A stretch of 64,000 bases of DNA. It comes from Fimbriimonas ginsengisoli (GTDB lineage: Bacteria > Armatimonadota > Fimbriimonadia > Fimbriimonadales > Fimbriimonadaceae). Under the pieces are notes generated by a model. It worked only from the letters and a program-made list of their open reading frames with translations. It did not search any database and was not told where the DNA came from. The translations under genes and the position numbers were made by a program. Where the stretch lies: positions 1-64,000 of the forward strand of contig JACOSL010000006.1 of NCBI GenBank assembly GCA_016179045.1, in the 5' to 3' direction. Within the stretch, counting starts at the first letter, position 1; each line of letters begins with the position of its first letter. This document shows, one piece after another, positions 1-64,000 of this stretch.

Positions 1-30
1 CTTCGATGACGCGGGCGAGGCGCAGCAATT

Positions 31-80
31 CCTCCGCCTGCGGCGGAGTACCACCCCCCGGCTTCGCCGACCCCCGCCGT
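31..80. repeat. dispersed GC-rich palindromic repeat, copy 1
   Basis: About 50 bp beginning CCTCCGCCTG-CGGCGGAG, an inverted repeat, followed by CCACCCCCCG, GCTTCG and ACCCCCGCCGT. The same order of blocks with only one- or two-base differences recurs at 24136-24188. It lies in the gene-free first 340 bases. The rest of that stretch (about 100-300) holds short inverted repeats such as GGACGCCAT-CC-ATGGCGTCC (159-178) but no convincing gene. Confidence 0.7.
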
Positions 81-340
81 GAGGCAGGGGTGTTTCATTT
101 TCTTCGGGTCGCTCACGCCCTCCGGGCGCTCGCTCGCCGCTTCTCTTCGGACGCCATCCATGGCGTCCACCAGACTGCTCGGACGCGACTCCAACAGACC
201 GTGCGCCTGGCGCGCCTCCCGTCTCGCATCCCAATGACGCCTCGCCCTGCGGTCAGCCGAGGCATGGACCGCGCATGCCAGGCTCGACACCGCTGAAGTA
301 AACTCACCGCTCCTTCCCCGCTGGGCAGGATCCCATCCCC

Positions 341-796
341 ATGGCACAAACCGAGTTCGAAGGCGTCGTGCTGAAGAGCCTCAAGCCCCACACCGACCCG
401 CGCGGCTGGCTCATCGAGCTGTTTCGGGACGACGAGCTTCCCGAGGGCTTCGAGCCCACGATGGGCTACGTGAGCACCACCCGCCCCGGCGTCGCCCGCG
501 GTCCCCATGAGCACAGCGACCAGACCGACCTATTCGTGTTCCTCTCGGGCGCCTTCGAGCTCCATTTGTGGGAGAACCGGCCCGGACTGCCGGAGCGCCA
601 CGAGGTGCATCGCGTGGGCGTCGATGATCCCACCTTCGTGACAGTGCCGCCCGGCGTGGTTCACGCCTACCGAAACGCAGGCGATGCCGATGCCTTCGTG
701 CTCAACTTCCCTAACCGCCTGTACGCTGGCTGGGGTCGCAAAGAGCCGGTGGATGAGATTCGGCATGAGGACATCGATTCGAGGTTCAAGCTTTGA
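341..796 (+). CDS. dTDP-4-dehydrorhamnose 3,5-epimerase-like cupin protein
   Basis: A 151-residue protein of the RmlC/WxcM-type sugar-epimerase cupin family. The N-terminal stretch with DPRGWLIELFR, then PGVARGPHEHSDQTDLF and the late VPPGVVHAYRN fit the RmlC barrel, where the His in RGPHEH corresponds to the conserved catalytic region. It is slightly short compared with classical RmlC (about 180 residues), so it may epimerise a related nucleotide sugar. The stop codon overlaps the TTG start of the 4,6-dehydratase gene (TTGA), so the two are translationally coupled in a dTDP-deoxysugar pathway. Exact substrate is not shown by sequence. Confidence 0.8.
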   Translation: MAQTEFEGVVLKSLKPHTDPRGWLIELFRDDELPEGFEPTMGYVSTTRPGVARGPHEHSDQTDLFVFLSGAFELHLWENRPGLPERHEVHRVGVDDPTFVTVPPGVVHAYRNAGDADAFVLNFPNRLYAGWGRKEPVDEIRHEDIDSRFKL

Positions 797-1821
797 ATCT
801 GCTCGTCTGCGGCGGGGCAGGCTTCATCGGCTCGAACTTCGTGCGTTTGATGCTGGAGAGGGAGCCGGGTTGCCGGATCGCGATCCTCGACGCTCTCACC
901 TACGCGGGCAACATGACGACCATCGCGGACGTGCTCGCCGACCCTAGATGCCGCTTCACCCATGGCCAGATCCAGGACGCTCACACGGTCGCGGAGTTAG
1001 TGAAGGCCAAGAAGATCACCCACATCGTGAACTTCGCCGCCGAGACCCACAACGACCGATCTCTCCTGGAATCGGGCTCGTTCATCCAGACCGACGTGTT
1101 CGGCGTGCATGTGCTGCTCGAGGCCACGCGCAAGTTCGGCTTGGAGCGCCTGGTGCACGTGAGCACCGACGAGGTGTACGGCTCCATCGCGGAAGGGCGC
1201 TTCACCGAGCAAAGCCCGCTCGAACCCAATACGCCGTATAGCGCCAGCAAGGCGGGTGGCGATCTTCAGGCCCGCGCCCACTTTGTCTCGTTCGGCACAC
1301 CTGTGATCGTGACGCGCGGGGGCAACAACTACGGGCCGTTCCAGTACCCGGAAAAGCTCATTCCGTTCTTCGTGACCCGCCTGATGGACGGCAAGAAGGT
1401 GCCGCTCTACGGCGATGGCAGCCAGGTGCGCGAGTGGATTCACGTGATGGACCACTGCGAGGGGATCGAGAAGGTGCTGCGCAAGGGCGAGCCGGGGCAG
1501 GTTTACAACATCGGAGACGACAACGAGCGCGCCAACCACGAGGTGGTGCGGATTCTCTTGGAGGAAACGGGGCGCGATGCGGCGCTCGTCAAGAGCATCC
1601 CCGACCCCAGGCGAGGCGCCCACGACAAGCGCTATTCGATGGCTTGCGACCGGGTCCGGGCGCTCGGCTGGATGCCGCGGCGCTCTTTCCACGAGCATCT
1701 CAGAGAGACGGTGCGCTGGTACCGGGAGCACGAGGCCTGGTGGCGCCCGATCGCCGAGAGCGAGGCTTATGAGAGCTTCGTGAAGGCCTTCTACGGCCCT
1801 AGCCTGGGCGAGGACTTGTAG
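793..1821 (+). CDS. rfbB: dTDP-glucose 4,6-dehydratase-like NAD-dependent enzyme
   Basis: A 342-residue extended short-chain dehydrogenase. The N-terminal Rossmann motif GGAGFIGSNF, the STDEVYGS segment and the YSASKAGGD motif (catalytic Tyr-xxx-Lys) are all present, as is the family segment RGGNNYGPFQYPEKLIPFF. It is expected to convert dTDP-glucose to the 4-keto-6-deoxy intermediate for surface polysaccharide. The start is TTG, overlapping the stop of the preceding epimerase gene. RmlA and RmlD are not in the visible sequence and may lie outside the window or be used by a different branch of the pathway. Confidence 0.88.
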   Translation: MNLLVCGGAGFIGSNFVRLMLEREPGCRIAILDALTYAGNMTTIADVLADPRCRFTHGQIQDAHTVAELVKAKKITHIVNFAAETHNDRSLLESGSFIQTDVFGVHVLLEATRKFGLERLVHVSTDEVYGSIAEGRFTEQSPLEPNTPYSASKAGGDLQARAHFVSFGTPVIVTRGGNNYGPFQYPEKLIPFFVTRLMDGKKVPLYGDGSQVREWIHVMDHCEGIEKVLRKGEPGQVYNIGDDNERANHEVVRILLEETGRDAALVKSIPDPRRGAHDKRYSMACDRVRALGWMPRRSFHEHLRETVRWYREHEAWWRPIAESEAYESFVKAFYGPSLGEDL

Positions 1822-1848
1822 TTCCGGTGCATCCGCCCCATCGATTCG

Positions 1849-2192
1849 TTACGGGCCGGCCTCTGGCAGCAACGCGAGCGTATCCGCGATCAAGCTCGGT
1901 AACCAGCGCTCAATGATTGCAACCACCCGCTCGGTTCGGATGACATCGTAACCGTGGGCCAAGAGGTTTCTGAATCCAATTATCTCTCTGGCACCTGAGA
2001 TGTGCTCTAGGATCTCAGGCTCTTGCTCACGTATCCGCCAAGAACCTCTCCGATGATCTCAAACAGGCGCTCGATGGGAAGAGCTTCGAGCCTGGACTCT
2101 CGATACAAATCGCCGGTTGGCCCGCCAATTTCAACGATCTCTCGAGCTGCCGCGAGCAAATCCGCAAGGTATCGGCGAGTCTCAGGCCGCAT
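1849..2192 (-). pseudogene. HEPN-domain (DUF86-type) ribonuclease toxin partner, frameshifted
   Basis: The first part reads MRPETRRYLADLLAAAREIV through IERLFEIIGEVLG, a typical HEPN/DUF86 N-terminus, then runs out of frame to a stop at about 2007. Moving by one base near 2030 restores REQEPEILEHISGAREIIGF, RNLLAHGYDVIRTERV and a plausible C-terminus ending at 1849. The RNLLAH block is the Rx4H catalytic motif of HEPN RNases and lies after the shift. Total length (344 nt) is one short of a multiple of three. The ATG overlaps the end of the upstream nucleotidyltransferase gene by 11 nt, the usual HEPN/MNT arrangement. It is either inactivated or a base was lost in assembly. Confidence 0.75.
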
Positions 2193-2502
2193 ACCACTCC
2201 ACCGCCTCTGAATCGACGATCTGCCTAAACCAGGGCCTGGTACCGGGATGGAACTCAATGAGGTCAACGCGACGCGACAGAAGAGCCTCCAAGTCGACGA
2301 GCAAGCCGAACTGCTGCTTGAACAGATCGATGTCCGGCGGTGGCGGGGGGCCAAATTCGGCGAGGAAGTCGAAGTCGCTCGTATCGGGGTTCCAGTCGGG
2401 CCTCGTCGCGCTGCCAAAAACGCGAAGCCGCGTCACGCAGTACCTGCGGCAAAGCTCTACTATCTCCGATCGGTGAGACTCGAGCACCTCGAGGGCGGTC
2501 AT
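2182..2502 (-). CDS. MNT-type nucleotidyltransferase, antitoxin partner of HEPN
   Basis: A 106-residue minimal nucleotidyltransferase. The motif GSATRPDWNPDTSDFDFL contains the GS and the two metal-binding acidic residues (DFD) of the pol-beta fold, with a later RVDLIEF third acidic strand. In studied HEPN/MNT modules such proteins AMPylate or otherwise neutralise the HEPN RNase. The ATG at 2502 (MTALEVLESHRSEIVE) was chosen because it gives the normal family N-terminus; an upstream in-frame extension looks non-coding. The downstream HEPN gene overlaps it by 11 nt. Because the HEPN frame is broken, this protein may be an orphan antitoxin. Confidence 0.8.
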   Translation of the reverse strand: MTALEVLESHRSEIVELCRRYCVTRLRVFGSATRPDWNPDTSDFDFLAEFGPPPPPDIDLFKQQFGLLVDLEALLSRRVDLIEFHPGTRPWFRQIVDSEAVEWYAA

Positions 2503-2555
2503 GCTGCAATTGTGACCCACCGTATCCGATGGAGATGGCTTCCCGGGCGAACCCA

Positions 2556-3314
2556 TCAACCCATCCGCTCGCTCGCGATCCTTAGACCGTCGAGCGTGAG
2601 CGTCGGCTCGAACCGTTCGATCATGGCGCAAAGCCCCTCGAACAACCCCGAAAGCCCGCCGGTGCCGATCACGGTGGCACCGCCCAGTTCCTTGGATATC
2701 CGAGCGGCCAGGGCATCGACCGCTCCCGCATAGCCCAGCAAGAGACCGGCCTGCAGGCTCTCAACCGTGTTGCGACCGACCGCCCGATCCGGCGCCTTGA
2801 ATTCGATCTGCGGCAGCTTCGCAGTGCGAGCGGCCAGCGCCTGGCTCGAAACCATTAGCCCGGGCATTATCGCCCCGCCCACGTAGCGCCCCTTGGCGTC
2901 GATCGCGTCGAAAGTGGTCGCGGTGCCGAAATCGGCCACCACGACCGGCGGCTTGACCAGCGCCAAGGCCCCGAGCGCATTGGCGATCCGATCCGCGCCC
3001 ACCGCGGCGGGCGGCTCGTAGCACACGTCGATGCCAACCTGATCCCCGCTGGTCAAGAATCGGGCCTGCACACCCAGCCACCGCGAAGAAAGGAGCGAGA
3101 GGGTCTGGTTCATTTGGGGCACGACAGAGGCAACGGCGACCGCATCCACGTGCCACTCCAAGCTGGAGAGCTCGAACAATCCCCGCAGCCACACCGCAAG
3201 CTGATCCTCGGTCTCTTCTGGGGCGGTCGCGCGACGCCATACGCCGGCCCAGCGATGATCGTCCCAAACGCCGTAGACGCTGTTCGTGTTTCCGACATCG
3301 ATCGCAAGCAGCAT
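2556..3314 (-). CDS. coaX: type III pantothenate kinase
   Basis: A 252-residue acetate-kinase-superfamily kinase that phosphorylates pantothenate, the first step of coenzyme A synthesis. The start MLLAIDVGNTNSVYGVW is the phosphate-1 motif, GADRIANALGA is the CoaX signature, and ADFGTATTFDAI is the phosphate-2 motif. An ATG 8 nt downstream of the glmM stop gives the standard N-terminus, so the gene is probably co-transcribed with grpE and glmM. Length is typical for the family. The HEPN/MNT pair follows on the same strand after about 50 nt. Confidence 0.95.
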   Translation of the reverse strand: MLLAIDVGNTNSVYGVWDDHRWAGVWRRATAPEETEDQLAVWLRGLFELSSLEWHVDAVAVASVVPQMNQTLSLLSSRWLGVQARFLTSGDQVGIDVCYEPPAAVGADRIANALGALALVKPPVVVADFGTATTFDAIDAKGRYVGGAIMPGLMVSSQALAARTAKLPQIEFKAPDRAVGRNTVESLQAGLLLGYAGAVDALAARISKELGGATVIGTGGLSGLFEGLCAMIERFEPTLTLDGLRIASERMG

Positions 3315-3322
3315 GGCCGTGC

Positions 3323-4705
3323 CTATTCTCCCAGCGAGTGGGTGAGGTCCACCCGGCTGTATACCTTCGCGCCGATCTCGTCCGTCATCGCCGCCACGAT
3401 CCGCTGGGCTACCTCGTCTCGAAGCGCGCCGTCGCGCGCCTCGACCATGACCCGCACCATGGGTTGGGTACCGCTCGCTCGCACGACCAGACGCCCGCCA
3501 GTTCCTAGAGCCGCTCGGCCCTCCTCCAGGGCGGCGCACACCGCACGGCCTTGATCCCATCCGGCAAGAGCCGATACATGAACGTTGACCAACAGCTGCG
3601 GCCAGGCCCCGTAGGCGTCGATGAACGTGGACGCCGGGCAGCCCGCCTGCCTCAAGACGCCCAAGAACTCGAGCATCGTGACGAGGCCATCGCCGGTCGG
3701 CCCGTGGTGGGGGAACACGATGTGCCCGCTCTGCTCGCCCCCGATCTGTGCACCGGTTTCGTCTAGCTTTTGCGACACATACTTGTCGCCAACCGGCGTA
3801 CGTTCGAGGCCAATGCCGTTGCTCCGGAGGTATTCCTCAAATCCGCCGTTGCTCATCACGGTGCCGACGACCGTTGGTGGGTGAAGGCCGCCGTCGCGCT
3901 GACGGTGGGTGGCCCAAACTCCCATAGTTCGATCGCCGTTGATGAGGCGTCCCGTCTCGTCGCTGAAAACTGCCCTGTCAGCGTCGCCATCGAAAGCCAC
4001 CCCGACGTCGCTCCCGCTCGCGACCGTCGATTGCTGGATGACATGGGGCTTGGTCGCGCCGCCCTCGGCGTTGATGTTCATCCCATCGGGGGTCACGCCT
4101 ATTGGCGAAACGATCGCCCCTAAAGCGCGCAGCACTCGAGGAGCCAACTCATGTGCCGCCCCATGGGCGGCGTCGACCGCCACCTTTAGACCGGCTAGGC
4201 CCTCGGGAACGATGCCGAGGAGAAACGCCATATAGGCTTCGATCAGCTCGGTATCGGGGTGCAGATATCCCACGTCCGCGCCGGAAAAGCGGTCTGCCGG
4301 CACAGCGCCGAGGAGGGCCTCGATGAGGAGCTCCGCCTCGTCCGACAGCTTTCGTCCGTCGTGGCCGAGGAACTTGATGCCGTTGTCGGGGGCAGGGTTA
4401 TGGCTGGCCGAGATCACGACGCCCAGTCCAAATTCGCCTGTCCGCGCTGCGAACGACACCGTAGGCGTGGGCACGACCCCGAGGGTGGCGACCTCGATGC
4501 CGGCGCTGCAAAGCCCGGAGGCGAGGGCAGCGCCAAGCATCGGGCCGCTACGTCGGGTGTCGCGTCCGATGACCGCTCGCCGGGTCAGGCCTTGCTCGCG
4601 CATCCACCGGCCCGCCGCCATCCCGAGGGATAGAGCCAACTCGGGAGTAATCGTCTCATTGGCGACGCCTCGCACGCCGTCGGTGCCGAAGAGGCGACGG
4701 CTCAC
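3323..4705 (-). CDS. glmM: phosphoglucosamine mutase
   Basis: A 460-residue alpha-D-phosphohexomutase that interconverts glucosamine-6-phosphate and glucosamine-1-phosphate on the way to UDP-GlcNAc for peptidoglycan. It begins MSRRLFGTDGVRGVANE, as GlmM proteins do. The phosphoserine loop is VISASHNPAPDNGIKF, the metal-binding loop is AFDGDADRAVF, and the sugar-binding loop GGEQSGHIVF is present. The phosphate-binding loop reads RASGTQPMVRVM, with Gln where most GlmM have Glu. The start overlaps the grpE stop by 4 nt, indicating coupled translation. Confidence 0.96.
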   Translation of the reverse strand: MSRRLFGTDGVRGVANETITPELALSLGMAAGRWMREQGLTRRAVIGRDTRRSGPMLGAALASGLCSAGIEVATLGVVPTPTVSFAARTGEFGLGVVISASHNPAPDNGIKFLGHDGRKLSDEAELLIEALLGAVPADRFSGADVGYLHPDTELIEAYMAFLLGIVPEGLAGLKVAVDAAHGAAHELAPRVLRALGAIVSPIGVTPDGMNINAEGGATKPHVIQQSTVASGSDVGVAFDGDADRAVFSDETGRLINGDRTMGVWATHRQRDGGLHPPTVVGTVMSNGGFEEYLRSNGIGLERTPVGDKYVSQKLDETGAQIGGEQSGHIVFPHHGPTGDGLVTMLEFLGVLRQAGCPASTFIDAYGAWPQLLVNVHVSALAGWDQGRAVCAALEEGRAALGTGGRLVVRASGTQPMVRVMVEARDGALRDEVAQRIVAAMTDEIGAKVYSRVDLTHSLGE

Positions 4706-5214
4706 GGCTTCCTCGAAACCTTCACCCGGGACGGGCGCAGAACCCGCCCGCCCAGCCGATACCCCGCCTCGAGCTCCTTGATGATCGTCCCTTCCGGCTC
4801 TTCGCTCGGCTCGGCGGCGATCGCCTCGTGCAAATCGGGATCGAAGGGATGGCCCTCGGCGCTAATGCGGCGAAGGTGGTTCGCCTCGAGCGCGCCCCGA
4901 AGCTGGCGCTCGACCGCGCGGATGCCGTCCAGCACCGATTCCATGGGCGCGCCCTCCTCGCATGCGGCGATTGTGCGCTCGAAATTATCGAGGACGGGCA
5001 AGAGTTGGGTCACGAGTTTTTCGGTTGCCAGAAGCCTGTATTGCTCGCTCTCTTGCTGCACGCGCTTGCGGAAGTTCTGGAACTCAGCCATCGTGCGCAA
5101 AAGCTGGTCCCGGAGACCCTTGGCCTCAGCTTCAAGCACCTCGAGAGGGGTCGGAACGGCCTGCACCGGCGCGGATTCGGGCTCAGCCGGTGGTTTCGGT
5201 GCGTGCTTGGGCAA
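4702..5214 (-). CDS. grpE: nucleotide exchange factor GrpE
   Basis: A 170-residue cochaperone that releases ADP from DnaK. Residues about 25-80 form the long helix (LRDQLLRTMAEFQNFRKRVQQE is the family signature region), and the C-terminal beta domain contains GHPFDPDLHEAI and the GYRLGGRVLRPSRVKVS motif. The N-terminus is proline- and alanine-rich, as is common. No dnaK or dnaJ is nearby; instead grpE sits between an EamA transporter and glmM. Its first 32 nt overlap the end of the upstream transporter gene in another frame. Confidence 0.95.
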   Translation of the reverse strand: MPKHAPKPPAEPESAPVQAVPTPLEVLEAEAKGLRDQLLRTMAEFQNFRKRVQQESEQYRLLATEKLVTQLLPVLDNFERTIAACEEGAPMESVLDGIRAVERQLRGALEANHLRRISAEGHPFDPDLHEAIAAEPSEEPEGTIIKELEAGYRLGGRVLRPSRVKVSRKP

Positions 5215-6163
5215 GGCGAGCTCGATCCTCCTCGAAGGAGCCTGAGTTTACCTTCGACGGAGGTTCTCCGATCCCTTGTGCGGCATCGCGGCGACCCATG
5301 GCAAGGGCCACCCCCGCGAGGGTCAGCGCCATCCCGAGTCCTTGAGTCAAGGTCATCGTCGAGCCGATGCACAACCAACCAAACACGACCGCCAGCGGAG
5401 GCACGAAATACTGGTAAAGCATCGCTCGTCCCGCCCCGAGTGCCTGAACTCCCGCCGAGAACCCGACGAACCCGAGCGCGCCCGCGCCCGCCGCCACGTA
5501 GATGAAGAGGAGCCAGTCTGTCAAGCTGAGTTGAGCCCAGTTCACGGCGAGGGCGGGCGCAAGCCCGTATGGAATGGCGGCAACGAACGCCCCGGGCATC
5601 GCAAGGGTAAGCAGCTGCACGGGGTCGTATCGCTTGAGCAAGGACCGCGCGGCCACGGTGCTCAGGGCCCAGAGGGCGGCCGAACCGAGCACGAGCAGGT
5701 TGCCGATGAGCCTGCCATGGCCTGCTTGGGCGCCTGCGAGCTGCACGATCGCGACGCCGCCAAAGGCCACGCCCGCACCCAACAGCCAACGCAAAGTCAG
5801 TCGCTCCTGGCCCGCGAAGGCGGCGAACAGGCCCGTAAAGATGGTCGCGGTCGCTAAAGTGATCGAGCCCTCCGCCACCGTGGTCAGCTTCAACCCCTCG
5901 AAGAACACAACCAAATACAGCCCCATCATCAGGAACCCGAGGAAGCCGATCCTCAGCCCATCGCCGCGGCCAACCTTCAAGGGCACCGAGCGCACGCGGC
6001 AGATCGCGAGTAAGCAGAGGTACATCGCCAACGATCGAGTGAGCACCAGGGCGGCGGGCGTCACATGGGCCAACAGGATCTTGAGGGCAACGAAATTGAA
6101 GCCCCAAGACACGACCGTGGCCGCAAGGGGTAGATTGAACGCGGCAACCCGGGGCCCAGGCAT
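5183..6163 (-). CDS. EamA/DMT-family transporter
   Basis: A 326-residue membrane protein with about ten hydrophobic segments in two EamA repeats (the first up to about residue 145, the second about 150-285), typical of drug/metabolite transporters of the 10-TMS DMT superfamily. The motif pattern PLAATVVSWGFNFVALK at the start and RAMLYQYFVPPLAVVFGWL in the second half fit the family. The C-terminal tail (about 30 residues) is charged and overlaps the grpE start by 32 nt. The substrate cannot be inferred. It starts the minus-strand run leading to grpE-glmM-coaX. Confidence 0.88.
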   Translation of the reverse strand: MPGPRVAAFNLPLAATVVSWGFNFVALKILLAHVTPAALVLTRSLAMYLCLLAICRVRSVPLKVGRGDGLRIGFLGFLMMGLYLVVFFEGLKLTTVAEGSITLATATIFTGLFAAFAGQERLTLRWLLGAGVAFGGVAIVQLAGAQAGHGRLIGNLLVLGSAALWALSTVAARSLLKRYDPVQLLTLAMPGAFVAAIPYGLAPALAVNWAQLSLTDWLLFIYVAAGAGALGFVGFSAGVQALGAGRAMLYQYFVPPLAVVFGWLCIGSTMTLTQGLGMALTLAGVALAMGRRDAAQGIGEPPSKVNSGSFEEDRARLAQARTETTG

Positions 6164-6306
6164 AAACTAGTATGGTAGACGCCAGGCTACGAGCCGGTCG
6201 AACCTGGGCACCAACGTGGAGCGGAAGGAAGATTCGTCGCTAACACCGCCGGTTTGCCGCAGAAAGCGCCGGCCGCGCCGTCAATCACAGAGGAAATAAA
6301 CCATCC

Positions 6307-7581
6307 ATGTCTTCGATGACCGACTACGCCCAGACCAACTGGGGCGCCGCTAAGAAGTTCCGGCTCATCCTGCGCGAGCAGGGCACCGTCCGTGAGATGG
6401 GCGGCGAGGACATGTCGCTCGCCGTCGGCATCGTCGACAACATCTTCATGAACGCGCTCGAGACCGGCACGAGCGACATCCACCTCCAGCCGGAACGAGA
6501 TCAGCTTCGGATTCGCTACCGACAGGACGGAGTGCTCCACGACACGGGCCAGCTCCCTCCCGAGCAAGCGCAGAACGTGCTTGCCCGCCTAAAGTTGTCC
6601 GCAGGCATGCGCATCGACGAGCAGCGCGAGCCTCAAGACGGACGCATCGACATGGAGTACATGGGCCGACGCCTGTCCGCTCGTGCCTCCTGCGTGCCCT
6701 GCCTCAACGGCGAGAAGTTCGTGATGCGTCTTCTCGACCCGACCGCGATGAAGGTCGATTTGGCCAAGCTAGGCATGCCCGAAGACGTCCTGAAGAGGTG
6801 GTCGCGCGCCATCCAAGTTCCCTACGGGCTCATCATGGTGACCGGCCCCACCGGTTCCGGCAAGACCTCGACCCTCTACGCGTCCCTGAACCAGCTGGAT
6901 TCCAAGACCCGAAACATCGTCACCGTCGAGGACCCGATCGAATACGAATTCGAGAAGAACATCGCCCAGGTGCAGGTCACCGAGCGGCTTACCTTCCCGA
7001 AGGTCATGCGCTCGTTTCTGCGGCAAGACCCCGACGTGATGATGGTGGGCGAAATGCGTGATTCCGAGTCACTCCAGATCGGGATCCAGGCGGGGCTCAC
7101 GGGCCACCTCGTGCTCACGACCATCCACACCAACAACGCGATCGAGACGATCGGACGGATGCGAGACATGGAGGCGGAGTCGTATCTGATCTCGGGCGTC
7201 ACCGTCGGCATCCTGGCGCAGCGCCTCGTGCGATTGAACTGTTCCAAGTGCCGGCATCACTACACGCCCGAGCCGGACGAGCTTGAGCAGCTTCAGGCAA
7301 CCGCCGAAGAGCTATCACACGCCAAGTGGGCAAAGGGCAAGGGTTGCCCCGAATGCCGAGGTTCGGGCTTCAAGGGGAGGCTAGGGGTGTTTGAACTTAT
7401 TCTCGGGACCCCCGACTTGCGCGCCTCCATCACCCGCGAGGACTCCTTCCCCAAGATGGTCGAAATTGCCCGCAAGCAAGGCTATCGCACCATGCTCGAG
7501 GATGGGAAGACGAAGGCGATGGCGGGCTGGACGACTGCGGATGAAGTTATCCGGGCCGTGTACACCCAATCGCTGGAGTAG
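6307..7581 (+). CDS. GspE/PulE-type secretion or type IV pilus assembly ATPase
   Basis: A 424-residue hexameric motor ATPase of the type II secretion/type IV pilus family. It has Walker A GPTGSGKT at about residue 180, the Asp box VEDPIEYEF, Walker B GEMRDSES, and the His box TTIHTNNA. A zinc-binding tetracysteine pair (CSKC at about 312 and CPEC at about 347) marks it as GspE/PilB-like rather than PilT-like. It lacks the long N-terminal MshEN domain and begins close to the TSDIHLQP N2 domain, so it is shorter than classical PilB (about 560). An AGAGGAAA Shine-Dalgarno precedes the ATG. The ilvC-like gene begins one base after its stop. Confidence 0.9.
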   Translation: MSSMTDYAQTNWGAAKKFRLILREQGTVREMGGEDMSLAVGIVDNIFMNALETGTSDIHLQPERDQLRIRYRQDGVLHDTGQLPPEQAQNVLARLKLSAGMRIDEQREPQDGRIDMEYMGRRLSARASCVPCLNGEKFVMRLLDPTAMKVDLAKLGMPEDVLKRWSRAIQVPYGLIMVTGPTGSGKTSTLYASLNQLDSKTRNIVTVEDPIEYEFEKNIAQVQVTERLTFPKVMRSFLRQDPDVMMVGEMRDSESLQIGIQAGLTGHLVLTTIHTNNAIETIGRMRDMEAESYLISGVTVGILAQRLVRLNCSKCRHHYTPEPDELEQLQATAEELSHAKWAKGKGCPECRGSGFKGRLGVFELILGTPDLRASITREDSFPKMVEIARKQGYRTMLEDGKTKAMAGWTTADEVIRAVYTQSLE

Positions 7582-7582
7582 C

Positions 7583-8569
7583 TTGCGCGAGTTCGCCGCA
7601 CACGAGATCAACCCTTCCGTTCTTGGTGGCCGGACCATCGCAGTGGTCGGCTTTGGCAACCAAGGGCACGCGCACGCACTGAATCTCCGCGACAGCGGAA
7701 TCAAACTGGTTGTAGGCTCACGCCCCGAGAGCGACGGTCGCGCGGCGGCCGTTGCTGCTGGCTTCGCCGCTTACCCGGCGGCCGAGGCGACCGAGCAGGC
7801 GGATGTGGTCATGCTCGCGCTGCCCGATCAGAAGATGCCCGCAATCTACGATGAGGATATCGCGCCTGGACTAACGGTCGGCAAGACCCTCATGTTCTGC
7901 CACGGGTTCTGCCTGCGATTTGGATTCATTCGCCCTCCCGAAGGAATCGATGTGGCGCTCGTGGCGCCCAAGGGCCCCGGTGCGACCCTGCGCGCCGATT
8001 TTCTCTCCGGGCGAGGGCTGGCGGGGCTCGTTGCCGTTCATCAAGACGCGAGCGGAGGCACTTTGCAAACCGCCCTCGCCTATGCCTGGGGCCTCGGTTG
8101 CGCCCGCGCGATGATTCTCGAGACCACGGTCGCGGAGGAAACGGAAACCGATCTGTTTGGCGAGCAGGCGGTTCTTTGCGGCGGCATCCCCGCCTTGATG
8201 AAGATGGCTTTCGAGACGCTCATTGCGGCAGGCTGCCAGCCAGAGATGGCTTATTTCGAGACCATTCACGAGGCCAAGCTGATCGTCGACCTCATCCATC
8301 GACGCGGCTTCACGGGAATGCGCGAGGCGATCAGCGACACCGCCGAATGGGGCGGCTATCTCGCCGAAGCGCGCCTCTCTACCCCCGCCCTCCGCGCCGC
8401 CATGCAGGAGATCCTCGAGCGGGTCAAGGACGGTTCCTTCGCAAACGAATGGATCGCCGAGGCAAAGTCGGGCTCTCAGCGGCTGCTCAAGGCCCGCGAG
8501 GCCGAGGGGCTGCATCCGGCCGAGCCGGTCGGGGCGGAAATCCGCTCCCGTATCTACCCGGAGGGCTGA
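7583..8569 (+). CDS. ilvC: ketol-acid reductoisomerase
   Basis: A 328-residue class I KARI, second step of branched-chain amino-acid synthesis. The NADPH loop reads VVGFGNQGHAHALNLRDSG. The catalytic block ETTVAEETETDLFGEQAVLCGG and EMAYFETIHEAKLIVDL supply the metal-binding Asp/Glu residues, and SDTAEWGGY is present. VAPKGPGATLR lacks the His usual in this segment (KGPGH). The start is TTG one base after the upstream ATPase stop; an upstream in-frame extension is an out-of-frame shadow. The other ilv genes are absent from the window. Its end overlaps the convergent PAP2-like gene by 16 nt. Confidence 0.9.
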   Translation: MREFAAHEINPSVLGGRTIAVVGFGNQGHAHALNLRDSGIKLVVGSRPESDGRAAAVAAGFAAYPAAEATEQADVVMLALPDQKMPAIYDEDIAPGLTVGKTLMFCHGFCLRFGFIRPPEGIDVALVAPKGPGATLRADFLSGRGLAGLVAVHQDASGGTLQTALAYAWGLGCARAMILETTVAEETETDLFGEQAVLCGGIPALMKMAFETLIAAGCQPEMAYFETIHEAKLIVDLIHRRGFTGMREAISDTAEWGGYLAEARLSTPALRAAMQEILERVKDGSFANEWIAEAKSGSQRLLKAREAEGLHPAEPVGAEIRSRIYPEG

Positions 8570-9108
8570 GGCTCCCGGCGCAAGAGACGCGCTGCCTGCC
8601 CCCAAGCCCAGGTCACCACCAACCCGACCGCGACCCCGATCGTCCACCCGAGCAGAACTTGCAGCGGATAGTGCACGCCAACGTAAATCCGCGAGAAGCC
8701 GGTCAGAAAGGCCAGCGCCGCCACCGGCCATGCCTTCTTGAAGCCAAGTGCGATTACAAAGACCGTGGCCACCGCCGCCGTGTTGGCCGCGTGGGCCGAG
8801 GCGGTGCCAAAGCTGGTCAGCTTCCCCACCCGCAAGACGACGTCGTTCAATTCGACGCAAGGCCTGGGCCAGGCCACCGCCAACTTCAACCAGTGCGTGA
8901 TTCCATCCGCAACCGGCCATGCCACGAGCGCCCGCAACACGCCCTGCCTGGCCTTACCACCAAGCACAATCAGCAAGATGGCAAGCGCGACCAAGACCAG
9001 CCGAACGCTCCACGCCTTGGTTGCTTCGCTCAGGAATACGAACAGCGGACTTGCCCAATCCGGCCCGCCGTTTATGGCGTGAAACAGGCGAACGTCCAGT
9101 TCGTACAC
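8554..9108 (-). CDS. PAP2-family membrane phosphatase-like protein with altered motifs
   Basis: A 184-residue protein with about five hydrophobic segments and the layout of lipid phosphatases (PAP2/undecaprenyl-diphosphate phosphatase type). The first motif is KLAVAWPRP, as expected. The second, normally PSGH, reads TASAH. The third, normally SRxxxxxHxxxD, reads SRIYVGVHYPLQ, so the terminal Asp is Gln. The two catalytic His residues are retained, so activity is possible but unusual. It is convergent with ilvC (16-nt overlap) and divergent from the small membrane-protein gene at 9147. Confidence 0.75.
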   Translation of the reverse strand: MYELDVRLFHAINGGPDWASPLFVFLSEATKAWSVRLVLVALAILLIVLGGKARQGVLRALVAWPVADGITHWLKLAVAWPRPCVELNDVVLRVGKLTSFGTASAHAANTAAVATVFVIALGFKKAWPVAALAFLTGFSRIYVGVHYPLQVLLGWTIGVAVGLVVTWAWGQAARLLRREPQPSG

Positions 9109-9146
9109 AGGCTATTGTAGCGGCGGCGTACCATAGAGACCAACGC

Positions 9147-9461
9147 ATGAGCAAGATCGCCCACCGATTCGCCCGCCTGGTTTGGTACGGCTGCCTCTGG
9201 CTCATGCGCCGACCTTGGATGAAGCGTCTACAACGAAGCTCACGCAGGCTGTTCCCGCCCGCGCTCCAAGGCCGTGCCCAGGAGTCGCTGCTGAGGCAAA
9301 ACCGCTTCGCCCGACGATTCGGGCTTCGCATCCTAACCGTCTTGTTCACGTTCATGTTGGGCTACATGGCCCTCGTCGTCGCCTACGTCGGGGTCATCGC
9401 ACTATACGAGAGTGGGTTTTTCAATCTGCCGCGCGAACTTGCGGGACGGACGGGGCGGTAA
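9147..9461 (+). CDS. small hypothetical membrane protein
   Basis: A 104-residue protein of unknown function. The first 65 residues are strongly basic with many Arg, and residues about 67-92 (ILTVLFTFMLGYMALVVAYV) form one convincing transmembrane helix, so it should be an N-in single-pass protein. The ATG at 9147 was chosen because it follows the divergent PAP2-like start closely and gives a compact protein. Its stop is 2 nt before the ThpR-like start, whose Shine-Dalgarno lies over the stop codon, so the two are co-transcribed. No family is recognised. Confidence 0.6.
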   Translation: MSKIAHRFARLVWYGCLWLMRRPWMKRLQRSSRRLFPPALQGRAQESLLRQNRFARRFGLRILTVLFTFMLGYMALVVAYVGVIALYESGFFNLPRELAGRTGR

Positions 9462-9463
9462 GG

Positions 9464-10018
9464 ATGCGACTGTTTGTCGCGATCGAACTACCCGATGAGG
9501 TCAGAGAGGCTCTATCGGCTGTGCGGCGGCTGCTGGCCCCGACCATGGGAAGCGGGTGGAAGTGGGTCGAGCCCGAACGGTGCCACGTCACGCTCATCTT
9601 TCTGGGGGCATGCTCTGCCGACCAGCTCGCCTCTATTCGGCCCCCATTGCACGCCTGTGCGGACGCGACTCCATCCCCGAGGCTTGAGTGCGCTGGCTTG
9701 GGGTTCTTCCCGGCGCGGGGTTTGCCGCGCATTCTCTGGGTAGGGCTCGACGGCGATCTGGCGGGGCTGACTGCTCTGTCGGACCGCCTTCGCGGCGCGA
9801 TCGCGCCTCTGGCGCCCAGCGCCGATCTTAAACCCTTCCATCCGCATATCACGCTCGCCCGGGCGCGCAAGAAGTGCGGCTCATCGATTCGGCCGAGCCT
9901 GACCACGGAAGTCACGAGCGTGAGCTGGCAAGCCCAATTCATCAGCCTAATCGAGAGCCGAACGACCGGCCCCACCAGCCAGTACGTCAGGCTCGAACGA
10001 GCCCCTTTGCGCAGCTAG
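9464..10018 (+). CDS. thpR: RNA 2',3'-cyclic phosphodiesterase (2H family)
   Basis: A 184-residue member of the 2H phosphoesterase family (LigT/ThpR). The two HxT[L] catalytic tetrads are visible as RCHVTLIFLG (about residue 43) and FHPHITLAR (about residue 128). Family members hydrolyse 2',3'-cyclic phosphate ends of RNA. The start MRLFVAIELPDEVREAL is the normal N-terminus. The stop codon shares a CTAG with the stop of the convergent SPFH gene. Physiological substrate in this organism is unknown. Confidence 0.9.
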   Translation: MRLFVAIELPDEVREALSAVRRLLAPTMGSGWKWVEPERCHVTLIFLGACSADQLASIRPPLHACADATPSPRLECAGLGFFPARGLPRILWVGLDGDLAGLTALSDRLRGAIAPLAPSADLKPFHPHITLARARKKCGSSIRPSLTTEVTSVSWQAQFISLIESRTTGPTSQYVRLERAPLRS

Positions 10019-11370
10019 TCGGTCGATGGCGGCTTGGCGGGGATCCTGACTTGAGGCGGAGGCGTCACGATCGGCGGCAACGGCGCAGGAGTGGGCGCGG
10101 CCCTGGGTGCCACAGATGCAACCGCCTGCTCGCGTGGGCCCTTGCCGTCTTGCAGCACGCCCGTCACGAGCTGGGCGGCGAGGATCGTTTGTATGACCCC
10201 CGTAATCTGGTCGGTCGCTCCGCCCGCCGCGCCACGGCCGTCGCTGGCAATATTCACAAGCCTCGCCTGCGCCAGCGCGTTGGCGATCACCGGCGCGATT
10301 TCGGGAAGCAATTCAAGCTGACGTAGCGCTAAATAGGCGTTGCCCCCCTCCGCGATGGCTGCGTTCACCTCCCGGATGGCCTCCGCCTGGGCTGACGCCA
10401 CCGTGCGAATCCGCACCGCGTCCGCCTCGGCGGCGGCCTGCGCCTGGAGCTTGACCTTCTGAGCGTCGGCCAAGGCTTGAGCAATTTGGGTGGCCCTGAG
10501 TTCGGCCTCCCGAAGCGCCTGCAAAGCCTCTTGCTTCTTGGCCTCGGCCTCCGCGATAACGGCCGCGTTTTGGGCGCGCCGCTGCTCCAAGTCGCGCTGC
10601 TTGTCGTTGACCGCCTGCTCGGCGCCGAGTTGAGCTTCGCGGGCGCGCCGCTCCTGATCGGCGGTGACGATGTCCGCGTTGGCCTTGGCCTCGACCGCCG
10701 ATTGACGGCGTCGCGCCTCCGCCACTTCGCTTTGCACTTCCTTGATGTTCAGCGAGTTGAACACGAGCCCGAGGTCCTGCAGTTCGCGCGAGCACGCGCT
10801 TTTGATGATGATCGCGAGGCGGTCGTCCTCTTCGCCGCTCGCGGTCGCGAGCGGAGCGGGAGCATGGGCGAGAGCGGCCGCGTCCTCGGCAGCTTGGTTG
10901 AACGAGGCGCGAGAGTTGAACAGTTCGTCGTGATGGAGCAAGTTGATCGCGCGGCGTCCGGTAGAAGTAAGCAGATCGGTTAGCGTGGATGTCTGCTCTA
11001 GCCCTGGCTTGGCGAAGAACCGGTTGGCGGCGGTGCGAATCATCTCGTTGCTGTCGCCCACGCTTACGATCGCGCTCGCGAGCACGCGCACCTTGATCGG
11101 CCTCGGCTGCCCGGTGCGATCGACGTCGGCGGTCTGGTCGGCGATGTCGAGATCGATGTTGATCGCCTTAGAGGGCAGCGTCGCGCAGGTGGTGAGCAGC
11201 GGCGCTTCCCACGCCTTGCACGGCCCCTTATAGACGGCGACTCGGCCGCTCATCCAACTGACGATCCGAATCGATCCCGCGTCGACCGTCCGCAGCATGC
11301 GAGTGACGAGAAACGGGATCACGAAAACGACGACTACGGCAATGGTGATCCAAACAGGTGCGGTATCCAT
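10015..11370 (-). CDS. SPFH/band-7 domain (flotillin-like) membrane protein
   Basis: A 451-residue protein beginning with a single membrane segment (residues about 6-27), then an SPFH/band-7 domain (about 30-190), then a long Ala/Glu/Gln/Arg-rich coiled coil (about 215-335) and a proline-rich tail. This order is that of flotillins, scaffolds of membrane microdomains. An insertion rich in Ala with PLATASGEEDDRL interrupts the SPFH domain. The upstream gene on the same strand encodes an NfeD-like protein, the usual partner of flotillin-like proteins, 55 nt away. The ATG has a GGAAGGAA Shine-Dalgarno. Confidence 0.82.
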   Translation of the reverse strand: MDTAPVWITIAVVVVFVIPFLVTRMLRTVDAGSIRIVSWMSGRVAVYKGPCKAWEAPLLTTCATLPSKAINIDLDIADQTADVDRTGQPRPIKVRVLASAIVSVGDSNEMIRTAANRFFAKPGLEQTSTLTDLLTSTGRRAINLLHHDELFNSRASFNQAAEDAAALAHAPAPLATASGEEDDRLAIIIKSACSRELQDLGLVFNSLNIKEVQSEVAEARRRQSAVEAKANADIVTADQERRAREAQLGAEQAVNDKQRDLEQRRAQNAAVIAEAEAKKQEALQALREAELRATQIAQALADAQKVKLQAQAAAEADAVRIRTVASAQAEAIREVNAAIAEGGNAYLALRQLELLPEIAPVIANALAQARLVNIASDGRGAAGGATDQITGVIQTILAAQLVTGVLQDGKGPREQAVASVAPRAAPTPAPLPPIVTPPPQVRIPAKPPSTD

Positions 11371-11425
11371 TTGAGTTGTTCCTTCCGACTGGAGAACGAT
11401 GCAGGTTCTCTTCAGGTTTCGACGG

Positions 11426-12148
11426 CTACTCGCCCAACTCCTTGCTGACCGAGCACCGATTTCGCGCCGCATCGACCGAAGTGAGAATAACTCGGTCGCC
11501 TTTGCCCACGCGCACCCCGCGCTTGAGCTCGTCACTTTCGAGCGAGGCCAGCACCTGAACCTGCTGCCCGTCGAGGACGAGGGTGACGACCCCTTTCCCG
11601 GATCGGTCGAAGCCGGTCGATGCGGTCGCCTCGTGGCCGGGCGCGCCTTCCAGACCTTCGCTCGGGGCCCCGGCGAAGCGCATCGCAAATGAGAGCGCGG
11701 TGCGCACGATGAGCAGGTCGAAGATCAGCCCGCCCACGATCGCGGCGTAAATCAGCGGGCTGCCGACCACGGTGTGCTTAAGCAGCTTTCCAACGACCCC
11801 CATCCCAAAGGCGAGGCTGAAGATGTCCAGGGGCGAGATCGCCATCCAGGCGATCGATTTGGCCATCTCGAGCCCCCGCAAGGCGGCATGCCCAACCCCG
11901 TGGCCCGTTCCGTGACCATGGTGCACCGCCCCGTGGCCCTGCCCGACGGTATGGCCGTGATGGACCGCGCCGGGAGTCGCGACATGGGCGCCGACGTGCC
12001 CATGCAAATGGGACACTACAAGCCCGGGATGACTGCTGGAATCGATGCCGTGGCTGGCTCCGGCGTGCCCGCCATGCGCGTACACAAACCCCATCAGGCA
12101 CATAACGACGAGCCCAACCAGCCCAAACACGAGAAGCGACTCGAACAC
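11426..12148 (-). CDS. NfeD-like membrane protein with histidine-rich loop
   Basis: A 240-residue protein. It has a transmembrane segment at about 3-23, then a 60-residue loop (about 24-90) containing roughly 20 His and many Gly, then two more hydrophobic segments (about 95-150) and a C-terminal beta-rich region (about 175-235: GKGVVTLVLDGQQVQVLASL, KGDRVILTSVDAARNRCSV) that resembles the OB fold of NfeD proteins. NfeD partners flotillins in many bacteria, and the flotillin-like gene follows 55 nt downstream. The start is GTG with an AAGGTGG Shine-Dalgarno. The His-rich loop is not a usual NfeD feature and suggests metal binding. The NfeD assignment is tentative. Confidence 0.65.
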   Translation of the reverse strand: MFESLLVFGLVGLVVMCLMGFVYAHGGHAGASHGIDSSSHPGLVVSHLHGHVGAHVATPGAVHHGHTVGQGHGAVHHGHGTGHGVGHAALRGLEMAKSIAWMAISPLDIFSLAFGMGVVGKLLKHTVVGSPLIYAAIVGGLIFDLLIVRTALSFAMRFAGAPSEGLEGAPGHEATASTGFDRSGKGVVTLVLDGQQVQVLASLESDELKRGVRVGKGDRVILTSVDAARNRCSVSKELGE

Positions 12149-12210
12149 CTATGCCACCTTACGCCCACACGCGTGGAGGCGATGCACGCCTGTGAGCTAC
12201 ATTAACACAC

Positions 12211-14034
12211 ATGGCCCCTGCCCTTGCCGTTCTCGTCCTCGCATTCTCCCAGCTCGCCCCCAAGGCCGCGCTCGAGCGCTATCGCTACGCGATCGCGAGC
12301 GGGTCGGAAGATCGTATCCACTCGATCTTCGCCAAACCCGAGGGCTCCGCCTATCTGTTCGATATGGCCAAGCGCCTGGGCGGGTGGAACAAGCTCAAGG
12401 TCGCGGTGATCCCCGCCCCGCCCGGATGGGATGGGCCGGGGAGCTACTGGGCGGTCATACACGCCGCCCAGCAGATCGAGAGCGACCACGACGTCGTGTA
12501 CCGGATGGTTCAGGGCGACGCGGGGCTCGTGCTTGGAGAGGAAATCGCGGAAGACGCCTCTTGCCTGGACGCGAAGATCACCGACGGGCGCGCCACCGCC
12601 CACATCGTGCCCGCAACCCACACGGTGGACGTGCTCGCCAACCTCCTAATCGAAGGCGCCGGCAAGCGCGCCCTGCTTCTGCGCCTGAACGACACCTACG
12701 TGCTCAGGTCGGCGGGTGGGCACGGACCCGTCATCACCGCCGACGACGACATCCCCAGCCCCCACCGGGGCGACGTGGTGCGCGCGGGAGGCCTGCTCAT
12801 TCCTTGGGTCGATTCCGTGCCCAGCGAGCTCAACCTACTCTACAGGGGGGTGATTCCCGCGGGGCTCGAGGACCGGCTCGACGAGAAGGCGTGCTACCTT
12901 ACCGCCTACTGGTTCCCCAGCCTCGGACGCCTGCCATTCCCGTTTTCGGCCCATATCATCGGCCCCGCGAACTGGATTTTGCGCTCGGAGGGCGTGCAGA
13001 CCGTGCTCGGCCACGGTGGTCCGTTCCCGGCGGCGGACAATGAGCAAGACACCGCCTATCGTTGCGAGATCCCGATCTCGTTTCCTAAGATCGTGTGCGG
13101 GCCCTTCAAGCTAGCCGGCGAGCGCACGGTCGGGGGCAAGACGTTTCGCTCCTATCAACTCGACCCGGTGCAACCGGAGCGCGCGCAGCACGACCTCGAC
13201 GAGATGGCCTCCGCGATGGCCGACTTCGAGCCCATGTTGGGTCCGTTTCCTTTCTCCGGCTACGAGTGCTTCGACGGCGCCGAATACTACGGCATCGAGA
13301 GCTACAGTTACACGGTGCTGCGGCGCGACGTGACCACCCGCTTCGTCTCCCACGAGATGGGCCACACCTACTTTGGGGGATTGACGCCCTGCGCGTACGT
13401 GCACGACACCTGGAACGAGGGCCTGACAACTTACATCGACAGTGTGGTCCACTTGAGGAACAAGGACCATTCGCTGGAAGCGGGCCTTCGCACGATCAAG
13501 ACGCCGATCCCGCTCAACCGCATGAACATCGCCTGGGCGAACGGCAGCGCCACCTACTACCGAGGGGCGTATGCGATGAACATGCTCGCCGACGAGATCG
13601 GCCTCGATAAGCAACTCAGCGCCCTCAGACGGATCGTGGCCGACCGAAGAGGCCGTGACACGCGTTGGGACGACCTGCGGCCTTATTTCGAGCAGGAAGC
13701 CGGCCGGACGCTCGACTGGTTCTGGCGGCAGTGGATCGACGGGGCGCAGTTTCCCGCTCTCAAGGTCACGGACGTCGAGCCGATCAATCGCGAGGGGCAC
13801 TACCAAACGCGTGTGACCGTCGCCCAGACCGGCACCGCCCAGCCGTACCGGATGAAATTCAAGATATGGGTGCGCGATGGCGGCCTGCGAGTCGAAAAGC
13901 TAGTGGAAACCCACGCGCCGATCGAGACGTTCACCCTCGAAGGGGACTTCGCGCCGCGCGAGGCGGGCCTGGACGTGTTTCCATTCACCCTCGCCGATTC
14001 GTGCGCGCCAGTGTCGGTGCCGCGCGCGAATTAG
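12211..14034 (+). CDS. M1-like (gluzincin) zinc metallopeptidase, exported
   Basis: A 607-residue protein with an N-terminal hydrophobic stretch (about 2-16) that looks like a signal peptide. The zinc site is HEMGH at about 381-385 with a downstream NEG whose Glu is about residue 403, 17 residues after the last His; classical M1 aminopeptidases have 18. There is no obvious GAMEN exopeptidase motif; the equivalent region reads ECFDGAEYYGIESY. The C-terminal third contains beta-rich segments. It is therefore a divergent M1 relative and may not be an aminopeptidase. The gene has no clear Shine-Dalgarno and is followed by a strong terminator. Confidence 0.8.
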   Translation: MAPALAVLVLAFSQLAPKAALERYRYAIASGSEDRIHSIFAKPEGSAYLFDMAKRLGGWNKLKVAVIPAPPGWDGPGSYWAVIHAAQQIESDHDVVYRMVQGDAGLVLGEEIAEDASCLDAKITDGRATAHIVPATHTVDVLANLLIEGAGKRALLLRLNDTYVLRSAGGHGPVITADDDIPSPHRGDVVRAGGLLIPWVDSVPSELNLLYRGVIPAGLEDRLDEKACYLTAYWFPSLGRLPFPFSAHIIGPANWILRSEGVQTVLGHGGPFPAADNEQDTAYRCEIPISFPKIVCGPFKLAGERTVGGKTFRSYQLDPVQPERAQHDLDEMASAMADFEPMLGPFPFSGYECFDGAEYYGIESYSYTVLRRDVTTRFVSHEMGHTYFGGLTPCAYVHDTWNEGLTTYIDSVVHLRNKDHSLEAGLRTIKTPIPLNRMNIAWANGSATYYRGAYAMNMLADEIGLDKQLSALRRIVADRRGRDTRWDDLRPYFEQEAGRTLDWFWRQWIDGAQFPALKVTDVEPINREGHYQTRVTVAQTGTAQPYRMKFKIWVRDGGLRVEKLVETHAPIETFTLEGDFAPREAGLDVFPFTLADSCAPVSVPRAN

Positions 14035-14054
14035 AGAAGGTCAAGAAAAAGGAA

Positions 14055-14085
14055 AGGCAGGGGCGGTTGCCCCTGCCTGGTTTTT
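14055..14085. terminator. bidirectional intrinsic terminator
   Basis: A perfect 10-bp stem AGGCAGGGGC / GCCCCTGCCT with a GGTT loop is followed by GGTTTTT on the plus strand. On the other side AAAAAGGAAA gives a U-rich run for minus-strand transcripts. It lies between the M1-like gene (plus) and the small gene at 14084-14281 (minus), so it can end both. Confidence 0.88.
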
Positions 14086-14281
14086 AGCTTGCACTGAGTC
14101 GGAATGCCGGCGTCTTATGAATGTCCTTACGATTGCAGCGTGCCGTACAGTATTCCGCGAGTTTCCTCAGTGCCCGTTCAGAGATCGCGTCCAGACGTTG
14201 TGGGCTCGTCATACACAAGCCAAGCAACGAGAACGCTTCCTCTTCGGTGAGCTTCAACCCCTCTGGATGTCCAGTGGTCAT
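14084..14281 (-). CDS. small hypothetical protein, 65 residues
   Basis: An unrecognised 65-residue protein starting MTTGHPEGLKLTEEEAFSLL. The middle part (LLGLCMTSPQRLDAISERAL, RKLAEYCTARC) is predicted mostly helical and looks like a real folded domain, with one CTARC cysteine pair near the end. Support for it being a gene is the strong Shine-Dalgarno AAAGGAGG five nt before the ATG and the terminator beyond its stop. It is divergent from the nif3 gene at 14408. No function can be given. Confidence 0.6.
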   Translation of the reverse strand: MTTGHPEGLKLTEEEAFSLLGLCMTSPQRLDAISERALRKLAEYCTARCNRKDIHKTPAFRLSAS

Positions 14282-14407
14282 CGCTCCTCCTTTCGGAAAC
14301 GTGCTCCACATTTTAGACGCACTTGTCACCCTATTGCTCCGTTTCGGGCGAGGAAATCTACGCGATTGTTAACAATCTTCCCCGGCGATACGGCGGCCGG
14401 GGTCAAA

Positions 14408-15517
14408 ATGCGTGGGATGGCGAAGGTGGATGACGTGCTCGCGGCGCTCGGGGAGATCGCACCCTCTGGCCTTGCGTTCGCGGACGATCCTATCGGGCTG
14501 CAGGTTGGTGATCCAGGGGCGGAGGTCCAGTGCGCGGTCGTTGCGCTCGATCCGTCCCGCGAGGCGGCAGAATTCGCCACCGGCCACCGTGCCCAGCTTC
14601 TGCTGACCCACCACCCGCTGCTGTTTCATCCGACCCGGCGACTTGCGGCCGGGGATGGGCCTTCCGGCCTCGCCTTCCACCTCATCCAGTCCGGCATCGC
14701 GTGCGTTGCCGCCCACACGAACTGGGATGTGGCCCATGGCGGGATCAACGACACACTGGCCGCGAGGCTTGGCCTGACCGAGGTTAACGCGTTCGGCTCG
14801 ACCCCCGACCAAGCCCAAGTGAAGCTAGTCGCATTCTGCCCCGAGGGGGCGGTGGATGGCGTAATCGAAGCCGCCTCTCAAGCCGGGGCCGGTCTAATCG
14901 GCGCTTATCGCCGTTGCGCGTTCCTGTCGCGCGGTACGGGCACGTTCGTGCCGGGAGCGGTTGCGAGCCCCACCGTTGGCCAGGTTGGGCGTACGGAGAC
15001 GGTCGATGAGGTGCGCGTTGAGATGGTCTTGCCTGCCGCCCGGATGGTAGAGGTGGCGGCGGCGGTGCGTGCCGCCCACCCCTACGAGGAGCCCGCCTTC
15101 GATTTCTTCAGTCTGGTCCCGCCACCCGGGCATCCGATCGGGCGTGTCGGACCGCTCAGCGCGGCGACAACGCTGGGCGAGTTCGCCAAGAGCGTCGAAC
15201 GGACGCTTGCAACCGCCTGCCGAACCTGGGGCGCGGCCGACCGGCGGATCGAGCGGGTGGCGGTCGTCGGCGGCGCGGGCGACGACGAATGGCCCGCCGC
15301 CCGCGAAGCGCGCGCCGACGTGCTCGTGACCGGCGAGGTGGCCCAACACCAAGGGCTTGCCGCTAGCCAGGCGGGCTTCGCTCTCATCGAAGCGGGTCAT
15401 TACGCAACCGAGCAGCCGGGAATGGCCGCCCTCCGTGATGCGATGGCCAAGGCGATGCCTAGCGTGGAGTGGCTGCTCTTCGAGCCGCCGCCGGGGGTCG
15501 CGGGCAGGCCGCTATGA
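14408..15517 (+). CDS. Nif3-like dinuclear metal centre protein
   Basis: A 369-residue NIF3/YbgI/YqfO-family protein (often annotated GTP cyclohydrolase I type 2). The metal-binding LLLTHHPLLFHPTRRL and AHTNWDVAHGGINDTLA motifs and the C-terminal IEAGHYATEQPGM motif are present. The central portion (about 120-230), with AHPYEEPAFDFF, is the PII-like insertion found in long members of the family. The start is MRGMAKVDDVLAAL at 14408, with a second possible ATG nine nt later; a longer upstream in-frame extension is non-coding. Biochemical role in the family is not settled. Confidence 0.9.
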   Translation: MRGMAKVDDVLAALGEIAPSGLAFADDPIGLQVGDPGAEVQCAVVALDPSREAAEFATGHRAQLLLTHHPLLFHPTRRLAAGDGPSGLAFHLIQSGIACVAAHTNWDVAHGGINDTLAARLGLTEVNAFGSTPDQAQVKLVAFCPEGAVDGVIEAASQAGAGLIGAYRRCAFLSRGTGTFVPGAVASPTVGQVGRTETVDEVRVEMVLPAARMVEVAAAVRAAHPYEEPAFDFFSLVPPPGHPIGRVGPLSAATTLGEFAKSVERTLATACRTWGAADRRIERVAVVGGAGDDEWPAAREARADVLVTGEVAQHQGLAASQAGFALIEAGHYATEQPGMAALRDAMAKAMPSVEWLLFEPPPGVAGRPL

Positions 15518-15735
15518 CGGGTGCCGCACAGGCGGGCTCTGCTTCGCATCGGGCGTCCTCTTAGGACGGACCCCGGGCTTTACGAGTTCTCGCGGGACTC
15601 TTCCTCTTGCAACGCAGGGGGAAGGTGGTCGAAGGCTTGCCGAAACCAGATGGAGGCGCGCTTGGTAAGACGCACGCAGAAAAGCTCTCATCGTCCCGAT
15701 CCAGAAGCGCCAGAGCGGCGTCGTTAGAGTTAGCC

Positions 15736-17208
15736 ATGCTCCTCGCCCCCTGCCTTGCCCTCGCCCTGAGCTTCCCCGCCGATCCCGAAGCGCCGCCCGC
15801 CCCGCCCCGAGAGTTCCGTGCGGTCTGGGTGGCGACGGTTGACAACATCGACTGGCCGAGCAAGCGTGGCCTCCCAACCGCCGAGGCGCAGGCTGAGCTT
15901 TCCGCGATCTTCGACAAGGCGGCCGCCCTCCATCTCAACGCGGTGATTCTTCAGGTCCGCCCGATGGGAGATGCGCTCTACAGCTCCAAGCTCGAGCCTT
16001 GGTCGGAGTTTTTGACCGGCAAGCAGGGCAAAGCCCCCGACCCGGCCTGGGACCCGCTCGAAACCGCGGTCGCGGAGGCGCATCGGCGCGGCCTCGAGCT
16101 TCACGCCTGGTTCAATCCGTTCCGCGCCTGGCATCCCGCCGCCAAGTCCGAATCGGACAAGTCCCACCTGACACGAAGCCATCCCGAATGGATCAAGCAC
16201 TACGGCAACTTCCAGTGGCTCGATCCCGGCCAGCCCGCCGCCCGCGCGTGGTCGCTGAGGGTGATGGAGGATGTGGTGCGGCGCTACGACGTGGACGGCA
16301 TCCACATCGACGACTATTTCTATCCATATCCGGTCAAGGGGCAAGACTTCCCCGACCGCGACTCCTACGCCCGCCACGGGCATGGCCTTCGCAGCGAATG
16401 GAGGCGCGCCAACGTGGACGCGTTCGTGCACGACATGTACGCCATGGTCAAGCGCGTGAAGCCTTGGGTGAAGGTGGGCATCAGCCCGTTCGGCATCTAT
16501 CGCCCCGGGGTGCCGAGCGGCATCCAGGCGAACCTCGACCAGGTGGAGGGGCTCTACGCCGACCCCAAGCGATGGCTGGCGGAGGGGTGGTGCGACTACC
16601 TATCGCCCCAGCTTTACTGGAAAATCGGCCAGCCGCATCAGGCGTATCCGGTGCTGCTGCGCTGGTGGCTAGCCCAAAACCCGAAGGGGCGGCACCTCTG
16701 GCCGGGCAATTTCGCAAGCCAAATCTCGACGCCAGCCGATTGGCCGGTAAGCGAGATCATCGACCAGATCGACATGACGCGCCGCCACCCCGGCGCAGGG
16801 GGCAACGTGCTCTTCAGCATGAAGCCCCTGATGGCGGACGCCAAGGGCATCGACGCGGCGCTGCTGGCGGGCCCTTACAAGCAGACCGCGCTCGTGCCGC
16901 CGTCTCCGTGGCTGGGTGATAAGCCCCCGGTGCAACCCACCCTCGTGACCGTGACCACGCCGGACGAGCTGCGGGTTCGGATCGACATGAAGCCCGCCAA
17001 CCTCAAGCCGGTCCGCCTGTGGGCGATCTGGACTCGTTACGCCCAGGAATGGAGCCTGGAGGCCCTGCCCGTGGATGAGAAGGGCCTCGCGCGACCGATG
17101 GCCAGCGGCGGCAAGCCGCTTAACGAAGTGGCGGTGGCCGCCGTCGATCGCAACGGCGCCCTCAGCGCCTACGCGCTGTGGAAGCCCGACGTCCGGACTT
17201 CGGAGTAG
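15736..17208 (+). CDS. GHL10-type glycoside-hydrolase-like protein, exported
   Basis: A 490-residue protein with a short signal-like N-terminus (MLLAPCLALALSFPADP) followed by the typical GHL10/DUF187 start REFRAVWVATVDNIDWPSK. The (beta/alpha)8 barrel carries ILQVRPMGDALYSSKLEPWS, LELHAWFNPFRAW, YDVDGIHIDDYFYPYP and KVGISPFGIYRPG. The C-terminal third is a fibronectin-like region. Family members are predicted to act on cell-wall or exopolysaccharide. The ATG at 15736 gives the signal peptide; a longer in-frame extension upstream lacks one. It follows nif3 by about 220 nt with no terminator. Confidence 0.9.
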   Translation: MLLAPCLALALSFPADPEAPPAPPREFRAVWVATVDNIDWPSKRGLPTAEAQAELSAIFDKAAALHLNAVILQVRPMGDALYSSKLEPWSEFLTGKQGKAPDPAWDPLETAVAEAHRRGLELHAWFNPFRAWHPAAKSESDKSHLTRSHPEWIKHYGNFQWLDPGQPAARAWSLRVMEDVVRRYDVDGIHIDDYFYPYPVKGQDFPDRDSYARHGHGLRSEWRRANVDAFVHDMYAMVKRVKPWVKVGISPFGIYRPGVPSGIQANLDQVEGLYADPKRWLAEGWCDYLSPQLYWKIGQPHQAYPVLLRWWLAQNPKGRHLWPGNFASQISTPADWPVSEIIDQIDMTRRHPGAGGNVLFSMKPLMADAKGIDAALLAGPYKQTALVPPSPWLGDKPPVQPTLVTVTTPDELRVRIDMKPANLKPVRLWAIWTRYAQEWSLEALPVDEKGLARPMASGGKPLNEVAVAAVDRNGALSAYALWKPDVRTSE

Positions 17209-17263
17209 CCGAGCGCAAGCTCCCTCGAATCACGTCTGAAGGAAGCCAGCGCTGCTGAGGCTA

Positions 17264-17587
17264 CTAGGGTTTCCACATCCGCTCATGGAAATCAGCCGGA
17301 TGTTCCTTTTGCATTCTGTCGATGATGTTTTGGGCTGAGGCCACGTCTCTTCGAGGCACCTCAAATTCATACCATCCATGGCCGCCGTTTACCTCGTAGC
17401 GAATGCCGGCCGAATCGAATTTGTCCATGAGAATCTCCGTTGCCGCTTTGCTGGACGTCACAACGTAGGTCCATTCCGGAGGCAAGCACGATATGATCGC
17501 CCGGTTCGCAAAGTAGGCGACAAGCAGCAAAGAGATCAGAATCACCAAGCCAATCCTGCGATTAGCCCGGCCAAGGACGACATGCAT
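17264..17587 (-). CDS. small single-pass membrane protein of unknown family
   Basis: A 107-residue protein. Residues about 10-30 (IGLVILISLLLVAYFANRAI) are one transmembrane helix. The periplasmic part reads TYVVTSSKAATEILMDKFDS, then AGIRYEVNGGHGWYEFEVP and a final helix, a beta-alpha-beta pattern resembling the ring-building motif of small secretin- or YscJ/FliF-like domains. The resemblance is weak and could be chance. It sits alone between the GHL10 gene (convergent) and the MBL-fold gene on the same strand upstream. No clear Shine-Dalgarno. Confidence 0.5.
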   Translation of the reverse strand: MHVVLGRANRRIGLVILISLLLVAYFANRAIISCLPPEWTYVVTSSKAATEILMDKFDSAGIRYEVNGGHGWYEFEVPRRDVASAQNIIDRMQKEHPADFHERMWKP

Positions 17588-17663
17588 AGCTGACCTCGTA
17601 CCACGATGACCAGAATTGACGAAAGCCAACGCATAGCCACTGCAAGGCAACCGCAAAGCGCCC

Positions 17664-19046
17664 CTACAGCTCGAACCGCTCTTTCCACTTCGGAATCACA
17701 GTCGCCCACCCAAGCTCTTCCTTGATCTTCGCTTGTAGGGCGGCTTGCGCGGGCGGCTCGCCGTGCACGATGTACGTCTTCCTCGGCGGGGTCTTGAAGC
17801 CTTTCAGCCACCGAATGATCTCGCCCTGGTCGGCGTGGGCCGATAGCGCGTTCGCCTTGTCGATACGCGCGCGCACCGGGATCTCCTCGCCGTAAATCCG
17901 CACCGTGTCCGCCCCTTCCAGCAGCTTGCGGCCAAGCGTGCCCTCGGCCTGATAGCCGGTAAACAGCACGATCGTCTTCGGATCGGGGAGCCGGTGCATG
18001 AGGTGGTGCACCACGCGCCCGCCGTTGGCCATGCCGCTGCCGCTGATGATCATCATCGGCCCCTTCGTCGAGTTCAGCGCCTTCGACTGCTCCGCGTCGC
18101 GCACGAACTGCACCCCCGCCGGCTCGAGCGGGTTCTCGTGATTGTGGAGCGCAAGCTTCATCTCGGTATCGTGCTCGTCCAAGGCTTCCTCGTAGATGTG
18201 GGTCGTGCTCGTGGCCATCGGGCTGTCGATGTAGATCGGGATGCGGGGGATGCGGTTCGCCGCCTGGAGCTCGCTCATGTAGTAAAGCAGCTCCTGGGTG
18301 CGGCCGATGGCGAAGCTGGGGGTGACGACGGCGCCGCCCGACTGCCAGGCCGCCTTCACCACCTCCTCGATCTTGCCAAGCGGGTCCTCGTGCGAGTGCA
18401 GCCGGTCGCCGTAGGTGCTCTCGACCACGAGGGTCTCCGCGAACTCCATCGTGGTCGGGTCTTTGATGATCGGCGTGTTGAACCGGCCGAGGTCGCCCGA
18501 CATCAGGATTCGCTCACCGTTGTCGAAGAAGATTTCCGCGAACGCGGATCCGAGGATGTGCCCGGCGGGCAGGTAGCGCCATTGCGCCCCCCCTGGCAGC
18601 GGATGGAGCTCGCCGTAACCCACCGGCTGAAACTGTTTAAGGCACGCGTAAGCGTCGTCTTCGTTGTATAGAGGCAGGGCAGGCTCGTGGCGGCTGGTTT
18701 GATGCTTGTTGTGGTGGCGGGCGTCTTCCTCTTGAATCCGGCCGCTGTCGGGAAGGCTGATCTTCGACAGCGCGATGGTGGCTTTCGTAGCGTAAAACGG
18801 CCCCCGATACCCTTCGCGGACGAACCTAGGCAGCCAGCCGATGTGGTCCATGTGGGCGTGGGTGATCACGACCGCGTCGATCGTGCCGGGCGGAACCGGG
18901 AACGGCTGCCAGTTGCGCTCGCGCAACTCGCTGGAGCCCTGGAACATGCCGCAATCGACGAGCACGCGCTTGCCGTTGATTTCGAGCAGGTGTCGGGAGC
19001 CGGTGACCGTCTCCGCAGCGCCGAGGAACGTGATCGACTGAGCCAT
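17664..19046 (-). CDS. beta-CASP metallo-beta-lactamase-fold ribonuclease-like protein
   Basis: A 460-residue MBL-fold protein with a beta-CASP insertion, the family of RNA-processing nucleases (CPSF-73/Int11/RNase J relatives). The metal motif HAHMDHIGWLP, the MSGDLGRFNTPI and STYGDRLH segments, the beta-CASP DSPMATSTTHIY, the ISGSGMANGGRVVHH loop and the C-terminal AHADQGEIIRWL and YIVHGEPPAQ motifs are all seen. It may process or degrade RNA; substrate unknown. It is followed on the same strand by the small membrane protein gene. Confidence 0.9.
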   Translation of the reverse strand: MAQSITFLGAAETVTGSRHLLEINGKRVLVDCGMFQGSSELRERNWQPFPVPPGTIDAVVITHAHMDHIGWLPRFVREGYRGPFYATKATIALSKISLPDSGRIQEEDARHHNKHQTSRHEPALPLYNEDDAYACLKQFQPVGYGELHPLPGGAQWRYLPAGHILGSAFAEIFFDNGERILMSGDLGRFNTPIIKDPTTMEFAETLVVESTYGDRLHSHEDPLGKIEEVVKAAWQSGGAVVTPSFAIGRTQELLYYMSELQAANRIPRIPIYIDSPMATSTTHIYEEALDEHDTEMKLALHNHENPLEPAGVQFVRDAEQSKALNSTKGPMMIISGSGMANGGRVVHHLMHRLPDPKTIVLFTGYQAEGTLGRKLLEGADTVRIYGEEIPVRARIDKANALSAHADQGEIIRWLKGFKTPPRKTYIVHGEPPAQAALQAKIKEELGWATVIPKWKERFEL

Positions 19047-19113
19047 GGGCGGAGTATGGCGCGATGCGGTGGCTTTGCGCGGCTTTGCCGACGTCGAAGT
19101 TGGCTCCTGATAG

Positions 19114-19153
19114 CTCCCCTCCCTTGATGGGAGGGGTTAGGGGAGGGTGATTA
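19114..19153. repeat. dispersed palindromic element B, copy 1
   Basis: The string CTCCCCTCCCTTGATGGG followed by GAGGGG, TTAGGGG and AGGGTGATT forms nested G/C hairpins. The reverse complement of 19222-19290 repeats the same architecture (CTCCCCCTTGATGGGGGAG then GGGGGTGATT), so the two copies face each other about 70 bp apart in the gap between the MBL gene and msrB. Confidence 0.6.
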
Positions 19154-19221
19154 GAGCGTTCCCGTTGCGGTGCCGGCGGAACGTGGCGCGGATGCTCCGG
19201 CAAGAAGGTGCCTTGACCGAA

Positions 19222-19290
19222 AATCACCCCCTCTTGCCCCAGTCCGACGCGTCGGACTAGGGCTTCTCCCCCATCAAGGGGGAGAGGGTT
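19222..19290. repeat. dispersed palindromic element B, inverted copy 2
   Basis: Inverted relative of the element at 19114-19153. It carries an additional perfect 18-bp palindrome AGTCCGACGCGTCGGACT at 19241-19258 between ACCCCCTCTTGCCCC and TCTCCCCCATCAAGGGGGAGA. The 309-bp gap 19047-19354 holds these two elements and no gene. Confidence 0.6.
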
Positions 19291-19354
19291 ACGGACCGCC
19301 AATCCCGATGGAGGGTGGTCCAATGCACCGCAATCGCAAAGCGCCCCTCGGACG

Positions 19355-19771
19355 CTACTTCGCCTTAAACCCGAGGCTCGCAGAGTTGATGCAATACCGC
19401 AACCCGGTCGGCTGCGGGCCGTCGGGGAACACGTGCCCCAGATGCCCCCCGCAGGCCGCGCAGGTCACCTCGATGCGCCTCATGCCGTGGCTGTTGTCGA
19501 TGTGCTCTTCGACCTTGCTCTTGTCGAGCGCCTCGTAGAAGCTCGGCCAGCCGCAGCCCGAATCGAACTTCGCGTCCGAGGTGAAAAGTTCCGCCCCGCA
19601 CCCCGCGCAGACGTAGGCGCCCGGCTCGTGGTGGTTCCAGTATTCGCCCGTGAACGCGCGCTCGGTGCCCTTCTCGCGCAGCACGCCGTATTGCTCGGGG
19701 GTCAGCACGCCCTTCCACTCGTCTTCGGTTTGGGGGATTTGGTTGTTCACGGTCTTATAATGCCTCAGCAT
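19355..19771 (-). CDS. msrB: peptide-methionine (R)-S-oxide reductase
   Basis: A 138-residue MsrB that reduces methionine-R-sulfoxide in oxidised proteins. Zinc-binding CAGC and CAAC pairs, the [11 protein letters not shown] motif and the catalytic Cys in [10 protein letters not shown] are present. The ATG at 19771 is preferred to an upstream TTG because it gives [19 protein letters not shown], a normal N-terminus. The start codon itself lies inside the stem of a long inverted repeat (19760-19808), so translation or transcription could be controlled by that hairpin. The acyl-CoA dehydrogenase gene is upstream on the same strand. Confidence 0.95.
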
Positions 19772-19808
19772 TGGGGGGCACAACCCATCCCCAGCAATGC
19801 TGAGGCAT
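19760..19808. promoter_or_regulatory. inverted repeat spanning the msrB start codon
   Basis: Arms of 14 bp (ATGCCTCAGCATTG and its exact complement CAATGCTGAGGCAT) flank a 21-nt loop that itself contains pairing G/C runs. The msrB ATG is at 19769-19771, inside one arm. As RNA it would hide the start. No U-run follows, so it is not a simple terminator. It may instead be a member of the family of intergenic palindromes also seen at 62923-62952 and 63872-63897. Confidence 0.55.
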
Positions 19809-19858
19809 GCCGCCGGAGCTTTAGAACGGCGATGACTCCGCCTTCCCTAGCGCGCTCA

Positions 19859-21064
19859 TCACGCCTCCTGCCCGAACGGCCACCTCGGCAGCATCCGCGC
19901 GAGGGGCTTATCGGCCCGGTAGCCCAGCTCGTACTCCGCCTGCATGAGGGTGTGGATCTCCCGCGTGCCCTCGTAGATCATCGCCCCGCGCGAGTTGCGG
20001 AAGTAGCGCTCGACCGGGAACTCGTCGCAGTAGCCGTACGCGCCGTGGATCTCCACCGCGTCGTGGGCGGCCTGAAACGCGAAGTTGCAGTTCTGCCACT
20101 TGGCGAGCGACACCTCGCGCGTGTGACGCAGGCCCGCGTTCTTCATCCAGCCCACCTGATAGTAGAGCAGGCGCCCGATATCCCTCCCCGCCACCATGTT
20201 CGCGATCATCTGCTGGACGAGCTGCTTGCGCCCGATCTCCTCGCCGCTCACCTTGCGCTCCCGGGCATAGCGGTTGCAGGCGTCCAGGCACGCGGCCACG
20301 ATCCCCACCGCCCCGCTTGCCACCGTGTAGCGCCCATGGTCGAGCGCCGACATCGCAATCTTGAAGCCGTCGCCCTCCTCCCCCAGGCGGTTTTCGGCGG
20401 GCACCCGCACGTCCTCGAACAAGACCGAGCCCGTGTTGCCCGCGCGCACCCCCAGCTTGCCCTTGATCGCCTTGGAATGAAACCCTTTCAGCGAGCGGTC
20501 GACGATGAACGCGCTCATCCCCGCCGCCTTCGACTTGGCCTCCGGATCGGTGACCGCGACCACCAGGAACTGGTCGGCGTAGTCGGAAAGCGAAATCCAG
20601 GTCTTCTCGCCGTTTAAGACGTAACTGTCGCCATCGCGCCGCGCCCGCGTGCGGATGTTGATCGCATCGGAGCCCGCGTTCGGCTCGGTCAGGGCGAACG
20701 CGCCGATTGCGGCGCCCTCGGCGAGACCCGGCAGCCAGCGCGCCTTCTGCTCGGCCGTGCCCCACTGCAGGATCGTGAGGGAATGGAGGCCGCTGTGCAC
20801 GCTCATCACAACCCGCGCGCTGGTGTCCGCCCTTTCGAGCTCTTCGCACACGATGCCGAGCGAAATGTAATCGGTATCCATGCCGCCGTACTTGGCGGGG
20901 ATGGAGACCCCGAGGAGGCCGGAAGCGGCCATCTTGTCGAGGCTGGCGCGGTCGCTCTGATGAGCGCGGTCACGCTCGGCGAGGCCGGGGACGATCTCTT
21001 GTTGGCCGAATCGGTAGGCCGACTCCCGGATCAGCTCGTGCTCCGGGGTGAGGCTGAAATCCAT
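19859..21064 (-). CDS. acyl-CoA dehydrogenase
   Basis: A 401-residue FAD-dependent acyl-CoA dehydrogenase. It starts MDFSLTPEHELIRESAYRFG, and has the two family signatures GAFALTEPNAGSDAINIRTR (FAD/substrate) and QAAHDAVEIHGAYGYCDEFP (C-terminal), plus the active-site region MIYEGTREIHTLMQAEYELG, where a Glu is conserved in this family. Substrate chain length is unknown. The ATG at 21064 was chosen because the in-frame extension upstream runs through tandem repeats. Confidence 0.93.
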   Translation of the reverse strand: MDFSLTPEHELIRESAYRFGQQEIVPGLAERDRAHQSDRASLDKMAASGLLGVSIPAKYGGMDTDYISLGIVCEELERADTSARVVMSVHSGLHSLTILQWGTAEQKARWLPGLAEGAAIGAFALTEPNAGSDAINIRTRARRDGDSYVLNGEKTWISLSDYADQFLVVAVTDPEAKSKAAGMSAFIVDRSLKGFHSKAIKGKLGVRAGNTGSVLFEDVRVPAENRLGEEGDGFKIAMSALDHGRYTVASGAVGIVAACLDACNRYARERKVSGEEIGRKQLVQQMIANMVAGRDIGRLLYYQVGWMKNAGLRHTREVSLAKWQNCNFAFQAAHDAVEIHGAYGYCDEFPVERYFRNSRGAMIYEGTREIHTLMQAEYELGYRADKPLARMLPRWPFGQEA

Positions 21065-21120
21065 AGGCTCCGAGTCTACCAGCGGGCTCGGGCGAACTAG
21101 CGGTGGGGCGTTTGCGCCAG

Positions 21121-21270
21121 GCCTCCAGACCGCCATGCCTCCAGACCGCCATGCCTCCAAGACCGCCATGCCTCCAGACTTGCAGTCTGGAGGCTTATAC
21201 TCCCGACGAGGAGCGGATCGCTGCCGGTCGCTCCACCTGACAGGACCCTCCAGACTGCAAGTCTGGAGGG
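21121..21270. repeat. tandem 16-mers and two inverted palindromes (element D)
   Basis: Three tandem copies of about 16 bp (GCCTCCAGACCGCCAT; the third has one extra A) at 21121-21169 run into a palindrome GCCTCCAGACT-TGC-AGTCTGGAGGC at 21170-21194. A second palindrome, CCCTCCAGACT-GCA-AGTCTGGAGGG, lies at 21246-21270. The loops are reverse complements, so the second is an inverted copy of the first. The whole sits between the acyl-CoA dehydrogenase start and the stop of the PD40-like gene. Confidence 0.7.
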
Positions 21271-21283
21271 ATAGCAAGAGGCC

Positions 21284-22692
21284 CTATGGCGGAGGTACGG
21301 GCGGCTTGTCCTTGCGGAACTCGGAGTGGCTGTCTGCAAAGGCAACGAAGCGTCCGTCTTCGAAGGGAATGTAGCCGAGCTCGGTTTTTTCGGGCTCGCC
21401 GATGGCGGAGATCGTCCCCCCGTCCAGGTGTAAACGAATCCGTACAGGAAGGTCAAGTCCTTTATGTAGGGGCCCAGCTTGTCATAGAGATCGGCGCCAG
21501 GTCCGGGGAGCTTGTCGTCGTTGTCGGAGGCGAACATCTGGAACGCCAGCCCCACCGACCGCACATTCAGCAGCAGCTGCCCACGCTTCGTGTCGTGAAA
21601 GGCCGTCGTGAAGGCCTCTCTGTCCAGCATGACCAGCCTCCGCACGAAGAGAGCATCGCTCGAAACGAACGCCACTGCATCGCCCGGTGGCGAGAGCCTG
21701 GCCTGGAGCCCATCGGCGGTGACCAGCGCCCGCTTGGGCTCGCCCTTGTCCTTTGTCTCGAGCCAGACCGGACGGAAGCCTGCCCGCACCTCGCCTCGCT
21801 TCGTGGATTGCTTTGGAGACGCGAGCGACAAGACAGTTTCCGGCGGGCGCGCCGGAAACTTAGGTGCGGCACCAGACGCTTGCTCGATCGCCTTCCCCGC
21901 CTGGAAGTCCAGACCCCACCGCTGCCATCGCGGTTTGGCAGGCCGAGGCTCCTGCACATAGTTCGTTAGGACGGCACTTGTGCCATCGTCCGACCACTCG
22001 ACGATTCCCCATATCGACCCACCCGGAACCTCGACGTCCGCACCCCTGAAGCCATCGGGCGTTAACAACCGGGCGGTTCGTTTGCGCATCTTGGCCTTGC
22101 GGTCAGCTGAGAAATCGCCCACAACTACCGCCAATGCCGTGGAGGGCGAGACTTGGACCGAAATTGGGAACGCGTCCGGCGGTTCCGTCACGGATAGCCT
22201 CTCTTCGGCCTCCCCGCCAGCCGCCGACAACGCAAATATCTTCGTCTCGCTGCGAGGAGGGCTTTCCGTTTCGTCCGAGAGAATGTCGTACGAACGCACG
22301 CTGACAATCGCCGCGTCGCCCGACGCGAACCACTGAACGGCAGCGGGAGACCAGTTCCTCTCGGCCCCCGTCCAGACCGTGCGCGATTCGCCCGACTGCC
22401 CGTCCCATAGCACCAGTCGCAACGTCGTCTTCCTCTGCAGTGCTACCAAGTCCTTGATTTCGAGCGTCTTGCCGGCCAACATGTCGGGCGTAACTGTCTC
22501 GGCGACGCTGGCAAGGAGATACCGACCGTCGGGCGACCAGGCATAGGAAATCAAGCCCGAGCCGCAGACCGCCTTCGGCGGAAGCATCACGTAGACGCCA
22601 TCCGGCCCCGCGACGCAATCAGTGAGGATGTCTTGCCCCATCGCAGCGCCCGCAAGCACGAAAAAAACGCCTTCCAAACTCCAAGCTCTCAT
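21284..22692 (-). CDS. PD40-like repeat protein with pseudopilin-like C-terminus, frameshifted
   Basis: An exported protein of about 470 residues (signal-like MRAWSLEGVFFVLAGAAMG). The central part has beta-propeller-like repeats (SYAWSPDGRYLLASV, IVEWSDDGTSAVLTNY). The C-terminal part LLLNVRSVGLAFQMFASDND resembles the core of DUF1559-type pseudopilin-like proteins. The frame runs on past the expected end because a run of six G (21416-21421 on the plus strand, C6) is one base short; adding one base gives TISAIGEPEKTELGYIPFED, FVAFADSHSEFRKDKPPV and a stop at 21284. A GGAGG Shine-Dalgarno precedes the ATG. No function is known. Confidence 0.7.
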
Positions 22693-22729
22693 CCGCGACC
22701 TCCAGTCAACATGACCGCACACCTATGAC

Positions 22730-23263
22730 TCAGCCCTTGGCGGGCGGGTTCGCTTTCGTGTTCGGCACGGGCTTCGTCAACGGCGGGGGCAACTTGACCA
22801 CCGCTCCCGACGTCAGCCCCAACCGGGCGGCGGCGCCCGCCTTCGTCTCCACCACGAACTGGGCAACACCCTTGCTCGGCACCGCCGATTCGTCCAAGGG
22901 ATGGCCGACCTCCACGTTCAGCACCTTGCCATCGGGCGAGATAAAGGCGATGTCCAGCGGAATCAGCGTGTCCTTCATCCAAAACGTCATCGAACGAGGC
23001 TCGTCGAAGGCGAAGAGCATGGCGTCGTCCGCCCCGACCTCCTCGTCGGTCAGGTGCATCATGCCCTCTTCCTGCTTGAGGGGCGTATCCATAAGCCAAG
23101 CCTTGAACCGATGCCCGCCGGCCTCCAACTCGACCTTCTCAAGCCTCGCAAGCTGGAACATCCGCCGAGGGTTGTCTCGAGCCTGCGCGGCGGGCGGCGC
23201 ATCGCTCTTCGAGCAGCCCAGCGCCAGGGCCAAGGTGCAGACCAGCAGCGCGAGAAGCCTCAA
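22730..23263 (-). CDS. DUF192 lipoprotein
   Basis: A 177-residue protein with a lipoprotein signal peptide (LLALLVCTLALALGC, lipobox Cys about residue 17) and a DUF192 domain. The domain is seen as KAWLMDTPLKQEEGMMHLTD, SMTFWMKDTLIPLDIAFIS and AQFVVETKAGAAARLGL. DUF192 proteins are small periplasmic or secreted proteins of unknown function. The C-terminal tail is Pro/Lys-rich. The ATG abuts the leuD stop, so it is likely co-transcribed with leuD. Confidence 0.88.
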   Translation of the reverse strand: MRLLALLVCTLALALGCSKSDAPPAAQARDNPRRMFQLARLEKVELEAGGHRFKAWLMDTPLKQEEGMMHLTDEEVGADDAMLFAFDEPRSMTFWMKDTLIPLDIAFISPDGKVLNVEVGHPLDESAVPSKGVAQFVVETKAGAAARLGLTSGAVVKLPPPLTKPVPNTKANPPAKG

Positions 23264-23857
<594 letters not shown>

Positions 23858-23932
23858 GCGCGGATTCTGGCACGAATTGCGCTATCATAGAGGTGGCTGC
23901 GAAGGTGGCCTGACTGAAATCATTGATTGGAT

Positions 23933-23967
23933 GGCCTCGGACTCGTTCCGGGGCCTTCTTTCTTTTT
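23933..23967 (+). terminator. orphan intrinsic terminator (plus strand)
   Basis: The stem GGCCTCGGA / TCCGGGGCC (one U.G wobble), loop CTCGT, is followed directly by TTCTTTCTTTTT, a classical Rho-independent terminator on the plus strand. No plus-strand gene lies close upstream (leuD is on the minus strand). It could end a small RNA transcribed from about 23880, or be an attenuator for the YcxB-like gene at 24205. The rest of the gap 23858-24204 holds repeat elements. Confidence 0.6.
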
Positions 23968-23978
23968 GGGAGCGATCC

Positions 23979-24017
23979 TTCCCCCTCTTGTCCCGACTTG
24001 TCGGGAGAGGAGGGGGT
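23979..24017. repeat. dispersed palindromic element B, diverged copy 3
   Basis: TCCCCCTCTTGTCCCGACTTG then GTCGGGAGAGGAGGGGGTG forms nested stems, with the inner hairpin TCCCGAC-TT-GTCGGGA at 23991-24006. It shares the CCCCCTCTTG(C/T)CCC block and general architecture with the element at 19222-19290. Confidence 0.5.
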
Positions 24018-24135
24018 GCCGAGTTCCGACGAGGCGGGGGCGGTTCTGGCGCTTAGTCAAATCTGGCTGGATCCGATTAGCGATCACTTCCTGGCTGGCT
24101 GAGCATGCCCTGTCTTGCGGAAAGTCCAGCCGGAG

Positions 24136-24188
24136 CCTCCGCCTGACGGCGGAGCGCCACCCCCCGCGCTTCGCGCGACCCCCGCCGT
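24136..24188. repeat. dispersed GC-rich palindromic repeat, copy 2
   Basis: Second copy of the 50-53-bp element found at 31-80: CCTCCGCCTGACGGCGGAG, then CCACCCCCCG, GCTTCG and GACCCCCGCCGT, with only a few one-base insertions and two substitutions between copies. It lies upstream of the start of the YcxB-like gene. Confidence 0.7.
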
Positions 24189-24204
24189 CAGCCTGGCTGA
24201 CCTT

Positions 24205-24723
24205 ATGACGCCGTTTCGTGGCAGCCGAGCCGCGTCCTTGCTATACACTCCAGCCATCGAACCCGGCGAGCCCCTCCAAACCAAGCCATTTTGCCTCGCG
24301 CGAGCCGAGGTGTCACTGCTCACGGCGGAGCAGTACGCCCTAACGTTCGGGCCGGTGCTGATCGGCGTGCCCGCCGCGGGCGTGGCGATGCTGGTTCTCG
24401 GAGATGCGTTCATGAAGGCGATTGGGCTCGTCTGCGTGCTCTGGCCGCTCACGATTCCGGGACGCGCGTTCCTAATCACTTCCCGTGCGGCGCGTGCCTT
24501 GCGCGCCCCCACCGTCGCTTCGGTTGAGGATGGCGCTCTCTTGCTCAAGCCCGATCACGGGGCGGGATTGCGCCTGCCGCTCGGCGCGATTTGGCGGCTG
24601 AAGCGGCGGCGCGGCTATCTGATCGTCTGGACCCGCCGCCTCGCCCTCGTCTTCCTACCCGAGTCGGCCTTCAAGAGCCCCGACGCGGTCGAGCGATTCG
24701 CCGCCGCCCTCAAACCCGGCTAG
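24205..24723 (+). CDS. YcxB-like domain membrane protein
   Basis: A 172-residue protein if started at the ATG 24205 (MTPFRGSRAASLLYTPAIE). Two hydrophobic segments (about 46-62 and 68-85) form a hairpin and the C-terminal half (LPLGAIWRLKRRRGYLIVW, LVFLPESAFKSPDAVERF) fits the YcxB-like PH-fold domain. A TTG at 24238 is an alternative start. The palindromic repeat element ends only 17 nt before the ATG. Its stop shares a CTAG with the convergent surE stop. Function unknown. Confidence 0.65.
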   Translation: MTPFRGSRAASLLYTPAIEPGEPLQTKPFCLARAEVSLLTAEQYALTFGPVLIGVPAAGVAMLVLGDAFMKAIGLVCVLWPLTIPGRAFLITSRAARALRAPTVASVEDGALLLKPDHGAGLRLPLGAIWRLKRRRGYLIVWTRRLALVFLPESAFKSPDAVERFAAALKPG

Positions 24724-25502
24724 CGCCGGGCGCGAACGTCGGCATGTCGCATGTGCGCTTCCAGCGGGGCCATGAGGCCGTGGGCAGTCCAATCGAGGCT
24801 CACGGGCGTGATCGCGACGAACCCCTCGCTCACCGCCGCCACGTCCGTCCCGGGCTGATCCGCATCCATGACAACGACGCCGCCTTGCCAGTAGTACGGC
24901 CGCCCCCAAGGGTCATGGCGAAGCTCCACCCGGTCTTGATACACCCTCTGCCCCATCGTGGCTACGCGATGCCCCCGTAATTCGGGGAGGGCGATCGACG
25001 GAATGTTCACGTTGAGGAAGGTAAGCGGCTCGCGCGGCGCTTCGACCAGCATCGCCCAGTTTTGGTCCACCCACGCCTTGCCCGTTTCGTAATGGATGGG
25101 CGCGTCGGTGACGAACACCGCCATGCTGATCGAGATCGAGCGGATGCCGTTGATCGCGCCCTCCATGGCCCCCGCCACGGTGCCCGAATAGGTGATATCG
25201 AAGCCGAGGTTGGGGCCGTTGTTGATGCCGCTCAGCACGAGGTCGCAGCCGTCGGGCCAGGCGACCGTGAGCCCCACGTTCACGCAATCCACGGGCACGC
25301 CGTCCACCTCGTAAGCCTCGATGCCGTCCCACTCGACCGCCTTCACCCGCAGCGGGTCGCGCAGGGTCATCGAGTGGGCGCAGGCCGAGCGCTCGTGGTC
25401 GGGGGCGACGATCTTCACCTCCCCATACTGGCGGGCCACTTCGGCAAGCGCGACCAGGCCGGGGGCGCGCACGCCGTCGTCGTTGGTGATGAGGATCCTC
25501 AT
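24720..25502 (-). CDS. surE: 5'/3'-nucleotidase SurE
   Basis: A 260-residue SurE-family nucleoside monophosphate phosphatase. It starts MRILITNDDGVRAPGLVAL, the metal-binding NDD signature, and contains APDHERSACAHSMTL, VLSGINNGPNLGFDITYSGT and SEGFVAITPVSLDWTAHG, all typical. It is likely a stationary-phase survival and nucleotide-salvage enzyme. Divergent from the VanZ-like gene 39 nt away; its stop is a CTAG shared with the convergent YcxB-like gene. Confidence 0.95.
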   Translation of the reverse strand: MRILITNDDGVRAPGLVALAEVARQYGEVKIVAPDHERSACAHSMTLRDPLRVKAVEWDGIEAYEVDGVPVDCVNVGLTVAWPDGCDLVLSGINNGPNLGFDITYSGTVAGAMEGAINGIRSISISMAVFVTDAPIHYETGKAWVDQNWAMLVEAPREPLTFLNVNIPSIALPELRGHRVATMGQRVYQDRVELRHDPWGRPYYWQGGVVVMDADQPGTDVAAVSEGFVAITPVSLDWTAHGLMAPLEAHMRHADVRARR

Positions 25503-25541
25503 GGAGGGCGAGCCTCCATCGTACCGGTTCGGTGGGGTCTA

Positions 25542-26315
25542 ATGAAGCCCGTGTCGGCGCCCCTTCGAGCTGTCTCGCTCGCGCTTTCCGCGATAGCGGG
25601 CGCCGTATTGGCCGCGTGGGGCGTTGCCTGGCTGTGCGGGCGATATTGGGGCGCCTGGCTTCCATTCGCGCTCTCGGTCGCGGTGACCGCGCTGCTCGGC
25701 CTATTGCCCCGGGCGCGACCTTGGGCGGTGCGCGGGCCCTACGCGCTGATGTTCGGGGGCGGGGTGCTTGCGCTGTGGTTCGTTACCCGGCTCAAGCCGC
25801 CCTGGGACTGGGCCGACCACGTGGCGCCCTATCTCGCCCCAGCGGCTGGCGTCTTGGCGGTGGTCGGGCTTGTCTGGTGGCAGATCTCGATTGCGGTCCA
25901 GCCCGAGGCGAAGCGGCCTCCCGCTGGGTGGCTTGTGTGGCTTGCTGCCGCCGCCTGGCTCGTGGCGTACTTCAGCAGCGCTCGTGGCGCCCCAGGAGTG
26001 ATGGAGCGACTCTTCTCGGAGTGGTTTGGGCTGAGCCTTACGCAAGCTCACGACCTAACGGTGGTGGCCCGCAAGGCGATTCACTTTGCATTTTATGGGC
26101 TTGTTGGGCTTGGCGGCGCGCGCGCCGCGATTGGCTCCAGGGCAACGCCAGCCACCTCCGCCGCGTTCGCCGCCAGCCTCGCCCTCAGCTACGCGCTGTT
26201 CGACGAGTACCGCCAGAGCACCTTCCCAGGGCGCACCGGCTCGCTTGCCGACATCGCCCTGGATATGGCGGGTGCGGGCCTTTTCCTTTGGGTCGCGCTG
26301 GCGCGGAAGCGGTGA
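25542..26315 (+). CDS. VanZ-like family membrane protein
   Basis: A 257-residue membrane protein with about seven hydrophobic segments. The VanZ-like core occupies the C-terminal third: RKAIHFAFYGLVGLGGARA, LALSYALFDEYRQSTFPGR and SLADIALDMAGAGLFLWVAL, which match the conserved FDExxQ...GR...D...G pattern. The N-terminal two-thirds are an extra set of helices. The ATG at 25542 starts MKPVSAPLRAVSLAL; GTG at 25551 is also possible. A longer in-frame reading upstream overlaps surE antisense and is rejected. Function is unproven in most members. Confidence 0.75.
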   Translation: MKPVSAPLRAVSLALSAIAGAVLAAWGVAWLCGRYWGAWLPFALSVAVTALLGLLPRARPWAVRGPYALMFGGGVLALWFVTRLKPPWDWADHVAPYLAPAAGVLAVVGLVWWQISIAVQPEAKRPPAGWLVWLAAAAWLVAYFSSARGAPGVMERLFSEWFGLSLTQAHDLTVVARKAIHFAFYGLVGLGGARAAIGSRATPATSAAFAASLALSYALFDEYRQSTFPGRTGSLADIALDMAGAGLFLWVALARKR

Positions 26316-26330
26316 GGGACTATGGCCGAG

Positions 26331-26369
26331 CGATTGTCGAGCGATGTCGAACGATTGTCGAACGATTGC
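26331..26369. repeat. short tandem repeat, about 11-bp unit
   Basis: GAGCGATTGTC, GAGCGATGTC, GAACGATTGTC and GAACGATTG stand in tandem in the 160-bp gap between the VanZ-like gene and the rdgB stop. It is unlike the neighbouring sequence and has no coding explanation. Confidence 0.55.
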
Positions 26370-26474
26370 TCCGGCCGGTGACTCTGCGACGGTTCGAACG
26401 GGAGGGGCAGGCACCGTCGCGCCCATCTGATCATGCCTCGGCCCACCCCTGGTGCAGAGGCTGTCGAAATGCTC

Positions 26475-27104
26475 TCATTTAGCCCAGCGTGCGACGCCGA
26501 TCGTATCCAGCGCATCCCCCAAAAGCCGCAGCACCTTCCCGCGATGGCTGACCAGGTGCTTATCGTCGGCGGTCAGGTCCGCCATCGTGCATCCCTTCTC
26601 GGGGAGGAAGAAGATCGGATCGTAGCCGAAGCCGCCCGACCCGCTCGGTCGCTCGGCGATCCGGCCCTCGCATGTCGCCTCGAAAACGCGCGTCGCTTGC
26701 CCCAACGCGGGCGGCGCGGCCAAGGCCACGCAACATCGAAACTGAGCGGCACGGGCCGACCCTTCGATACCGCGCAGCGCATCCAGAATCCGGGCCATCT
26801 TCTCGGCAAATGGGGTCGCCGGGCCTTCAAATCGTTTCGAGTGAAGCCCGGGGGCTCCGTCGAGGGCATCGATCTCCAGCCCCGCGTCGTCGGCCAGGCT
26901 CCATTCCTCGGTAAAAACTGCGGCCGACTCCGCCTTGATCCTCGCGTTCTGCGCGTAGGTCGAGCCGGTCTCCTCTGGCTCGGGCGCGCCGGGAAAGTCG
27001 GCTAGGGTGGCAATCGTGAGGATTGGGAAGCGAGCACCCAGGATTTGGCTCATCTCGCCGCCCTTCTTCGCGTTATGCGTCGCCAGCACCAGTCGCGAGA
27101 TCAT
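26475..27104 (-). CDS. rdgB: dITP/XTP pyrophosphatase
   Basis: A 209-residue HAM1/RdgB house-cleaning pyrophosphatase that removes non-canonical purine triphosphates. It has THNAKKGGEM, SLADDAGLEIDALDGAPGLHS, GSGGFGYDPIFFLPE and LVSHRGKVLR, the substrate and Mg-binding motifs. Its ATG overlaps the rph stop by 4 nt, so rph and rdgB form a common two-gene operon, an arrangement seen in many bacteria. Confidence 0.95.
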   Translation of the reverse strand: MISRLVLATHNAKKGGEMSQILGARFPILTIATLADFPGAPEPEETGSTYAQNARIKAESAAVFTEEWSLADDAGLEIDALDGAPGLHSKRFEGPATPFAEKMARILDALRGIEGSARAAQFRCCVALAAPPALGQATRVFEATCEGRIAERPSGSGGFGYDPIFFLPEKGCTMADLTADDKHLVSHRGKVLRLLGDALDTIGVARWAK

Positions 27105-27814
27105 TCGAGGCCGAGGATATTCCGCTGCGCGGCAACGAGATCGTCGATCCCCTTCTTGGCGAGCTTGAGCAGCTTGCCAAGCGTTTCCGCCGAGAATGGC
27201 TGCTGCTCGGCCGTGCCCTGGATTTCCACGAACTTGCCGGAGGCGGTCATCACCACGTTCATGTCGGTGGCGGCGCTGCTGTCTTCGTCGTAGTTTAGGT
27301 CGAGCACCTCCTCGCCTCGCACCACGCCGACGCTAATGGCCGCAAGCGGTTCGCCCAAGGGCGACTTCTTCAGCATCCGCTGGGAGTTCATCCACGCGAT
27401 CGCCTCATGCAGGGCGACGTAGGCGCCCGTGATCGCGGCGCATCGCGTGCCACCGTCTGCCTGGAGGGCGTCGCAATCGAGTGTGATCGTCCGCTCGCCC
27501 AAGGCGTCGGTATCGACAACCGAGCGCAATGCGCGTCCGATCAAACGCTGGATCTCCATGCTGCGCCCGTTCGGACGCATCAGATCGCGCTGGTTTCGCT
27601 GACGCCCTGAGCGCGGCAGCATCGAGTACTCGGCGGTCACCCACCCCGTGCCCTTTCCTTTGAGGAACGGAGGCACCCGATCCTCGACCGTGGCGGTAAC
27701 GAGCATATGGGTTTCGCCTAGCTTGACCAGGCACGAGCCCTCGGCGAACTTGGCGAATCCTCGATGGAGGGTGAGTGGACGAAGTTCATCGGGCCTTCGC
27801 CCGTCGCTGCGCAT
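27101..27814 (-). CDS. rph: ribonuclease PH
   Basis: A 237-residue phosphorolytic 3'-5' exoribonuclease that trims tRNA 3' ends. It starts MRSDGRRPDELRPLTLHRGF, and shows GETHMLVTATVEDRVPPFLK, the AEYSMLPRSGRQRNQRD block and QADGGTRCAAITGAYVAL. The ATG at 27814 gives the family N-terminus; an upstream in-frame reading is not supported. The rdgB gene overlaps its end by 4 nt. Confidence 0.95.
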   Translation of the reverse strand: MRSDGRRPDELRPLTLHRGFAKFAEGSCLVKLGETHMLVTATVEDRVPPFLKGKGTGWVTAEYSMLPRSGRQRNQRDLMRPNGRSMEIQRLIGRALRSVVDTDALGERTITLDCDALQADGGTRCAAITGAYVALHEAIAWMNSQRMLKKSPLGEPLAAISVGVVRGEEVLDLNYDEDSSAATDMNVVMTASGKFVEIQGTAEQQPFSAETLGKLLKLAKKGIDDLVAAQRNILGLE

Positions 27815-27886
27815 GGGGACAGTGTACCGACAGGCCAGAGCCCATGCGAATCCGCCTCCGCCTGCCAACAATTTGGATTGACCGGA

Positions 27887-28699
27887 ATGCGGAGCGACCT
27901 GCTTCAAGCGGCAGCCCTATGCTGCCATGGCAACGTCTTTTTGTCCTGCGGCGACCCCAGCGCCGACCAGGCCATCTTCGTGCTGCCCCCTCGCCTTGCT
28001 TCCAGCAGCTTCGAGCGCACCAGTTCGACCGAAGGAGTCCACCAGCGCAACACGCCCGCCGAATGGCTCGTGCTCATGCGCGAGGAGGGCGTCAAGGCCC
28101 TGCGTCTCGACCTCGAGGGATGCGCGTTCGGTGGCCAGCGGGCAACCGGTGAAACCTGGGGCTTGCTCACTTCGGGCCAGACCGGACTTGAGATCTGGGA
28201 ACCGCGCCAGGCGACCGAGGCCGAACCCGAGATCGAGAACATCCCCTCGTTTGCCGCCCGGCGCTTGCATCCGTGGAGCCTAAGGCGACCGCCGACGCTG
28301 GACGAAGCGCACCAAAAGCTCGCCGAGGCGCTTAGCCGGGCGCAGGAGTTTTGCAACCACGGCGTCCACCGTTCGATGGCACTCCCCTTGGATCGGTGCG
28401 TTCAAATGCACCTGTCGCACTGCGAAGACCTCGCCGCATGGGCTGAGCTGTTCCCGCCCCTCTTCGCGGGTCTGGCCAGGGCCGAGATGGCCTCGGCGAT
28501 ACGAACCCTCACCGTCCTAAGCTCTCCGGCCTGGGCGCATCAGCAGATCGGCGAGGAACAGCAGCCAGAACTGGTCGCCACTACGATGAAGCTGTGGCAT
28601 GCCGCACGGCTCGCCCTCGAGGCGGCAAGCGCGGTCACCGAGTGGTGCGCGCCGGAACTGACCAGCTCCCGGCTACTTCCCCATTTGCCTGCCGCGTGA
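27887..28699 (+). CDS. hypothetical protein, 270 residues
   Basis: An unrecognised soluble-looking protein beginning MRSDLLQAAALCCHGNVFLS. The N-terminal half is a mixed alpha/beta region with GETWGLLTSGQTGLEIWEP; the C-terminal half is helical (ALSRAQEFCNHGVHRSMALP, LTVLSSPAWAHQQIGEEQQP). No signal peptide or membrane segment. It is divergent from rph (about 70 nt) and its last 65 nt overlap the end of the convergent pseudopilin-like gene in antisense. Coding appearance is good but no family is recognised. Confidence 0.6.
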   Translation: MRSDLLQAAALCCHGNVFLSCGDPSADQAIFVLPPRLASSSFERTSSTEGVHQRNTPAEWLVLMREEGVKALRLDLEGCAFGGQRATGETWGLLTSGQTGLEIWEPRQATEAEPEIENIPSFAARRLHPWSLRRPPTLDEAHQKLAEALSRAQEFCNHGVHRSMALPLDRCVQMHLSHCEDLAAWAELFPPLFAGLARAEMASAIRTLTVLSSPAWAHQQIGEEQQPELVATTMKLWHAARLALEAASAVTEWCAPELTSSRLLPHLPAA

Positions 28700-29519
28700 T
28701 CAGAGCGTCCGACGGACGTGCGGTCTTGATGCCTCCCGACGCATCCAGAAAGAAGATTCCATCCGAATGTCGAGGGACGATGGGTTCCACTTGCGGCTTC
28801 GAGCAAGAGAACCATCCGCCCGTCGAGCTGGCCGTCACGTCGAAATTGCCGTCTTGCGTTCCGTAGAAGGCAAGACGGGTTACCGCTCCCGAGTGCAGAG
28901 TGGGCGCCCCGTTCCCGTCCGAGTAGCCGATCAGAAAACCATCGGCAGGCACCGGCTTGCCGCCGTCATCGAGGAACGGAGTCGGATCAAAGGTGTGCAT
29001 CGAACCGAAGTTCGATGTCTCCGCGACTAGGACCACCCGGTCGGGATTCGAAACGTGGGAGACGGGGAAACCAGCGTAGGCGCCGTACATGCCATAGCTC
29101 ATAGGCAGATCGGAGGCGGTCGACGCGGGATGTTGCGCTAGAACGGTCTCTTCCTCAGTCGAGGCTGGGCATGAGAAGTTCGAACGCGCGTTCATGTAGG
29201 GCGCGATGAGCGTAGCCCAAGTGTACGGGCGCCCCCGCCCGTCGAGTTGGGGCGCTCCCGACGAGGTCGTCTCGAAAGCGGTCGGAAAACGGTCGTCGTG
29301 CCCCTCCGCGTACTGGAACATGGCTTGACCGATCTGCTTGAAATTGGCCTTGCATAAGTGCCGATCCCGATCCTCGCGAAACTTCTTGTACAGGGGGATC
29401 ATGAGGAGGATGAACAGGCCGATCACGATCAGGACGGCGCGCACCTCCTTCAATGTCATGTGGGTGCGCTTGCCTTCCTCGGGCAACGCGTCGTCGAATT
29501 CAGCCGCCATGAAGATCAA
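28635..29519 (-). CDS. pseudopilin-like (DUF1559-type) membrane protein
   Basis: A 294-residue protein with one N-terminal membrane helix (about 27-45, AVLIVIGLFILLMIPLYKKF) followed by the type I pseudopilin-like region CKANFKQIGQAMFQYAEGHD and a C-terminal RHSDGIFFLDASGGIKT that matches the H-x9-DG pattern of DUF1559 proteins. Such proteins are very numerous in Planctomycetes and Armatimonadota and are poorly understood. The ATG overlaps the LCP gene stop by 4 nt (ATGA), so it is translationally coupled to it. Its 3' end overlaps the convergent hypothetical gene by 65 nt. Confidence 0.7.
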   Translation of the reverse strand: MIFMAAEFDDALPEEGKRTHMTLKEVRAVLIVIGLFILLMIPLYKKFREDRDRHLCKANFKQIGQAMFQYAEGHDDRFPTAFETTSSGAPQLDGRGRPYTWATLIAPYMNARSNFSCPASTEEETVLAQHPASTASDLPMSYGMYGAYAGFPVSHVSNPDRVVLVAETSNFGSMHTFDPTPFLDDGGKPVPADGFLIGYSDGNGAPTLHSGAVTRLAFYGTQDGNFDVTASSTGGWFSCSKPQVEPIVPRHSDGIFFLDASGGIKTARPSDALITRQANGEVAGSWSVPARTTR

Positions 29520-30469
29520 GACGCGCCCTCGGGGGCATCCGAGGTGAAGCGATACTCAGCCAGCACCTGACCGAGCTTATCGGAATCCAGGGTGAGGTTG
29601 GACGACCCGCTGATCTCGTTGACAGGCACCGCCCCCAGATGGACGTTCTCCCTGGGAACTCGGTTAGCGAAATTGGCCAGGCAGGCCACCTCCCTTGCGT
29701 TCAGTCCGCCAAGAAGCTGCGTCGCCTTCCGGGAGACCGCGTGGAGCTTCCACACGTTGTGGGTGAGCACCTCCTTGAACGCCATGACGAACTGGGCCTG
29801 CCGATCCGTACGTGCGAAGTCGCTGTCCCCGTGTCGGTAGCGAACGAAGCCCATCGCCTGGTAGCCGTTCAACAGGTGATAGCCCTTCTTCAGGTGGATG
29901 TGGAGGCCGCCCGCGTTATCGTCGTAGTTGAGGTTCTTGCCCACCTCGATGGGCACGCCGCCGACGAGGTTAACCACATCCTGGAAGGCATTGAAATCGA
30001 GGGTAATTACGTGGTCGACCAGGATGCCCGGAAGAAGGGCTTCCACCGCTCGCTTGGCAAGAGGCGGCCCCCCGATTGCGTGGTAAGCGTTGATCTTCCG
30101 AGGACGGTAGCCCGACATGCCGAGAAGAGTGTCGCGCGGGATCGCCACGCCAGTTATCGATCCGCGCTCGAAATCCAGATGGGCCAGAAGCATCATGTCG
30201 CTTCGCGCAAGCGCCTTGGTCACCCTCTTGCCGCCTGGCGTGAGGTCCTCGTCGCAGCCAAGAACGAGAACGTTCAGCGAATCCTGGCCGAACACGTCTT
30301 GGGGCGTGGTCCGACCGAATCGCTGGCTCAGAGCCTCGCGAAACACGTCGCTACGCTCGATCAGAGCGCCGACGGTGCCGATCGCCAGCGCGGTCGTGCA
30401 AAGCAACGCGTACACGAACCAGCCAAGGAGACGCAGCCAAAGGGGCCTTCTGCGGAACTTGCGGGGCAT
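29516..30469 (-). CDS. LytR-CpsA-Psr (LCP) family protein
   Basis: A 317-residue protein with a cytoplasmic basic start, one membrane helix (about 12-35) and an extracytoplasmic LCP domain. LCP proteins transfer glycopolymers from lipid carriers to peptidoglycan or proteins. Motifs visible are NVLVLGCDEDLTPGG, ALARSDMMLLAHLDFE, VAIPRDTLLGMSGYRPRKIN and FVRYRHGDSDFARTDRQAQF, with the conserved Arg residues. It sits downstream of a GAF histidine kinase and overlaps the pseudopilin-like gene. The glycopolymer substrate is unknown. Confidence 0.9.
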   Translation of the reverse strand: MPRKFRRRPLWLRLLGWFVYALLCTTALAIGTVGALIERSDVFREALSQRFGRTTPQDVFGQDSLNVLVLGCDEDLTPGGKRVTKALARSDMMLLAHLDFERGSITGVAIPRDTLLGMSGYRPRKINAYHAIGGPPLAKRAVEALLPGILVDHVITLDFNAFQDVVNLVGGVPIEVGKNLNYDDNAGGLHIHLKKGYHLLNGYQAMGFVRYRHGDSDFARTDRQAQFVMAFKEVLTHNVWKLHAVSRKATQLLGGLNAREVACLANFANRVPRENVHLGAVPVNEISGSSNLTLDSDKLGQVLAEYRFTSDAPEGAS

Positions 30470-30499
30470 AGGATGGACGGGCCTATTTTGGCATAACGC

Positions 30500-31813
30500 C
30501 TAGGCGGGCCCTTCAGTTTCTTCGGGGCCCCTGTCGTCTGGAAATACGACTCGAAAGGTCGATCCTTGGTCGATTTCGCTGTCGATCTCGACCTTACCGG
30601 CATGAGTAGCCGCCAGCTCGAGCACGATCTTCATGCCCCAGCCAGAGCCTCCGCCTTTGTCCCAACGGCTTCGCGCGTTGCCCGAGAGGATTCGCTCCGC
30701 GGTCTGTCGGCTCATCCCTGGGCCGGAGTCGATCACTTCCACCACGTGCCTGCCATCGAACGCGTAGCGAATGCGCACCTCACCGAAGATCGCCCCCGAG
30801 TCCTCCGCCATGCGCGCCTCCCAGTCCTCGGGAATGGTTTCGCGCACCGCCTTGATCGCGTTCCCGACCAGGTTTTGCACGATGCGGAACACATACAGTT
30901 CGTCGTGATAGTAAGGCGGCGCGTCCTCCTGGATGTCGTATAGCAGCGCCACCATGCTCTTGCGACCCTCCGATTCCAAGTAGGCCGCGCTTGTTTGGAT
31001 CGTCCCTGCAAGCGGCGCTAGCACCCGAACGGGCCGCAACTCCCGCCCGACCGAAAGATCGGATACGAGCCGCGAGTAGCCGACGATCCGGTCTACCGAC
31101 TGCTTCAGGTCGAGGAACATTCCGTCAAGCGATTCGACGTACATCTGCGCGGTTTCCTGGCCCGCGTTCTCTTGCAGGTGCTCCTTGAGGCCGTCCATCG
31201 CAAGATCGCTGAACGAGAGGTTGGCGTACAGGCTCGCGGCGAGGTTGCCGATGTCATGGCTCACCTTGCCCATGCCGAGCAGGGTCGAAGCGCGCGAGGA
31301 CTCCTCGAGGAGCTTAGAATTGAGGAAGGCCATCGTCGAAACCGCGGCGACGGTATCGAGCACCGCTTGGTCCATCTCGCTGAAGCACCCGTCGAGCTTG
31401 TTGATCAGCTGGACGACGCCGATGGGCACCTCGTCCTCCATCATCAGCGGCACGCTGACCATCGAGCGAACTTCGACACCGGTGGCCCTCTCGAACGCGT
31501 TCCAGGCGCTCTCGGGCTTCGCGTCGAACTCGCGTGTCAAGCTGCGCCTGCTTTGGAAGGCTTGGCCGGCCAACCCAAAGTCGTCGGGCATGTCCTTCAC
31601 CGGCAGCCTGTCCGCGATGCCTTCCGGAAGCACATGCTGGAAGCGCAGCCGTTTCCCTTCCGGTTCATGGAGGTAGATCGTGCCTCCCGAAGCGCCAACC
31701 GCATCCACGCAGATGGCGAGCACGTCTCGCAGCAGCAAGTCGAAATTCCCGCTGCTCGCCAGCTTGCGGGTCGCTCGCTGGACCGCCTGGATGAGCCGCT
31801 CGCTGGTCTCCAT
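30500..31813 (-). CDS. GAF-domain sensor histidine kinase
   Basis: A 437-residue cytoplasmic protein. Residues about 25-170 are a GAF domain (GGTIYLHEPEGKRLRFQHVL, MVSVPLMMEDEVPIGVVQLI). The phosphoacceptor region is GMGKVSHDIGNLAASL (about residue 188), and the catalytic domain has the N box VQNLVGNAIKAV, G1 VIDSGPGMS and G2 GGGSGWGMKIVLELA, so it is a complete HATPase. No response regulator is adjacent. It could sense a small ligand through GAF; the ligand is unknown. Confidence 0.88.
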   Translation of the reverse strand: METSERLIQAVQRATRKLASSGNFDLLLRDVLAICVDAVGASGGTIYLHEPEGKRLRFQHVLPEGIADRLPVKDMPDDFGLAGQAFQSRRSLTREFDAKPESAWNAFERATGVEVRSMVSVPLMMEDEVPIGVVQLINKLDGCFSEMDQAVLDTVAAVSTMAFLNSKLLEESSRASTLLGMGKVSHDIGNLAASLYANLSFSDLAMDGLKEHLQENAGQETAQMYVESLDGMFLDLKQSVDRIVGYSRLVSDLSVGRELRPVRVLAPLAGTIQTSAAYLESEGRKSMVALLYDIQEDAPPYYHDELYVFRIVQNLVGNAIKAVRETIPEDWEARMAEDSGAIFGEVRIRYAFDGRHVVEVIDSGPGMSRQTAERILSGNARSRWDKGGGSGWGMKIVLELAATHAGKVEIDSEIDQGSTFRVVFPDDRGPEETEGPA

Positions 31814-31841
31814 TCGGGCGAGTGTACTTGACGCTAAGGGT

Positions 31842-32600
31842 CTAGCCGAGAGTGGCGGCTTTCCATGCCTGGACTTGCGCCACGATCTGCTCGCGCCCTG
31901 CCCCTCCGTGCCACTTCTCGGCCAGCAGCGTCACCAGCGCCGATCCGATCACCACGCCGTCGGCGAACTCGGCCACGCTGCGAACGTGTTGCGGTTCGCT
32001 TACGCCGAAGCCCACGCAGATCGGTAGATCGGTTAGAGACCGGAGCCTATCGACCAGAAGCAGTGCCTCCTCCGGCCCGCGGGCGTCGCCGGTCACGCCG
32101 GTGCGCGAGACGGCGTAGACGAAGCCGGACGAGGCCTCTGCCACCCGCACGAGGCGAGCGTCGGTGCTTGTGGGCGCGGCAAGGAAGATCGTGGCAAGAC
32201 CTTCTGGACGGGCTGCTTCCTGCCAGGGTCCCGCCTCTTCGGGGATCAGGTCGCTCACGATGACTCCCGACACCCCGGCCGCCTTGAGCTCCTGCGCGGA
32301 CTTGCCCAGACCAAGTCGCAGCATAGGGTTTAGATAGCCCATCGCGACCAGCGGCACATCAGCTTTCACTGCTCCCAATGTCTGCAAGATCCCAGGCGGG
32401 GTCACACCTCGGTCCAACGCGCGCTGGCTGCTGGCCTGGATGGTCGGACCGTCGGCAATCGGGTCGCTGAACGGAATCCCTACCTCGACCACATCGGCTC
32501 CGCCTTCGGCGAGAGCACCGATGATGCCAGGAAGTTCCTCGAGGCTGGGATCGCCAGCGGTGACGAAGAGGATCAGCGCGCGTTCCCCGCGGGTCTTCAT
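31842..32600 (-). CDS. trpA: tryptophan synthase alpha chain
   Basis: A 252-residue TIM-barrel subunit that cleaves indole-glycerol-phosphate to indole. The start reads ALILFVTAGDPSLEELPGII; EVGIPFSDPIADGPTIQ holds the catalytic Asp, and FVYAVSRTGVTGDARG the phosphate loop. No other trp synthesis gene is adjacent, but trpS for tRNA charging is in the window at 59332. It has no visible leader peptide or T-box; the 56-nt gap to parB is short. Confidence 0.95.
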   Translation of the reverse strand: MKTRGERALILFVTAGDPSLEELPGIIGALAEGGADVVEVGIPFSDPIADGPTIQASSQRALDRGVTPPGILQTLGAVKADVPLVAMGYLNPMLRLGLGKSAQELKAAGVSGVIVSDLIPEEAGPWQEAARPEGLATIFLAAPTSTDARLVRVAEASSGFVYAVSRTGVTGDARGPEEALLLVDRLRSLTDLPICVGFGVSEPQHVRSVAEFADGVVIGSALVTLLAEKWHGGAGREQIVAQVQAWKAATLG

Positions 32601-32656
32601 CTCGGCTAGCTTACGCGCTGCCGATTGCCGGCCCTCGGCATAGGTGTCGCCTGCGC

Positions 32657-33496
32657 TCAGAGCGACACGCCCAGTTGGTCGGTCAGACGCTGAAGGTCCT
32701 CGTCCGAGTAGTAGGCGATGCGGACCTGCCCGGCGCTGCCTTTGCTCACGATCGTGACCGGAGTCCCAAAATGGGTGGACAAGGCCCCTTCGAGGGCGGC
32801 AATGTCGGGCGCCGGCATCGCCTTTCGCCGCGCGGCAGGGGGCCTTGGCCTTGGCGCCCGCTTGGCCGCCTCCTCGACCTCGCGAACGCTAAGCCCCTTC
32901 GCGATCACTTGATCGAAGGTTGCCAACATCTGGGCCTCATTCGGCAACCCGAGCAAAGCCCGGGCATGCCCTTCGGAGATCGATCCCTTGTCGAGGCCGT
33001 CGAGGATTCGCTTCGGCAGCTTCAGCAGCCTCAGGGTGTTAGCCACGGCCGCCCGCGATTTTCCGACCCTCTCCGCCACTTGCTCTTGGGTCAGCCCAAA
33101 TCGGGTCGTCAGTTCGCGATACGCCCGCGCGCATTCGAGCGGAGCGATGTCCTCGCGCTGCAGGTTCTCCACCAGCGCCAGTTCTAGAGACATCTTTGGG
33201 TCTGCATCGCGGACCACGATCGGCACCACCGCGAGACCCGCGAGCGCGGCCGCCCGGAGCCGGCGCTCCCCCGCGATGAGTTCGTAGCTGCCCCGGCTCG
33301 TCTCGCGCACGGCCAGCGGTTGCAACACGCCGTGAGCCTTGATCGATGCGGCCAACTCGGCCAGCGCGGTGCCGTCGAAGGTAGTTCGGGGCTGGTGGCC
33401 GTTCGGGACGATGCGCTCGATGGGCACTTCCGCGGGATGGGCGTCGATCTGCCCGGCAATCAGGTGTCCTATCCCTTTCCCTAGCGAGCGGCGCAT
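32657..33496 (-). CDS. parB: chromosome-partitioning protein ParB
   Basis: A 279-residue ParB/Spo0J protein. It has the CTP-binding N-domain (GVLQPLAVRETSRGSYELIA, GERRLRAAALAGL, ENLQREDIAPLECARAY) and the HTH region LTQEQVAERVGKSRAAVANT. The C-terminal part (ALEGALSTHFGTPVTIVSKG) is the dimerisation domain. MRRSLGKGIGHLI is the normal N-terminus, so the ATG at 33496 was chosen over the TTG at 33517. ParA is not adjacent, unlike most parAB operons; a peroxiredoxin gene precedes it with overlapping ends. No parS site was found in the window. Confidence 0.92.
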   Translation of the reverse strand: MRRSLGKGIGHLIAGQIDAHPAEVPIERIVPNGHQPRTTFDGTALAELAASIKAHGVLQPLAVRETSRGSYELIAGERRLRAAALAGLAVVPIVVRDADPKMSLELALVENLQREDIAPLECARAYRELTTRFGLTQEQVAERVGKSRAAVANTLRLLKLPKRILDGLDKGSISEGHARALLGLPNEAQMLATFDQVIAKGLSVREVEEAAKRAPRPRPPAARRKAMPAPDIAALEGALSTHFGTPVTIVSKGSAGQVRIAYYSDEDLQRLTDQLGVSL

Positions 33497-33509
33497 GTCC
33501 AGCCAAACC

Positions 33510-33992
33510 TCAAGCAACCAACGACTTCAACGTAGCACGTATCGCGTCGAAGTTGGGCAGTTCACCGAGGACCGCCATCTGCTCGGAGTAACGAACAACT
33601 CCCGAACGATCTATCACGAACGCTGCTCGCGCCGTGCCAGGTCCGAGCCCGGCAAAGTCCGGCCAAACCACATCGTAGGCCCGAGTCACCTCCCTCTGGT
33701 AATCAGAGAGCAGGGTTACTCCTATATCCGCCCTTTTCGCCCACGCTGCCTGAGCAAAAGGGTTATCTGGGCTGATCCCGTAGACTGCGGCGCCAAGTTC
33801 GGCGTATGTTCCGAGTCCCTGGGTCGTCTCGCACATCTCCTTCTCGCAAGCACCCGAGAACGCCGCCGGGAAAAACAGGAGGACGACCGCCTCACTCGAG
33901 ACGACGTCGCTCAGGCGCAACTCCTTCATCTCGCCGTCAATGCGTCCCTTGAGGGTGAAATCGGGCGCTTTGGCCCCTACGGGTAATGCCAT
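33510..33992 (-). CDS. AhpC/TSA-family peroxiredoxin
   Basis: A 160-residue peroxiredoxin. The motif LLFFPAAFSGACEKEMCETT contains the peroxidatic Cys in the position found in AhpE- and BCP-like peroxiredoxins; a second nearby Cys (CETT) is possibly the resolving one. It reduces peroxides; the reductant is not known. Its stop lies 14 nt before the ParB start. Divergent from the DUF5695 gene. Confidence 0.88.
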   Translation of the reverse strand: MALPVGAKAPDFTLKGRIDGEMKELRLSDVVSSEAVVLLFFPAAFSGACEKEMCETTQGLGTYAELGAAVYGISPDNPFAQAAWAKRADIGVTLLSDYQREVTRAYDVVWPDFAGLGPGTARAAFVIDRSGVVRYSEQMAVLGELPNFDAIRATLKSLVA

Positions 33993-34053
33993 AAAGTGGG
34001 CTCAAGATACCCCGGTGACAGTCAAAGACGTTGGGTATGCTGGCGACCCCGCC

Positions 34054-36633
34054 ATGGACGACTTCGGCCTGGATCGTCCGGAACTGAACGGCTCGCTCGT
34101 TTCGATGCAGTTTGGAAATGGGGGGCGGATTCAACAAATTTGGGCGGTCGATCCCGCCCACCCTGGGGAAGGCGACGAGTTCCCGTTCGTGCTGCCACCG
34201 CTCGCCTTCGGGGAGGAGTTCGCGGAGGACTACTTCCCCGGCACGATCATGATCGGGGCGAGAATCCAGCCAGGCGAACCGTGGATACTTAGCCGAAACA
34301 CCACCGCCACCCAGCAAGAAGAGGACGTGGACGCGGGGGCGATTACGTTTCGCTATGAATTCTCCCTGCTGCCCGAGGTGGTCGCTACGGGCAGGTTCTA
34401 TGAGCTTCCGGGATCTATGCCCCAGATTTGCTGGGACCTTGAGCTGACGAACGACGGGCATACCGATTTGGAAATCGGCGAACTCGCCTTCCCATTTGCG
34501 CTCGACAACTTCTATGAGGGCTTTGCCAAGACGGATCACGGAGCGAAGGAGCTTTGGGATCGTCGCCTTTATGTGCATCCCTTCATCGGTGGGGCGGCAA
34601 GTTACCTCTTCGCCCAGCGCCTCAACGCGGAGCCGCCCGGCCTCATCATCACGCCAGGAGACGACACGAACTGGGAGTTCTTCACCCACGCCCCCGCCTC
34701 GCTCACGAGCCCGTATCGGTGGGAAGGCATCCCCATCGTGTACATCCATTCGCAGGCCACCATCGAGCGCGAGCGATGGAGTCCCTGGTTCAATGGCCAC
34801 ACGACCGGGCTTTTCGCCCCGGGCGAGACCCGGCGCTACCAAACTCGATTCCTCCCGGCGGATCGGGACCGCGTCCAAAGCGTTTCGCTGGGCCTGCAGC
34901 TATCCGGCAGACCCACCGTACGCCTCTTTCCCGCCGCCGTCATCCCGGCCGAAATTGGCATCGGCCTGGAGGTTTCGGGCGCCACGCCGACCCGATTCAC
35001 GACCGACGTGCCCTGCAACCTAGACACCGATGCCGACCCGGAAGGCGGCTTTTGCTTTGCCCACCCCGAAAAGCCCGGACCGGTCCGCGTCAGCTTCGAA
35101 GACACCCAAGGGCGTACTAGCCACGCCCACCTGCTCTTCATCGAGCCGATCGAGGACCTGATCCGCCAGCGAGCCAAATGGATCGTCGAAAACCAGGTCT
35201 GCACGGACAAGGGAACGTTCGAAGGCGCGATCGTGCCGATCGAGCTTCAGAGCGGCGGCAAGTTCACCGACTTCCGGCAGTACGCGACGCCCCACGCCGT
35301 GCTCGGCAGCCTCGCCGACGCCTTGTTCCTCGCCGAGAAGAACGCGATCTACCCCGACAAAGCCCAGATCGCGGTTCTCGAGCGCTATATCGACGGCTTC
35401 CTCAGGCGCCGATTGCAGAATCCGGCGGACGGCTCGGTCGGCAGCTTCTTCCTATCCGAAGGCTCGGTCGCCTCGGGCGTCGCGACACCTGCCGTATATG
35501 CGCTCGCCGCAAACCTCTACCACGCCATGGGTCGGGTGGCGAAGAGTGGGGCCAAGACGGGCTGGAATCAAGCGCGCTACTTGGGCGAGGGCCTCCGCAC
35601 CTTTGAGGCACTCATGGCGCGAGGCTTCCAGCGGGGCCGGCGCTGGGCGGGATTGCCCGGCATCACCAGCCTTTGCCAGCTGCCTCGCGACTTGCGCGAC
35701 CTGGGCGACGAGCCCTCTGCCCAGCGCATGAGCGCTTTGCTTCGGCAGCGGTTTGTCGAGGTCGCGCGCAGGCGGGTGCCATTCGCCCCCGAAAGCGCTT
35801 GGAGCGCGGACGGCTTCGAGGAAGCCTTCGTTGCCGCCATCGAGCTTGGGCACGAGGATTCGCTCGAGAGGATGCTTGATGCCGCCTGCGCGGCACGCTC
35901 CCTTGCCCCAAGCTGGTGGTGGTACGGCTCCGACAAACGCTTTGCCGACGATGCGGAAGGGCCTCATCCCGCAGTCGAGGACAAGGGCGAGCTTTGCCTA
36001 GGACCGACGAGTTCAGGCAACGCGATCCCCTTCTTCATGCTGATGGAGCGCGACTATGCCAATCTGCCCGACACCTACTTGCGCAACGCCTTTGGCGGCC
36101 TAATGGGCGTCTGGGCGCTCGTGCGCAGCGACGGCGCCGCAGCCATGGCATATTGCCCCGATTCGGCGTCGGGCCACTTCGGCATGTCATGGTTCAGCGG
36201 CGAGGTCGGACTTGGCCTCTGGAATTACCTTCGCGCGATCGGCTCTTACGTTCTTCCTTCGAGGCAGGGCGGGGTTGCCACCCTCGGATGCCGCTTCGAG
36301 ATGGAACGGGCTAAGGGTGAGGAAATCTACGTCATCCGCCCGTGGGACGGCGTGCGCCGAAAGGTGGTCGCCCGACAGCTGGGGGTGGAGGCCCATGCGG
36401 AGGGCGTGCAGATCGAGGAACTGCGGTTCGACGCCCTCAAACGGCATGCCGCGATCACTTTGGTCAACCCGGCCGGCTTCAAACGCGAGGGGCGCGTACG
36501 CCTTCGGGGCCTTTGGGGAGACGAGTTCATGGTCGCGGGGTCGGCGGCCAAGGCAATCGACGGCGAAATTGCCTTGAAAATGCCACTGAAGGCGGGCGAA
36601 TCGGCAAGAATGGAGATCAGAGGCGCATCGTGA
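34054..36633 (+). CDS. DUF5695 protein (large carbohydrate-related protein)
   Basis: An 859-residue protein if started at the ATG 34054 (MDDFGLDRPELNGSLVSMQF). The order of features matches DUF5695: an N-terminal beta-sandwich with PQICWDLELTNDGHTDLEIG and RRLYVHPFIGGAASYLFAQR, then an (alpha/alpha) barrel-like helical region (from about 370 to 740), and a C-terminal beta domain. No signal peptide is clear. DUF5695 proteins are linked to polysaccharide metabolism by their context and (alpha/alpha)6-like fold; activity is unproven. A GTG upstream (34018) is also possible. Its stop overlaps the next gene's GTG start. Confidence 0.72.
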   Translation: MDDFGLDRPELNGSLVSMQFGNGGRIQQIWAVDPAHPGEGDEFPFVLPPLAFGEEFAEDYFPGTIMIGARIQPGEPWILSRNTTATQQEEDVDAGAITFRYEFSLLPEVVATGRFYELPGSMPQICWDLELTNDGHTDLEIGELAFPFALDNFYEGFAKTDHGAKELWDRRLYVHPFIGGAASYLFAQRLNAEPPGLIITPGDDTNWEFFTHAPASLTSPYRWEGIPIVYIHSQATIERERWSPWFNGHTTGLFAPGETRRYQTRFLPADRDRVQSVSLGLQLSGRPTVRLFPAAVIPAEIGIGLEVSGATPTRFTTDVPCNLDTDADPEGGFCFAHPEKPGPVRVSFEDTQGRTSHAHLLFIEPIEDLIRQRAKWIVENQVCTDKGTFEGAIVPIELQSGGKFTDFRQYATPHAVLGSLADALFLAEKNAIYPDKAQIAVLERYIDGFLRRRLQNPADGSVGSFFLSEGSVASGVATPAVYALAANLYHAMGRVAKSGAKTGWNQARYLGEGLRTFEALMARGFQRGRRWAGLPGITSLCQLPRDLRDLGDEPSAQRMSALLRQRFVEVARRRVPFAPESAWSADGFEEAFVAAIELGHEDSLERMLDAACAARSLAPSWWWYGSDKRFADDAEGPHPAVEDKGELCLGPTSSGNAIPFFMLMERDYANLPDTYLRNAFGGLMGVWALVRSDGAAAMAYCPDSASGHFGMSWFSGEVGLGLWNYLRAIGSYVLPSRQGGVATLGCRFEMERAKGEEIYVIRPWDGVRRKVVARQLGVEAHAEGVQIEELRFDALKRHAAITLVNPAGFKREGRVRLRGLWGDEFMVAGSAAKAIDGEIALKMPLKAGESARMEIRGAS

Positions 36634-37070
36634 ACGAATTCCCAACTTGGTGGCTAGCTCTCTCGGGCATCTTCTTTCTGCTCAACGCCCTGCTGACGAT
36701 CACGTTGATCTTTCTTTCGGTGGCGACCTACCGCATGATGGCGGACCTCCGGATCAAGGTCGATGCCCTGGTTGAGCGCGCCGAATCGGCAACCAAGAAG
36801 GTGGAAGAGCTCGCGGAAAGCGTTAAGCAGACGGCGGATGTGGTGGGCGCCCGGGCGCGGTCGGTGGCGGGCTCGGCCGATGCCATCGCCACCTCCACCA
36901 AGTCCCACTTCGTTCGGTACGCGCCATATGTGGCTGCGGGGCTCTCTTTGCTCCGTATCCTAGCGGCGGTTGCCGAGATGCGAGCTTCGCACCCACCGGC
37001 GGAATCGGCAGACGGCAAGGGCAAGGCATCTACACCTCCGGCCGACAAGAAACCGGCCAAAACGCCCTAG
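36630..37070 (+). CDS. DUF948-like single-pass membrane protein
   Basis: A 146-residue protein. The GTG start overlaps the DUF5695 stop (GTGA), so the genes are translationally coupled. Residues about 6-33 are a transmembrane helix, followed by a coiled-coil region (LVERAESATKKVEELAESVK) and a Lys/Pro/Ala-rich C-terminal tail (STPPADKKPAKTP). The topology resembles DUF948-type proteins. Function is unknown; the coupling suggests a role with the upstream protein. Confidence 0.6.
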   Translation: MNEFPTWWLALSGIFFLLNALLTITLIFLSVATYRMMADLRIKVDALVERAESATKKVEELAESVKQTADVVGARARSVAGSADAIATSTKSHFVRYAPYVAAGLSLLRILAAVAEMRASHPPAESADGKGKASTPPADKKPAKTP

Positions 37071-37214
37071 CCTCAAAGCAGGGCTTGTAGGTTGGTAATT
37101 TTCGGTGCGAAAGCCCCGAGAGGTGTCGTATCATGGACCCGATGCGGCGAGATATTCGTCAGCTAATTCGGCTGGAGTGGCGAGGTCCAGAACCCGTCTT
37201 TGGAGGAGAGTTAT

Positions 37215-38420
37215 ATGCGTAAGTTCGCGCACATCACGTCGGTCGCGGTGTCGACGTTTGCGCTGGCAGGCTATGGCGGCATGGTGCGAGGCGAGGCGGG
37301 CCGGACGATAAGCCTTGCGGCCGCTCAACGTGGTCGCGTGTTCGTGCCCGATACGTCGGTCGATCGACCGGGTGAGGCGGGCCTGTCGATGCACACTAAC
37401 CACCTCATCAGGGCCAACCGAGACGGAGCGCCGGTTCCCGCGGTCACGCCGTCGGGGTTTTCGCCCTCGCAGATTCGAACCGCTTATGGCGTGCCCTCCT
37501 CGGGAGGAAGCGGCGTTATCGTGATCGTCGACGCGTTTGACGACAGGTACGCGCTTGCCGATTTCAACGCGTTTTCGGCACAGTTCGGTCTTCCACAGGA
37601 GACCTCGACCAACGTCACCGCGTCGACCAACACGGTGCTCCAGATCGTCTACGCCCAGGTCAGGAAACCGAGGTTCAACGCGGGCTGGAGCCAGGAGGAA
37701 GCGCTCGACATCGAGTGGGCTCACGCGATGGCGCCCGGCGCTAAGATCGTCTTGGTGGAAGCGGCCTCGAACAGCAACAGCAACCTGTACGCGGCGGACG
37801 ACCTCGCGGCGACCATCGCGGGTGCGCACCAGTGCTCCAACAGCTGGAGCGGCGGAGAGTCTTCGGGCGAACTGAGCAGCGATTCGCATTTCAACCACGC
37901 GAGCATGACCTACTTCTTCTCGTCCGGCGACACCGGCGGGGCGCGCGGCTATCCCGCAGCCTCCCCGAACGTGGTCGCGGTTGGCGGCACCTCGCTGTTC
38001 ACCGACGGCTCCGGCAACCGCACGAGCGAGACGGTATGGAGCGGCTCCGGCTGCGGCCCGAGCGGCTTTGAGCCTCGCCCGGCCTACCAGAACGTGATCT
38101 CCGGCATCGTCGGTTCCGCGCGCGGCATCTGCGACATTTCCGCGGTCGCCGACCCCAACACGGGCGTCGCCGTTCGCTGGAACGGGGGCTGGTACGTGTT
38201 TGGCGGCACCAGTGTGTCCTGCCCGGTCATCGCGGGCATCGTCAACAGCGCCGGCGCCAACCGTGGCGGACCCTCGGCTGAGAACACGTTGATCTACGGT
38301 GGGCTTGGCGGCGCGATCTTCTTCGATGTCACCAGCGGCTCCGCGGGCAGCTTCAGCGCGGCGGCGGGTTGGGACTTCCCGACCGGCGTGGGCAGCCCGA
38401 AAGGCACGGCCGGACTCTAG
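37215..38420 (+). CDS. S53-family (sedolisin-like) serine-carboxyl peptidase, paralogue 1
   Basis: A 401-residue exported protein with a weak signal-like N-terminus. The catalytic site is of the S53 type: Glu161 and Asp165 in QEEALDIEWAHAM, oxyanion-hole Asp239 in SSGDTGGARG, and Ser333 in GGTSVSCPVIAGI. Before the catalytic domain there are only about 80 residues, with the shared MHTNHLIRANRDGA motif, so the usual pro-kumamolisin propeptide is absent or replaced. A GGAGGAG Shine-Dalgarno lies 6 nt before the ATG. The close paralogue at 38809 is separated by a tRNA gene. Peptide substrate unknown. Confidence 0.85.
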   Translation: MRKFAHITSVAVSTFALAGYGGMVRGEAGRTISLAAAQRGRVFVPDTSVDRPGEAGLSMHTNHLIRANRDGAPVPAVTPSGFSPSQIRTAYGVPSSGGSGVIVIVDAFDDRYALADFNAFSAQFGLPQETSTNVTASTNTVLQIVYAQVRKPRFNAGWSQEEALDIEWAHAMAPGAKIVLVEAASNSNSNLYAADDLAATIAGAHQCSNSWSGGESSGELSSDSHFNHASMTYFFSSGDTGGARGYPAASPNVVAVGGTSLFTDGSGNRTSETVWSGSGCGPSGFEPRPAYQNVISGIVGSARGICDISAVADPNTGVAVRWNGGWYVFGGTSVSCPVIAGIVNSAGANRGGPSAENTLIYGGLGGAIFFDVTSGSAGSFSAAAGWDFPTGVGSPKGTAGL

Positions 38421-38445
38421 CCTAGATCGGCCATCGAACGGAATG

Positions 38446-38472
38446 CGCCCCTTGCTTAAGACGCAAGGGGCG
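38446..38472 (+). terminator. stem-loop after S53 paralogue 1, likely terminator
   Basis: Perfect 10-bp stem CGCCCCTTGC / GCAAGGGGCG with a 7-nt loop, followed by GATTCGTCTTTG. The U-run is weak, but the position just after the peptidase stop and before the tRNA promoter fits a terminator. Confidence 0.65.
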
Positions 38473-38517
38473 GATTCGTCTTTGACTCTGATTGAGGCTG
38501 GTGCAACCAGGTGGAGG

Positions 38518-38547
38518 TTGACAGGGAGCGCCGAAAAGCGCGATAAT
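38518..38547 (+). promoter_or_regulatory. sigma-70-like promoter of the tRNA gene
   Basis: TTGACA at 38518-38523, an 18-nt spacer, and GATAAT at 38542-38547, ending 10 nt before the tRNA 5' end. It is the best -35/-10 match noted in the window. Confidence 0.75.
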
Positions 38548-38557
38548 CAGCGGTCGC

Positions 38558-38634
<77 letters not shown>

Positions 38635-38696
38635 CCCCTCCGTGCATCCGATCCTGCTGGTCGCTTGCGGATTGCGATGATTTTCCAGTTGCATAT

Positions 38697-38725
38697 TTGC
38701 TTATGCGGCAAAACTGTCGTATTAT
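38697..38725 (+). promoter_or_regulatory. candidate promoter of S53 paralogue 2
   Basis: TTGCTT at 38697-38702, 17-nt spacer, TATTAT at 38720-38725, about 85 nt upstream of the TTG start of the second S53 gene. Confidence 0.5.
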
Positions 38726-38808
38726 GAGAGTTCAGCGGGCGAGCTTGGGCTACGTCTTGAGCGGAGATCGGTCGCGTCTGCGCCGACCCGTACCGGAGGA
38801 CAACGACT

Positions 38809-40032
38809 TTGCGAAAACTCTTTTTATCTAGCGCGATGGCAGCGGCTCTCGCCATCGTCATGGTCGGCTGCGGAGGCAATGGCGCTATGGTCGGCGGCGA
38901 CGGCTCGCGCTCAATCAGCGATGCCACGGCTCAGAACGGCCACATCGTCACTCCTGACTCTACGCTGCCTCAGGGCGCGGGTTTCATGCACACCAACCAC
39001 CTCGTCTGGGCCAGCAACTTCGGCCCGATGGCCACCACCAGCCCGACCGGCAAGACGCCCGCGCAGATGCGCGGCGCCTACAGCATCACGGCCAACGGAT
39101 CCGGCGCGATCGCGATCGTCGACGCGTACAACTTCTCTACCGCGCTGAACGACTTCAACGTGTTCTCGACCCAGTTCGGTCTTCCGACCGAACCGTCGAC
39201 GGACGCGACGTTGTCATCCAACACCGTGCTCCAGGTGGTTTACGCTTCGGGAAGCAAGCCGAGGAATAACGCGGGTTGGGCGCTCGAGGAGGCTTTGGAT
39301 ATCGAATGGGCGCACGCAATGGCTCCGAACGCCAAGATCTACTTGGTTGAGGCCGCCTCCAATAGTTTCGCGAACTTAGTGGCGGCCGAAAACGTGGCCA
39401 AAGCGCTCGTTGGAGTGCACCAGGTTTCGAACAGCTGGAGCGGTGGCGAGTCCTCCACCATCTACACCGACAACGACAGCGTGTTCGTGCAGAGCGGAGT
39501 GGCGTTCTATGGCTCTGGCGGCGACACCGGCGGCGTCACGGGATGGCCTGCCCTTTCTTCCAACGTGGTCGCGGTTGGTGGTACCACGCTGAACACGAGC
39601 GGCAACACATGGGTGAGCGAAACGGTGTGGGGCGGCTCCGGCTGCGGATCGAGCGCCTATGAGCCTCGGCCCGCGTTCCAAGACATCGTGTCATCGCTCG
39701 TGGGTAGCTTCCGCGGTGCGGACGACATCTCCGCAGACGCCGACCCCAACACGGGCGCCTCGGTGTACGACACTGCGGGCTACCAAGGCCAGAAGGGCTG
39801 GTTCCAGGTAGGCGGCACGAGCCTATCCTGCCCGGTTATCGCCGGCATCGCAAACGCGGCAGGCTCGACCAAGAGCTCTCAGGGGCAGAACACCTCGTTC
39901 TATGCCGCCTACGCAGGCGGGAGTGCAAACTTCCACGACATCAAGAGCGGCACCGCTGGCAGCTTCTCGGCTTTGACCGGGTGGGACTTCCCGACCGGCG
40001 TCGGCTCGCCGAACGGCACGGGCGGCTTCTAA
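38809..40032 (+). CDS. S53-family (sedolisin-like) serine-carboxyl peptidase, paralogue 2, lipoprotein
   Basis: A 407-residue paralogue of the 37215 gene. The TTG start has a GGAGGA Shine-Dalgarno 8 nt before it and gives MRKLFLSSAMAAALAIVMVGC, a lipoprotein signal with a lipobox Cys, so this copy should be membrane-anchored while the first lacks a clear lipobox. It keeps the ALEEALDIEWAHAM acid pair, the GSGGDTGGVTG oxyanion motif, GGTSLSCPVIAGI with the catalytic Ser, and ends DFPTGVGSPNGT like its partner (DFPTGVGSPKGT). No pro-kumamolisin-length propeptide. A strong terminator follows. Confidence 0.87.
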   Translation: MRKLFLSSAMAAALAIVMVGCGGNGAMVGGDGSRSISDATAQNGHIVTPDSTLPQGAGFMHTNHLVWASNFGPMATTSPTGKTPAQMRGAYSITANGSGAIAIVDAYNFSTALNDFNVFSTQFGLPTEPSTDATLSSNTVLQVVYASGSKPRNNAGWALEEALDIEWAHAMAPNAKIYLVEAASNSFANLVAAENVAKALVGVHQVSNSWSGGESSTIYTDNDSVFVQSGVAFYGSGGDTGGVTGWPALSSNVVAVGGTTLNTSGNTWVSETVWGGSGCGSSAYEPRPAFQDIVSSLVGSFRGADDISADADPNTGASVYDTAGYQGQKGWFQVGGTSLSCPVIAGIANAAGSTKSSQGQNTSFYAAYAGGSANFHDIKSGTAGSFSALTGWDFPTGVGSPNGTGGF

Positions 40033-40054
40033 AGCCAACCTTGTCAGCGACGCT

Positions 40055-40096
40055 GACCGCCTCGCGCCTCTGGCGCGGGGCGGTCTTTCTTGTTTC
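40055..40096 (+). terminator. intrinsic terminator of S53 paralogue 2
   Basis: Long stem-loop GACCGCC...GGCGGTC (40055-40085) with an inner CGCGCC-TCT-GGCGCG, followed by TTTCTTGTTTCTC. Confidence 0.9.
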
Positions 40097-41632
40097 TCAG
40101 TGCCCCTCGGGATCGATGGGCAGGAATAGAAGGGTAAGGGTGCCCGGGATCGTGGCGAGAATCGCGATCGCGAAGAACCACGGGTAGCCGAAATTGGACT
40201 GCACGATGCCGCTCGCGATGCCGGCGGTAAGGATGCAGCCCGCGCCGAGGCCGGTGCCGATCGCATAATGCGCCGCCTTGTAGCCCGAGCGCTGGGCCAC
40301 CTGCATGAGATACACCATATAGCCCGCAAAGCCAAAGCCGTAGCCGAACTGCTCGAGGAACGCGACCCCGTACAGCGGCCCGACCGAGGGTCTCGCCAGC
40401 GATGCCCACAGGTAGAGCAGATTGGGGGTGTGCATTGTGAGCACCATGGGCCAAAACGCCCGTCGCAACCCCCGCTTGGATACGAAAACCCCGCCAAGCA
40501 GGCCCCCGATCACTATCCCGACCACCCCCGCGACGCCGTTGATCAGCCCGAGCTGGTCGTTCGGTAAGCCCAGCCCGCCTGCCGCCGGAGAGTCTTTTAG
40601 GAAAAGCGGGGCCATCTTCGTCACCATCGCCTCGCCGAACCGATAGAAGAGGATCAGGGCAAGGATCGCCATGATGCCCGGCTGCCGGAAGTAAGTGGAA
40701 AACGCGTGGCCCATCTCGGAGCCGATAAGGCGTTGCCGAACTTGAACCAGACAGCCAACGGCCAAGCCGGAGCAAATCAGGAGTTGGATCGCCTCGTTGC
40801 GGAAGGCGTCGGGGCCAAGCATCCAACCCTTGAGACGGCCTTCGGCGCTGCCGTCGAAGCCGTACCACAGGCCGTGGGCGGCCATGCGAACGACCGCGGA
40901 AAGGGCGAAGTAGGCCAAGAAGGCAAGGGCCACGACGAGCGCCGTCCGCACCAAATTTCGCCGGTTCTCGCCGGAGGGCAAGTCGCGCGGCCGGTCCTCT
41001 TCGGGACGAGGCAGCGTGTACCCGACCAAGATGCGCCCCAGCGCGTAGGCGAGCGTCCCGCAAGCGAGCACGAGAGTCCACGAGGCGGAGATGCCGACCC
41101 CATCCACCCTCAGCCGACCCGCAAGGTAGACGAGCATCCCCACCGCGAACAGGCGGCCCAACCGGTAGCAGGTCGATTGCACGCCCACGAACGCAGCCTG
41201 CCGATCCTTGGGCAGGGCGAGCAGATAGAAGCCGTCGGTCGCGATGTCGCACATCGCGGAGAAGATCGCGGTGACGAGCAGCAGCCCGAGGGTGATCTCG
41301 AAGGCGTTGGGCAGGCCTACCGCGAAGGCGACGAGGGCCATGATGCCGGTCAGCAGAGCCTGCATCGTGAGCGTCCACCCGCGCTTGGTGAAGTTTAGGT
41401 CCACCATCGGGCCGAGTAGAAGCTTGATCGTCCAGGGCAGGGCGATGAGGCTGGTCCAGCGGGTGATCGAGACGTTCTCGACGCCGAGGTCCTTGTAGAC
41501 GATCGCCGCCACCTCTTGCACGAGGGTGACCGGCAATGCCTGCATGAAATAGAGCGCGGGCACGAACGCCCACGGGTTGTGCGCGCCTTCGGGCCTGTGT
41601 TGAGGCGTCTCCAAACTTGCGGTGTCGCTCAC
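40097..41632 (-). CDS. AmpG-like MFS transporter
   Basis: A 511-residue protein with about 12-14 hydrophobic segments and the AmpG/MFS organisation. The N-terminus LYFMQALPVTLVQEVAAIVY, the conserved DIATDGFYLLALPKDRQ segment, and LMQVAQRSGYKAAHYAIGTG near the C-terminus fit AmpG-type importers of peptidoglycan muropeptides or related solutes. The GTG start (41632) lies 28 nt from the divergent GH65-like start, so the two could share a control region. A roughly 70-residue hydrophilic loop sits in the middle. Substrate is unknown. Confidence 0.82.
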   Translation of the reverse strand: MSDTASLETPQHRPEGAHNPWAFVPALYFMQALPVTLVQEVAAIVYKDLGVENVSITRWTSLIALPWTIKLLLGPMVDLNFTKRGWTLTMQALLTGIMALVAFAVGLPNAFEITLGLLLVTAIFSAMCDIATDGFYLLALPKDRQAAFVGVQSTCYRLGRLFAVGMLVYLAGRLRVDGVGISASWTLVLACGTLAYALGRILVGYTLPRPEEDRPRDLPSGENRRNLVRTALVVALAFLAYFALSAVVRMAAHGLWYGFDGSAEGRLKGWMLGPDAFRNEAIQLLICSGLAVGCLVQVRQRLIGSEMGHAFSTYFRQPGIMAILALILFYRFGEAMVTKMAPLFLKDSPAAGGLGLPNDQLGLINGVAGVVGIVIGGLLGGVFVSKRGLRRAFWPMVLTMHTPNLLYLWASLARPSVGPLYGVAFLEQFGYGFGFAGYMVYLMQVAQRSGYKAAHYAIGTGLGAGCILTAGIASGIVQSNFGYPWFFAIAILATIPGTLTLLFLPIDPEGH

Positions 41633-41660
41633 GTCCGGCTCTCAGCGGGTAATAAGGGGC

Positions 41661-43673
41661 GTGCGACGCCGCCTTGCGCTCTTGCTGGTAGGGACGGTGC
41701 TCGCCGGGTGCAACGGCGCGCGCCTTGCCCCACGGGTGGCTTTGAAGGCACCGGCCGTTCAGCCTGCCTCCACTGACGCCTGGAGCCTCGTGTGTACCGA
41801 TCCTAACGATCCCACTCCGGCCCTTCTCTCGAACGGGATCATAGGGGTGAGGATCGGTCGTGACGGCATGGGACTGGGCTCGGACGGCAAGACGCTTCCC
41901 GCGTTTGCGATTACTTCGTATGAACAGTCAGGAGAGGAGAAGTTGGTCGGACTCGAAAACCCTCTTGCCGCGCGGTGGGAGTTCCAGGGCAAAGCGATCG
42001 ACTTTAAGCCGGGGTCAGAGTATCGTCAGGAGGTGATAGGGCCCGACACCGTCGGCTTCCTCGGTGAAGGGGCAGGAGGGACCTACGAAATCCACACCAC
42101 CTGGACGTGGGGCCGGTCCACAGTTGACCGCTACACACGTTTTCTAGCTGGCGAACACGGCGTCGAATGCGTCACCTTCCTTACCGGAGGCTACCCACGA
42201 CCCATCGTGATGAACGTGGTGAGGCTTCCTTCGGCTGCAAGCCATTGGAAGTGGACGGAAGAGCAGAGCGGCCAACCCCTGTCGATTGGCTCAACAGCGA
42301 ACGGGGCTCTCATTGGGCGTGTGACTGCAAGCCTTTCCTCGGCTATCAGAGCCAGCTCCGCGAACAGAAGGGACCCCCTTTCAGAAGCTCCGTCAGAGAG
42401 ATTTCGCCTCTCTCAAGCAAGACCAACGCATCCTCGGCGCGTGATTCCAACAATTACGGTCGACGGGCCCATCGAAGACCAACGAGCAATCAATTCGTTC
42501 ATCTACTACATCTGGGGCTCGACCCACCCGGAAGCCAACCGGCCGCCGGGGCCGTTCGGGCTCAGCAACGAGCGATACATCGGCCATGTGTTTTGGGACG
42601 CCGACATCTGGCTCTTCCCTGCGCTCTGCCTGCTCGACCCCGACCGGGCCAAAGTGATCCCAACCTACCGGCTTCGCATGGCGGACGCGGCCCGCGCCCA
42701 GGCCAAGGCCTGGATCGAATCCTGTCGCCGCACCGCCTACAAGGCGGTGTCAGCCCCCTTGCCCGCAACCGCCGCCAAGGCCCTCATGTACCCTTGGGAA
42801 TCGAGCGTGAGCGGCCGCGAAACCAGCGCGACCAAGACCCGCTTCGAGCACCATATCACGGGCGACGTGCTCTGGGGCCTGACCCAAGCCGAAGCCCTCG
42901 GCCTCGCCGATCCCGACAAGGTTCGGCCGGTCGCCGAAGGCTGCAAGGCTTTCTGGGAGGCGCGCTCGCGGAAGGGCTCGGACGGCCTGTTTCGCATCGA
43001 GGGCCTCATCAGCCCAGACGAGAACTCGATCTGCGACAACGATCTCTACACTAACCTGCTCGCCCAGTGGACTCGCAACGGGCGCAGCTTCGACGGCCCG
43101 ATCCGCTACGCCTTGCCACATGACGCCACCGGCTTCCTGACCTACGACAAAGACCTTCTCCGCAGCTACGAGCAGGCCACCGCCGTGCTCGCCATATACC
43201 CCCTCCAATATCCCCCCGCCGAGGCTCAGGCGCGCGCGATGATGGATCGCTTCGAGAGCAAGATTTCACAAAACGGACCCGCGATGAGCGACGCCATCCA
43301 TTCGATCATCTGGGCCAGATTGGGCGACCAGGAGAAAGCCTACGACCGCTGGCGCAGGAGCTGGCAAGACTTCACCAAGGGACCCCTCATGCTTTTCAGC
43401 GAGCGGCGCAACAAGAGCGTGACCTACTTCACGACCGGTGCCGCGGGCTGCCTACAGGCCGTGCTCTACGGTTTCGCCGGATTTCGGATAGACTCGCATC
43501 CGGTGCCCAAAGCGGCTTGGACGCGAAGGCTGAAAGGGGGAATGTGGCTCTCCGTTCGGCCCTGCCTTCCGCAGGCTTGGCGATCGCTGACGATCAGGAA
43601 TTTCACCGTGCTGGGCCACCGATACACGCTTAACGTCACCCATGAGCGGGCGACGGTTTCTCCAGGAGACTGA
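41661..43673 (+). CDS. GH65-like glycoside hydrolase/phosphorylase, probable lipoprotein
   Basis: A 670-residue protein with a lipoprotein signal (LALLLVGTVLAGC). The catalytic (alpha/alpha)6 barrel has YIGHVFWDADIWLFPALCLL and ALMYPWESSVSGRETS, like GH65 and PGGHG enzymes. The N-terminal part is the GH65-type beta-sandwich. In 42320-42445 the reading frame yields an odd Ser/Arg/Pro-rich stretch, while another frame reads FQKLRQRDFASLKQDQRIL, like the expected helix, suggesting two compensating indels. The GTG at 41661 gives a normal signal peptide. It is followed closely by a deacetylase-like gene. Substrate unknown. Confidence 0.72.
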   Translation: MRRRLALLLVGTVLAGCNGARLAPRVALKAPAVQPASTDAWSLVCTDPNDPTPALLSNGIIGVRIGRDGMGLGSDGKTLPAFAITSYEQSGEEKLVGLENPLAARWEFQGKAIDFKPGSEYRQEVIGPDTVGFLGEGAGGTYEIHTTWTWGRSTVDRYTRFLAGEHGVECVTFLTGGYPRPIVMNVVRLPSAASHWKWTEEQSGQPLSIGSTANGALIGRVTASLSSAIRASSANRRDPLSEAPSERFRLSQARPTHPRRVIPTITVDGPIEDQRAINSFIYYIWGSTHPEANRPPGPFGLSNERYIGHVFWDADIWLFPALCLLDPDRAKVIPTYRLRMADAARAQAKAWIESCRRTAYKAVSAPLPATAAKALMYPWESSVSGRETSATKTRFEHHITGDVLWGLTQAEALGLADPDKVRPVAEGCKAFWEARSRKGSDGLFRIEGLISPDENSICDNDLYTNLLAQWTRNGRSFDGPIRYALPHDATGFLTYDKDLLRSYEQATAVLAIYPLQYPPAEAQARAMMDRFESKISQNGPAMSDAIHSIIWARLGDQEKAYDRWRRSWQDFTKGPLMLFSERRNKSVTYFTTGAAGCLQAVLYGFAGFRIDSHPVPKAAWTRRLKGGMWLSVRPCLPQAWRSLTIRNFTVLGHRYTLNVTHERATVSPGD

Positions 43674-43679
43674 TCTTTT

Positions 43680-44432
43680 ATGCCAAACGTCGTTTTCACC
43701 GTTGACTGCGAAGGCGCCCACCACGACCGCTGCTACACGCGCGACTACATCCGCGTGTTCGAAGAGGAGTTCGTGCCGAGCACATGGCTGATCCATGTGT
43801 CGATGAAGGATCCGAGCGCCAACACGAACCTGTACTATCACGAGTTCGTGCACAAGATCCCCAGCTGGCACGAGATGGGGATGAAGGTCAACTTCGAGAA
43901 CGAGCGCGGTTATGTCGACGACGAGAAAGAGCGCGGCAACATCATCTGGATCGCCAAGGACACCCTCAAGTCCCACATGATCAAGTGCACGAGCTTCCGC
44001 GCGGGGGCCTTTGCCCTCGTGCCGAGCGACGTGAAGTACCTCGAAGAAGGAGGCATCCTCGTTGATTCCTCCATCGTGCCGGACGCGAGCTACAAGATGT
44101 TCGTGAACTGGGAGGGCGCGCCCCACGAGCCTTACCACAGCGCGTGCGACAACCTCCATCGGGAAGGCGGAAACCGGATCCTCCACGTGCCGATCGCAAC
44201 CCATGACGGCCAGCATGGGTATCTCGATGCGGGCTTCGCCGCCCTCGAGCCGCTCTTCGCAGCCAACCTGTCGCGCGAGGTGATCTGCCTCGGACTGCGC
44301 GATTATTACGATTCGGTGGACGACCTGCGGAAGACGATCCGCTACTTCCGCCACAAGGGCGCCCACTTCACCACGCTCACCCAAGCGGCCAGCGAGCACT
44401 ACGAGCACCACGCGCCGGTGGCGAGTGTCTAG
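43680..44432 (+). CDS. polysaccharide deacetylase-like protein
   Basis: A 250-residue protein. It starts MPNVVFTVDCEGAHHDRCYT, where the early Asp of FTVDCEG matches the first motif of NodB-type carbohydrate esterases, and has SFRAGAFALVPSDVKYLE and HVPIATHDGQHGYLD. The fold is probably a distorted NodB barrel, but the classic H-x3-H metal pair is not evident, so an enzymatic role is uncertain. An AGGAG Shine-Dalgarno lies upstream and the ATG follows the GH65-like stop by 6 nt, so the two are likely co-transcribed and act on one glycan. Confidence 0.6.
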   Translation: MPNVVFTVDCEGAHHDRCYTRDYIRVFEEEFVPSTWLIHVSMKDPSANTNLYYHEFVHKIPSWHEMGMKVNFENERGYVDDEKERGNIIWIAKDTLKSHMIKCTSFRAGAFALVPSDVKYLEEGGILVDSSIVPDASYKMFVNWEGAPHEPYHSACDNLHREGGNRILHVPIATHDGQHGYLDAGFAALEPLFAANLSREVICLGLRDYYDSVDDLRKTIRYFRHKGAHFTTLTQAASEHYEHHAPVASV

Positions 44433-44442
44433 CCAGAAGCAA

Positions 44443-44476
44443 AAGGGGCCGGGGCGCTGACGCGCCCCGGCCTCTT
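44443..44476. terminator. bidirectional intrinsic terminator
   Basis: A long stem AAGGGGCCGGGGCGC / GCGCCCCGGCCTCTT (two ends allowing G.U) with a TGAC loop lies between the deacetylase-like stop and the flgE stop. On the minus strand it is followed by TTTTGCTTC, so it should end the flagellar operon; on the plus strand it can end the GH65 operon. Confidence 0.8.
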
Positions 44477-44498
44477 GGCCCCTGAGATCAACCGATGC

Positions 44499-45791
44499 TT
44501 ACCGCTTCATGTTGATCAGGTCCTGCAGCATTTCGTCGACCGTGGTGACGATCTTCGTGTTGGCTTGGAAGCCACGCTGAGTCACGATCAGGTCGGTGAA
44601 CTCGCTGCCCATGTCGATGTTCGACTGCTCCAAGAACCCGGAGTTGATCGAACCGCGTCCACCCGAACGCGGGGCGCCCACGACGGAAATGCCCGAGTTG
44701 TCGGTGTTGCGCCACAGGTTGCTGCCTAGGCGCTCCAGTCCGTTCGGATTCGGGAAGATCGCAAGCGCGATCTGGCCGAGGGAGCGGGTCAGGCCGTTCG
44801 TGAAGATTCCCGTGATCACGCCGTCGGTGCCCACCGAAAAGCCCTGAAGCGATCCGGGGGGGAAGCCGTTCTGGTCCGCCGCCGCCACCTGAGTGGGGGC
44901 GTTGAGCTGGCCAATCCGAGTGAAGTCGAGATTGACGTCGAACGCGGCTGAGCCGGTGGCGCCGGCCGGGACCGTAATCGCGCCAAGCTGGGCCGGATTC
45001 ACGATTAAGCCGCCCGAGTCGAAATACACCGGCGCGTTTCCGGCCGAAGTGCTGTCACCGATCGGGGTGCCGGTGGCAACCGAACCCTCAAACGCCGACC
45101 AGTCCCAACTGCTTGCCGCGCCCGCCGGGGCGCCCGCCGCCGGAGGCGCGGTGTGGTTGGTGAATTGCACGGTGAGGTCGTGGGGCCCGCCAAGCGCGTC
45201 GTACACGCGCACCTGCGTCGTCCACACGTCCGTGGCGACCGCGCCCGCGTTTAGGTTGCCCGCCATGTCGACTTGCGTGGTCTGTTGAACGGCGTTCAAA
45301 CGGCCCACCGGCACATTGAGGCTGGATGCGGCGCTGACCGGCACCGACGTGTCGATGTTGCCGAAAGAGTCGGCCGTCCAGCCGACGAGGCGCTCGCCGG
45401 TCGCCGATTGGACCAGGTCGCCATTCGCGTCGAGCGCGAAGGCGCCGTCTCTCGAATAGGCCAGGTTATCGCCGTTGCTCACCACGAAGAAGCCGCTTCC
45501 CTGGATCGCCAGGTCGGTCGGCCTGTTGGTCGCGTTGAGCGATCCCTGCTCGTTATTGACGTCCGTGCCCGCGACCAACACGCCGAGGCCGAACTGGATG
45601 GGGTTGCGCCCGCCGAGGGTGGCCGAAGGCCGGGTCGCCCCCTGGAGAGTCTGGGCGATCATGTCTTGGAACGTGACGCGGCTGCCCTTATAGGCAGTCG
45701 TGTTCACATTCGCGAGATCGCTCCCGATGACGTTCATGCGCGTTTGCTGCGCTTTGATGCTGGCCACGCTGGCCAGAAGTGCCTGTAGCAT
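44499..45791 (-). CDS. flgE: flagellar hook protein FlgE
   Basis: A 430-residue hook protein. The N-terminal motif LASVASIKAQQTRMNVIGSD, LANVNTTAYKGSRVTFQDMI and the C-terminal SGFLEQSNIDMGSEFTDLIV, TQRGFQANTKIVTTVDEMLQ are the conserved axial-protein ends, and the middle (FDVNLDFTRIGQL, GFPPGSLQGFSVGTDGVITG) is the FlgE D2-type domain. It ends the fliK-flgD-TIGR02530-flgE run. A GAGGAGGAAG Shine-Dalgarno precedes the ATG. A 156-nt leader with two hairpins separates it from the upstream gene. Confidence 0.95.
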   Translation of the reverse strand: MLQALLASVASIKAQQTRMNVIGSDLANVNTTAYKGSRVTFQDMIAQTLQGATRPSATLGGRNPIQFGLGVLVAGTDVNNEQGSLNATNRPTDLAIQGSGFFVVSNGDNLAYSRDGAFALDANGDLVQSATGERLVGWTADSFGNIDTSVPVSAASSLNVPVGRLNAVQQTTQVDMAGNLNAGAVATDVWTTQVRVYDALGGPHDLTVQFTNHTAPPAAGAPAGAASSWDWSAFEGSVATGTPIGDSTSAGNAPVYFDSGGLIVNPAQLGAITVPAGATGSAAFDVNLDFTRIGQLNAPTQVAAADQNGFPPGSLQGFSVGTDGVITGIFTNGLTRSLGQIALAIFPNPNGLERLGSNLWRNTDNSGISVVGAPRSGGRGSINSGFLEQSNIDMGSEFTDLIVTQRGFQANTKIVTTVDEMLQDLINMKR

Positions 45792-45836
45792 TGCTTGCTC
45801 TTCCTCCTCTTGCTCTTGAGCCTATGCATGGGAGGA

Positions 45837-45887
45837 GGCGACGCCAATCGGGCGTCGCCCAGGCGCTCCGCGTCGTTAGAACGCGGA
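45837..45887 (-). promoter_or_regulatory. two hairpins in the flgE leader
   Basis: In the gap before flgE (minus strand) lie a 9-bp stem GGCGACGCC / GGCGTCGCC at 45837-45859 and a 7-bp stem TCCGCGT / ACGCGGA at 45867-45887. They could be a processing or attenuation site setting hook-protein stoichiometry; no U-run follows. Confidence 0.45.
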
Positions 45888-45947
45888 ACCCGCCATCTTC
45901 CCTTGCCTTTGGCCCTTCGTCGTCTTCCTTGTCGGTGCAGCCGGCGC

Positions 45948-46316
45948 CTAAACGATCACCGCGCTGTCGATGTTCGTAAACACGTTCTCCTTGAGATGGT
46001 CCTTGTCGACCGCCGTGATGACGGTGCGGTTTTTCACGCTAACCACGAGCGCAACGTCGTCGATCATGACGAGCGACTCCTTCGAGCCCTTGGCCGCCGC
46101 GCGGTCAACGCCGCTCAACACCCGGCCCCACTCCTCTTGCCCGAAGGCGATGTTCCGGCTCCGCAGCCGGGTTTGGGCGTGGCCGCTCACCTTCAAGCGA
46201 TCCTGAAGGATCGCGGCGAAATCTCCCGCCAAAGCGGGAGCGCCGGGCGCCTTGGGAGCTTGTAACTGGCCGAGCGCGAGCTCGGAAATGCGGGCGTTTT
46301 GAATGCGGTTATCCAT
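45948..46316 (-). CDS. TIGR02530-family flagellar operon protein
   Basis: A 122-residue protein with the conserved FAAILQDRLKVSGHAQTRLR, SRNIAFGQEEWGRVLSGVDR and ALVVSVKNRTVITAVDKDHL segments of the small flagellar-operon protein that lies between flgD and flgE in many Gram-positive-type operons. It is probably needed for hook assembly; the exact role is not established. It starts 15 nt after the flgD stop. Confidence 0.88.
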   Translation of the reverse strand: MDNRIQNARISELALGQLQAPKAPGAPALAGDFAAILQDRLKVSGHAQTRLRSRNIAFGQEEWGRVLSGVDRAAAKGSKESLVMIDDVALVVSVKNRTVITAVDKDHLKENVFTNIDSAVIV

Positions 46317-46331
46317 GGCCTTCGATTCGAA

Positions 46332-46766
46332 TTAGGGTTGCACGGTGCGTATCGTATCCATTGGCACGTCGACCACGCCTCCTCCGTTCACGTCCTGGAT
46401 ACCGAGGTAATAGGTGCCGCTCCGGTTGGTTAGCCTCACCGCGACGCCGCTCACCATCGTGTTGTTCGGCGCGCCCGAATCGGTCATCGGTCGGATTGCG
46501 GTCACGTGGCGTCCCATGATCGCAGACGCGGTGGACACGGTCATCGACGCCTTCAACTGGTCCATGCCTTGCACGGTGCCAAGTTGTGAAAGCTGCGCGA
46601 AGAAGTCGGTGTCCTTCATCGGCTCGAGCGGGTTCTGCGTCTGCAGCTGCACGGTGAGCAGCCTGAGAAATGTCTTCATGTCCAGCGCCTCTTTGGGCTG
46701 GACCGGGGTCAAGCCGAGATACTGGCTGGCCACGTCGCTTGGGTTGACGAAGGGGGTGGATGCCAT
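46332..46766 (-). CDS. flgD: flagellar hook-capping protein FlgD
   Basis: A 144-residue hook-cap protein. The conserved MKTFLRLLTVQLQTQNPLEP, MKDTDFFAQLSQLGTVQGMD and SASAIMGRHV segments are present. It is short, with only a small C-terminal beta domain (VSGVAVRLTNRSGTYYLGIQ). The ATG at 46766 has an AAGGAG Shine-Dalgarno; a longer start (46793) is less likely. Upstream fliK stops 17 nt before. Confidence 0.93.
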   Translation of the reverse strand: MASTPFVNPSDVASQYLGLTPVQPKEALDMKTFLRLLTVQLQTQNPLEPMKDTDFFAQLSQLGTVQGMDQLKASMTVSTASAIMGRHVTAIRPMTDSGAPNNTMVSGVAVRLTNRSGTYYLGIQDVNGGGVVDVPMDTIRTVQP

Positions 46767-46783
46767 CTTGGGTCTCCTTGCTT

Positions 46784-48787
46784 CTAAATCCAAAAGTCGA
46801 GCATGCCGCCCTTAATGAGCTGGCGGCGCTCTTCGTGAGTTAGCCTTTGCGGGACGGGGGCCTCCGGTCGAGGCTGAGGATCATGGCGTCGCGCCTGTTG
46901 CTCCTGAGGCGGCTGTCCGCTCGGGCGTCCAGCCCAATCCGTATGCCCTTGGGTCGTGCTTGGCGATAAGACCTTGATCCCGTCAAGCTGCAGGCCCCGT
47001 TGCGCGAGCAGGTGGCCTAGTTCGCTGCGATGTTCGGTCAGTAGGCTCCGCACGCCGGCGTTGGTCGCCTCGACGGTGGCTTCGACGCTTCTGCCGATCG
47101 ACCGCACGGTGAGCGTGACCGAGCCGAGGTCGTCCGGCTGCATATGCACCGTGACCACGCTCCGGCTCCGGCCTACCGCCATGAGCTCGATGCGATCGGC
47201 GATTTGGCTGATCGCGGCCTTCGAGCTTGGCGACAGGGCAGTCCGCCCCGCCTCGGAAGGCGCAGTCATTGAAGTTTCGCGTGACACCGCTAGGCCCGGC
47301 GTGGCAATCTGGCGTGGCGTTGAGGCGGCTTCGACCTTGGCACTGGTCGGGGCCTTGGCGACGACGATCTTGGGCTGACTATCATCGTCGTCGTCGATCT
47401 TCGCCTCATTGCGTTGCTCGCCTGCGACTGCGGCTATGGCCGCTGGTCGTCCAGCTAGGGGGCTTGCGGCCTCTGTCGAAGCCTGAGGGCCCGCTGGAGC
47501 AGTCGCCGCTTCTTCCGATGGGACACTAGCCTCGATCGATGGCAGTCTAAAATGGCTTCCGGTCGGGTCGGCGTGCTCCGCCGGCGTGGATGCAGCCTCC
47601 AGCCTCGGGAATGCGACATCCGAGCCCTCTCCCTTCGTGGGCTTGTCGCCGTCGTCAGATGGATTGGTGCTCGTCGCAACAGGCGATCGCAATGGGACCG
47701 CGCCCGAACTGGGCCCGACGGTCATGAACGACTTTTTGGGAGCTGGCTGGCTCGATTCGCTCGGCAAGCGCTGGGCTCCGATCTGCTGAGGTGCTTCGGC
47801 GTCCCTTATGCTTACCCCTCCGGCTGTCTTGAGGCCAGGTGCCTCGGGTAGCAAGCTCGGGACGGGCTTCGACAACGGTCCCGGCACAGGCTCAGAGACC
47901 GCGGGCTCCGCCTCCGTGTGGATGCTTACGCACGCGATGCCGAGCCCTTTTCGGAGAGCATCGGGAATCGCCCGCATCGGATCGATGGAGGTCGGTTGTT
48001 CCTTCCCCACGCCATCACCTCTCACCGCGTCGTCGCTCTTCGGCGCAAGCGGATTCTGCGGCGTACCGGCCTCATCGACCCTGAGCGCGGCCCGGCTCGC
48101 GGCGGGGATTGCCGCCACCGGGGCAACTCCGACCAGAGTAGCGCTAGGATCAACGTCCGCCACATTCACCGCCTTAGCGGCCTGGGTTGGAACCTTGTCC
48201 GAGTTTGGCGAGCCCAATTCGGTCGACGCCGGACGCCGATCGGACGGCTTCGAGCCCGACGACTGATTGGGTTCGAATCCGCCCTTGCTTGACCCCTCGT
48301 CCGGCGGCGTGGGACCAGGGATCGGCTGCATCTGCCCGGCAGGTATGGCGCAAGCGGTCGGCTCGACAAGAGTTGAATCTACGACGGCATTGGACGGGCT
48401 GGCGCTGCCAGCCGTGGTCGCGATAGCCGCTTGCTCGATGAAGCCGCCGGCTGCAACCGCTACGGCGTTCGCGACCGCGGCAATAGCAAAATCTGGTGCG
48501 ACAGCCCCCTTGGGCTTGGGCGGTGCGGGTGCTTCCACCTTGTCGCTCGAAGCGATGGCCACAAAGGCGCCGGAAGCGTCCGGTAGGTGGGAGTCCAGTC
48601 CTTGCGGGAGAGCCTTCTGCTCGTTCCCCGCGACCTCTCCACCCGGCGCCTGCGGCGCTCCGGGTGGCGGCTCGGGGCCTGGCGGCCCCCCAGATGCGCT
48701 CGTGAGCACCTCGGCAAAACCGCTCGCCGCCCCCGCGCTTGGGGTCACAGCTACGGTTTCGAAAGCCTTGACGGCAGAGATTTCCAT
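46784..48787 (-). CDS. fliK: flagellar hook-length control protein FliK
   Basis: A 667-residue protein, mostly disordered and rich in Ala, Pro, Ser and Gly, with a C-terminal Flg_hook domain (VTVHMQPDDLGSVTLTVRSI, EATVEATNAGVRSLLTEHRS, LGHLLAQRGLQLDGIKVL). The Flg_hook domain and the position before flgD identify FliK, which measures hook length through its extended N-terminal part. The ATG at 48787 is chosen over a longer in-frame start; no strong Shine-Dalgarno is seen. It heads the flagellar run in this window. Confidence 0.9.
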   Translation of the reverse strand: MEISAVKAFETVAVTPSAGAASGFAEVLTSASGGPPGPEPPPGAPQAPGGEVAGNEQKALPQGLDSHLPDASGAFVAIASSDKVEAPAPPKPKGAVAPDFAIAAVANAVAVAAGGFIEQAAIATTAGSASPSNAVVDSTLVEPTACAIPAGQMQPIPGPTPPDEGSSKGGFEPNQSSGSKPSDRRPASTELGSPNSDKVPTQAAKAVNVADVDPSATLVGVAPVAAIPAASRAALRVDEAGTPQNPLAPKSDDAVRGDGVGKEQPTSIDPMRAIPDALRKGLGIACVSIHTEAEPAVSEPVPGPLSKPVPSLLPEAPGLKTAGGVSIRDAEAPQQIGAQRLPSESSQPAPKKSFMTVGPSSGAVPLRSPVATSTNPSDDGDKPTKGEGSDVAFPRLEAASTPAEHADPTGSHFRLPSIEASVPSEEAATAPAGPQASTEAASPLAGRPAAIAAVAGEQRNEAKIDDDDDSQPKIVVAKAPTSAKVEAASTPRQIATPGLAVSRETSMTAPSEAGRTALSPSSKAAISQIADRIELMAVGRSRSVVTVHMQPDDLGSVTLTVRSIGRSVEATVEATNAGVRSLLTEHRSELGHLLAQRGLQLDGIKVLSPSTTQGHTDWAGRPSGQPPQEQQARRHDPQPRPEAPVPQRLTHEERRQLIKGGMLDFWI

Positions 48788-49310
48788 GTCGAAGAGCGCC
48801 CATCGAGGGCGTCTCTCCAATCATCGGCAAACCGGGCCCGCGTTTTTAGCAGGGCGCCCCTTTGAGCGGAAAGGGGTCGGCTATCTGCCATACTCAGGTT
48901 CATGTTGGGCGCACCTGGCCATCCATCGGCTGGCTGGTTGTTTGAAACCCCCGCGCCAAGCCTCCTCGCGGAGAGGCCACCCAGCAGCTTGATTCGTCTT
49001 TACGTTCCGATGGCTCCGGCTTCCCAAGACAAGGCGACGCTTTCACCGATTGCGTTCGGGGTTGTCGGCCAATGCCGCCCGTACATCGATCGGCAGCTTG
49101 CACGCAAAAGGATCGGATATGCGTGCGACCCGGGCGGCCTCATCCAAACGATTTCCAACTTCGACGCTAGCGCGGGCCTCAGGACGAGTCTCCGACCTGC
49201 GACTAGTCCACGATCTTTCGCCACAGCCGCCAAACCGAAGGCCATGTCCCGCAATCCGATCCAATGTGGACCTCCATCGTCCGGCGCCCAAATGACTTAC
49301 ACCACGTCCC
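48788..49310. other. 523-bp gap without a convincing gene
   Basis: The region between fliK and the large GH42-like gene contains a short stem (GCCC-TCGAT-GGGC near 48800). A 164-codon plus-strand open frame at 48902-49396 has irregular codon use and a Ser/Pro/Arg-rich translation without domain features. It must contain the promoters of the two divergent genes, but no clear -35/-10 pair could be chosen. Confidence 0.5.
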
Positions 49311-52298
49311 ATGCCAACCAAGAAACCCACGAATTCAGAACCTGTCCCAGATCCGATCGAGCCGACTACTCGAACAAACGACGACGCGCTGCCTAGCGCC
49401 ACCAAGAAACCGGCTCGTAAGAGCGCAATCAAGCGCCTGGCCGAAGCCACCCAGCGGGTGATGGAAACGGTCGCAGGGGTGGTTTCGCCTCCTCATGTCG
49501 AATCGGTGGCCGAGAGCGGCAAGAAGCCGCCGGCCAGAGCCCGGCGGGGAGGCAAGGCCCTTGCGGCCGATCTCCCCGCTGCCGAACGCGACCTGCCGGT
49601 ACCCACTTGGCGAACACCGCTACGCCCCGCAACATCAAAGGCTGCACCGCAGCAAGAGGTCGCTTCGGAGCCCCGAGGACGTCGTCGAAGGGGACGCAGA
49701 ACCGAGGAGGCCGCACCAACGGAGCAACAGGAAGTGCCACAGGTGCAGATGCGCCAGCCCCGGCGCAGACTGGTGGCCAAGGAACCCGAAAGGGCGCCCC
49801 TGCCGCCCCCCAAGCCGATTCTGCCGATCCCCACGGATGCTCCTCAGGTCATCGTTCGGGATGGCGTCCCCACGCTCGTTCGAGACGGTCGGGCGTACCC
49901 GCCCATCTTCTTCTTTGGAAACGCTTCCGACGAGAGTCGGGTTGGCACCGTGCTCGAGGAGGTGCGCCTTGCCGGAGAGGCCGGAGTTCATGTTCACTCG
50001 CTCCTCATTGAATTCGAAGTCGACCTCGGTGCGGTCGACGCCGCGGTTCGGCTCGCAAGCTACTTGCTCGCCAAGGTGATCGAATCCGATCCCCAGAGCC
50101 AAGTCCTGTTTCGGCTGGTATTCCTTGCACCCAAGGGATGGACGGAGCGTTACCCAAACGCCGCGTTTCGAACCGCCGAGGGCTCGCTAGCCGAACCGAG
50201 CGTATGCGACGATCAGTTTTGGGGCGTCGCCAAGGAGTGCCTGGGCCTGTTCACCCGAGCCATGCGCTCGCTCGGGCAGCGAGACCACATCCTTGGGCTC
50301 CATTTGGAGCGAGGCGAATGGTTTTTCGCCGCCGACTGGGGCTACGACACGTCGCAGGCAGCGGTCGAGCACTTCCGCCAATGGGCCCGCGCGCGCTACA
50401 GCGAGGACGAAGTTGCCCTTCGCGCCTCTTGGTTCGATGGCTCGGCGCGCTTCGACAATCTGACGATTCCACCGTTCGCACCGGAAGGCGCGGAGGACGA
50501 GAAGTTCGTTCGCGCGAGCCGGAAACAGCGCCGCCACGTGGACTACCAGCTATTTCTCTCCGACGCAACGGTTGCCCGAATAGGAGACCTCGCTTTCGCG
50601 GTTAAGGAGGCAAGCGACGGTTACTTCGTAGTTGGGGTGAGCTACGGCTACACGTTCGAGTGGTCGCACCCGTCCAGCGGCCATCTCTCGCTGGGCAAGC
50701 TGCTGCGCACGCCGGAAATCGATCTGATCGCGGGACCGCCCAGCTATCGCTCGCGCGAACCAGGCGGTACTGCCCCCTTTCCCGGCCCAATCGATAGCTT
50801 TGCCCTCAACGGCAAGCTGTTCGTAAGCGAGGAAGACTTCAAGACCTCCATCGGCCAAGGGCTATCCCCGGACGACTTTAACCCCGTGATCAAGACTCCG
50901 CAGGCGCTGGAGAGCGTGCAGTGGAGGGGCGGAGGCGCGGCGCTCGCCCACGCGGGGGCGGTCTGCTGGATGGACCTGTGGAGCAACGGCTGGCTCAAGA
51001 CGGCCAGCATCTGGAGCCGGGCGGCCAAGGTTCGCGAGGCCCTGATCATGAGGATGGGCGCGCCGCTTGCCGATCCGGACGTGATTGTGTTTATCGACGA
51101 GCGCGCCTTGGCGTATCTGGTCGATCCAAAGGCCTTCCAACTGCTGATCCAAAGTGTTCGCGAGTCGGTCCTCCGCGCGGGCCTCAACGCGGGCTTCTAC
51201 CTGCTGAGCGACCTTGCCCACCGCGAGAAATTTCCGGAGGCCAAGCTCTACCTGTTCCTCAATGCTTGGGATATCCGCCCAGAACTGCGCGCGGCGATCA
51301 AGGCAAGGCTGCACCGTGACAACAAGCTGATCTTCTGGCTCTACTCCGCCGGGTTGTTCGACTCCGGGCGCGACTCGCTCGAACGGGCTCGCGAAGTCAC
51401 CGGCATTGCCCTGCGACCTCAGCCGTTTCACTCCAAGATGGGTACGACCTTGCTCAATCGCCGCCACGCCCTTACCGAGTCGTTTCCAGACCGAGCGCTC
51501 GCGGGGGGCGTCAAGCTCGAGCCAAGCTACTTCGCGATCCCGGAGGAAGCCACCGTACTCGGCGAGTACACGCAGACCGGTCTTCCCAGCTTCGTGATCA
51601 AGGAATTCCGAGAAGAAGGAGACTCGGAACTCGCATGGCGCTCCGTGTTCATGGGCGAGCCGGTCGTGACCCCCGCCCTGCTGCGCGCATTGGGCCAGCT
51701 CGCAGGCGCGCACGTCTGGAGCTTCCAGGACGATTTGGCGCACATACGCCCGCCGTTCCTCACCGTGCATTGCGGCGGCGCTGGAGCGCGGACCCTCGCG
51801 CTGCCCGACAATGCCTCGGCTTACAACGTTCTCACCAAGGAGTGGGCGTCGACCGAGGGTACGAGCCTCCGATTCCAAGCGGTGGACGGCTCCACCCACG
51901 TGTTCCTCGTCGGCATCCGCGAGGAGTTGGAGCATTTGCTGGCGCTCGACCCGGCCGATCTGCTGCGGATCGACGAACTCCCCGCCAAAGCAGAGGACAC
52001 GGTCCGCACCGATACGGTCGCCTTCGACGTGCCGATCATGAAGCTCGACGTGTGGATGGAAGGCGGCGACCTGGACGAGGGCGCCGACGATTGGCTGCTC
52101 CATCCGGGCGTCATCGAGGAGCCAGCCGCGGAGGAAGAGGAGGCGGACGACCGCCCCGGCCGGCGTCGTCGTCACCGCCGTCGCAATGACCGTGCTGCGG
52201 TCAAGACCCCCGATTTTCGGGGCGAGGCGGTCGAAAGGGTCATCGAAGACGTGGACGACGACCTCGGGCTCCACGTGATGTTTCGCAGGCGGAACTAA
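49311..52298 (+). CDS. large GH42-like beta-galactosidase-fold protein with charged tails
   Basis: A 995-residue protein. Residues 1-190 are disordered and basic (RKSAIKRLAEATQRV, RGRRRRGRRTEE, QPRRRLVAKEPER). Residues about 195-600 resemble a GH42-type TIM barrel (AYPPIFFFGNASDESRVG, ILGLHLERGEWFFAADWG, NGKLFVSEEDFKTSIGQ), then a GATase-like domain (SVRESVLRAGLNAGFYLLSD, FPEAKLYLFLNAWDIRPELR). The C-terminus is acidic, then RRRRHRRRNDRAAVK, like the RNA-binding ends of RNase E/G. No signal peptide, so it should be cytoplasmic. It precedes era. Catalytic Glu assignment and substrate are uncertain. Confidence 0.65.
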   Translation: MPTKKPTNSEPVPDPIEPTTRTNDDALPSATKKPARKSAIKRLAEATQRVMETVAGVVSPPHVESVAESGKKPPARARRGGKALAADLPAAERDLPVPTWRTPLRPATSKAAPQQEVASEPRGRRRRGRRTEEAAPTEQQEVPQVQMRQPRRRLVAKEPERAPLPPPKPILPIPTDAPQVIVRDGVPTLVRDGRAYPPIFFFGNASDESRVGTVLEEVRLAGEAGVHVHSLLIEFEVDLGAVDAAVRLASYLLAKVIESDPQSQVLFRLVFLAPKGWTERYPNAAFRTAEGSLAEPSVCDDQFWGVAKECLGLFTRAMRSLGQRDHILGLHLERGEWFFAADWGYDTSQAAVEHFRQWARARYSEDEVALRASWFDGSARFDNLTIPPFAPEGAEDEKFVRASRKQRRHVDYQLFLSDATVARIGDLAFAVKEASDGYFVVGVSYGYTFEWSHPSSGHLSLGKLLRTPEIDLIAGPPSYRSREPGGTAPFPGPIDSFALNGKLFVSEEDFKTSIGQGLSPDDFNPVIKTPQALESVQWRGGGAALAHAGAVCWMDLWSNGWLKTASIWSRAAKVREALIMRMGAPLADPDVIVFIDERALAYLVDPKAFQLLIQSVRESVLRAGLNAGFYLLSDLAHREKFPEAKLYLFLNAWDIRPELRAAIKARLHRDNKLIFWLYSAGLFDSGRDSLERAREVTGIALRPQPFHSKMGTTLLNRRHALTESFPDRALAGGVKLEPSYFAIPEEATVLGEYTQTGLPSFVIKEFREEGDSELAWRSVFMGEPVVTPALLRALGQLAGAHVWSFQDDLAHIRPPFLTVHCGGAGARTLALPDNASAYNVLTKEWASTEGTSLRFQAVDGSTHVFLVGIREELEHLLALDPADLLRIDELPAKAEDTVRTDTVAFDVPIMKLDVWMEGGDLDEGADDWLLHPGVIEEPAAEEEEADDRPGRRRRHRRRNDRAAVKTPDFRGEAVERVIEDVDDDLGLHVMFRRRN

Positions 52299-52301
52299 AG
52301 G

Positions 52302-53192
52302 GTGGCGCATCGAATGGGCTTCGTCGCCCTGATCGGCAAGCCTAACGTTGGCAAAAGCACCCTCCTAAACCGGATCGTGGGGCAAAGAGTGTCGATCGTG
52401 AGCGACAAGGCTCAGACGACTCGCCGTAAGGTCATTGGCATCGCCACCACGCCCGATTACCAGATCGCCTTTCTCGACACGCCCGGGGTGCACGAACCGC
52501 ACACGCGGCTCGGTCGCGCGATGCTCGATGCGGGGCGAAGCGCCCTCGACGAGGCGGATGTGGTCGTCGCGGTGGTTGACGCCTCCCACCATCCGGGCGC
52601 GATGGACGAGCGCATCGCCCAGATGATCGGCGAACTTGCCCGAGCGAAGCCCGTGGTGCTGTGCCTAAACAAGATGGATGTGCTGAAGGCCGATAACGTC
52701 GAGCGCAACGTTGCCGCTTACACCAAGCTCTTTGGTGTGGACGATGGGATGCTGACCACCGCGACCCGGGGGCATAACGTGGACTTGCTGGTCCGGCTGA
52801 TTGTGGATCGCCTACCCGAACGACCGCCCGTCTTCGAGGAGGACGCCTTTACCGACCAATCCACGCGCTTCATGGTCGCCGAAATCATCCGGGAGAAGAT
52901 CTTGCGAGCAAGTCGGCAGGAGATTCCACATGCCACGGCAGTCGTGGTCGAGGCCTGGGATGAAGAGCCCGAAATCACTCGCATCGAGGCGACCATCGTG
53001 GTCGAAAAGCCGAGCCAGAGGGCCATTTTGATCGGCAAGCACGGCGCGTTCTTGCGGCGCATCGGGACCGAGGCTCGCGCCGAGATCGAGGAGCTGCTGG
53101 GCCGCCACGCATACCTGGGCTTGCACGTCAAGGTCCAAGAGGATTGGCGAATGAGCGAGCGCGTGCTGAACGAAATGGAGTACGAGCGGTGA
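52302..53192 (+). CDS. era: GTPase Era
   Basis: A 296-residue ribosome-assembly GTPase. GKPNVGKST (G1), DTPGVHEPH (G3) and NKMD (G4) are in the GTPase domain; the C-terminal KH domain has ILIGKHGAFLRRIGTEAR, ELLGRHAYLGLHVKVQEDWR. The GTG start at 52302 is used because it leaves room for an AAAGG near the start; ATG at 52314 (MGFVALIGKPN) is an alternative. It lies 3 nt after the stop of the large GH42-like gene and its stop overlaps the next GTG start. Confidence 0.93.
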   Translation: MAHRMGFVALIGKPNVGKSTLLNRIVGQRVSIVSDKAQTTRRKVIGIATTPDYQIAFLDTPGVHEPHTRLGRAMLDAGRSALDEADVVVAVVDASHHPGAMDERIAQMIGELARAKPVVLCLNKMDVLKADNVERNVAAYTKLFGVDDGMLTTATRGHNVDLLVRLIVDRLPERPPVFEEDAFTDQSTRFMVAEIIREKILRASRQEIPHATAVVVEAWDEEPEITRIEATIVVEKPSQRAILIGKHGAFLRRIGTEARAEIEELLGRHAYLGLHVKVQEDWRMSERVLNEMEYER

Positions 53193-54115
53193 ACCAGCGG
53201 GACGTCGAAGACCTGTTTGGCGGGCCGTTGCGGGCAGACCCTTACATTTCGCTCAAGGCCCCGCCTCTGCCCGATGCCAAGATCGGCCCTCTGCCTAAGA
53301 TTCAGTTCGTCATCGAGTTCGTCGGGCCACGATCGATCTCAGGGGCAAGCGCCAACGCGCTTGCCGAACCCCAACTACGCTCCGCGCTGGGCAGCCCCGA
53401 GGTTTGGACCATGAACCAGTCCTCGAACGAGTGGGCGCCGTTGCGGGCAAACGTCAACATCACCTACGACTCGCTCGCGGTCGCTTGGGACTTGATAACG
53501 GATGCGGGCACGATGACAACCGCCAGCGCGCGCCAGCTGTTGGCAGCCGTCGAGCGGTTTGCCACCGACGTTCAGCGAAGGGCGATGCCGATGCCCGTAC
53601 CCGAGAGCGTCGACCCGCTCGTGCGGCACTGGATCGCGGTCCGAGAGTCGCTGGACATCGGGTTCTCCATGGCGGTTGCGCGCGACGGCGACGACCTGGC
53701 CGAGCGGGAGATCTGGAGGCTATGCGCAGCCCTGGGTTTGAACTTAGGGCCGACCGGCGCTTTCGAATGGCGGATCGAAGGTTGGGAGCATCCGCTCCTT
53801 GCCGTCACCCCCCTAGAAGCTGACGCCTTCTCCCTTCGCGACGTAAACCTCGACGCGAAACACCGAGGCCTCGGCCTCGGCTTCAACGTGCCGCGATCCC
53901 CCAGCCCGTCTGCCTCGCTCGAAGGCTGCTTTGGCATTGCCAACCAGTTCGCCTTGCGTACCGGAAGCAAGCTGTTCGACGACACCATGGCGCCGATGAC
54001 GCCGGCCGATCAGGAGAGCCTACGCTCCGACCTGAATGAGGCGGTGAAGGCTCTTGCCAGCGCCGGGCTGACCCCCGGCTGCTCCGAAGCCCTCAAGCTG
54101 TTCGGCGCGGCCTAG
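53189..54115 (+). CDS. hypothetical protein with possible ZipA C-terminal-like domain
   Basis: A 308-residue protein whose GTG start overlaps the era stop (GTGA). The C-terminal half reads WIAVRESLDIGFSMAVARDG, DLAEREIWRLCAALGLNLGP, DAFSLRDVNLDAKHRGLGLG, FNVPRSPSPS, GSKLFDDTMAPMT, a pattern of hydrophobic, Gly and Asp residues like the FtsZ-binding ZipA C-terminal domain. The N-terminal half (KIQFVIEFVGPRS) is beta-rich, and there is no membrane helix, whereas ZipA is anchored. This is a weak, pattern-based resemblance. Its stop shares a CTAG with the convergent SecDF gene. Confidence 0.5.
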   Translation: MNQRDVEDLFGGPLRADPYISLKAPPLPDAKIGPLPKIQFVIEFVGPRSISGASANALAEPQLRSALGSPEVWTMNQSSNEWAPLRANVNITYDSLAVAWDLITDAGTMTTASARQLLAAVERFATDVQRRAMPMPVPESVDPLVRHWIAVRESLDIGFSMAVARDGDDLAEREIWRLCAALGLNLGPTGAFEWRIEGWEHPLLAVTPLEADAFSLRDVNLDAKHRGLGLGFNVPRSPSPSASLEGCFGIANQFALRTGSKLFDDTMAPMTPADQESLRSDLNEAVKALASAGLTPGCSEALKLFGAA

Positions 54116-56673
54116 GGCTCGTCGTCGAGCTCGCGCTGGCCGCGCGTTTGTGCATCGCTCGCCCGCCTTCGCACCTGGCCGTAGGTTCTGCCCGCCGGCG
54201 TCGCCGGCGTCGGCTGCCCGACCTCAGGCGCGCGGGTCGAGATCACGCGGCTGCGGACGTTCTCGGCCTGCGCCATGCCGACCAGGGTGGCCGCCTCGCC
54301 CTTCTTGCGGGCAAGCGCGAGGTCCCAAAGATACAGAATCGGCGACGCGTTGTAGATCGACGAATACGTGCCCGAAACGATGCCCACCAGCATCGCCACG
54401 CAGAAGAACTTGAGATCGACGGTGGGTGTGCCAAAGAGAACGAGGATGAGCAGGGTCGCGACCACCGTCATCGAGGTGTTGATCGACCGGGCGAAAGACT
54501 GGGTGATTGAGCGGTTCATCAGGGTCGAGAACGCCTCGCCCTTGTTGGGACGGCGCAGGTTTTCTCGAATCCGGTCGAAGATGACGATCGTGTCGTGCAC
54601 CGAAAAGCCGATGATCGTCAGCATCGCGGTGATGAACAGCGCGCTTATTTCCCAGTGCTCGAAATAGCCCACCACGGCGGCGAGGAAAATCACGACGAGA
54701 ATGTCGTGGATGAGGGCGCCAATGGCCGAGACCCCGAATTTCAGCCCCGGCACGAACCCGCCTACCGCAAAACCAAATCGAAAAGCGAGGTAGATGATGA
54801 TCAGCGACGAGCTGAGGATGACGCCCCAGATCGCGTTGCTGATAGTCTCGCCGCGAATCACGGGGCCGACCGAGCCGAAGGTGTCCTTGTCGGTGAAGTC
54901 TTTCCCGGTCGGGTCTTGGTGGTGCCGCGCTACGCCGGCCGCCACGGCGATATCATCCAGGACCTTCTCGTCGGAGCGTGGCTTGCCGTCCGCCTCAAGG
55001 AATTGGGGCGACTGTGGAAGCGTTAGGCTAACCAGCCGCTGACCGCCCGGCTCGCTGCTGAACTTGATGTTCGCCCCCTTGAAGCCGGCTCGGTCCAGAT
55101 TGGTCGCGATCTGCTCTCTGGTCATAGTTGCGTCGACGTGGGTGAAGCTGGCTTCCGCTCCACCGCGAAACTCTACGTTCAGCTTGAAACCGCCGATGAA
55201 CGCAAACGGAACGCCGATCAGGATCGTGATCCCGGAAAGGAGGAACCAACGCTTGGATTTCTCCACCACGGTGAGAGGCTCCGCGCCCGGCTGAAACCGC
55301 TTGCCGAACCACTCGTGGTTCACCGCATACCACTTGTGATCGTTGGCAAAGCCGGAACCTACGAGGAACATGAGTAGGGACCGAGTCACGAAAACGGCGG
55401 TAAAGAGCGAGATCGCCACACCAATGACCAGGGTGGTGGCGAAACCCTTGACCGGGCCGGTGCCGAGTTCCATCAGCACAATCGACGTGATGATCGTACA
55501 AGCGTTCGAATCGATGATCGCGGGAAGAGCGCGCCTGAAGCCGAGCTCCATCGCGCTTTTGAGCGCCTTGCCCGATCGCATCTCCTCCTTGAAGCGTTCG
55601 AAGACGAGGATGTTGGCGTCCACCGCCATGCCAACCGACAAGATGAAGCCGGCGATGCCCGCGAGCGAAAACGTGGCGTTGATCAGCTTGAGAACGGTGA
55701 GCGTAAACAGGATGTACAGCATCAAGGCGACGAACGCCATGACACCCGGGACGGCGTAATACACGATTAGGAAAAGGCTGATCAACCCGAAGGCGATCGC
55801 GCCAGCCGTGATGATCTGGCTGAGCGCGAAGCTGCCGATGGTTGGGACGGTGTTGCGGCTGCTGAGCAGTATCAGGTCGACGGGTAGGGCGCCCGAGTTA
55901 AGCAGGTCGGTGAGTTGCTTGACATATTCGAGCTTGTAATTCCCGTCGATGACCGCGTTGTCGCGAAGAATTTGGCCCTTCTTCAGCGGAGCGATGCTGA
56001 GCACGACGTCGTCGAGCACGAAGGCGATGTTCTCTTCCTCGTCCTTGTAGCGCCGAGTCCAGTCCTCCATCTTCCGCGCGCCTGCGTTGGAGAAGGTCAT
56101 TTCGGGACGATATCCGCTGATTCCGGTCGGATCGGGCTTCGAACTTTCGAGGTCGTCGCCCTGGAGGATCAGGTCCCAACCCTTGATCATCTCCACGTAT
56201 TCCGGCATGCCGGGCGCGATCTCCTTGTCGAAATGGCGGAAGCGCACTTCGGGCTTCCCTTCGCTCGAGATGCTCTCGTAGTTCCGGTAGGGGCGCTTCG
56301 GGGTGCGGACCGTCTTCGCGTGGTAGCACTTCAGGCTCGCGCTAGTGCCGAGCACCCGCTTGGCCTCGTCGGCGTTCGTATAGCCTGGAAGTTCGACCAC
56401 GAACTGGTCCCGACCCTTGCGATAGACCTGCCCCTCGACGACACCTAGGGCGCTCGCCACCCGGTTTTCGAGAATCTGCTGGACGCGCCCCGACCACTCG
56501 CCCTCCTTCGCCTTCATCTCGTTCGTAAGCTTGCTGGTGTCGACCTGGTAGGTGATCTCGACGCCGCCCTTGACGTCGAGGCCGTACTTGGGCCTACTTT
56601 GCTGAAAGAGGAATGCGGAGAGGGCGCCGAGGGCCAGAACGAGCAGAAGAAAGTGATAGCTCTTGAGCTGCAA
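54112..56673 (-). CDS. secDF: SecD-SecF fusion protein translocase subunit
   Basis: An 853-residue fused SecD/SecF with 12 transmembrane segments and two large periplasmic domains. The SecD part has VKGGVEITYQVD, ALGVVEGQVYRKGRDQFVVELP and VGMAVDANILVFERFKEEMRSG (conserved Asp in TM4); the SecF part has KLNVEFRGGAEA, FSVHDTIVIFDRIRENLRRP and SINTSMTVVATLLILVLFGT. It uses the proton-motive force to pull exported proteins. The TTG start has a GAAGGAGG Shine-Dalgarno 10 nt upstream. The C-terminal tail of about 60 residues is hydrophilic. yajC is not adjacent. Confidence 0.95.
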   Translation of the reverse strand: MQLKSYHFLLLVLALGALSAFLFQQSRPKYGLDVKGGVEITYQVDTSKLTNEMKAKEGEWSGRVQQILENRVASALGVVEGQVYRKGRDQFVVELPGYTNADEAKRVLGTSASLKCYHAKTVRTPKRPYRNYESISSEGKPEVRFRHFDKEIAPGMPEYVEMIKGWDLILQGDDLESSKPDPTGISGYRPEMTFSNAGARKMEDWTRRYKDEEENIAFVLDDVVLSIAPLKKGQILRDNAVIDGNYKLEYVKQLTDLLNSGALPVDLILLSSRNTVPTIGSFALSQIITAGAIAFGLISLFLIVYYAVPGVMAFVALMLYILFTLTVLKLINATFSLAGIAGFILSVGMAVDANILVFERFKEEMRSGKALKSAMELGFRRALPAIIDSNACTIITSIVLMELGTGPVKGFATTLVIGVAISLFTAVFVTRSLLMFLVGSGFANDHKWYAVNHEWFGKRFQPGAEPLTVVEKSKRWFLLSGITILIGVPFAFIGGFKLNVEFRGGAEASFTHVDATMTREQIATNLDRAGFKGANIKFSSEPGGQRLVSLTLPQSPQFLEADGKPRSDEKVLDDIAVAAGVARHHQDPTGKDFTDKDTFGSVGPVIRGETISNAIWGVILSSSLIIIYLAFRFGFAVGGFVPGLKFGVSAIGALIHDILVVIFLAAVVGYFEHWEISALFITAMLTIIGFSVHDTIVIFDRIRENLRRPNKGEAFSTLMNRSITQSFARSINTSMTVVATLLILVLFGTPTVDLKFFCVAMLVGIVSGTYSSIYNASPILYLWDLALARKKGEAATLVGMAQAENVRSRVISTRAPEVGQPTPATPAGRTYGQVRRRASDAQTRGQRELDDEP

Positions 56674-56789
56674 AATCGGAGCGCCTCCTTCGGCGCGAAT
56701 ACAAGGCTCATGAGTATACCGGGCAGGCTCGCCGAGCCAAGGCCCACCTTAGCTCGGTGTCGCCGATTGGCTCGTGTCAGACTTACTCT

Positions 56790-58577
56790 ATGGCTACCGC
56801 GACCGCTCTTCCGCGCTGGGATTTGACCCCGTTCTTTCCGTCGATCGAAAGCCCCGAGTTCCATGAAGCCTTCGCCTCGTTCGGTCGCGACATCGGCCGC
56901 CTGGAAGCGATCGTTGCGGAGCACCGACTTGGTCGAGACGCCCCGCTTGACAGGGCCCTGTTCGACCAAGTCATTGGACTGCTGAACGCGGTGCTCGAGC
57001 AGCGAACCTTGTTCCAGGCCTACCTGTCAGCCCACACGACGACCGACGCGACCGACGTGGTCGCCCAAGCCAAGGAGAGCGAACTGGACGGCTTGCACAC
57101 GAGGTTTCAAAAGGTTAGAGCGCGCCTAACCGCCTGGATCGGTTCGATCGACGAGAAGGCGCTACTTGGGTCCACTCCGAGAGCCAGAGATCACAGCTAC
57201 TTCATCGAGAAATGCCAGGTCGGGGCGCGGCACCAAATGAGCCCCGCCGAAGAGGAATTGGCGGCGGAACTGCAGCCGATAGCGGGCGCAGCGTGGGAGA
57301 AGCTCTACGGCAACGTCAGCAGCCTCATACAAACCACGGTGCCTCTGCCGGAGGGCGACCGCGTGCTTCCGATGAGCGCCATCCGCAACCTCGCCTACGA
57401 GGCCGACCGCAGGATCAGACAGGTCGCCTTCGAGACCGAGCTCGCGACCTGGAAGGCGAACGAGGTGCCACTGGCCGCCGCGCTTAACAGCATCAAGGGC
57501 CAAGTCGGCACGCTCAACCGGCGGCGTGGCTGGGAATCGCCGCTGGACGAGGCGCTGTTTCAGGCCAACATCGACCGCGCAACGCTCGACGCCATGCTCG
57601 GCGCGGCGCGCGACGCATTCCCCGATTTTCGCCGCTACCTCAAAGCCAAGGCACGAGCTTTGGGCGTGGGCAGGCTCGCGTTCTTCGACCTGTTCGCCCC
57701 CGTCGGGGATTCGGCGAGACAATGGCCCTACGAAGAGGCGGAGCGCTTTGTCGAAATGAATTTCGCAACCTTTTCGGACAAGCTGGCCGACTCGGCGCGG
57801 CGTGCCTTCCGCGAGCGATGGATCGACGCGGAGGCACGCACTGGCAAACGGGACGGCGCCTATTGCGCGCCTTACCCGAAGGGCATTTCGCGCGTGATGA
57901 TGAACTTCCGCCCCTCGTTCGGCTCGGTCAAGACCCTCGCCCACGAGCTTGGCCATGCCTACCACAACCTGTGCCTGGGCGAGCGCACTGCCATCCAGCA
58001 AGACATCCCGATGACGCTGGCGGAGACGGCGAGCATTTTCTGCGAGACGATCATGAAGCGCGCGGCGCTGAAGGCGATGCCTGAAGGCGAGCGGATCACG
58101 CTGCTGGAGGCGTCGCTGCAAAGCGAATGTCAAGTCGTCGTCGATATCACGAGCCGGTTCATCTTCGAGAGCGGTGTGTTCGAGGGTCGCATCGAGCGAG
58201 AACTCTCCGCCGCCGAACTGTGCGGCTTGATGCGAAACGCTCAACTCGATACTTATGGCGACGCCCTCGACCCCGAGCGGCTGCATCCCTACATGTGGGC
58301 AGCCAAGCCCCACTATTACGCCAGCGAGGAGTCGTTCTACAACTTCCCCTACATGTTTGGGCTGCTCTTTGGGCTGGGGCTCTACGGCCTGTACGAAGCG
58401 GAGCCCGCTGGCTTCCACGAGAGGTACGACGAGCTGCTTTCGACCAGCGGCATGGCGGACGCGGCGACCCTCGCCGCATCGGTTGGGATCGACATCCGCT
58501 CGAAGGCGTTTTGGGCGCGCGGCCTCGCGACTATCCGAGACGAGATCGACCAGTTCGAAGTTCTGGTTGGACGCTAA
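56790..58577 (+). CDS. pepF: M3-family oligoendopeptidase F
   Basis: A 595-residue zinc peptidase of the M3B (PepF) type. The HExxH site is KTLAHELGHAYHNLCLGE with the downstream Glu in MTLAETASIFCETIMK. The N-terminal helical region is of usual length. It cleaves peptides of moderate size in the cytosol. The ATG at 56790 gives MATATALPRWDLTPFFPSIE; no Shine-Dalgarno is seen. Its stop (TAA) shares CTAA with the convergent HAD gene. Confidence 0.92.
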   Translation: MATATALPRWDLTPFFPSIESPEFHEAFASFGRDIGRLEAIVAEHRLGRDAPLDRALFDQVIGLLNAVLEQRTLFQAYLSAHTTTDATDVVAQAKESELDGLHTRFQKVRARLTAWIGSIDEKALLGSTPRARDHSYFIEKCQVGARHQMSPAEEELAAELQPIAGAAWEKLYGNVSSLIQTTVPLPEGDRVLPMSAIRNLAYEADRRIRQVAFETELATWKANEVPLAAALNSIKGQVGTLNRRRGWESPLDEALFQANIDRATLDAMLGAARDAFPDFRRYLKAKARALGVGRLAFFDLFAPVGDSARQWPYEEAERFVEMNFATFSDKLADSARRAFRERWIDAEARTGKRDGAYCAPYPKGISRVMMNFRPSFGSVKTLAHELGHAYHNLCLGERTAIQQDIPMTLAETASIFCETIMKRAALKAMPEGERITLLEASLQSECQVVVDITSRFIFESGVFEGRIERELSAAELCGLMRNAQLDTYGDALDPERLHPYMWAAKPHYYASEESFYNFPYMFGLLFGLGLYGLYEAEPAGFHERYDELLSTSGMADAATLAASVGIDIRSKAFWARGLATIRDEIDQFEVLVGR

Positions 58578-59335
58578 ACGCCTAGCAGAGGAAGCAGTTC
58601 GCGGAGCGAGCCGATCGTCGCCGTCGGCTCGGGCGAGCCGTCTGGTCGGTCTTCCGGCCCCTTGCTGCTGGGCGAGACGTCGGAATCGCGCCGTACCCAC
58701 GCGGTCGCCCATCCCGCGTCGATCGCGGGCCGGATGTCGTGCCGGTAGCTATTGCCAACGAACAGCAATTGGGTCGGAGCGCATGCCACCAGTCTGGCGG
58801 CTTGCTCGAAGACGCTTGCGTGCGGCTTCCCGAAACCGAGTTCGCCTTCGATAAGCACTGGATCGAAACGGCCATCGAGCCCTAGGGTCGCGATCTCCTG
58901 CCGCTGAACGTCGGCGGGTCCGTTGGTAATCAGCCCAAGCCGAAAGCGCTCCTGCAGACGATCCAACACCATGGTGACGTCGGGAAAGAGCCGCAAAGCG
59001 CGGTCGCGCTCCTCCATGTAGCAACGGCTCAATTCGCCCGCACGCCGGGGATCGTCCACCCCCACCTCGAGCAGCGCGAGGCGCATCTGCTCGGTTCGGG
59101 TGGGTTCTCCCGTCTTGAGATAAGCGGGATACCAGTCGGACGCTTTCAGCGAAGGGCTGAAGCTCCTGAACGACCGTGCCCAATGCTCGATCATCTCGTC
59201 GGGCGTTTTGCCGGGCGGGCCGAGGCGCTCAAACGCTACTCGCAAGCCATGCTTGCTCGCTTCCCAGTACGCGCAGAGTGTGTCGTCGAGGTCGAAGAAG
59301 AGGGCGAGCACCGTAGCGAAGCGCTCCGCGCTCAT
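58574..59335 (-). CDS. HAD-superfamily hydrolase
   Basis: A 253-residue class I HAD phosphatase. Motif I is FFDLDDTLC, motif II LITNGPADVQRQE, motif III about FGKPHASVF and motif IV FVGNSYRHDIRPAIDAG. The helical cap is inserted after motif I, as in YjjG and N-acylneuraminate-9-phosphatase-like enzymes. The substrate is not known. It ends the lysA-M50-trpS-HAD operon; its ATG overlaps the trpS stop by 4 nt. The last about 25 residues are extra and Ser/Pro-rich. Confidence 0.88.
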   Translation of the reverse strand: MSAERFATVLALFFDLDDTLCAYWEASKHGLRVAFERLGPPGKTPDEMIEHWARSFRSFSPSLKASDWYPAYLKTGEPTRTEQMRLALLEVGVDDPRRAGELSRCYMEERDRALRLFPDVTMVLDRLQERFRLGLITNGPADVQRQEIATLGLDGRFDPVLIEGELGFGKPHASVFEQAARLVACAPTQLLFVGNSYRHDIRPAIDAGWATAWVRRDSDVSPSSKGPEDRPDGSPEPTATIGSLRELLPLLGV

Positions 59336-60306
59336 CGCAGCTTCATCGCGGCGCGAACCTCGTCCATCGTGCGCGCGGCGACCTCCCTTGCCTCTCGGGC
59401 GCCCCGAGCTAGCACCGGCTCGATGTCCGAATCAGAAATCTGTCGGCGTCGCTCGCGGAGAGGCCGCAAGCGCTCGTTCACCGCCTCGACGCACTCAAGT
59501 TTGTTTTGCATGCAGCCGCGCAGGCCTTGGCGGTCCTCGTCCCACTGCTTCTGCCAATCCTTGGAATACACCTTGAGCAGGTTGCACACCGCGCAATTCT
59601 CGGGCACGCCGGGGTCGGTCTTGCGCATCTTGGTGGGCGTGGTGAAGGCGTTCTTGATCTTCTCCGCCGTCTCGTCCTCGGTGTCGCTGAGGTAGATCGC
59701 GTTGTCGTAGCTCTTGCTCATCTTGCGCCCGTCGGTACCGATGAGGAGAGGCACCTCGCCGATCAGGTTCACGAACTCGGGAAACACCTCGCCGTAGAGA
59801 AAATTGAAGCGGCGCGCGATTTCGCGCGTGATCTCCAGGTGGGGTGCTTGGTCCTTGCCAACCGGCACGCCGTAGGGCTTGTATAGCAGAATGTCGGCCG
59901 CTTGCAACACTGGGTAGCCGAGTAAGCCATAGGGCTCGCTCTCCGTCTTCAGGGCAAGCTTCTTCTCTTTGTAGGTCGGCACCCGCTCGAGCCAGCCGAT
60001 GGGAGTAACCATGCTCAGCAATAGATGGAGCTCGGCATGCTCCTTGACGTGGCTTTGGATGAATACGCTTGATCGATCTGGGTCGATGCCCGCCGCCAAA
60101 TAGTCCTTGGCGATCTCGCGCGAGTTCGCGCTGATCTCGGACGGGTCTTCCGCCATCGTCGTGAGGGCGTGCCAGTCGACCACGCAACAGTAGAGCTTAT
60201 AGTCATCTTGCAGGCGCACCCAATTGCGCAAGGCGCCCTCGAGGTTGCCAAGGTGCAGCCGCGCCTGGGTTGGCTGCATGCCGCTGAGAATCGTCTTGCG
60301 ACTCAC
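59332..60306 (-). CDS. trpS: tryptophanyl-tRNA synthetase
   Basis: A 324-residue class I aminoacyl-tRNA synthetase. HIGH is LHLGNLEG, KMSKS is GRKMSKSYDN, and SGMQPTQARLHLGNL is the TrpRS start. Four Cys are arranged C-x2-C, 23 residues, C-x6-C (NCAVC...GCMQNKLEC), the region used in some TrpRS for a 4Fe-4S or zinc site, though the spacing of the first pair and the lack of a C-x2-C at the end differ from the Thermotoga type. The GTG start overlaps the M50 stop (GTGA). Confidence 0.95.
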   Translation of the reverse strand: MSRKTILSGMQPTQARLHLGNLEGALRNWVRLQDDYKLYCCVVDWHALTTMAEDPSEISANSREIAKDYLAAGIDPDRSSVFIQSHVKEHAELHLLLSMVTPIGWLERVPTYKEKKLALKTESEPYGLLGYPVLQAADILLYKPYGVPVGKDQAPHLEITREIARRFNFLYGEVFPEFVNLIGEVPLLIGTDGRKMSKSYDNAIYLSDTEDETAEKIKNAFTTPTKMRKTDPGVPENCAVCNLLKVYSKDWQKQWDEDRQGLRGCMQNKLECVEAVNERLRPLRERRRQISDSDIEPVLARGAREAREVAARTMDEVRAAMKLR

Positions 60307-60941
60307 CCGTTGACCCCAAGCAGGTGCGAGGCCAAGTTCATCACCACTGGGCCCACGATCTGACTGATAAGGCTTCCATTCGAGCCTGGAATGAAGATGA
60401 GGGCGAGGAGGGCGAAGCTGCCGTACGTTCGGTTGAAGATGTACCAGTGTGTCCGCGCGGGTTCGGGAAGGAACGCGCCCGCGAGCCAGTGGCCGTCAAG
60501 GGGGCCGAGGGGCACCAGATTGAACACTGCCAGCCCAAGATTGATGTACACGCCAAACAGAAGAAACACGCCGAGATATCCTGGCGCGCCGGTCAGGCGA
60601 AGGACGCCGGCATAGACGACGGCCTGAAGCAGGTTGGAGGCCGGCCCCGCCGCCACCGAGATGAAGTGGTCCCATCGGGGGTTGCGCATCCGGCGCGGAT
60701 CGACCATGACGGGCTTTCCCCAACCGAAGCCGATGCCGCTGAGCGACGTGAATATCAGCATGATTGTGCCAATGGGGTCGAGGTGCTTGAGCGGATTCAG
60801 GGTGACCCGGCCCATCATGCGCGGCGTAGGATCGCCCGCGAGATCGGCGAAGTAGGCATGTGAAAACTCGTGCAGCGACAGCCCCATCAGGATCACCACG
60901 AGCTGAAGGACAAACACGTTGATGTCAAACCCTTGACTCAT
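60303..60941 (-). CDS. M50-family site-2-protease-like membrane metallopeptidase
   Basis: A 212-residue membrane protein with about five hydrophobic segments. The zinc motif is SLHEFSHAY (HExxH), and the conserved intramembrane loop FNLVPLGPLDGHWL carries the third metal ligand. This is the small M50 type (YwhC-like) that usually lacks a PDZ domain. It may cleave membrane proteins in regulated proteolysis. Its ATG overlaps the lysA stop by 4 nt and the trpS GTG overlaps its own stop. Confidence 0.9.
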   Translation of the reverse strand: MSQGFDINVFVLQLVVILMGLSLHEFSHAYFADLAGDPTPRMMGRVTLNPLKHLDPIGTIMLIFTSLSGIGFGWGKPVMVDPRRMRNPRWDHFISVAAGPASNLLQAVVYAGVLRLTGAPGYLGVFLLFGVYINLGLAVFNLVPLGPLDGHWLAGAFLPEPARTHWYIFNRTYGSFALLALIFIPGSNGSLISQIVGPVVMNLASHLLGVNG

Positions 60942-62236
60942 GTCCGCAGGTCCTCTGGAATAGGCTCTCGGGCGAGCACTTGATCCCAGGTCTCACGCTC
61001 TTGAACGATCTCAGGCTTGCCATCCGGCCTGATCAAGACGGTCGCGGGACGCGGAAATCGATTGTAGTTGGAGGCCATCGAGGATGCATACGCGCCGGTG
61101 CAGAGAACCTGCAGCAAATCCCCGGGCTTGAGGTCGACCGGCAGTTCCACATCGCGAAACATCGTGTCGGCTTCGCAATGGCGCCCGCACACCGTGACCT
61201 TGCGAGTCGGCCCATCCCCGGCAGCCAGCGGCAACACGGTGTAAGCGGCGTCGTAAAGGGCCGGGCGCGGGTTGTCGCTCATGCCTCCGTCCACCGAAAC
61301 GTACACCCTCTGGGCTCCTCGTCCGAGATCGACTTCCTTGATTGGGCCCACCGTGTACAGGGTCACGCCGGATTCGGCGACTAAGGCGCGCCCGGGCTCG
61401 TGGGCTAGAGTTGGAGCAAGACCGCTGCCTTCGAGAGCGCGTGAGACCCCGGCTGCGACCAAGCGGCAGTATTCCTCGACCTCCATCGGCTCCTCGTCCA
61501 CGTACCGAACACCCAGCCCGCCACCAACGTTCAGAGAGAGCGGCGTTACGCCGTGTAGTTTTGCCATCTGAACAGCAAAGCGCGCGATGGTCTCGCCCCC
61601 CAAGAGTTGGGCTTCGGGATCAAGAAGTTGCGAGCCCACGTGGCAGTGGTAGCCGGAAAGCGGCAGGCCCAGTTCGACGCACCGCCGCACCGCTGCCTCC
61701 GCCGCTCCGCTCGAAATGCCGAGGCCGAACTTGGTGTCCGCTTGGCCGGTCGAAATCTTCTCGTGCGTGACTGGATTCACAGCCGGGGCGAGGCGCAAGA
61801 CCAGCCGGGTCGCGCCGAAGGCGCGAGCCGCAAGCATTTCAATCTCATCGAGGCTGTCCACGACTATCTCGCCGATGCCTTGGGCGAGGGCGAAATCCAG
61901 TTCATCGGAACGCTTGAAGTTCCCATGTAGCCGACAAGTCGATCCCGGCGCTCCCGCCGCAAGGGCGGCACGAAGTTCGCCTTCGCTCGCCACGTCGAGC
62001 ACACAGCCCTCTTGGTGAGCGATCGCGAGCACGGCGAGCGTTGAGTTGGCCTTCGCGGCGAATGACAGCTCCGTCCTGGGATACGAGGCGGCGAGCGCAT
62101 CGCGGTAGCGGCGGATTCGCGACCGAAACGCGGTTTCGTCGATCACGTAGAGGGGCGTCCCGAAGTCCTTGGCGAGCTCCCTCGCTTGGATTTCCGATAG
62201 GCGAAACCGGCCATCGAGTCGGGGAGCTTGGATCAT
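60938..62236 (-). CDS. lysA: diaminopimelate decarboxylase
   Basis: A 432-residue PLP enzyme, the last step of lysine synthesis and supplier of DAP control. The PLP lysine is in LSFAAKANSTLAVLAIA; the sugar-phosphate loop is SLNVGGGLGVRY; EPGRALVAESG and GRHCEADTMFRDVELP are the C-terminal active-site motifs. The start MIQAPRLDGRFRLSEIQ at 62236 is used; a longer reading upstream overlaps the Lrp gene antisense. It heads an operon of overlapping genes (lysA-M50-trpS-HAD). Confidence 0.95.
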   Translation of the reverse strand: MIQAPRLDGRFRLSEIQARELAKDFGTPLYVIDETAFRSRIRRYRDALAASYPRTELSFAAKANSTLAVLAIAHQEGCVLDVASEGELRAALAAGAPGSTCRLHGNFKRSDELDFALAQGIGEIVVDSLDEIEMLAARAFGATRLVLRLAPAVNPVTHEKISTGQADTKFGLGISSGAAEAAVRRCVELGLPLSGYHCHVGSQLLDPEAQLLGGETIARFAVQMAKLHGVTPLSLNVGGGLGVRYVDEEPMEVEEYCRLVAAGVSRALEGSGLAPTLAHEPGRALVAESGVTLYTVGPIKEVDLGRGAQRVYVSVDGGMSDNPRPALYDAAYTVLPLAAGDGPTRKVTVCGRHCEADTMFRDVELPVDLKPGDLLQVLCTGAYASSMASNYNRFPRPATVLIRPDGKPEIVQERETWDQVLAREPIPEDLRT

Positions 62237-62342
62237 TCGAGGCGGATTATGGCATGGCGACTGGAGCCGAATCCTGGCCCAGGGACGCTCCGCGATCCCG
62301 AGAAGCGTCCGCCGTTTGTGAGACACTAAGAGGCGAGGGACC

Positions 62343-62837
62343 ATGAGCATCACGCGACACCTCGACGAGATCGACGTGCTTATCCTTGCCGAGCTCCAGA
62401 ACGACGGGCGGATGACCAACGCCGAGCTCGCCAAACGGATCCGGCGGTCGCCGCCATCCACCCTCCAGCGGGTGCGTGCCCTGGAGCGGTCCGGCTTCAT
62501 CCGGTCTTATACCGCCCTTCTCGATCCCGAGCGCCTCGGCCTCCGCACGATCGTTCTCGCGATGATCAGCCTTTCGCTCCATCAAGAGCAGCCGATCGAG
62601 CGATTTCGAAAGAGCGTGCAGGACATCGACGAAATCGTGGAGTGCTACAACGTGAGCGGCGAGTTCGACTTCCTTCTCAAGATCCTTGTCAAGGACATTC
62701 GCGCCTACGAGGTGCTCATGCGCGAGCGGCTGAGCAAGATCAAGGGCGTCCGACAGATCAGGAGTTCGTTCGTGCTCGGATCGTCCAAGCACACGACCCG
62801 CGTCCCCCTCCCTATCCGCCGCGACCCGAGTCCATGA
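62343..62837 (+). CDS. Lrp/AsnC-family transcriptional regulator
   Basis: A 164-residue feast/famine regulator. The N-terminal HTH (LDEIDVLILAELQNDGRMTN, AELAKRIRRSPPSTLQRVRA) is followed by a RAM ligand-binding domain (ECYNVSGEFDFLLKILVKDI, RQIRSSFVLGSSKHTTRVPL). It is divergent from lysA, about 107 nt apart, so it may regulate lysA in response to an amino acid. A GAGGGA Shine-Dalgarno precedes the ATG. The effector is not known. Confidence 0.93.
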   Translation: MSITRHLDEIDVLILAELQNDGRMTNAELAKRIRRSPPSTLQRVRALERSGFIRSYTALLDPERLGLRTIVLAMISLSLHQEQPIERFRKSVQDIDEIVECYNVSGEFDFLLKILVKDIRAYEVLMRERLSKIKGVRQIRSSFVLGSSKHTTRVPLPIRRDPSP

Positions 62838-62922
62838 AGGAGGGCCGCTGTCGTCCTAAATGGCTCAGTTTTTGGGGGACAGGTCACGCGGGATAGGGTG
62901 AAAGACGACGGTAGAGATAAAC

Positions 62923-62952
62923 CCTCGGCACCCGGCGAGGTGTGCCGAGGGA
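62923..62952. repeat. palindromic element C, copy 1
   Basis: A perfect 10-bp stem CCCTCGGCAC / GTGCCGAGGG with a 10-nt loop, followed by ATGGA, lies between the Lrp gene and the membrane protein gene. The reverse complement of the hairpin at 63872-63897 carries the same AGGTGTGCCGAGG core followed by ATGGA, so the two are inverted copies flanking that gene. Confidence 0.6.
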
Positions 62953-62999
62953 TGGAAAGCTTGCGCCCCTCCGGGTATGTGGCCGAGAATGGGCTCCCC

Positions 63000-63806
63000 T
63001 TATAAGCCGGTGGGCGCCGCGTTGCCGGGCCCGCTACCGGCGAAGCGGGTGCGCCACGCGAGCACGGACCCGCCCAGTAGAACCCCAACGCTAGCACAAA
63101 CTAAGATGGCGATAAGAATGAGGTCAAGCGAGCTGCCATAAATATGCCTGGGTATCGGCAACACGAAGACGAGGGTGGCCCCTCGAGCAAAGCACCTGAG
63201 AAAGTAAGCGATCTTCGACAGGTGTTTGAACGGCCGCGGTCGCCCTTTCTCGGGCATCGGGAGGGCGGCTTCATGTCGCTCGGCCTCAATTTCGCGAAGG
63301 CGTTCGGGCCCTAGCAAACGATCAACCAGCAGCCAGGCACCGAGCGAAATGAAGAACGGTATCGACTCGAAGACCCAATCGATCCAATCAAAGGCCATGC
63401 GCCAGGGCGATGTTCGCGCAGCCTCTGCGAGGAATACGTCACTACGAAGCTTGCTCGGTGGGCCATCGCGAAAGTCGTAAGCCTTGGTGATGGTATGCAA
63501 CGGCACATGCAGCACCACCTTCGTCATTGACCGCGAGTCAGACCGAATTTCGAAGAAATATTGGTACAGGCCTTCCAAGTCCGCCTCCAACGAACTCGCG
63601 GTTGGCCCGCTCATCGAGGAAATCAGTTGCTCGTAGCTCACCGGCGCCTCGCCAAATTGCATGTAATACGAAAATGCGCTCGCCGCCACCCGCGTGATGT
63701 AGCCGTCCCAAAGATGCACCACCGGCAATGCGAGAATCGAATTTGCCACGAGCGCCGTGGCAAGCAGCCACGCGGAATCGCGGGCCAGCCCGCTTACCCA
63801 TCGCAT
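63000..63806 (-). CDS. multi-pass membrane protein of unknown function
   Basis: A 268-residue protein with hydrophobic segments at about 10-30, 140-158, 200-215 and 225-245. The soluble part (about 30-130) contains DSRSMTKVVLHVPLHTITKA and KLRSDVFLAEAARTSPW; a charged helix EIEAERHEAALPMPEKGRPR lies between TM2 and TM3. The ATG at 63806 (MRWVSGLARDSAW) is chosen; the longer reading upstream is Arg/His/Gly-rich and looks non-coding. No known family is recognised. Palindromic elements flank the gene on both sides. Confidence 0.55.
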   Translation of the reverse strand: MRWVSGLARDSAWLLATALVANSILALPVVHLWDGYITRVAASAFSYYMQFGEAPVSYEQLISSMSGPTASSLEADLEGLYQYFFEIRSDSRSMTKVVLHVPLHTITKAYDFRDGPPSKLRSDVFLAEAARTSPWRMAFDWIDWVFESIPFFISLGAWLLVDRLLGPERLREIEAERHEAALPMPEKGRPRPFKHLSKIAYFLRCFARGATLVFVLPIPRHIYGSSLDLILIAILVCASVGVLLGGSVLAWRTRFAGSGPGNAAPTGL

Positions 63807-63871
63807 CGCGCGACCGCCCTTGTGTTGGCCGTTACGTGATCTGCTCGTTGCTCCTGACTCATGTTCTCCAT

Positions 63872-63897
63872 GCCTCGGCACACCTGAGTGCCGAGGC
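63872..63897. repeat. palindromic element C, inverted copy 2
   Basis: A perfect 10-bp stem GCCTCGGCAC / GTGCCGAGGC with loop ACCTGA, followed on the plus strand by TTTACTG. It is the inverted partner of 62923-62952. The sequence from 63898 to the window end holds no gene that can be supported. Confidence 0.6.
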
Positions 63898-64000
63898 TTT
63901 ACTGCTAATCCCATCTTTCAACCTGCAGCCTCCAGGACCAGTCTGGTCCGGCAGTCGGGAGACGAAGCAAGGCCCAGTGAGCTCACCGTGTCATGGTAAC

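Follow-up and report, generated by a model that had tools for sequence, protein, structure and literature searches.

The gene pair in Table 1 very probably encodes an NfeD2 protein and its flotillin, with a selected histidine-rich loop in the NfeD2-type protein, hereafter the partner. It lies in a window that comprises the whole 64,000-nucleotide stretch of Fimbriimonas ginsengisoli DNA analyzed here. The loop is a trait of this partner subfamily and is kept by composition rather than by exact sequence. It looks like a real working part of the partner, with metal or protons as its candidate ligand.

Table 1. Features of the gene pair and its upstream region (positions are those of the window)
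Feature	Position	Strand	Basis
Flotillin-like SPFH gene, 451 aa, whose product has a membrane helix at the N terminus, then an SPFH-type domain and a long coiled coil	10015..11370	−	predicted fold, profile
NfeD2-type partner gene, 240 aa, GTG start 12148, stop ends 11426	11426..12148	−	ORF and predicted fold
OB-fold domain, residues 173–235	11444..11632	−	model; matches YuaF, 1510-C, PH0471 C-terminal domains
Membrane segment 3, residues 130–159, K/R-rich end	11672..11761	−	model helix and hydropathy
Membrane segment 2, residues 106–123	11780..11833	−	model helix
His/Gly-rich disordered loop, residues 25–87, 17 His, no Cys	11888..12076	−	composition and model
Membrane segment 1, residues 2–24	12077..12145	−	model helix and hydropathy
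Ribosome-binding-site-like AAGGTGG, few bp 5' of GTG start	12154..12160	−	sequence reading
Degenerate ECF-promoter candidate at −38 of start	12158..12186	−	not significant

The initial annotation had described the ORF at 11426–12148 as an NfeD-like partner of a flotillin-like protein. Both the reading frame and the description are borne out, the latter by the predicted folds of the two proteins. The structure prediction for the partner, made from a 48-sequence alignment (mean pLDDT 77), has helices at residues 2–24, 88–102, 106–123, and 130–159. Residues 27–87 are unstructured in the model, with pLDDT below 50 for residues 27–55, and the OB domain has a pLDDT of ~90 or more across most of its length. 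Three membrane segments followed by a C-terminal OB domain is the NfeD2-type layout, as in YuaF and YqiJ. With the whole partner as query, the closest solved structures found by Foldseek are YbbJ of the QmcA–YbbJ complex (E 8.7e-5) and YuaF. The OB domain was aligned by VIA-align with 1510-C (3wwv; Z 10.2, rmsd 2.1, 64 residues aligned), 3cp0 (Z 9.4), YuaF (2k14; Z 8.7), and 2exd (Z 8.1), and MTH693 and PH0471 were also matched. IF1-like OB proteins are interspersed among these matches at Z 8–8.7, and the OB fold alone is therefore not exclusive to NfeD. The window partner has no match in Pfam or NCBIfam; the Pfam NfeD model (PF01957) matches 3 of 48 partners (best E 0.049) and YqiJ_N one of 48 (E 0.052), all weakly. 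NfeD2 proteins are reported, in the excerpts of the source considered here, to be weakly conserved (PMC2636767).

The flotillin-like gene lies downstream of the partner gene and runs in the same direction. A model of its product, based on 37 sequences, has the human flotillin complex as its best Foldseek match (E 3e-11), followed by prohibitin, stomatin, and HflK/C, and a profile of the protein retrieves flotillin-1 by sequence (E 6e-4). The NCBIfam FloT model gives 43 bits, far under its cut-off of 700, and Pfam Band_7 has no match to the protein, nor at the locus in a genome-wide search. Because Band_7 is without a match, we name the neighbor flotillin-like by fold and not a Band_7 member by sequence. 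The order of partner and then flotillin is that of YuaF–YuaG/FloT in Bacillus subtilis and YqiJ–YqiK in Escherichia coli, the two pairs for which excerpts of PMC2636767 describe an NfeD2–SPFH2 arrangement. Divergent from the pair, 62 bp upstream of the partner gene, is a peptidase M1-like gene (12211–14034, plus strand) whose product has an HEMGH motif and, at 27.2 bits, falls just short of the Pfam threshold of 27.7.

The loop had been credited with about 20 His in 60 residues. The His-richness stands, with the count corrected to 17 in 63 residues (the protein as a whole has 19), and its position between the first and second membrane segments agrees with the model helices and the disorder at residues 27–55. 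In 46 greedy ORFs of the window, a set that excludes the partner's own ORF because a longer overlapping frame displaces it, His makes up 2.45% of residues, and the densest 63-residue stretch has 9 His. The binomial chance of at least 17 His in 63 residues at 2.4% is ~1e-13, a figure that tests composition only, as neighboring residues in low-complexity sequence are not drawn independently. Chance is ruled out by this figure together with retention of the loop in relatives, and a one-genome oddity by the His-rich loops found across those relatives. A DNA tandem repeat is likewise ruled out; the only array is a short one (11604–11628) outside the loop.

Within the phylum, the partner is present in 47 of 291 genomes, and in the window's family the partner and the SPFH protein co-occur in the identical 19 of 85 genomes. 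The two genes are adjacent in 44 of the 46 genomes with usable genes. One of the two non-adjacent cases is a contig end (G131), and in the other (G137; L010, L084), a nine-contig genome, the partner is on contig C1 and the flotillin on C6, with a CDF exporter ~7 kb from the partner. The loop is thus not missing from orthologues, since it is present next to the SPFH gene in relatives. Both Deinococcus plasmid copies and 46 of the 48 Armatimonadota partners, which come from 46 genomes, have at least five His in it, and 41 of these 50 partners have at least eight; one genome cut at contig ends (G113; L029, L068) and duplicates of the same genes (L030, L031–L047, L069–L089) were left out of the loop counts. 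The 50 loops are 23–102 residues long with a median of 22% His, and their pooled composition is 24% Gly, 21% His, 14% Ala, 9% Ser, 4% Asp and Glu, 4.5% Lys and Arg, and no Cys. Adjacent His are depleted, with 60 pairs observed versus 132.5 ± 8.6 in within-loop shuffles. Residue-by-residue conservation is low; positions H40 and H51 are His in 46 and 43 of 48 rows, respectively, counts to which the alignment may itself contribute by pulling His together. The two low-His exceptions are second copies of tandem pairs in one genus (G008 and G009), with Arg/Lys-Gly-rich loops of 25–30 residues that hold 0 or 1 His and 8 or 10 Lys and Arg. In the tandem loci L050 (1975–3086) and L052 (2448–3535), a first copy with a His and Asp loop is followed by a second with an Arg/Lys-Gly loop and then by the SPFH gene. 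Another locus (L053, genome G211) has one His-rich partner followed by two tandem SPFH genes.

A recurring dyad upstream of the pair was first noticed by eye in the loci of 28 relatives and then counted on 48. Its first half, G[CT]AAC[CT], occurs in 29 of the 48 upstream regions, where shuffling gives 6.5 ± 2.3, and the dyad GYAACY-N-GT occurs in 21, where shuffling gives 1.6 and never more than 6. The reverse complement turns up only as often as chance predicts (7 versus 7.5), so the motif is strand-specific. This dyad layout is that of ECF sigma promoters. With a stricter second half the motif is matched at 18 of 48 loci in 13 of 30 genera, mostly 30–50 bp before the start; by family, it is present at 8 of 10 loci in f10/f11, 6 of 18 in f1, and 1 of 13 in f13. 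Six of the 20 loci beyond those read by eye match (L050, L051, L052, L053, L054, and L063), L053 at the unlikely distance of −151. The start codons of relatives were set by rule, and three begin upstream of the likely start (L003, L005, and L019; L027 is uncertain). The promoter counts are conservative because such early starts pushed true sites out of the scored stretch.

In the f11 genomes, the motif leads to a candidate regulator. A genome-wide search for TGCAACYTT-N10-12-CGTGTC returned 11 sites in four of the six genomes, against one for the reversed control. Four sites precede the pair and three an ECF sigma gene; of the other four, one is at a contig end and three belong to other genes. 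The three ECF-gene sites, each in a different genome, lie 30–33 bp before a gene whose product matches Sigma70_r2 and r4_2; its best NCBIfam models are RpoE and then sigma70-ECF, with SigW among others, and of these only sigma70-ECF passes its cut-off. In genome G026, the regions upstream of the pair and of the ECF gene both show a variant in which GCAACT is followed by GGTC at a distance of 15 bp. Because the motif is common to the pair and the ECF gene, the pair appears to belong to a small autoregulated ECF regulon in the f11 relatives, and from these sequence patterns the pair is probably under ECF envelope-stress control in the f10/f11 relatives. This ECF-type promoter recalls B. subtilis yuaFGI, which is under sigma-W (PMC2636767, PMC3498285); sigma-W is reported in the excerpts considered here to control both yuaFGI and yqeZ-floA (PMC3498285, PMC8144471). 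In the loci with ECF sigma genes behind the pair's motif (L099, L101, and L103), the next ORF is anti-sigma-like, with a weak zf-HC2 match in one of the three tested.

In a comparison that covered 20 of the 48 loci, the region upstream of the window's pair did not outscore shuffled sequence (14 of 60 shuffles were as high). A search of 11 family-f1 genomes for the f11 ECF protein gave nothing at E ≤ 1e-25. A genome-wide f1 regulon was sought with GYAACC-N16-18-GTAATA, which matches in 10 of 18 genomes with a similar reversed control; we therefore claim no regulon for f1, where the motif is seen by conservation only. In the genome that the window comes from, one ECF gene (L164), found among 15 loci inspected of 19 Sigma70_r4_2 matches, has GTAACC-N16-CGTCGAA at −38, likely an autoregulated promoter of the same general type, and the pair's own upstream region does not match it. 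One further copy of the motif (L104) precedes a 106-residue zinc-ribbon-like protein and a 290-residue protein; the latter reads by eye as SPFH/prohibitin-like, an identity that we do not claim, with only FliL under cut-off in Pfam and nothing in three further comparisons. On a Deinococcus plasmid (L092, 5570–9128), the 3.5 kb downstream of the pair contain msrQ and msrP as well as genes for an ECF sigma factor and a zf-HC2 protein, surroundings that suggest an oxidative envelope-stress setting.

Three membrane segments put the loop and the OB domain on the same side of the membrane. The 19 residues after segment 3 contain on average 1.8 Lys/Arg and 0.8 Asp/Glu, with four columns at 44–58% Lys/Arg, compared with a mean of 0.65 Lys/Arg in the stretch that joins segment 2 to segment 3. 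By this enrichment the OB domain and the loop would be placed inside, and the loop is most likely in the cytosol. QmcA–YbbJ, the E. coli SPFH1–NfeD1 cage (8z5g) that gave the top Foldseek match over the whole partner length, is a cytosolic cage with an NfeD partner, and the YbbK–YbbJ cage, made of 26 heterodimers, is reported to extend into the cytoplasm (PMC13086221). If the pair were built like YbbK–YbbJ, the ring would carry ~440 loop His, an extrapolated number. Unlike the window pair, the SPFH1 protein of QmcA–YbbJ is of the stomatin type, and its partner is short (a 148-residue chain) with no His-rich insert mentioned in the excerpts considered. FloA–NfeD of Staphylococcus aureus is also a flotillin with an operon partner, in which the OB domain is reported to contact the flotillin coiled coil and a stress role is described; it differs in its FloA kind of flotillin, and the excerpted text does not mention a His-rich loop (PMC11222466).

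Our best explanation of the whole, offered tentatively as falling just short of probable, is a stress-type flotillin cage in which the loop would act by multivalent imidazole chemistry with divalent metals. The flotillin-like SPFH protein and the partner would form a flotillin-type membrane cage, with the partner's OB domain facing the SPFH protein and the disordered His/Gly loop in the cytosol at the base of the cage. An ECF sigma factor would switch on the pair and itself in at least some relatives, as does sigma-W of B. subtilis. Dozens of loop copies round the ring would bring hundreds of His to the membrane as multivalent imidazoles. These could bind Zn, Ni, Co, or Cu that is set free or taken up during membrane stress, and binding would buffer the ions, cross-link the loops so that the platform tightens, or both. 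Judged by its composition, the loop is likely to bind divalent metal in the test tube. That metal is its physiological ligand is possible yet somewhat doubtful; the metal reading plausibly fits the chemistry of the loop, and no finding here connects the operon itself to metal. A His/Gly-rich disordered cytosolic loop beside membrane helices is found in CDF/ZnT and ZIP transporters. Unlike these, the window partner is not a transporter and has an OB domain and an SPFH partner.

A proton, rather than a metal, could be what the loop responds to. The loop would be uncharged at cytosolic pH and strongly positive on a proton leak, flotillins would cluster in a pH-dependent manner, and metal binding would be incidental. 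We consider this switch or condensate unlikely, and equally regard protons or condensation as a rather unlikely role for the loop. Few acidic residues, the lack of Cys, and the Gly/His/Ala/Ser make-up all fit the idea, as does the envelope-stress-type promoter in relatives, and histidine-rich squid beak proteins provide a model of phase separation in the excerpts considered (PMC6884462). The proton reading stays alive because the permanently positive Arg/Lys-Gly loops of second copies and the acidic loop of a Paracoccus partner argue that charge matters. Set against it, the pH response is conjectural, and it is among metal proteins that His-rich loops of the HGH type are most familiar. A bolder combination, which we regard as improbable, would be a stress-induced cage whose ring of His loops, some 440 imidazoles if there are 26 subunits as in YbbK–YbbJ, works as a single switch, set off by protons or metal, that condenses the platform or opens it, with the Arg/Gly tandem paralogues tuning it by fixed charge.

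The loop could instead be a passive spacer, with selection keeping a hydrophilic, flexible, low-complexity linker and His a functionless habit of the lineage. The low position-wise conservation and the spread of loop lengths are as expected from a spacer, and the same place is acidic in the Paracoccus partner and Gly-rich in another Deinococcus partner. Together with the Arg/Lys second copies, the Paracoccus loop indicates that His is not required here in general. However, 48 of the 50 loops, drawn from 29 Armatimonadota genera and two Deinococcus plasmids, keep His at 10–35%, and His–His neighbors are avoided. His-richness also tracks the SPFH subfamily and not the host genus, because in Deinococcus the densest 40-residue stretch contains 12 and 7 His in the two partners that belong to this subfamily and 2 in that of D. 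actinosclerus, with a different flotillin; a host-genus property is thereby ruled out. With these observations, a spacer is quite improbable. The loop had also been called unusual for NfeD proteins, which holds against a small set of four YqiJ-type partners outside the subfamily. In these four (E. coli YqiJ and the Variovorax, Paracoccus, and D. actinosclerus partners), the densest 40-residue stretches contain 5, 3, 4, and 2 His. The 5 of E. coli YqiJ fall in the same loop; YqiJ thus differs from the window partner in having no such His-rich loop, and it gives no significant sequence match to the partner profile.

The initial annotation went further and proposed a metal-storing or metal-sensing membrane microdomain, which in its full form would be regulated by and serve Ni, Zn, or Cu homeostasis. 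The His density of the loop speaks for this idea, as does PacL1 of Mycobacterium tuberculosis, whose membrane-anchored disordered cytosolic segment with His is reported to bind zinc and to serve as a scaffold for the transporter in metal-efflux platforms (PMC9374683). However, the excerpted account of PacL1 describes a short Asp/His motif, a gene encoded with that of a P-type ATPase, and foci that form without flotillin (PMC9374683). At least two CDF exporter genes are present in 7 of 19 pair-bearing genomes versus 5 of 66 other genomes of the family (p 0.004), against a near-universal background (82 of 85 family genomes have a CDF exporter). This excess is confounded with genome size, because six of these seven genomes are the largest of the pair-bearing set, each above 4.5 Mb; only 1 of the 13 smaller ones has multiple CDF genes. 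CobW/HypB/UreG-type proteins (E ≤ 1e-10) show the opposite direction, in 1 of 19 pair-bearing versus 17 of 66 other family genomes (p 0.06). Across 15 loci taken with 3-kb flanks, the neighborhoods have only the pair in common, and no recurrent metal gene. A conserved third operon gene of metal function was considered and rejected, the other clusters being antisense or shadow frames or neighbors shared by three or four close relatives. No metalloregulator box was recognized by eye in the upstream regions. With no recurrent metal neighbor, CobW/HypB/UreG proteins sparse in pair-bearing genomes, and a readable regulator of the ECF-sigma envelope-stress type, a dedicated metal microdomain is very unlikely. 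The loops give weak matches to the exporter DmeF in 3 of 48 cases (best E 0.0035), and their profile matches ZnT1 (E 0.017) and ZnT7 (E 0.11); these matches reflect composition.

In the open-licence literature, which set the scope of the search to the exclusion of subscription papers, we found no description of a His-rich loop in NfeD, flotillin, or SPFH partners and nothing on an Armatimonadetes flotillin. A partner subfamily with one extreme chemistry, spaced His and no Cys, in a free-running loop could give a handle on what NfeD proteins do for flotillins, through a defined ligand class, a location within the cage, and a stress regulon that can be predicted. If the preferred reading of a stress-type cage with a His-rich ring is true, flotillin platforms would be linked to metal or proton stress, and ECF-sigma control of flotillins is apparently common to Bacillus and some Armatimonadota. 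The slot beside a flotillin gene can also be filled in another way. On a Pararhizobium plasmid (L168, 673–3087), a bacteriorhodopsin gene directly precedes the flotillin gene, where other plasmids carry the OB-fold partner, an arrangement to compare with the flotillin-associated rhodopsin of PMC10308929.

What the first reader, a model, noticed from the sequence alone, without database searches (positions are those of the whole stretch)
49311..52298. GH42-like catalytic fold joined to RNase-E-like charged tails, next to era
A barrel/GATase-like body is flanked by a 190-residue Arg-rich tail and an acidic plus RRRRHRRR C-terminus, with no signal peptide. The neighbour is era, a ribosome-maturation GTPase, three nt downstream. 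A cytoplasmic sugar-active fold associated with RNA or ribosomes would be new.
Basis: inference. Interest (0 to 1): 0.6.

Follow-up and report, generated by a model that had tools for sequence, protein, structure and literature searches.

The report
Sugar-enzyme fold with RNA-protein-like tails
Nearly every sequenced bacterium of the class Fimbriimonadia, and many others in its phylum, carries one copy of a protein with a sugar-cutting-enzyme (GH42) fold but long arginine-rich floppy tails like those of RNA-handling proteins, usually encoded directly before the ribosome gene era; some lineages have lost its catalytic residues yet keep the protein nearly unchanged, so it has probably been recruited for a second job, most likely with RNA or ribosomes, which remains untested.

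Summary
The 995-aa ORF (49311-52298) has a confidently predicted GH42-type body (residues ~160-900; best PDB matches are GH42 beta-galactosidases) between two disordered, Arg-rich tails. Orthologues occur as a single copy in 87/88 good-quality genomes of the class and across the phylum Armatimonadota, with tails of the same kind; paralogues of the same fold lack them. era lies directly downstream (usually within 30 nt) in 65 of 70 class loci, but not in two families of the class nor outside it. In the class the protein always ends in (F/W)R, usually FRKR (70/70). In ~1,700 ORFs from 69% of one complete genome, the only other C-terminus with FR[PK][RK] is that of PNPase, where the motif is conserved phylum-wide. 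Both catalytic glutamates are usually kept, but were lost at least three times; the largest such clade stays under strong purifying selection (dN/dS ~0.02). So the conserved role is not catalysis alone. Best explanation: a GH42-fold protein recruited as a non-secreted component of an RNA-processing or ribosome-linked assembly, as enolase and aconitase were. RNA binding and partners are inferred, not shown.

The parts
49311..52298 (+). GH42-fold protein with Arg-rich disordered tails, 995 aa, single-copy core gene of Fimbriimonadia
   Evidence: ORF; orthologues in 107/113 class genomes; Pfam GH42 E=0.02 for this protein, 6.7e-9 for orthologue L047
49311..49760 (+). N-terminal disordered, Arg/Lys/Pro-rich tail (residues 1-150), starting MPTKK like most relatives (MPRKK)
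   Evidence: pLDDT <50; composition; tails in orthologues
49821..52010 (+). folded body, residues 171-900: (beta/alpha)8 barrel, GATase-like (beta-galactosidase trimerisation type) domain, C-terminal beta domain
   Evidence: AlphaFold2 model and Foldseek to GH42 beta-galactosidases
50316..50318 (+). codon of Glu336, putative acid/base, just after barrel strand 4 (motif LERGEW)
   Evidence: E in 68/73 orthologues and 12/12 paralogues; position after strand 327-333
50829..50831 (+). codon of Glu507, putative nucleophile on barrel strand 7 (motif SEEDFKT)
   Evidence: E in 70/73 orthologues and 12/12 paralogues; strand 503-509
52062..52295 (+). C-terminal disordered tail (residues 918-995): acidic block, then GRRRRHRRRNDR
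   Evidence: pLDDT <50; composition
52269..52295 (+). extreme C-terminal motif LHVMFRRRN (family consensus: aliphatic-x-(F/W)-R, usually FRKR)
   Evidence: present in 70/70 class members, 0/24 outside the class; similar to the PNPase C-terminus
52302..53192 (+). era, ribosome-maturation GTPase with KH domain, 3 nt downstream
   Evidence: Pfam; linkage in 66/70 class loci, 65 on the same strand

Best explanation
The gene encodes a cytoplasmic GH42-fold protein recruited to a housekeeping role in RNA processing or ribosome maturation. The folded body is a former or still active glycosidase. The two disordered, Arg-rich, charge-blocked tails bind RNA or drive condensation, and the conserved C-terminal (F/W)R(K/R) motif docks onto a protein partner. 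That partner may be shared with PNPase, whose C-terminus carries a similar motif, for example an RNase E/G-type hub. Co-expression with era puts it in the ribosome-maturation gene set in three families. In most lineages the body keeps both catalytic glutamates and may still cut or sense a sugar, much as enolase and aconitase keep enzymatic folds as degradosome clients; in others only binding is left. Shown: fold (by prediction), tails, motif, linkage, single-copy conservation, retention under selection without the catalytic pair. Inferred: RNA binding, condensation, the partner and the RNA/ribosome role.
For: Fold. Tails in orthologues throughout the phylum and absent in 12/12 paralogues. Such tails are rare: in 2.0 Mb (69%) of complete genome G018, the clearest other real genes with Arg/Lys-rich disordered C-tails are PNPase and ribosomal protein S1. 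C-terminal motif 70/70 in the class; PNPase ends FRP[RK]R in all 28 full-length class loci including the window's own genome (L238), and a match to F-R-P-x-R-stop lies just behind PNPase in 23/23 genomes outside the class; across ~1,700 G018 ORFs only PNPase and this protein carry [FW]R[KP][RK] in the last 10 residues, 0.37 expected; Rho of G018 starts MTHTFRPRKG. RNase E/G present in 30/31 relatives. era directly downstream. Catalytic Glu lost in three events, one clade spanning several genera, with core dN/dS 0.016-0.017 in pairs L116/L117 and L041/L115. Precedents: enolase and aconitase as degradosome clients, arginine-rich SLiMs that bind RNA, PNPase binding at the extreme C-terminus of RNase E (PMC11964227; PMC10412687; PMC10989914).
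Against: No RNA-binding, interaction or localisation data exist. The era linkage is absent in two families of the class and outside it, where neighbours are a PpaX-like HAD hydrolase, MtaB, FabF or others. PNPase keeps its FRPRR end in Armatimonadota whose GH42-like protein lacks the motif, so the two do not covary. The motif was defined after seeing the sequences. The exact Rho form FRPRKG was found by pattern at Rho in only two genomes. Polycationic tails can bind DNA, polyphosphate, lipids or acidic glycans as well. dS is near saturation in some pairs.
Confidence: 0.5

Rival explanations
1. An ordinary cytoplasmic GH42-like glycosidase whose charged tails tether it to an acidic substrate or surface (acidic oligosaccharide, membrane phospholipid, cell-wall precursor). 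era is a chance neighbour kept by operon inertia, and the enzyme-dead lineages keep a lectin-like or regulatory use.
For: Both catalytic glutamates kept in most orthologues and all paralogues; the fold is that of active beta-galactosidases; paralogues are multi-copy ordinary enzymes, several apparently secreted; era linkage not universal.
Against: Single copy in almost every genome of the class; neighbours are not sugar-pathway genes; Glu-lost clades persist across genera with dN/dS ~0.02; tails of this kind are otherwise seen on S1 and PNPase in the sampled genome.
Confidence: 0.3
2. A nucleoid- or polyphosphate-associated protein: the Arg-rich tails bind DNA or polyphosphate rather than RNA, and the GH42 body is a structural oligomer (trimer) that makes the tails multivalent.
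For: Arg/Lys clusters separated by Pro/Ala/Glu resemble generic polyanion-binding tails; the GATase-like domain of GH42 is a trimerisation domain (general knowledge; fold match).
Against: RG-type C-tails (e.g. KRRRRGGRGRGRRR in L046/L060) and the PNPase-like end point to RNA proteins; linkage to era.
Confidence: 0.1
3. An enzyme acting on a sugar attached to RNA or to a ribosomal protein, brought to its target by the tails.
For: Catalytic pair conserved in most lineages, RNA-protein-like tails, era linkage.
Against: No substrate known; some lineages have lost the pair while keeping tails and core.
Confidence: 0.05

Closest known systems
GH42 beta-galactosidases (e.g. PDB 3tts, 4oif/5dfa, 1kwg)
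   Same: Barrel + GATase-like domain + C-terminal beta domain over ~770 aligned columns, TM 0.69 by target length; short profile match to 4oif/5dfa; Glu after beta-4 and on beta-7.
   Different: 11-14% identity; acid/base motif is GEW without the Asn directly before the Glu; disordered tails on both ends; catalytic Glu lost in some lineages; window protein itself below the Pfam cut-off.
GH42-fold relatives: Ignavibacterium album beta-1,2-glucosyltransferase (7vl3) and GH164 beta-mannosidase (6t7g)
   Same: Same overall domain order and fold.
   Different: Known enzymes act on free oligosaccharides and are not known to have Arg-rich tails; the I. album enzyme is described as a GH35 protein (PMC8861115).
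Tailless Armatimonadota paralogues (L075-L086)
   Same: Same fold and same GEW / E-D-D-x-R-T catalytic motifs; about 27-32% identical to the window protein.
   Different: No tails, several with apparent signal peptides, multi-copy; separate clade with full support.
RNase E-type RNA degradosome with metabolic-enzyme clients (enolase, aconitase)
   Same: A metabolic-enzyme fold linked to RNA-protein-like features; Arg-rich charge blocks; short terminal docking motifs (PMC11964227, PMC10412687).
   Different: Here the enzyme fold itself carries the tails; no interaction has been shown.

Membership tests
GH42 / clan GH-A | (beta/alpha)8 barrel followed by GATase-like trimerisation domain and C-terminal beta domain | tested here: met
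   AF2 core pLDDT ~95; Foldseek full-length match to GH42 enzymes, E 5e-23
GH42 / clan GH-A | Catalytic Glu after beta-4 and on beta-7 | tested here: met
   E336 after strand 327-333, E507 in strand 503-509; conserved in most orthologues, lost in 15 sequences of three clades
GH42 / clan GH-A | Asn directly before the acid/base Glu (N-E) | tested here: not met
   Window and most relatives have G-E-W (a few N, H or R before E); paralogues mostly NTGEW
GH42 / clan GH-A | Score above curated Pfam GH42 cut-off (21 bits) | tested here: inconclusive
   Window 14.7 bits; orthologue L047 36 bits; others 13.6-20.6 or no hit
GH42 / clan GH-A | Beta-galactosidase (or other glycosidase) activity | not testable with these tools
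   needs an assay
RNA degradosome client | Physical association with RNase E/G or PNPase | not testable with these tools
   only a shared terminal motif
RNA degradosome client | Candidate hub (RNase E/G) and PNPase encoded in the same genomes | tested here: met
   RNase E/G in 30/31, PNPase in 41/41 relatives
RNA degradosome client | Docking motif covaries between the two proteins across the phylum | tested here: not met
   PNPase motif phylum-wide, GH42-protein motif only in the class

The most novel reading that the evidence does not exclude
Armatimonadota have their own RNA-processing assembly in which a GH42-fold protein, with RNA-binding tails and (in Fimbriimonadia) a PNPase-like terminal docking motif, is a structural or sensory subunit coupled to ribosome maturation through era. 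This would be a glycosidase fold converted into an RNP component, with enzyme-dead versions in some genera.
Probability: 0.25. Interest if true: 0.85.

Novelty: new variant of a known kind. Interest (0 to 1): 0.62.

Why it matters
It would be a core gene of a whole bacterial class, widespread in its phylum, in which a carbohydrate-enzyme fold appears to have been turned into part of the RNA or ribosome machinery, with intact and enzyme-dead orthologues side by side. That offers a natural experiment on how metabolic enzymes are recruited to RNA complexes, an open question since enolase and aconitase were found in degradosomes. It also gives a short, testable terminal motif as a handle on RNA decay in a phylum for which nothing on this was found in the library searched.

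Tried and rejected
Single-sequence PDB search: no hit; NCBIfam: none. Whole-genome Arg-run DNA pattern: no more than the reversed control, uninformative. The idea that such tails are common in this lineage was rejected by scanning 2.0 Mb of G018 (most high scorers look like over-extended starts or antisense ORFs). The idea of a chance era neighbour in one genome was rejected. The idea that the C-terminal motif covaries with PNPase across the phylum was tested and not supported. Presence outside Armatimonadota was not tested, apart from one scan of genome contigs limited to close relatives, whose two hits were both Fimbriimonadales.

Full report
1. The observation. The ORF at 49311-52298 (+) encodes 995 aa; era begins at GTG 52302, three nt after its stop. 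The N-tail (1-170) has 22 Arg and 12 Lys, 16% hydrophobic residues and net charge +14; the C-tail has an acidic block, then GRRRRHRRRNDR, and a terminal LHVMFRRRN. AlphaFold2 on a 60-sequence alignment gives a body of residues ~160-900 at pLDDT ~95 and tails (1-149, 918-995) below 50.

2. Distribution. Of 61 relatives searched, 56 have a match, all 50 good-quality genomes among them. In the class, 107 of 113 genomes match, 87 of 88 of good quality; nearly always one copy, at 37-66% identity. In a phylum sample, 55 of 76 good-quality genomes match: a high-scoring orthologue group (33-40% identity, in families f8, f12, f17, f26, f28, f37) and many lower-scoring paralogues. A tree of 96 sequences separates orthologues from 12 paralogues with full support, and the orthologues follow the genome groups. 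The class is Fimbriimonadia, inferred from the named relatives L001 and L002 (Fimbriimonadaceae, Fimbriimonadales).

3. Fold and active site. Pfam GH42 is sub-threshold for the window protein (E=0.02) but clear for orthologue L047 (E=6.7e-9). The family profile picks GH42 beta-galactosidases 5dfa/4oif from the PDB by a short stretch (E=0.0023). Foldseek matches GH42 enzymes over ~770 columns (3tts E=5e-23, TM 0.69 by target), then the I. album glucosyltransferase and GH164. Glu336 follows barrel strand 4 and Glu507 lies in strand 7, the positions of the catalytic pair in clan GH-A (general knowledge of the clan); they are conserved in 68/73 and 70/73 orthologues and in 12/12 paralogues. The Asn that normally precedes the acid/base Glu in clan GH-A is missing, so this is a GH42-fold relative rather than a strict GH42 member.

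4. Tails. Orthologues throughout the phylum have long Pro/Ala/Glu-rich tails with Arg/Lys clusters; outside the class many C-tails are of RG type (KRRRRGGRGRGRRR, KKRRRRGGKKHRKRKE). A strict run test finds Arg/Lys clusters in 81 of 94 N-tails and 81 of 94 C-tails, and in 0 of 12 paralogue C-termini. In the class every one of 70 sequences ends with aliphatic-x-(F/W)-R, usually FRKR[ED]; none of 24 outside does. In 2.0 Mb (69%) of complete genome G018, among ~1,700 ORFs, only this protein and PNPase have [FW]R[KP][RK] in the last ten residues (0.37 expected); both have Arg-rich disordered tails. PNPase ends FRP[RK]R in all 28 full-length class loci, including the window's own genome. In 23 of 23 genomes outside the class a match to F-R-P-x-R-stop lies shortly behind the PNPase match. 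Rho of G018 begins MTHTFRPRKG followed by an Arg-rich stretch, and ribosomal protein S1 of G018 has a KKRKKGRKGR tail. PNPase, Rho and S1 were identified from family matches and, for S1, by its repeated S1 domains as read from the sequence. These parallels were noticed after the fact; the conservation within each protein is independent of that.

5. Neighbourhood. era is adjacent in 66 of 70 class loci: same strand in 65, with a gap of -10 to +30 nt except one genome at 242 nt (read twice); in L006 era is inverted. A few genomes are represented by two overlapping loci, so the counts are of loci, not of genomes. era is not adjacent in families f2 and f4 nor outside the class, where a PpaX-like HAD hydrolase (f2, f4, f8), MtaB or FabF lie nearby. 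era is therefore a strong, lineage-restricted partner, and no sugar pathway is linked in the loci that were examined.

6. Pseudoenzymes. Fifteen sequences lack Glu336, Glu507 or both (e.g. L116/L117/L044: Asn and Leu; L111/L112: Gly with Leu or Met). With the catalytic columns masked, the tree needs three changes; the largest clade covers 13 rows from several genera. Pairs inside it show core dN/dS of about 0.016-0.03 (L116/L117 0.038/2.41; L041/L115 0.021/1.20; L044/L117 0.071/2.41), like Glu-intact pairs (L023/L025 0.022, L120/L121 0.019). Tails and terminal motif are kept. The conserved function thus does not depend on the catalytic pair in these species.

7. Interpretation. The simplest account is a GH42-fold protein recruited into a non-secreted, general cell function that needs its tails and C-terminal motif. 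RNA processing or ribosome maturation is favoured by era, by the RNA-protein type of tail and by the PNPase-like end. Precedents are enolase and aconitase as degradosome clients, Arg-rich RNA-binding SLiMs, condensation through Arg-rich charge blocks, and PNPase docking at the extreme C-terminus of RNase E (PMC11964227, PMC10412687, PMC10989914). RNase E/G and PNPase are encoded in these genomes. Against it: no biochemical data, no covariation of the motif between this protein and PNPase across the phylum, and the promiscuity of polycationic tails. I put the RNA/ribosome role at about 0.5 and a specific PNPase-type assembly at about 0.25.

8. Novelty. No paper on such a protein was found in the library. 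The kind 'metabolic enzyme fold associated with RNA machinery' is known; an enzyme fold that itself bears the tails, with enzyme-dead orthologues, is a new variant.

Noticed in passing
L228-L257 (PNPase loci); genomes: PNPase of Armatimonadota ends in a nearly invariant FRP[RK]R, after an RG/RD-rich disordered tail in much of Fimbriimonadia; a phylum-wide C-terminal motif with unknown partner.
   Followed up: partly
L218:9832-11217 (+): Transcription terminator Rho of genome G018 starts MTHTFRPRKGEGQGGSRRGRRSR, a similar FRPR motif at the N-terminus; also found by pattern at Rho of G022.
   Followed up: partly
53144-54115 (+): Gene after era encodes a protein with a ZipA_C (FtsZ-binding) domain match, E=6e-8; homologues follow era in a subset of relatives.
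   Followed up: no
L006:99-3254 and 3334-4368: In genome G013 era lies on the opposite strand, convergent with the GH42-fold gene: inversion or misassembly.
   Followed up: no
L048-L057, L059: In families f2, f4 (class) and f8 (outside it) a PpaX-like HAD hydrolase gene lies immediately upstream; possibly the older linkage.
   Followed up: partly
L138:10490-12214 (+): Ribosomal protein S1-like protein of G018 with long acidic N-tail and KKRKKGRKGR-type C-tail.
   Followed up: no
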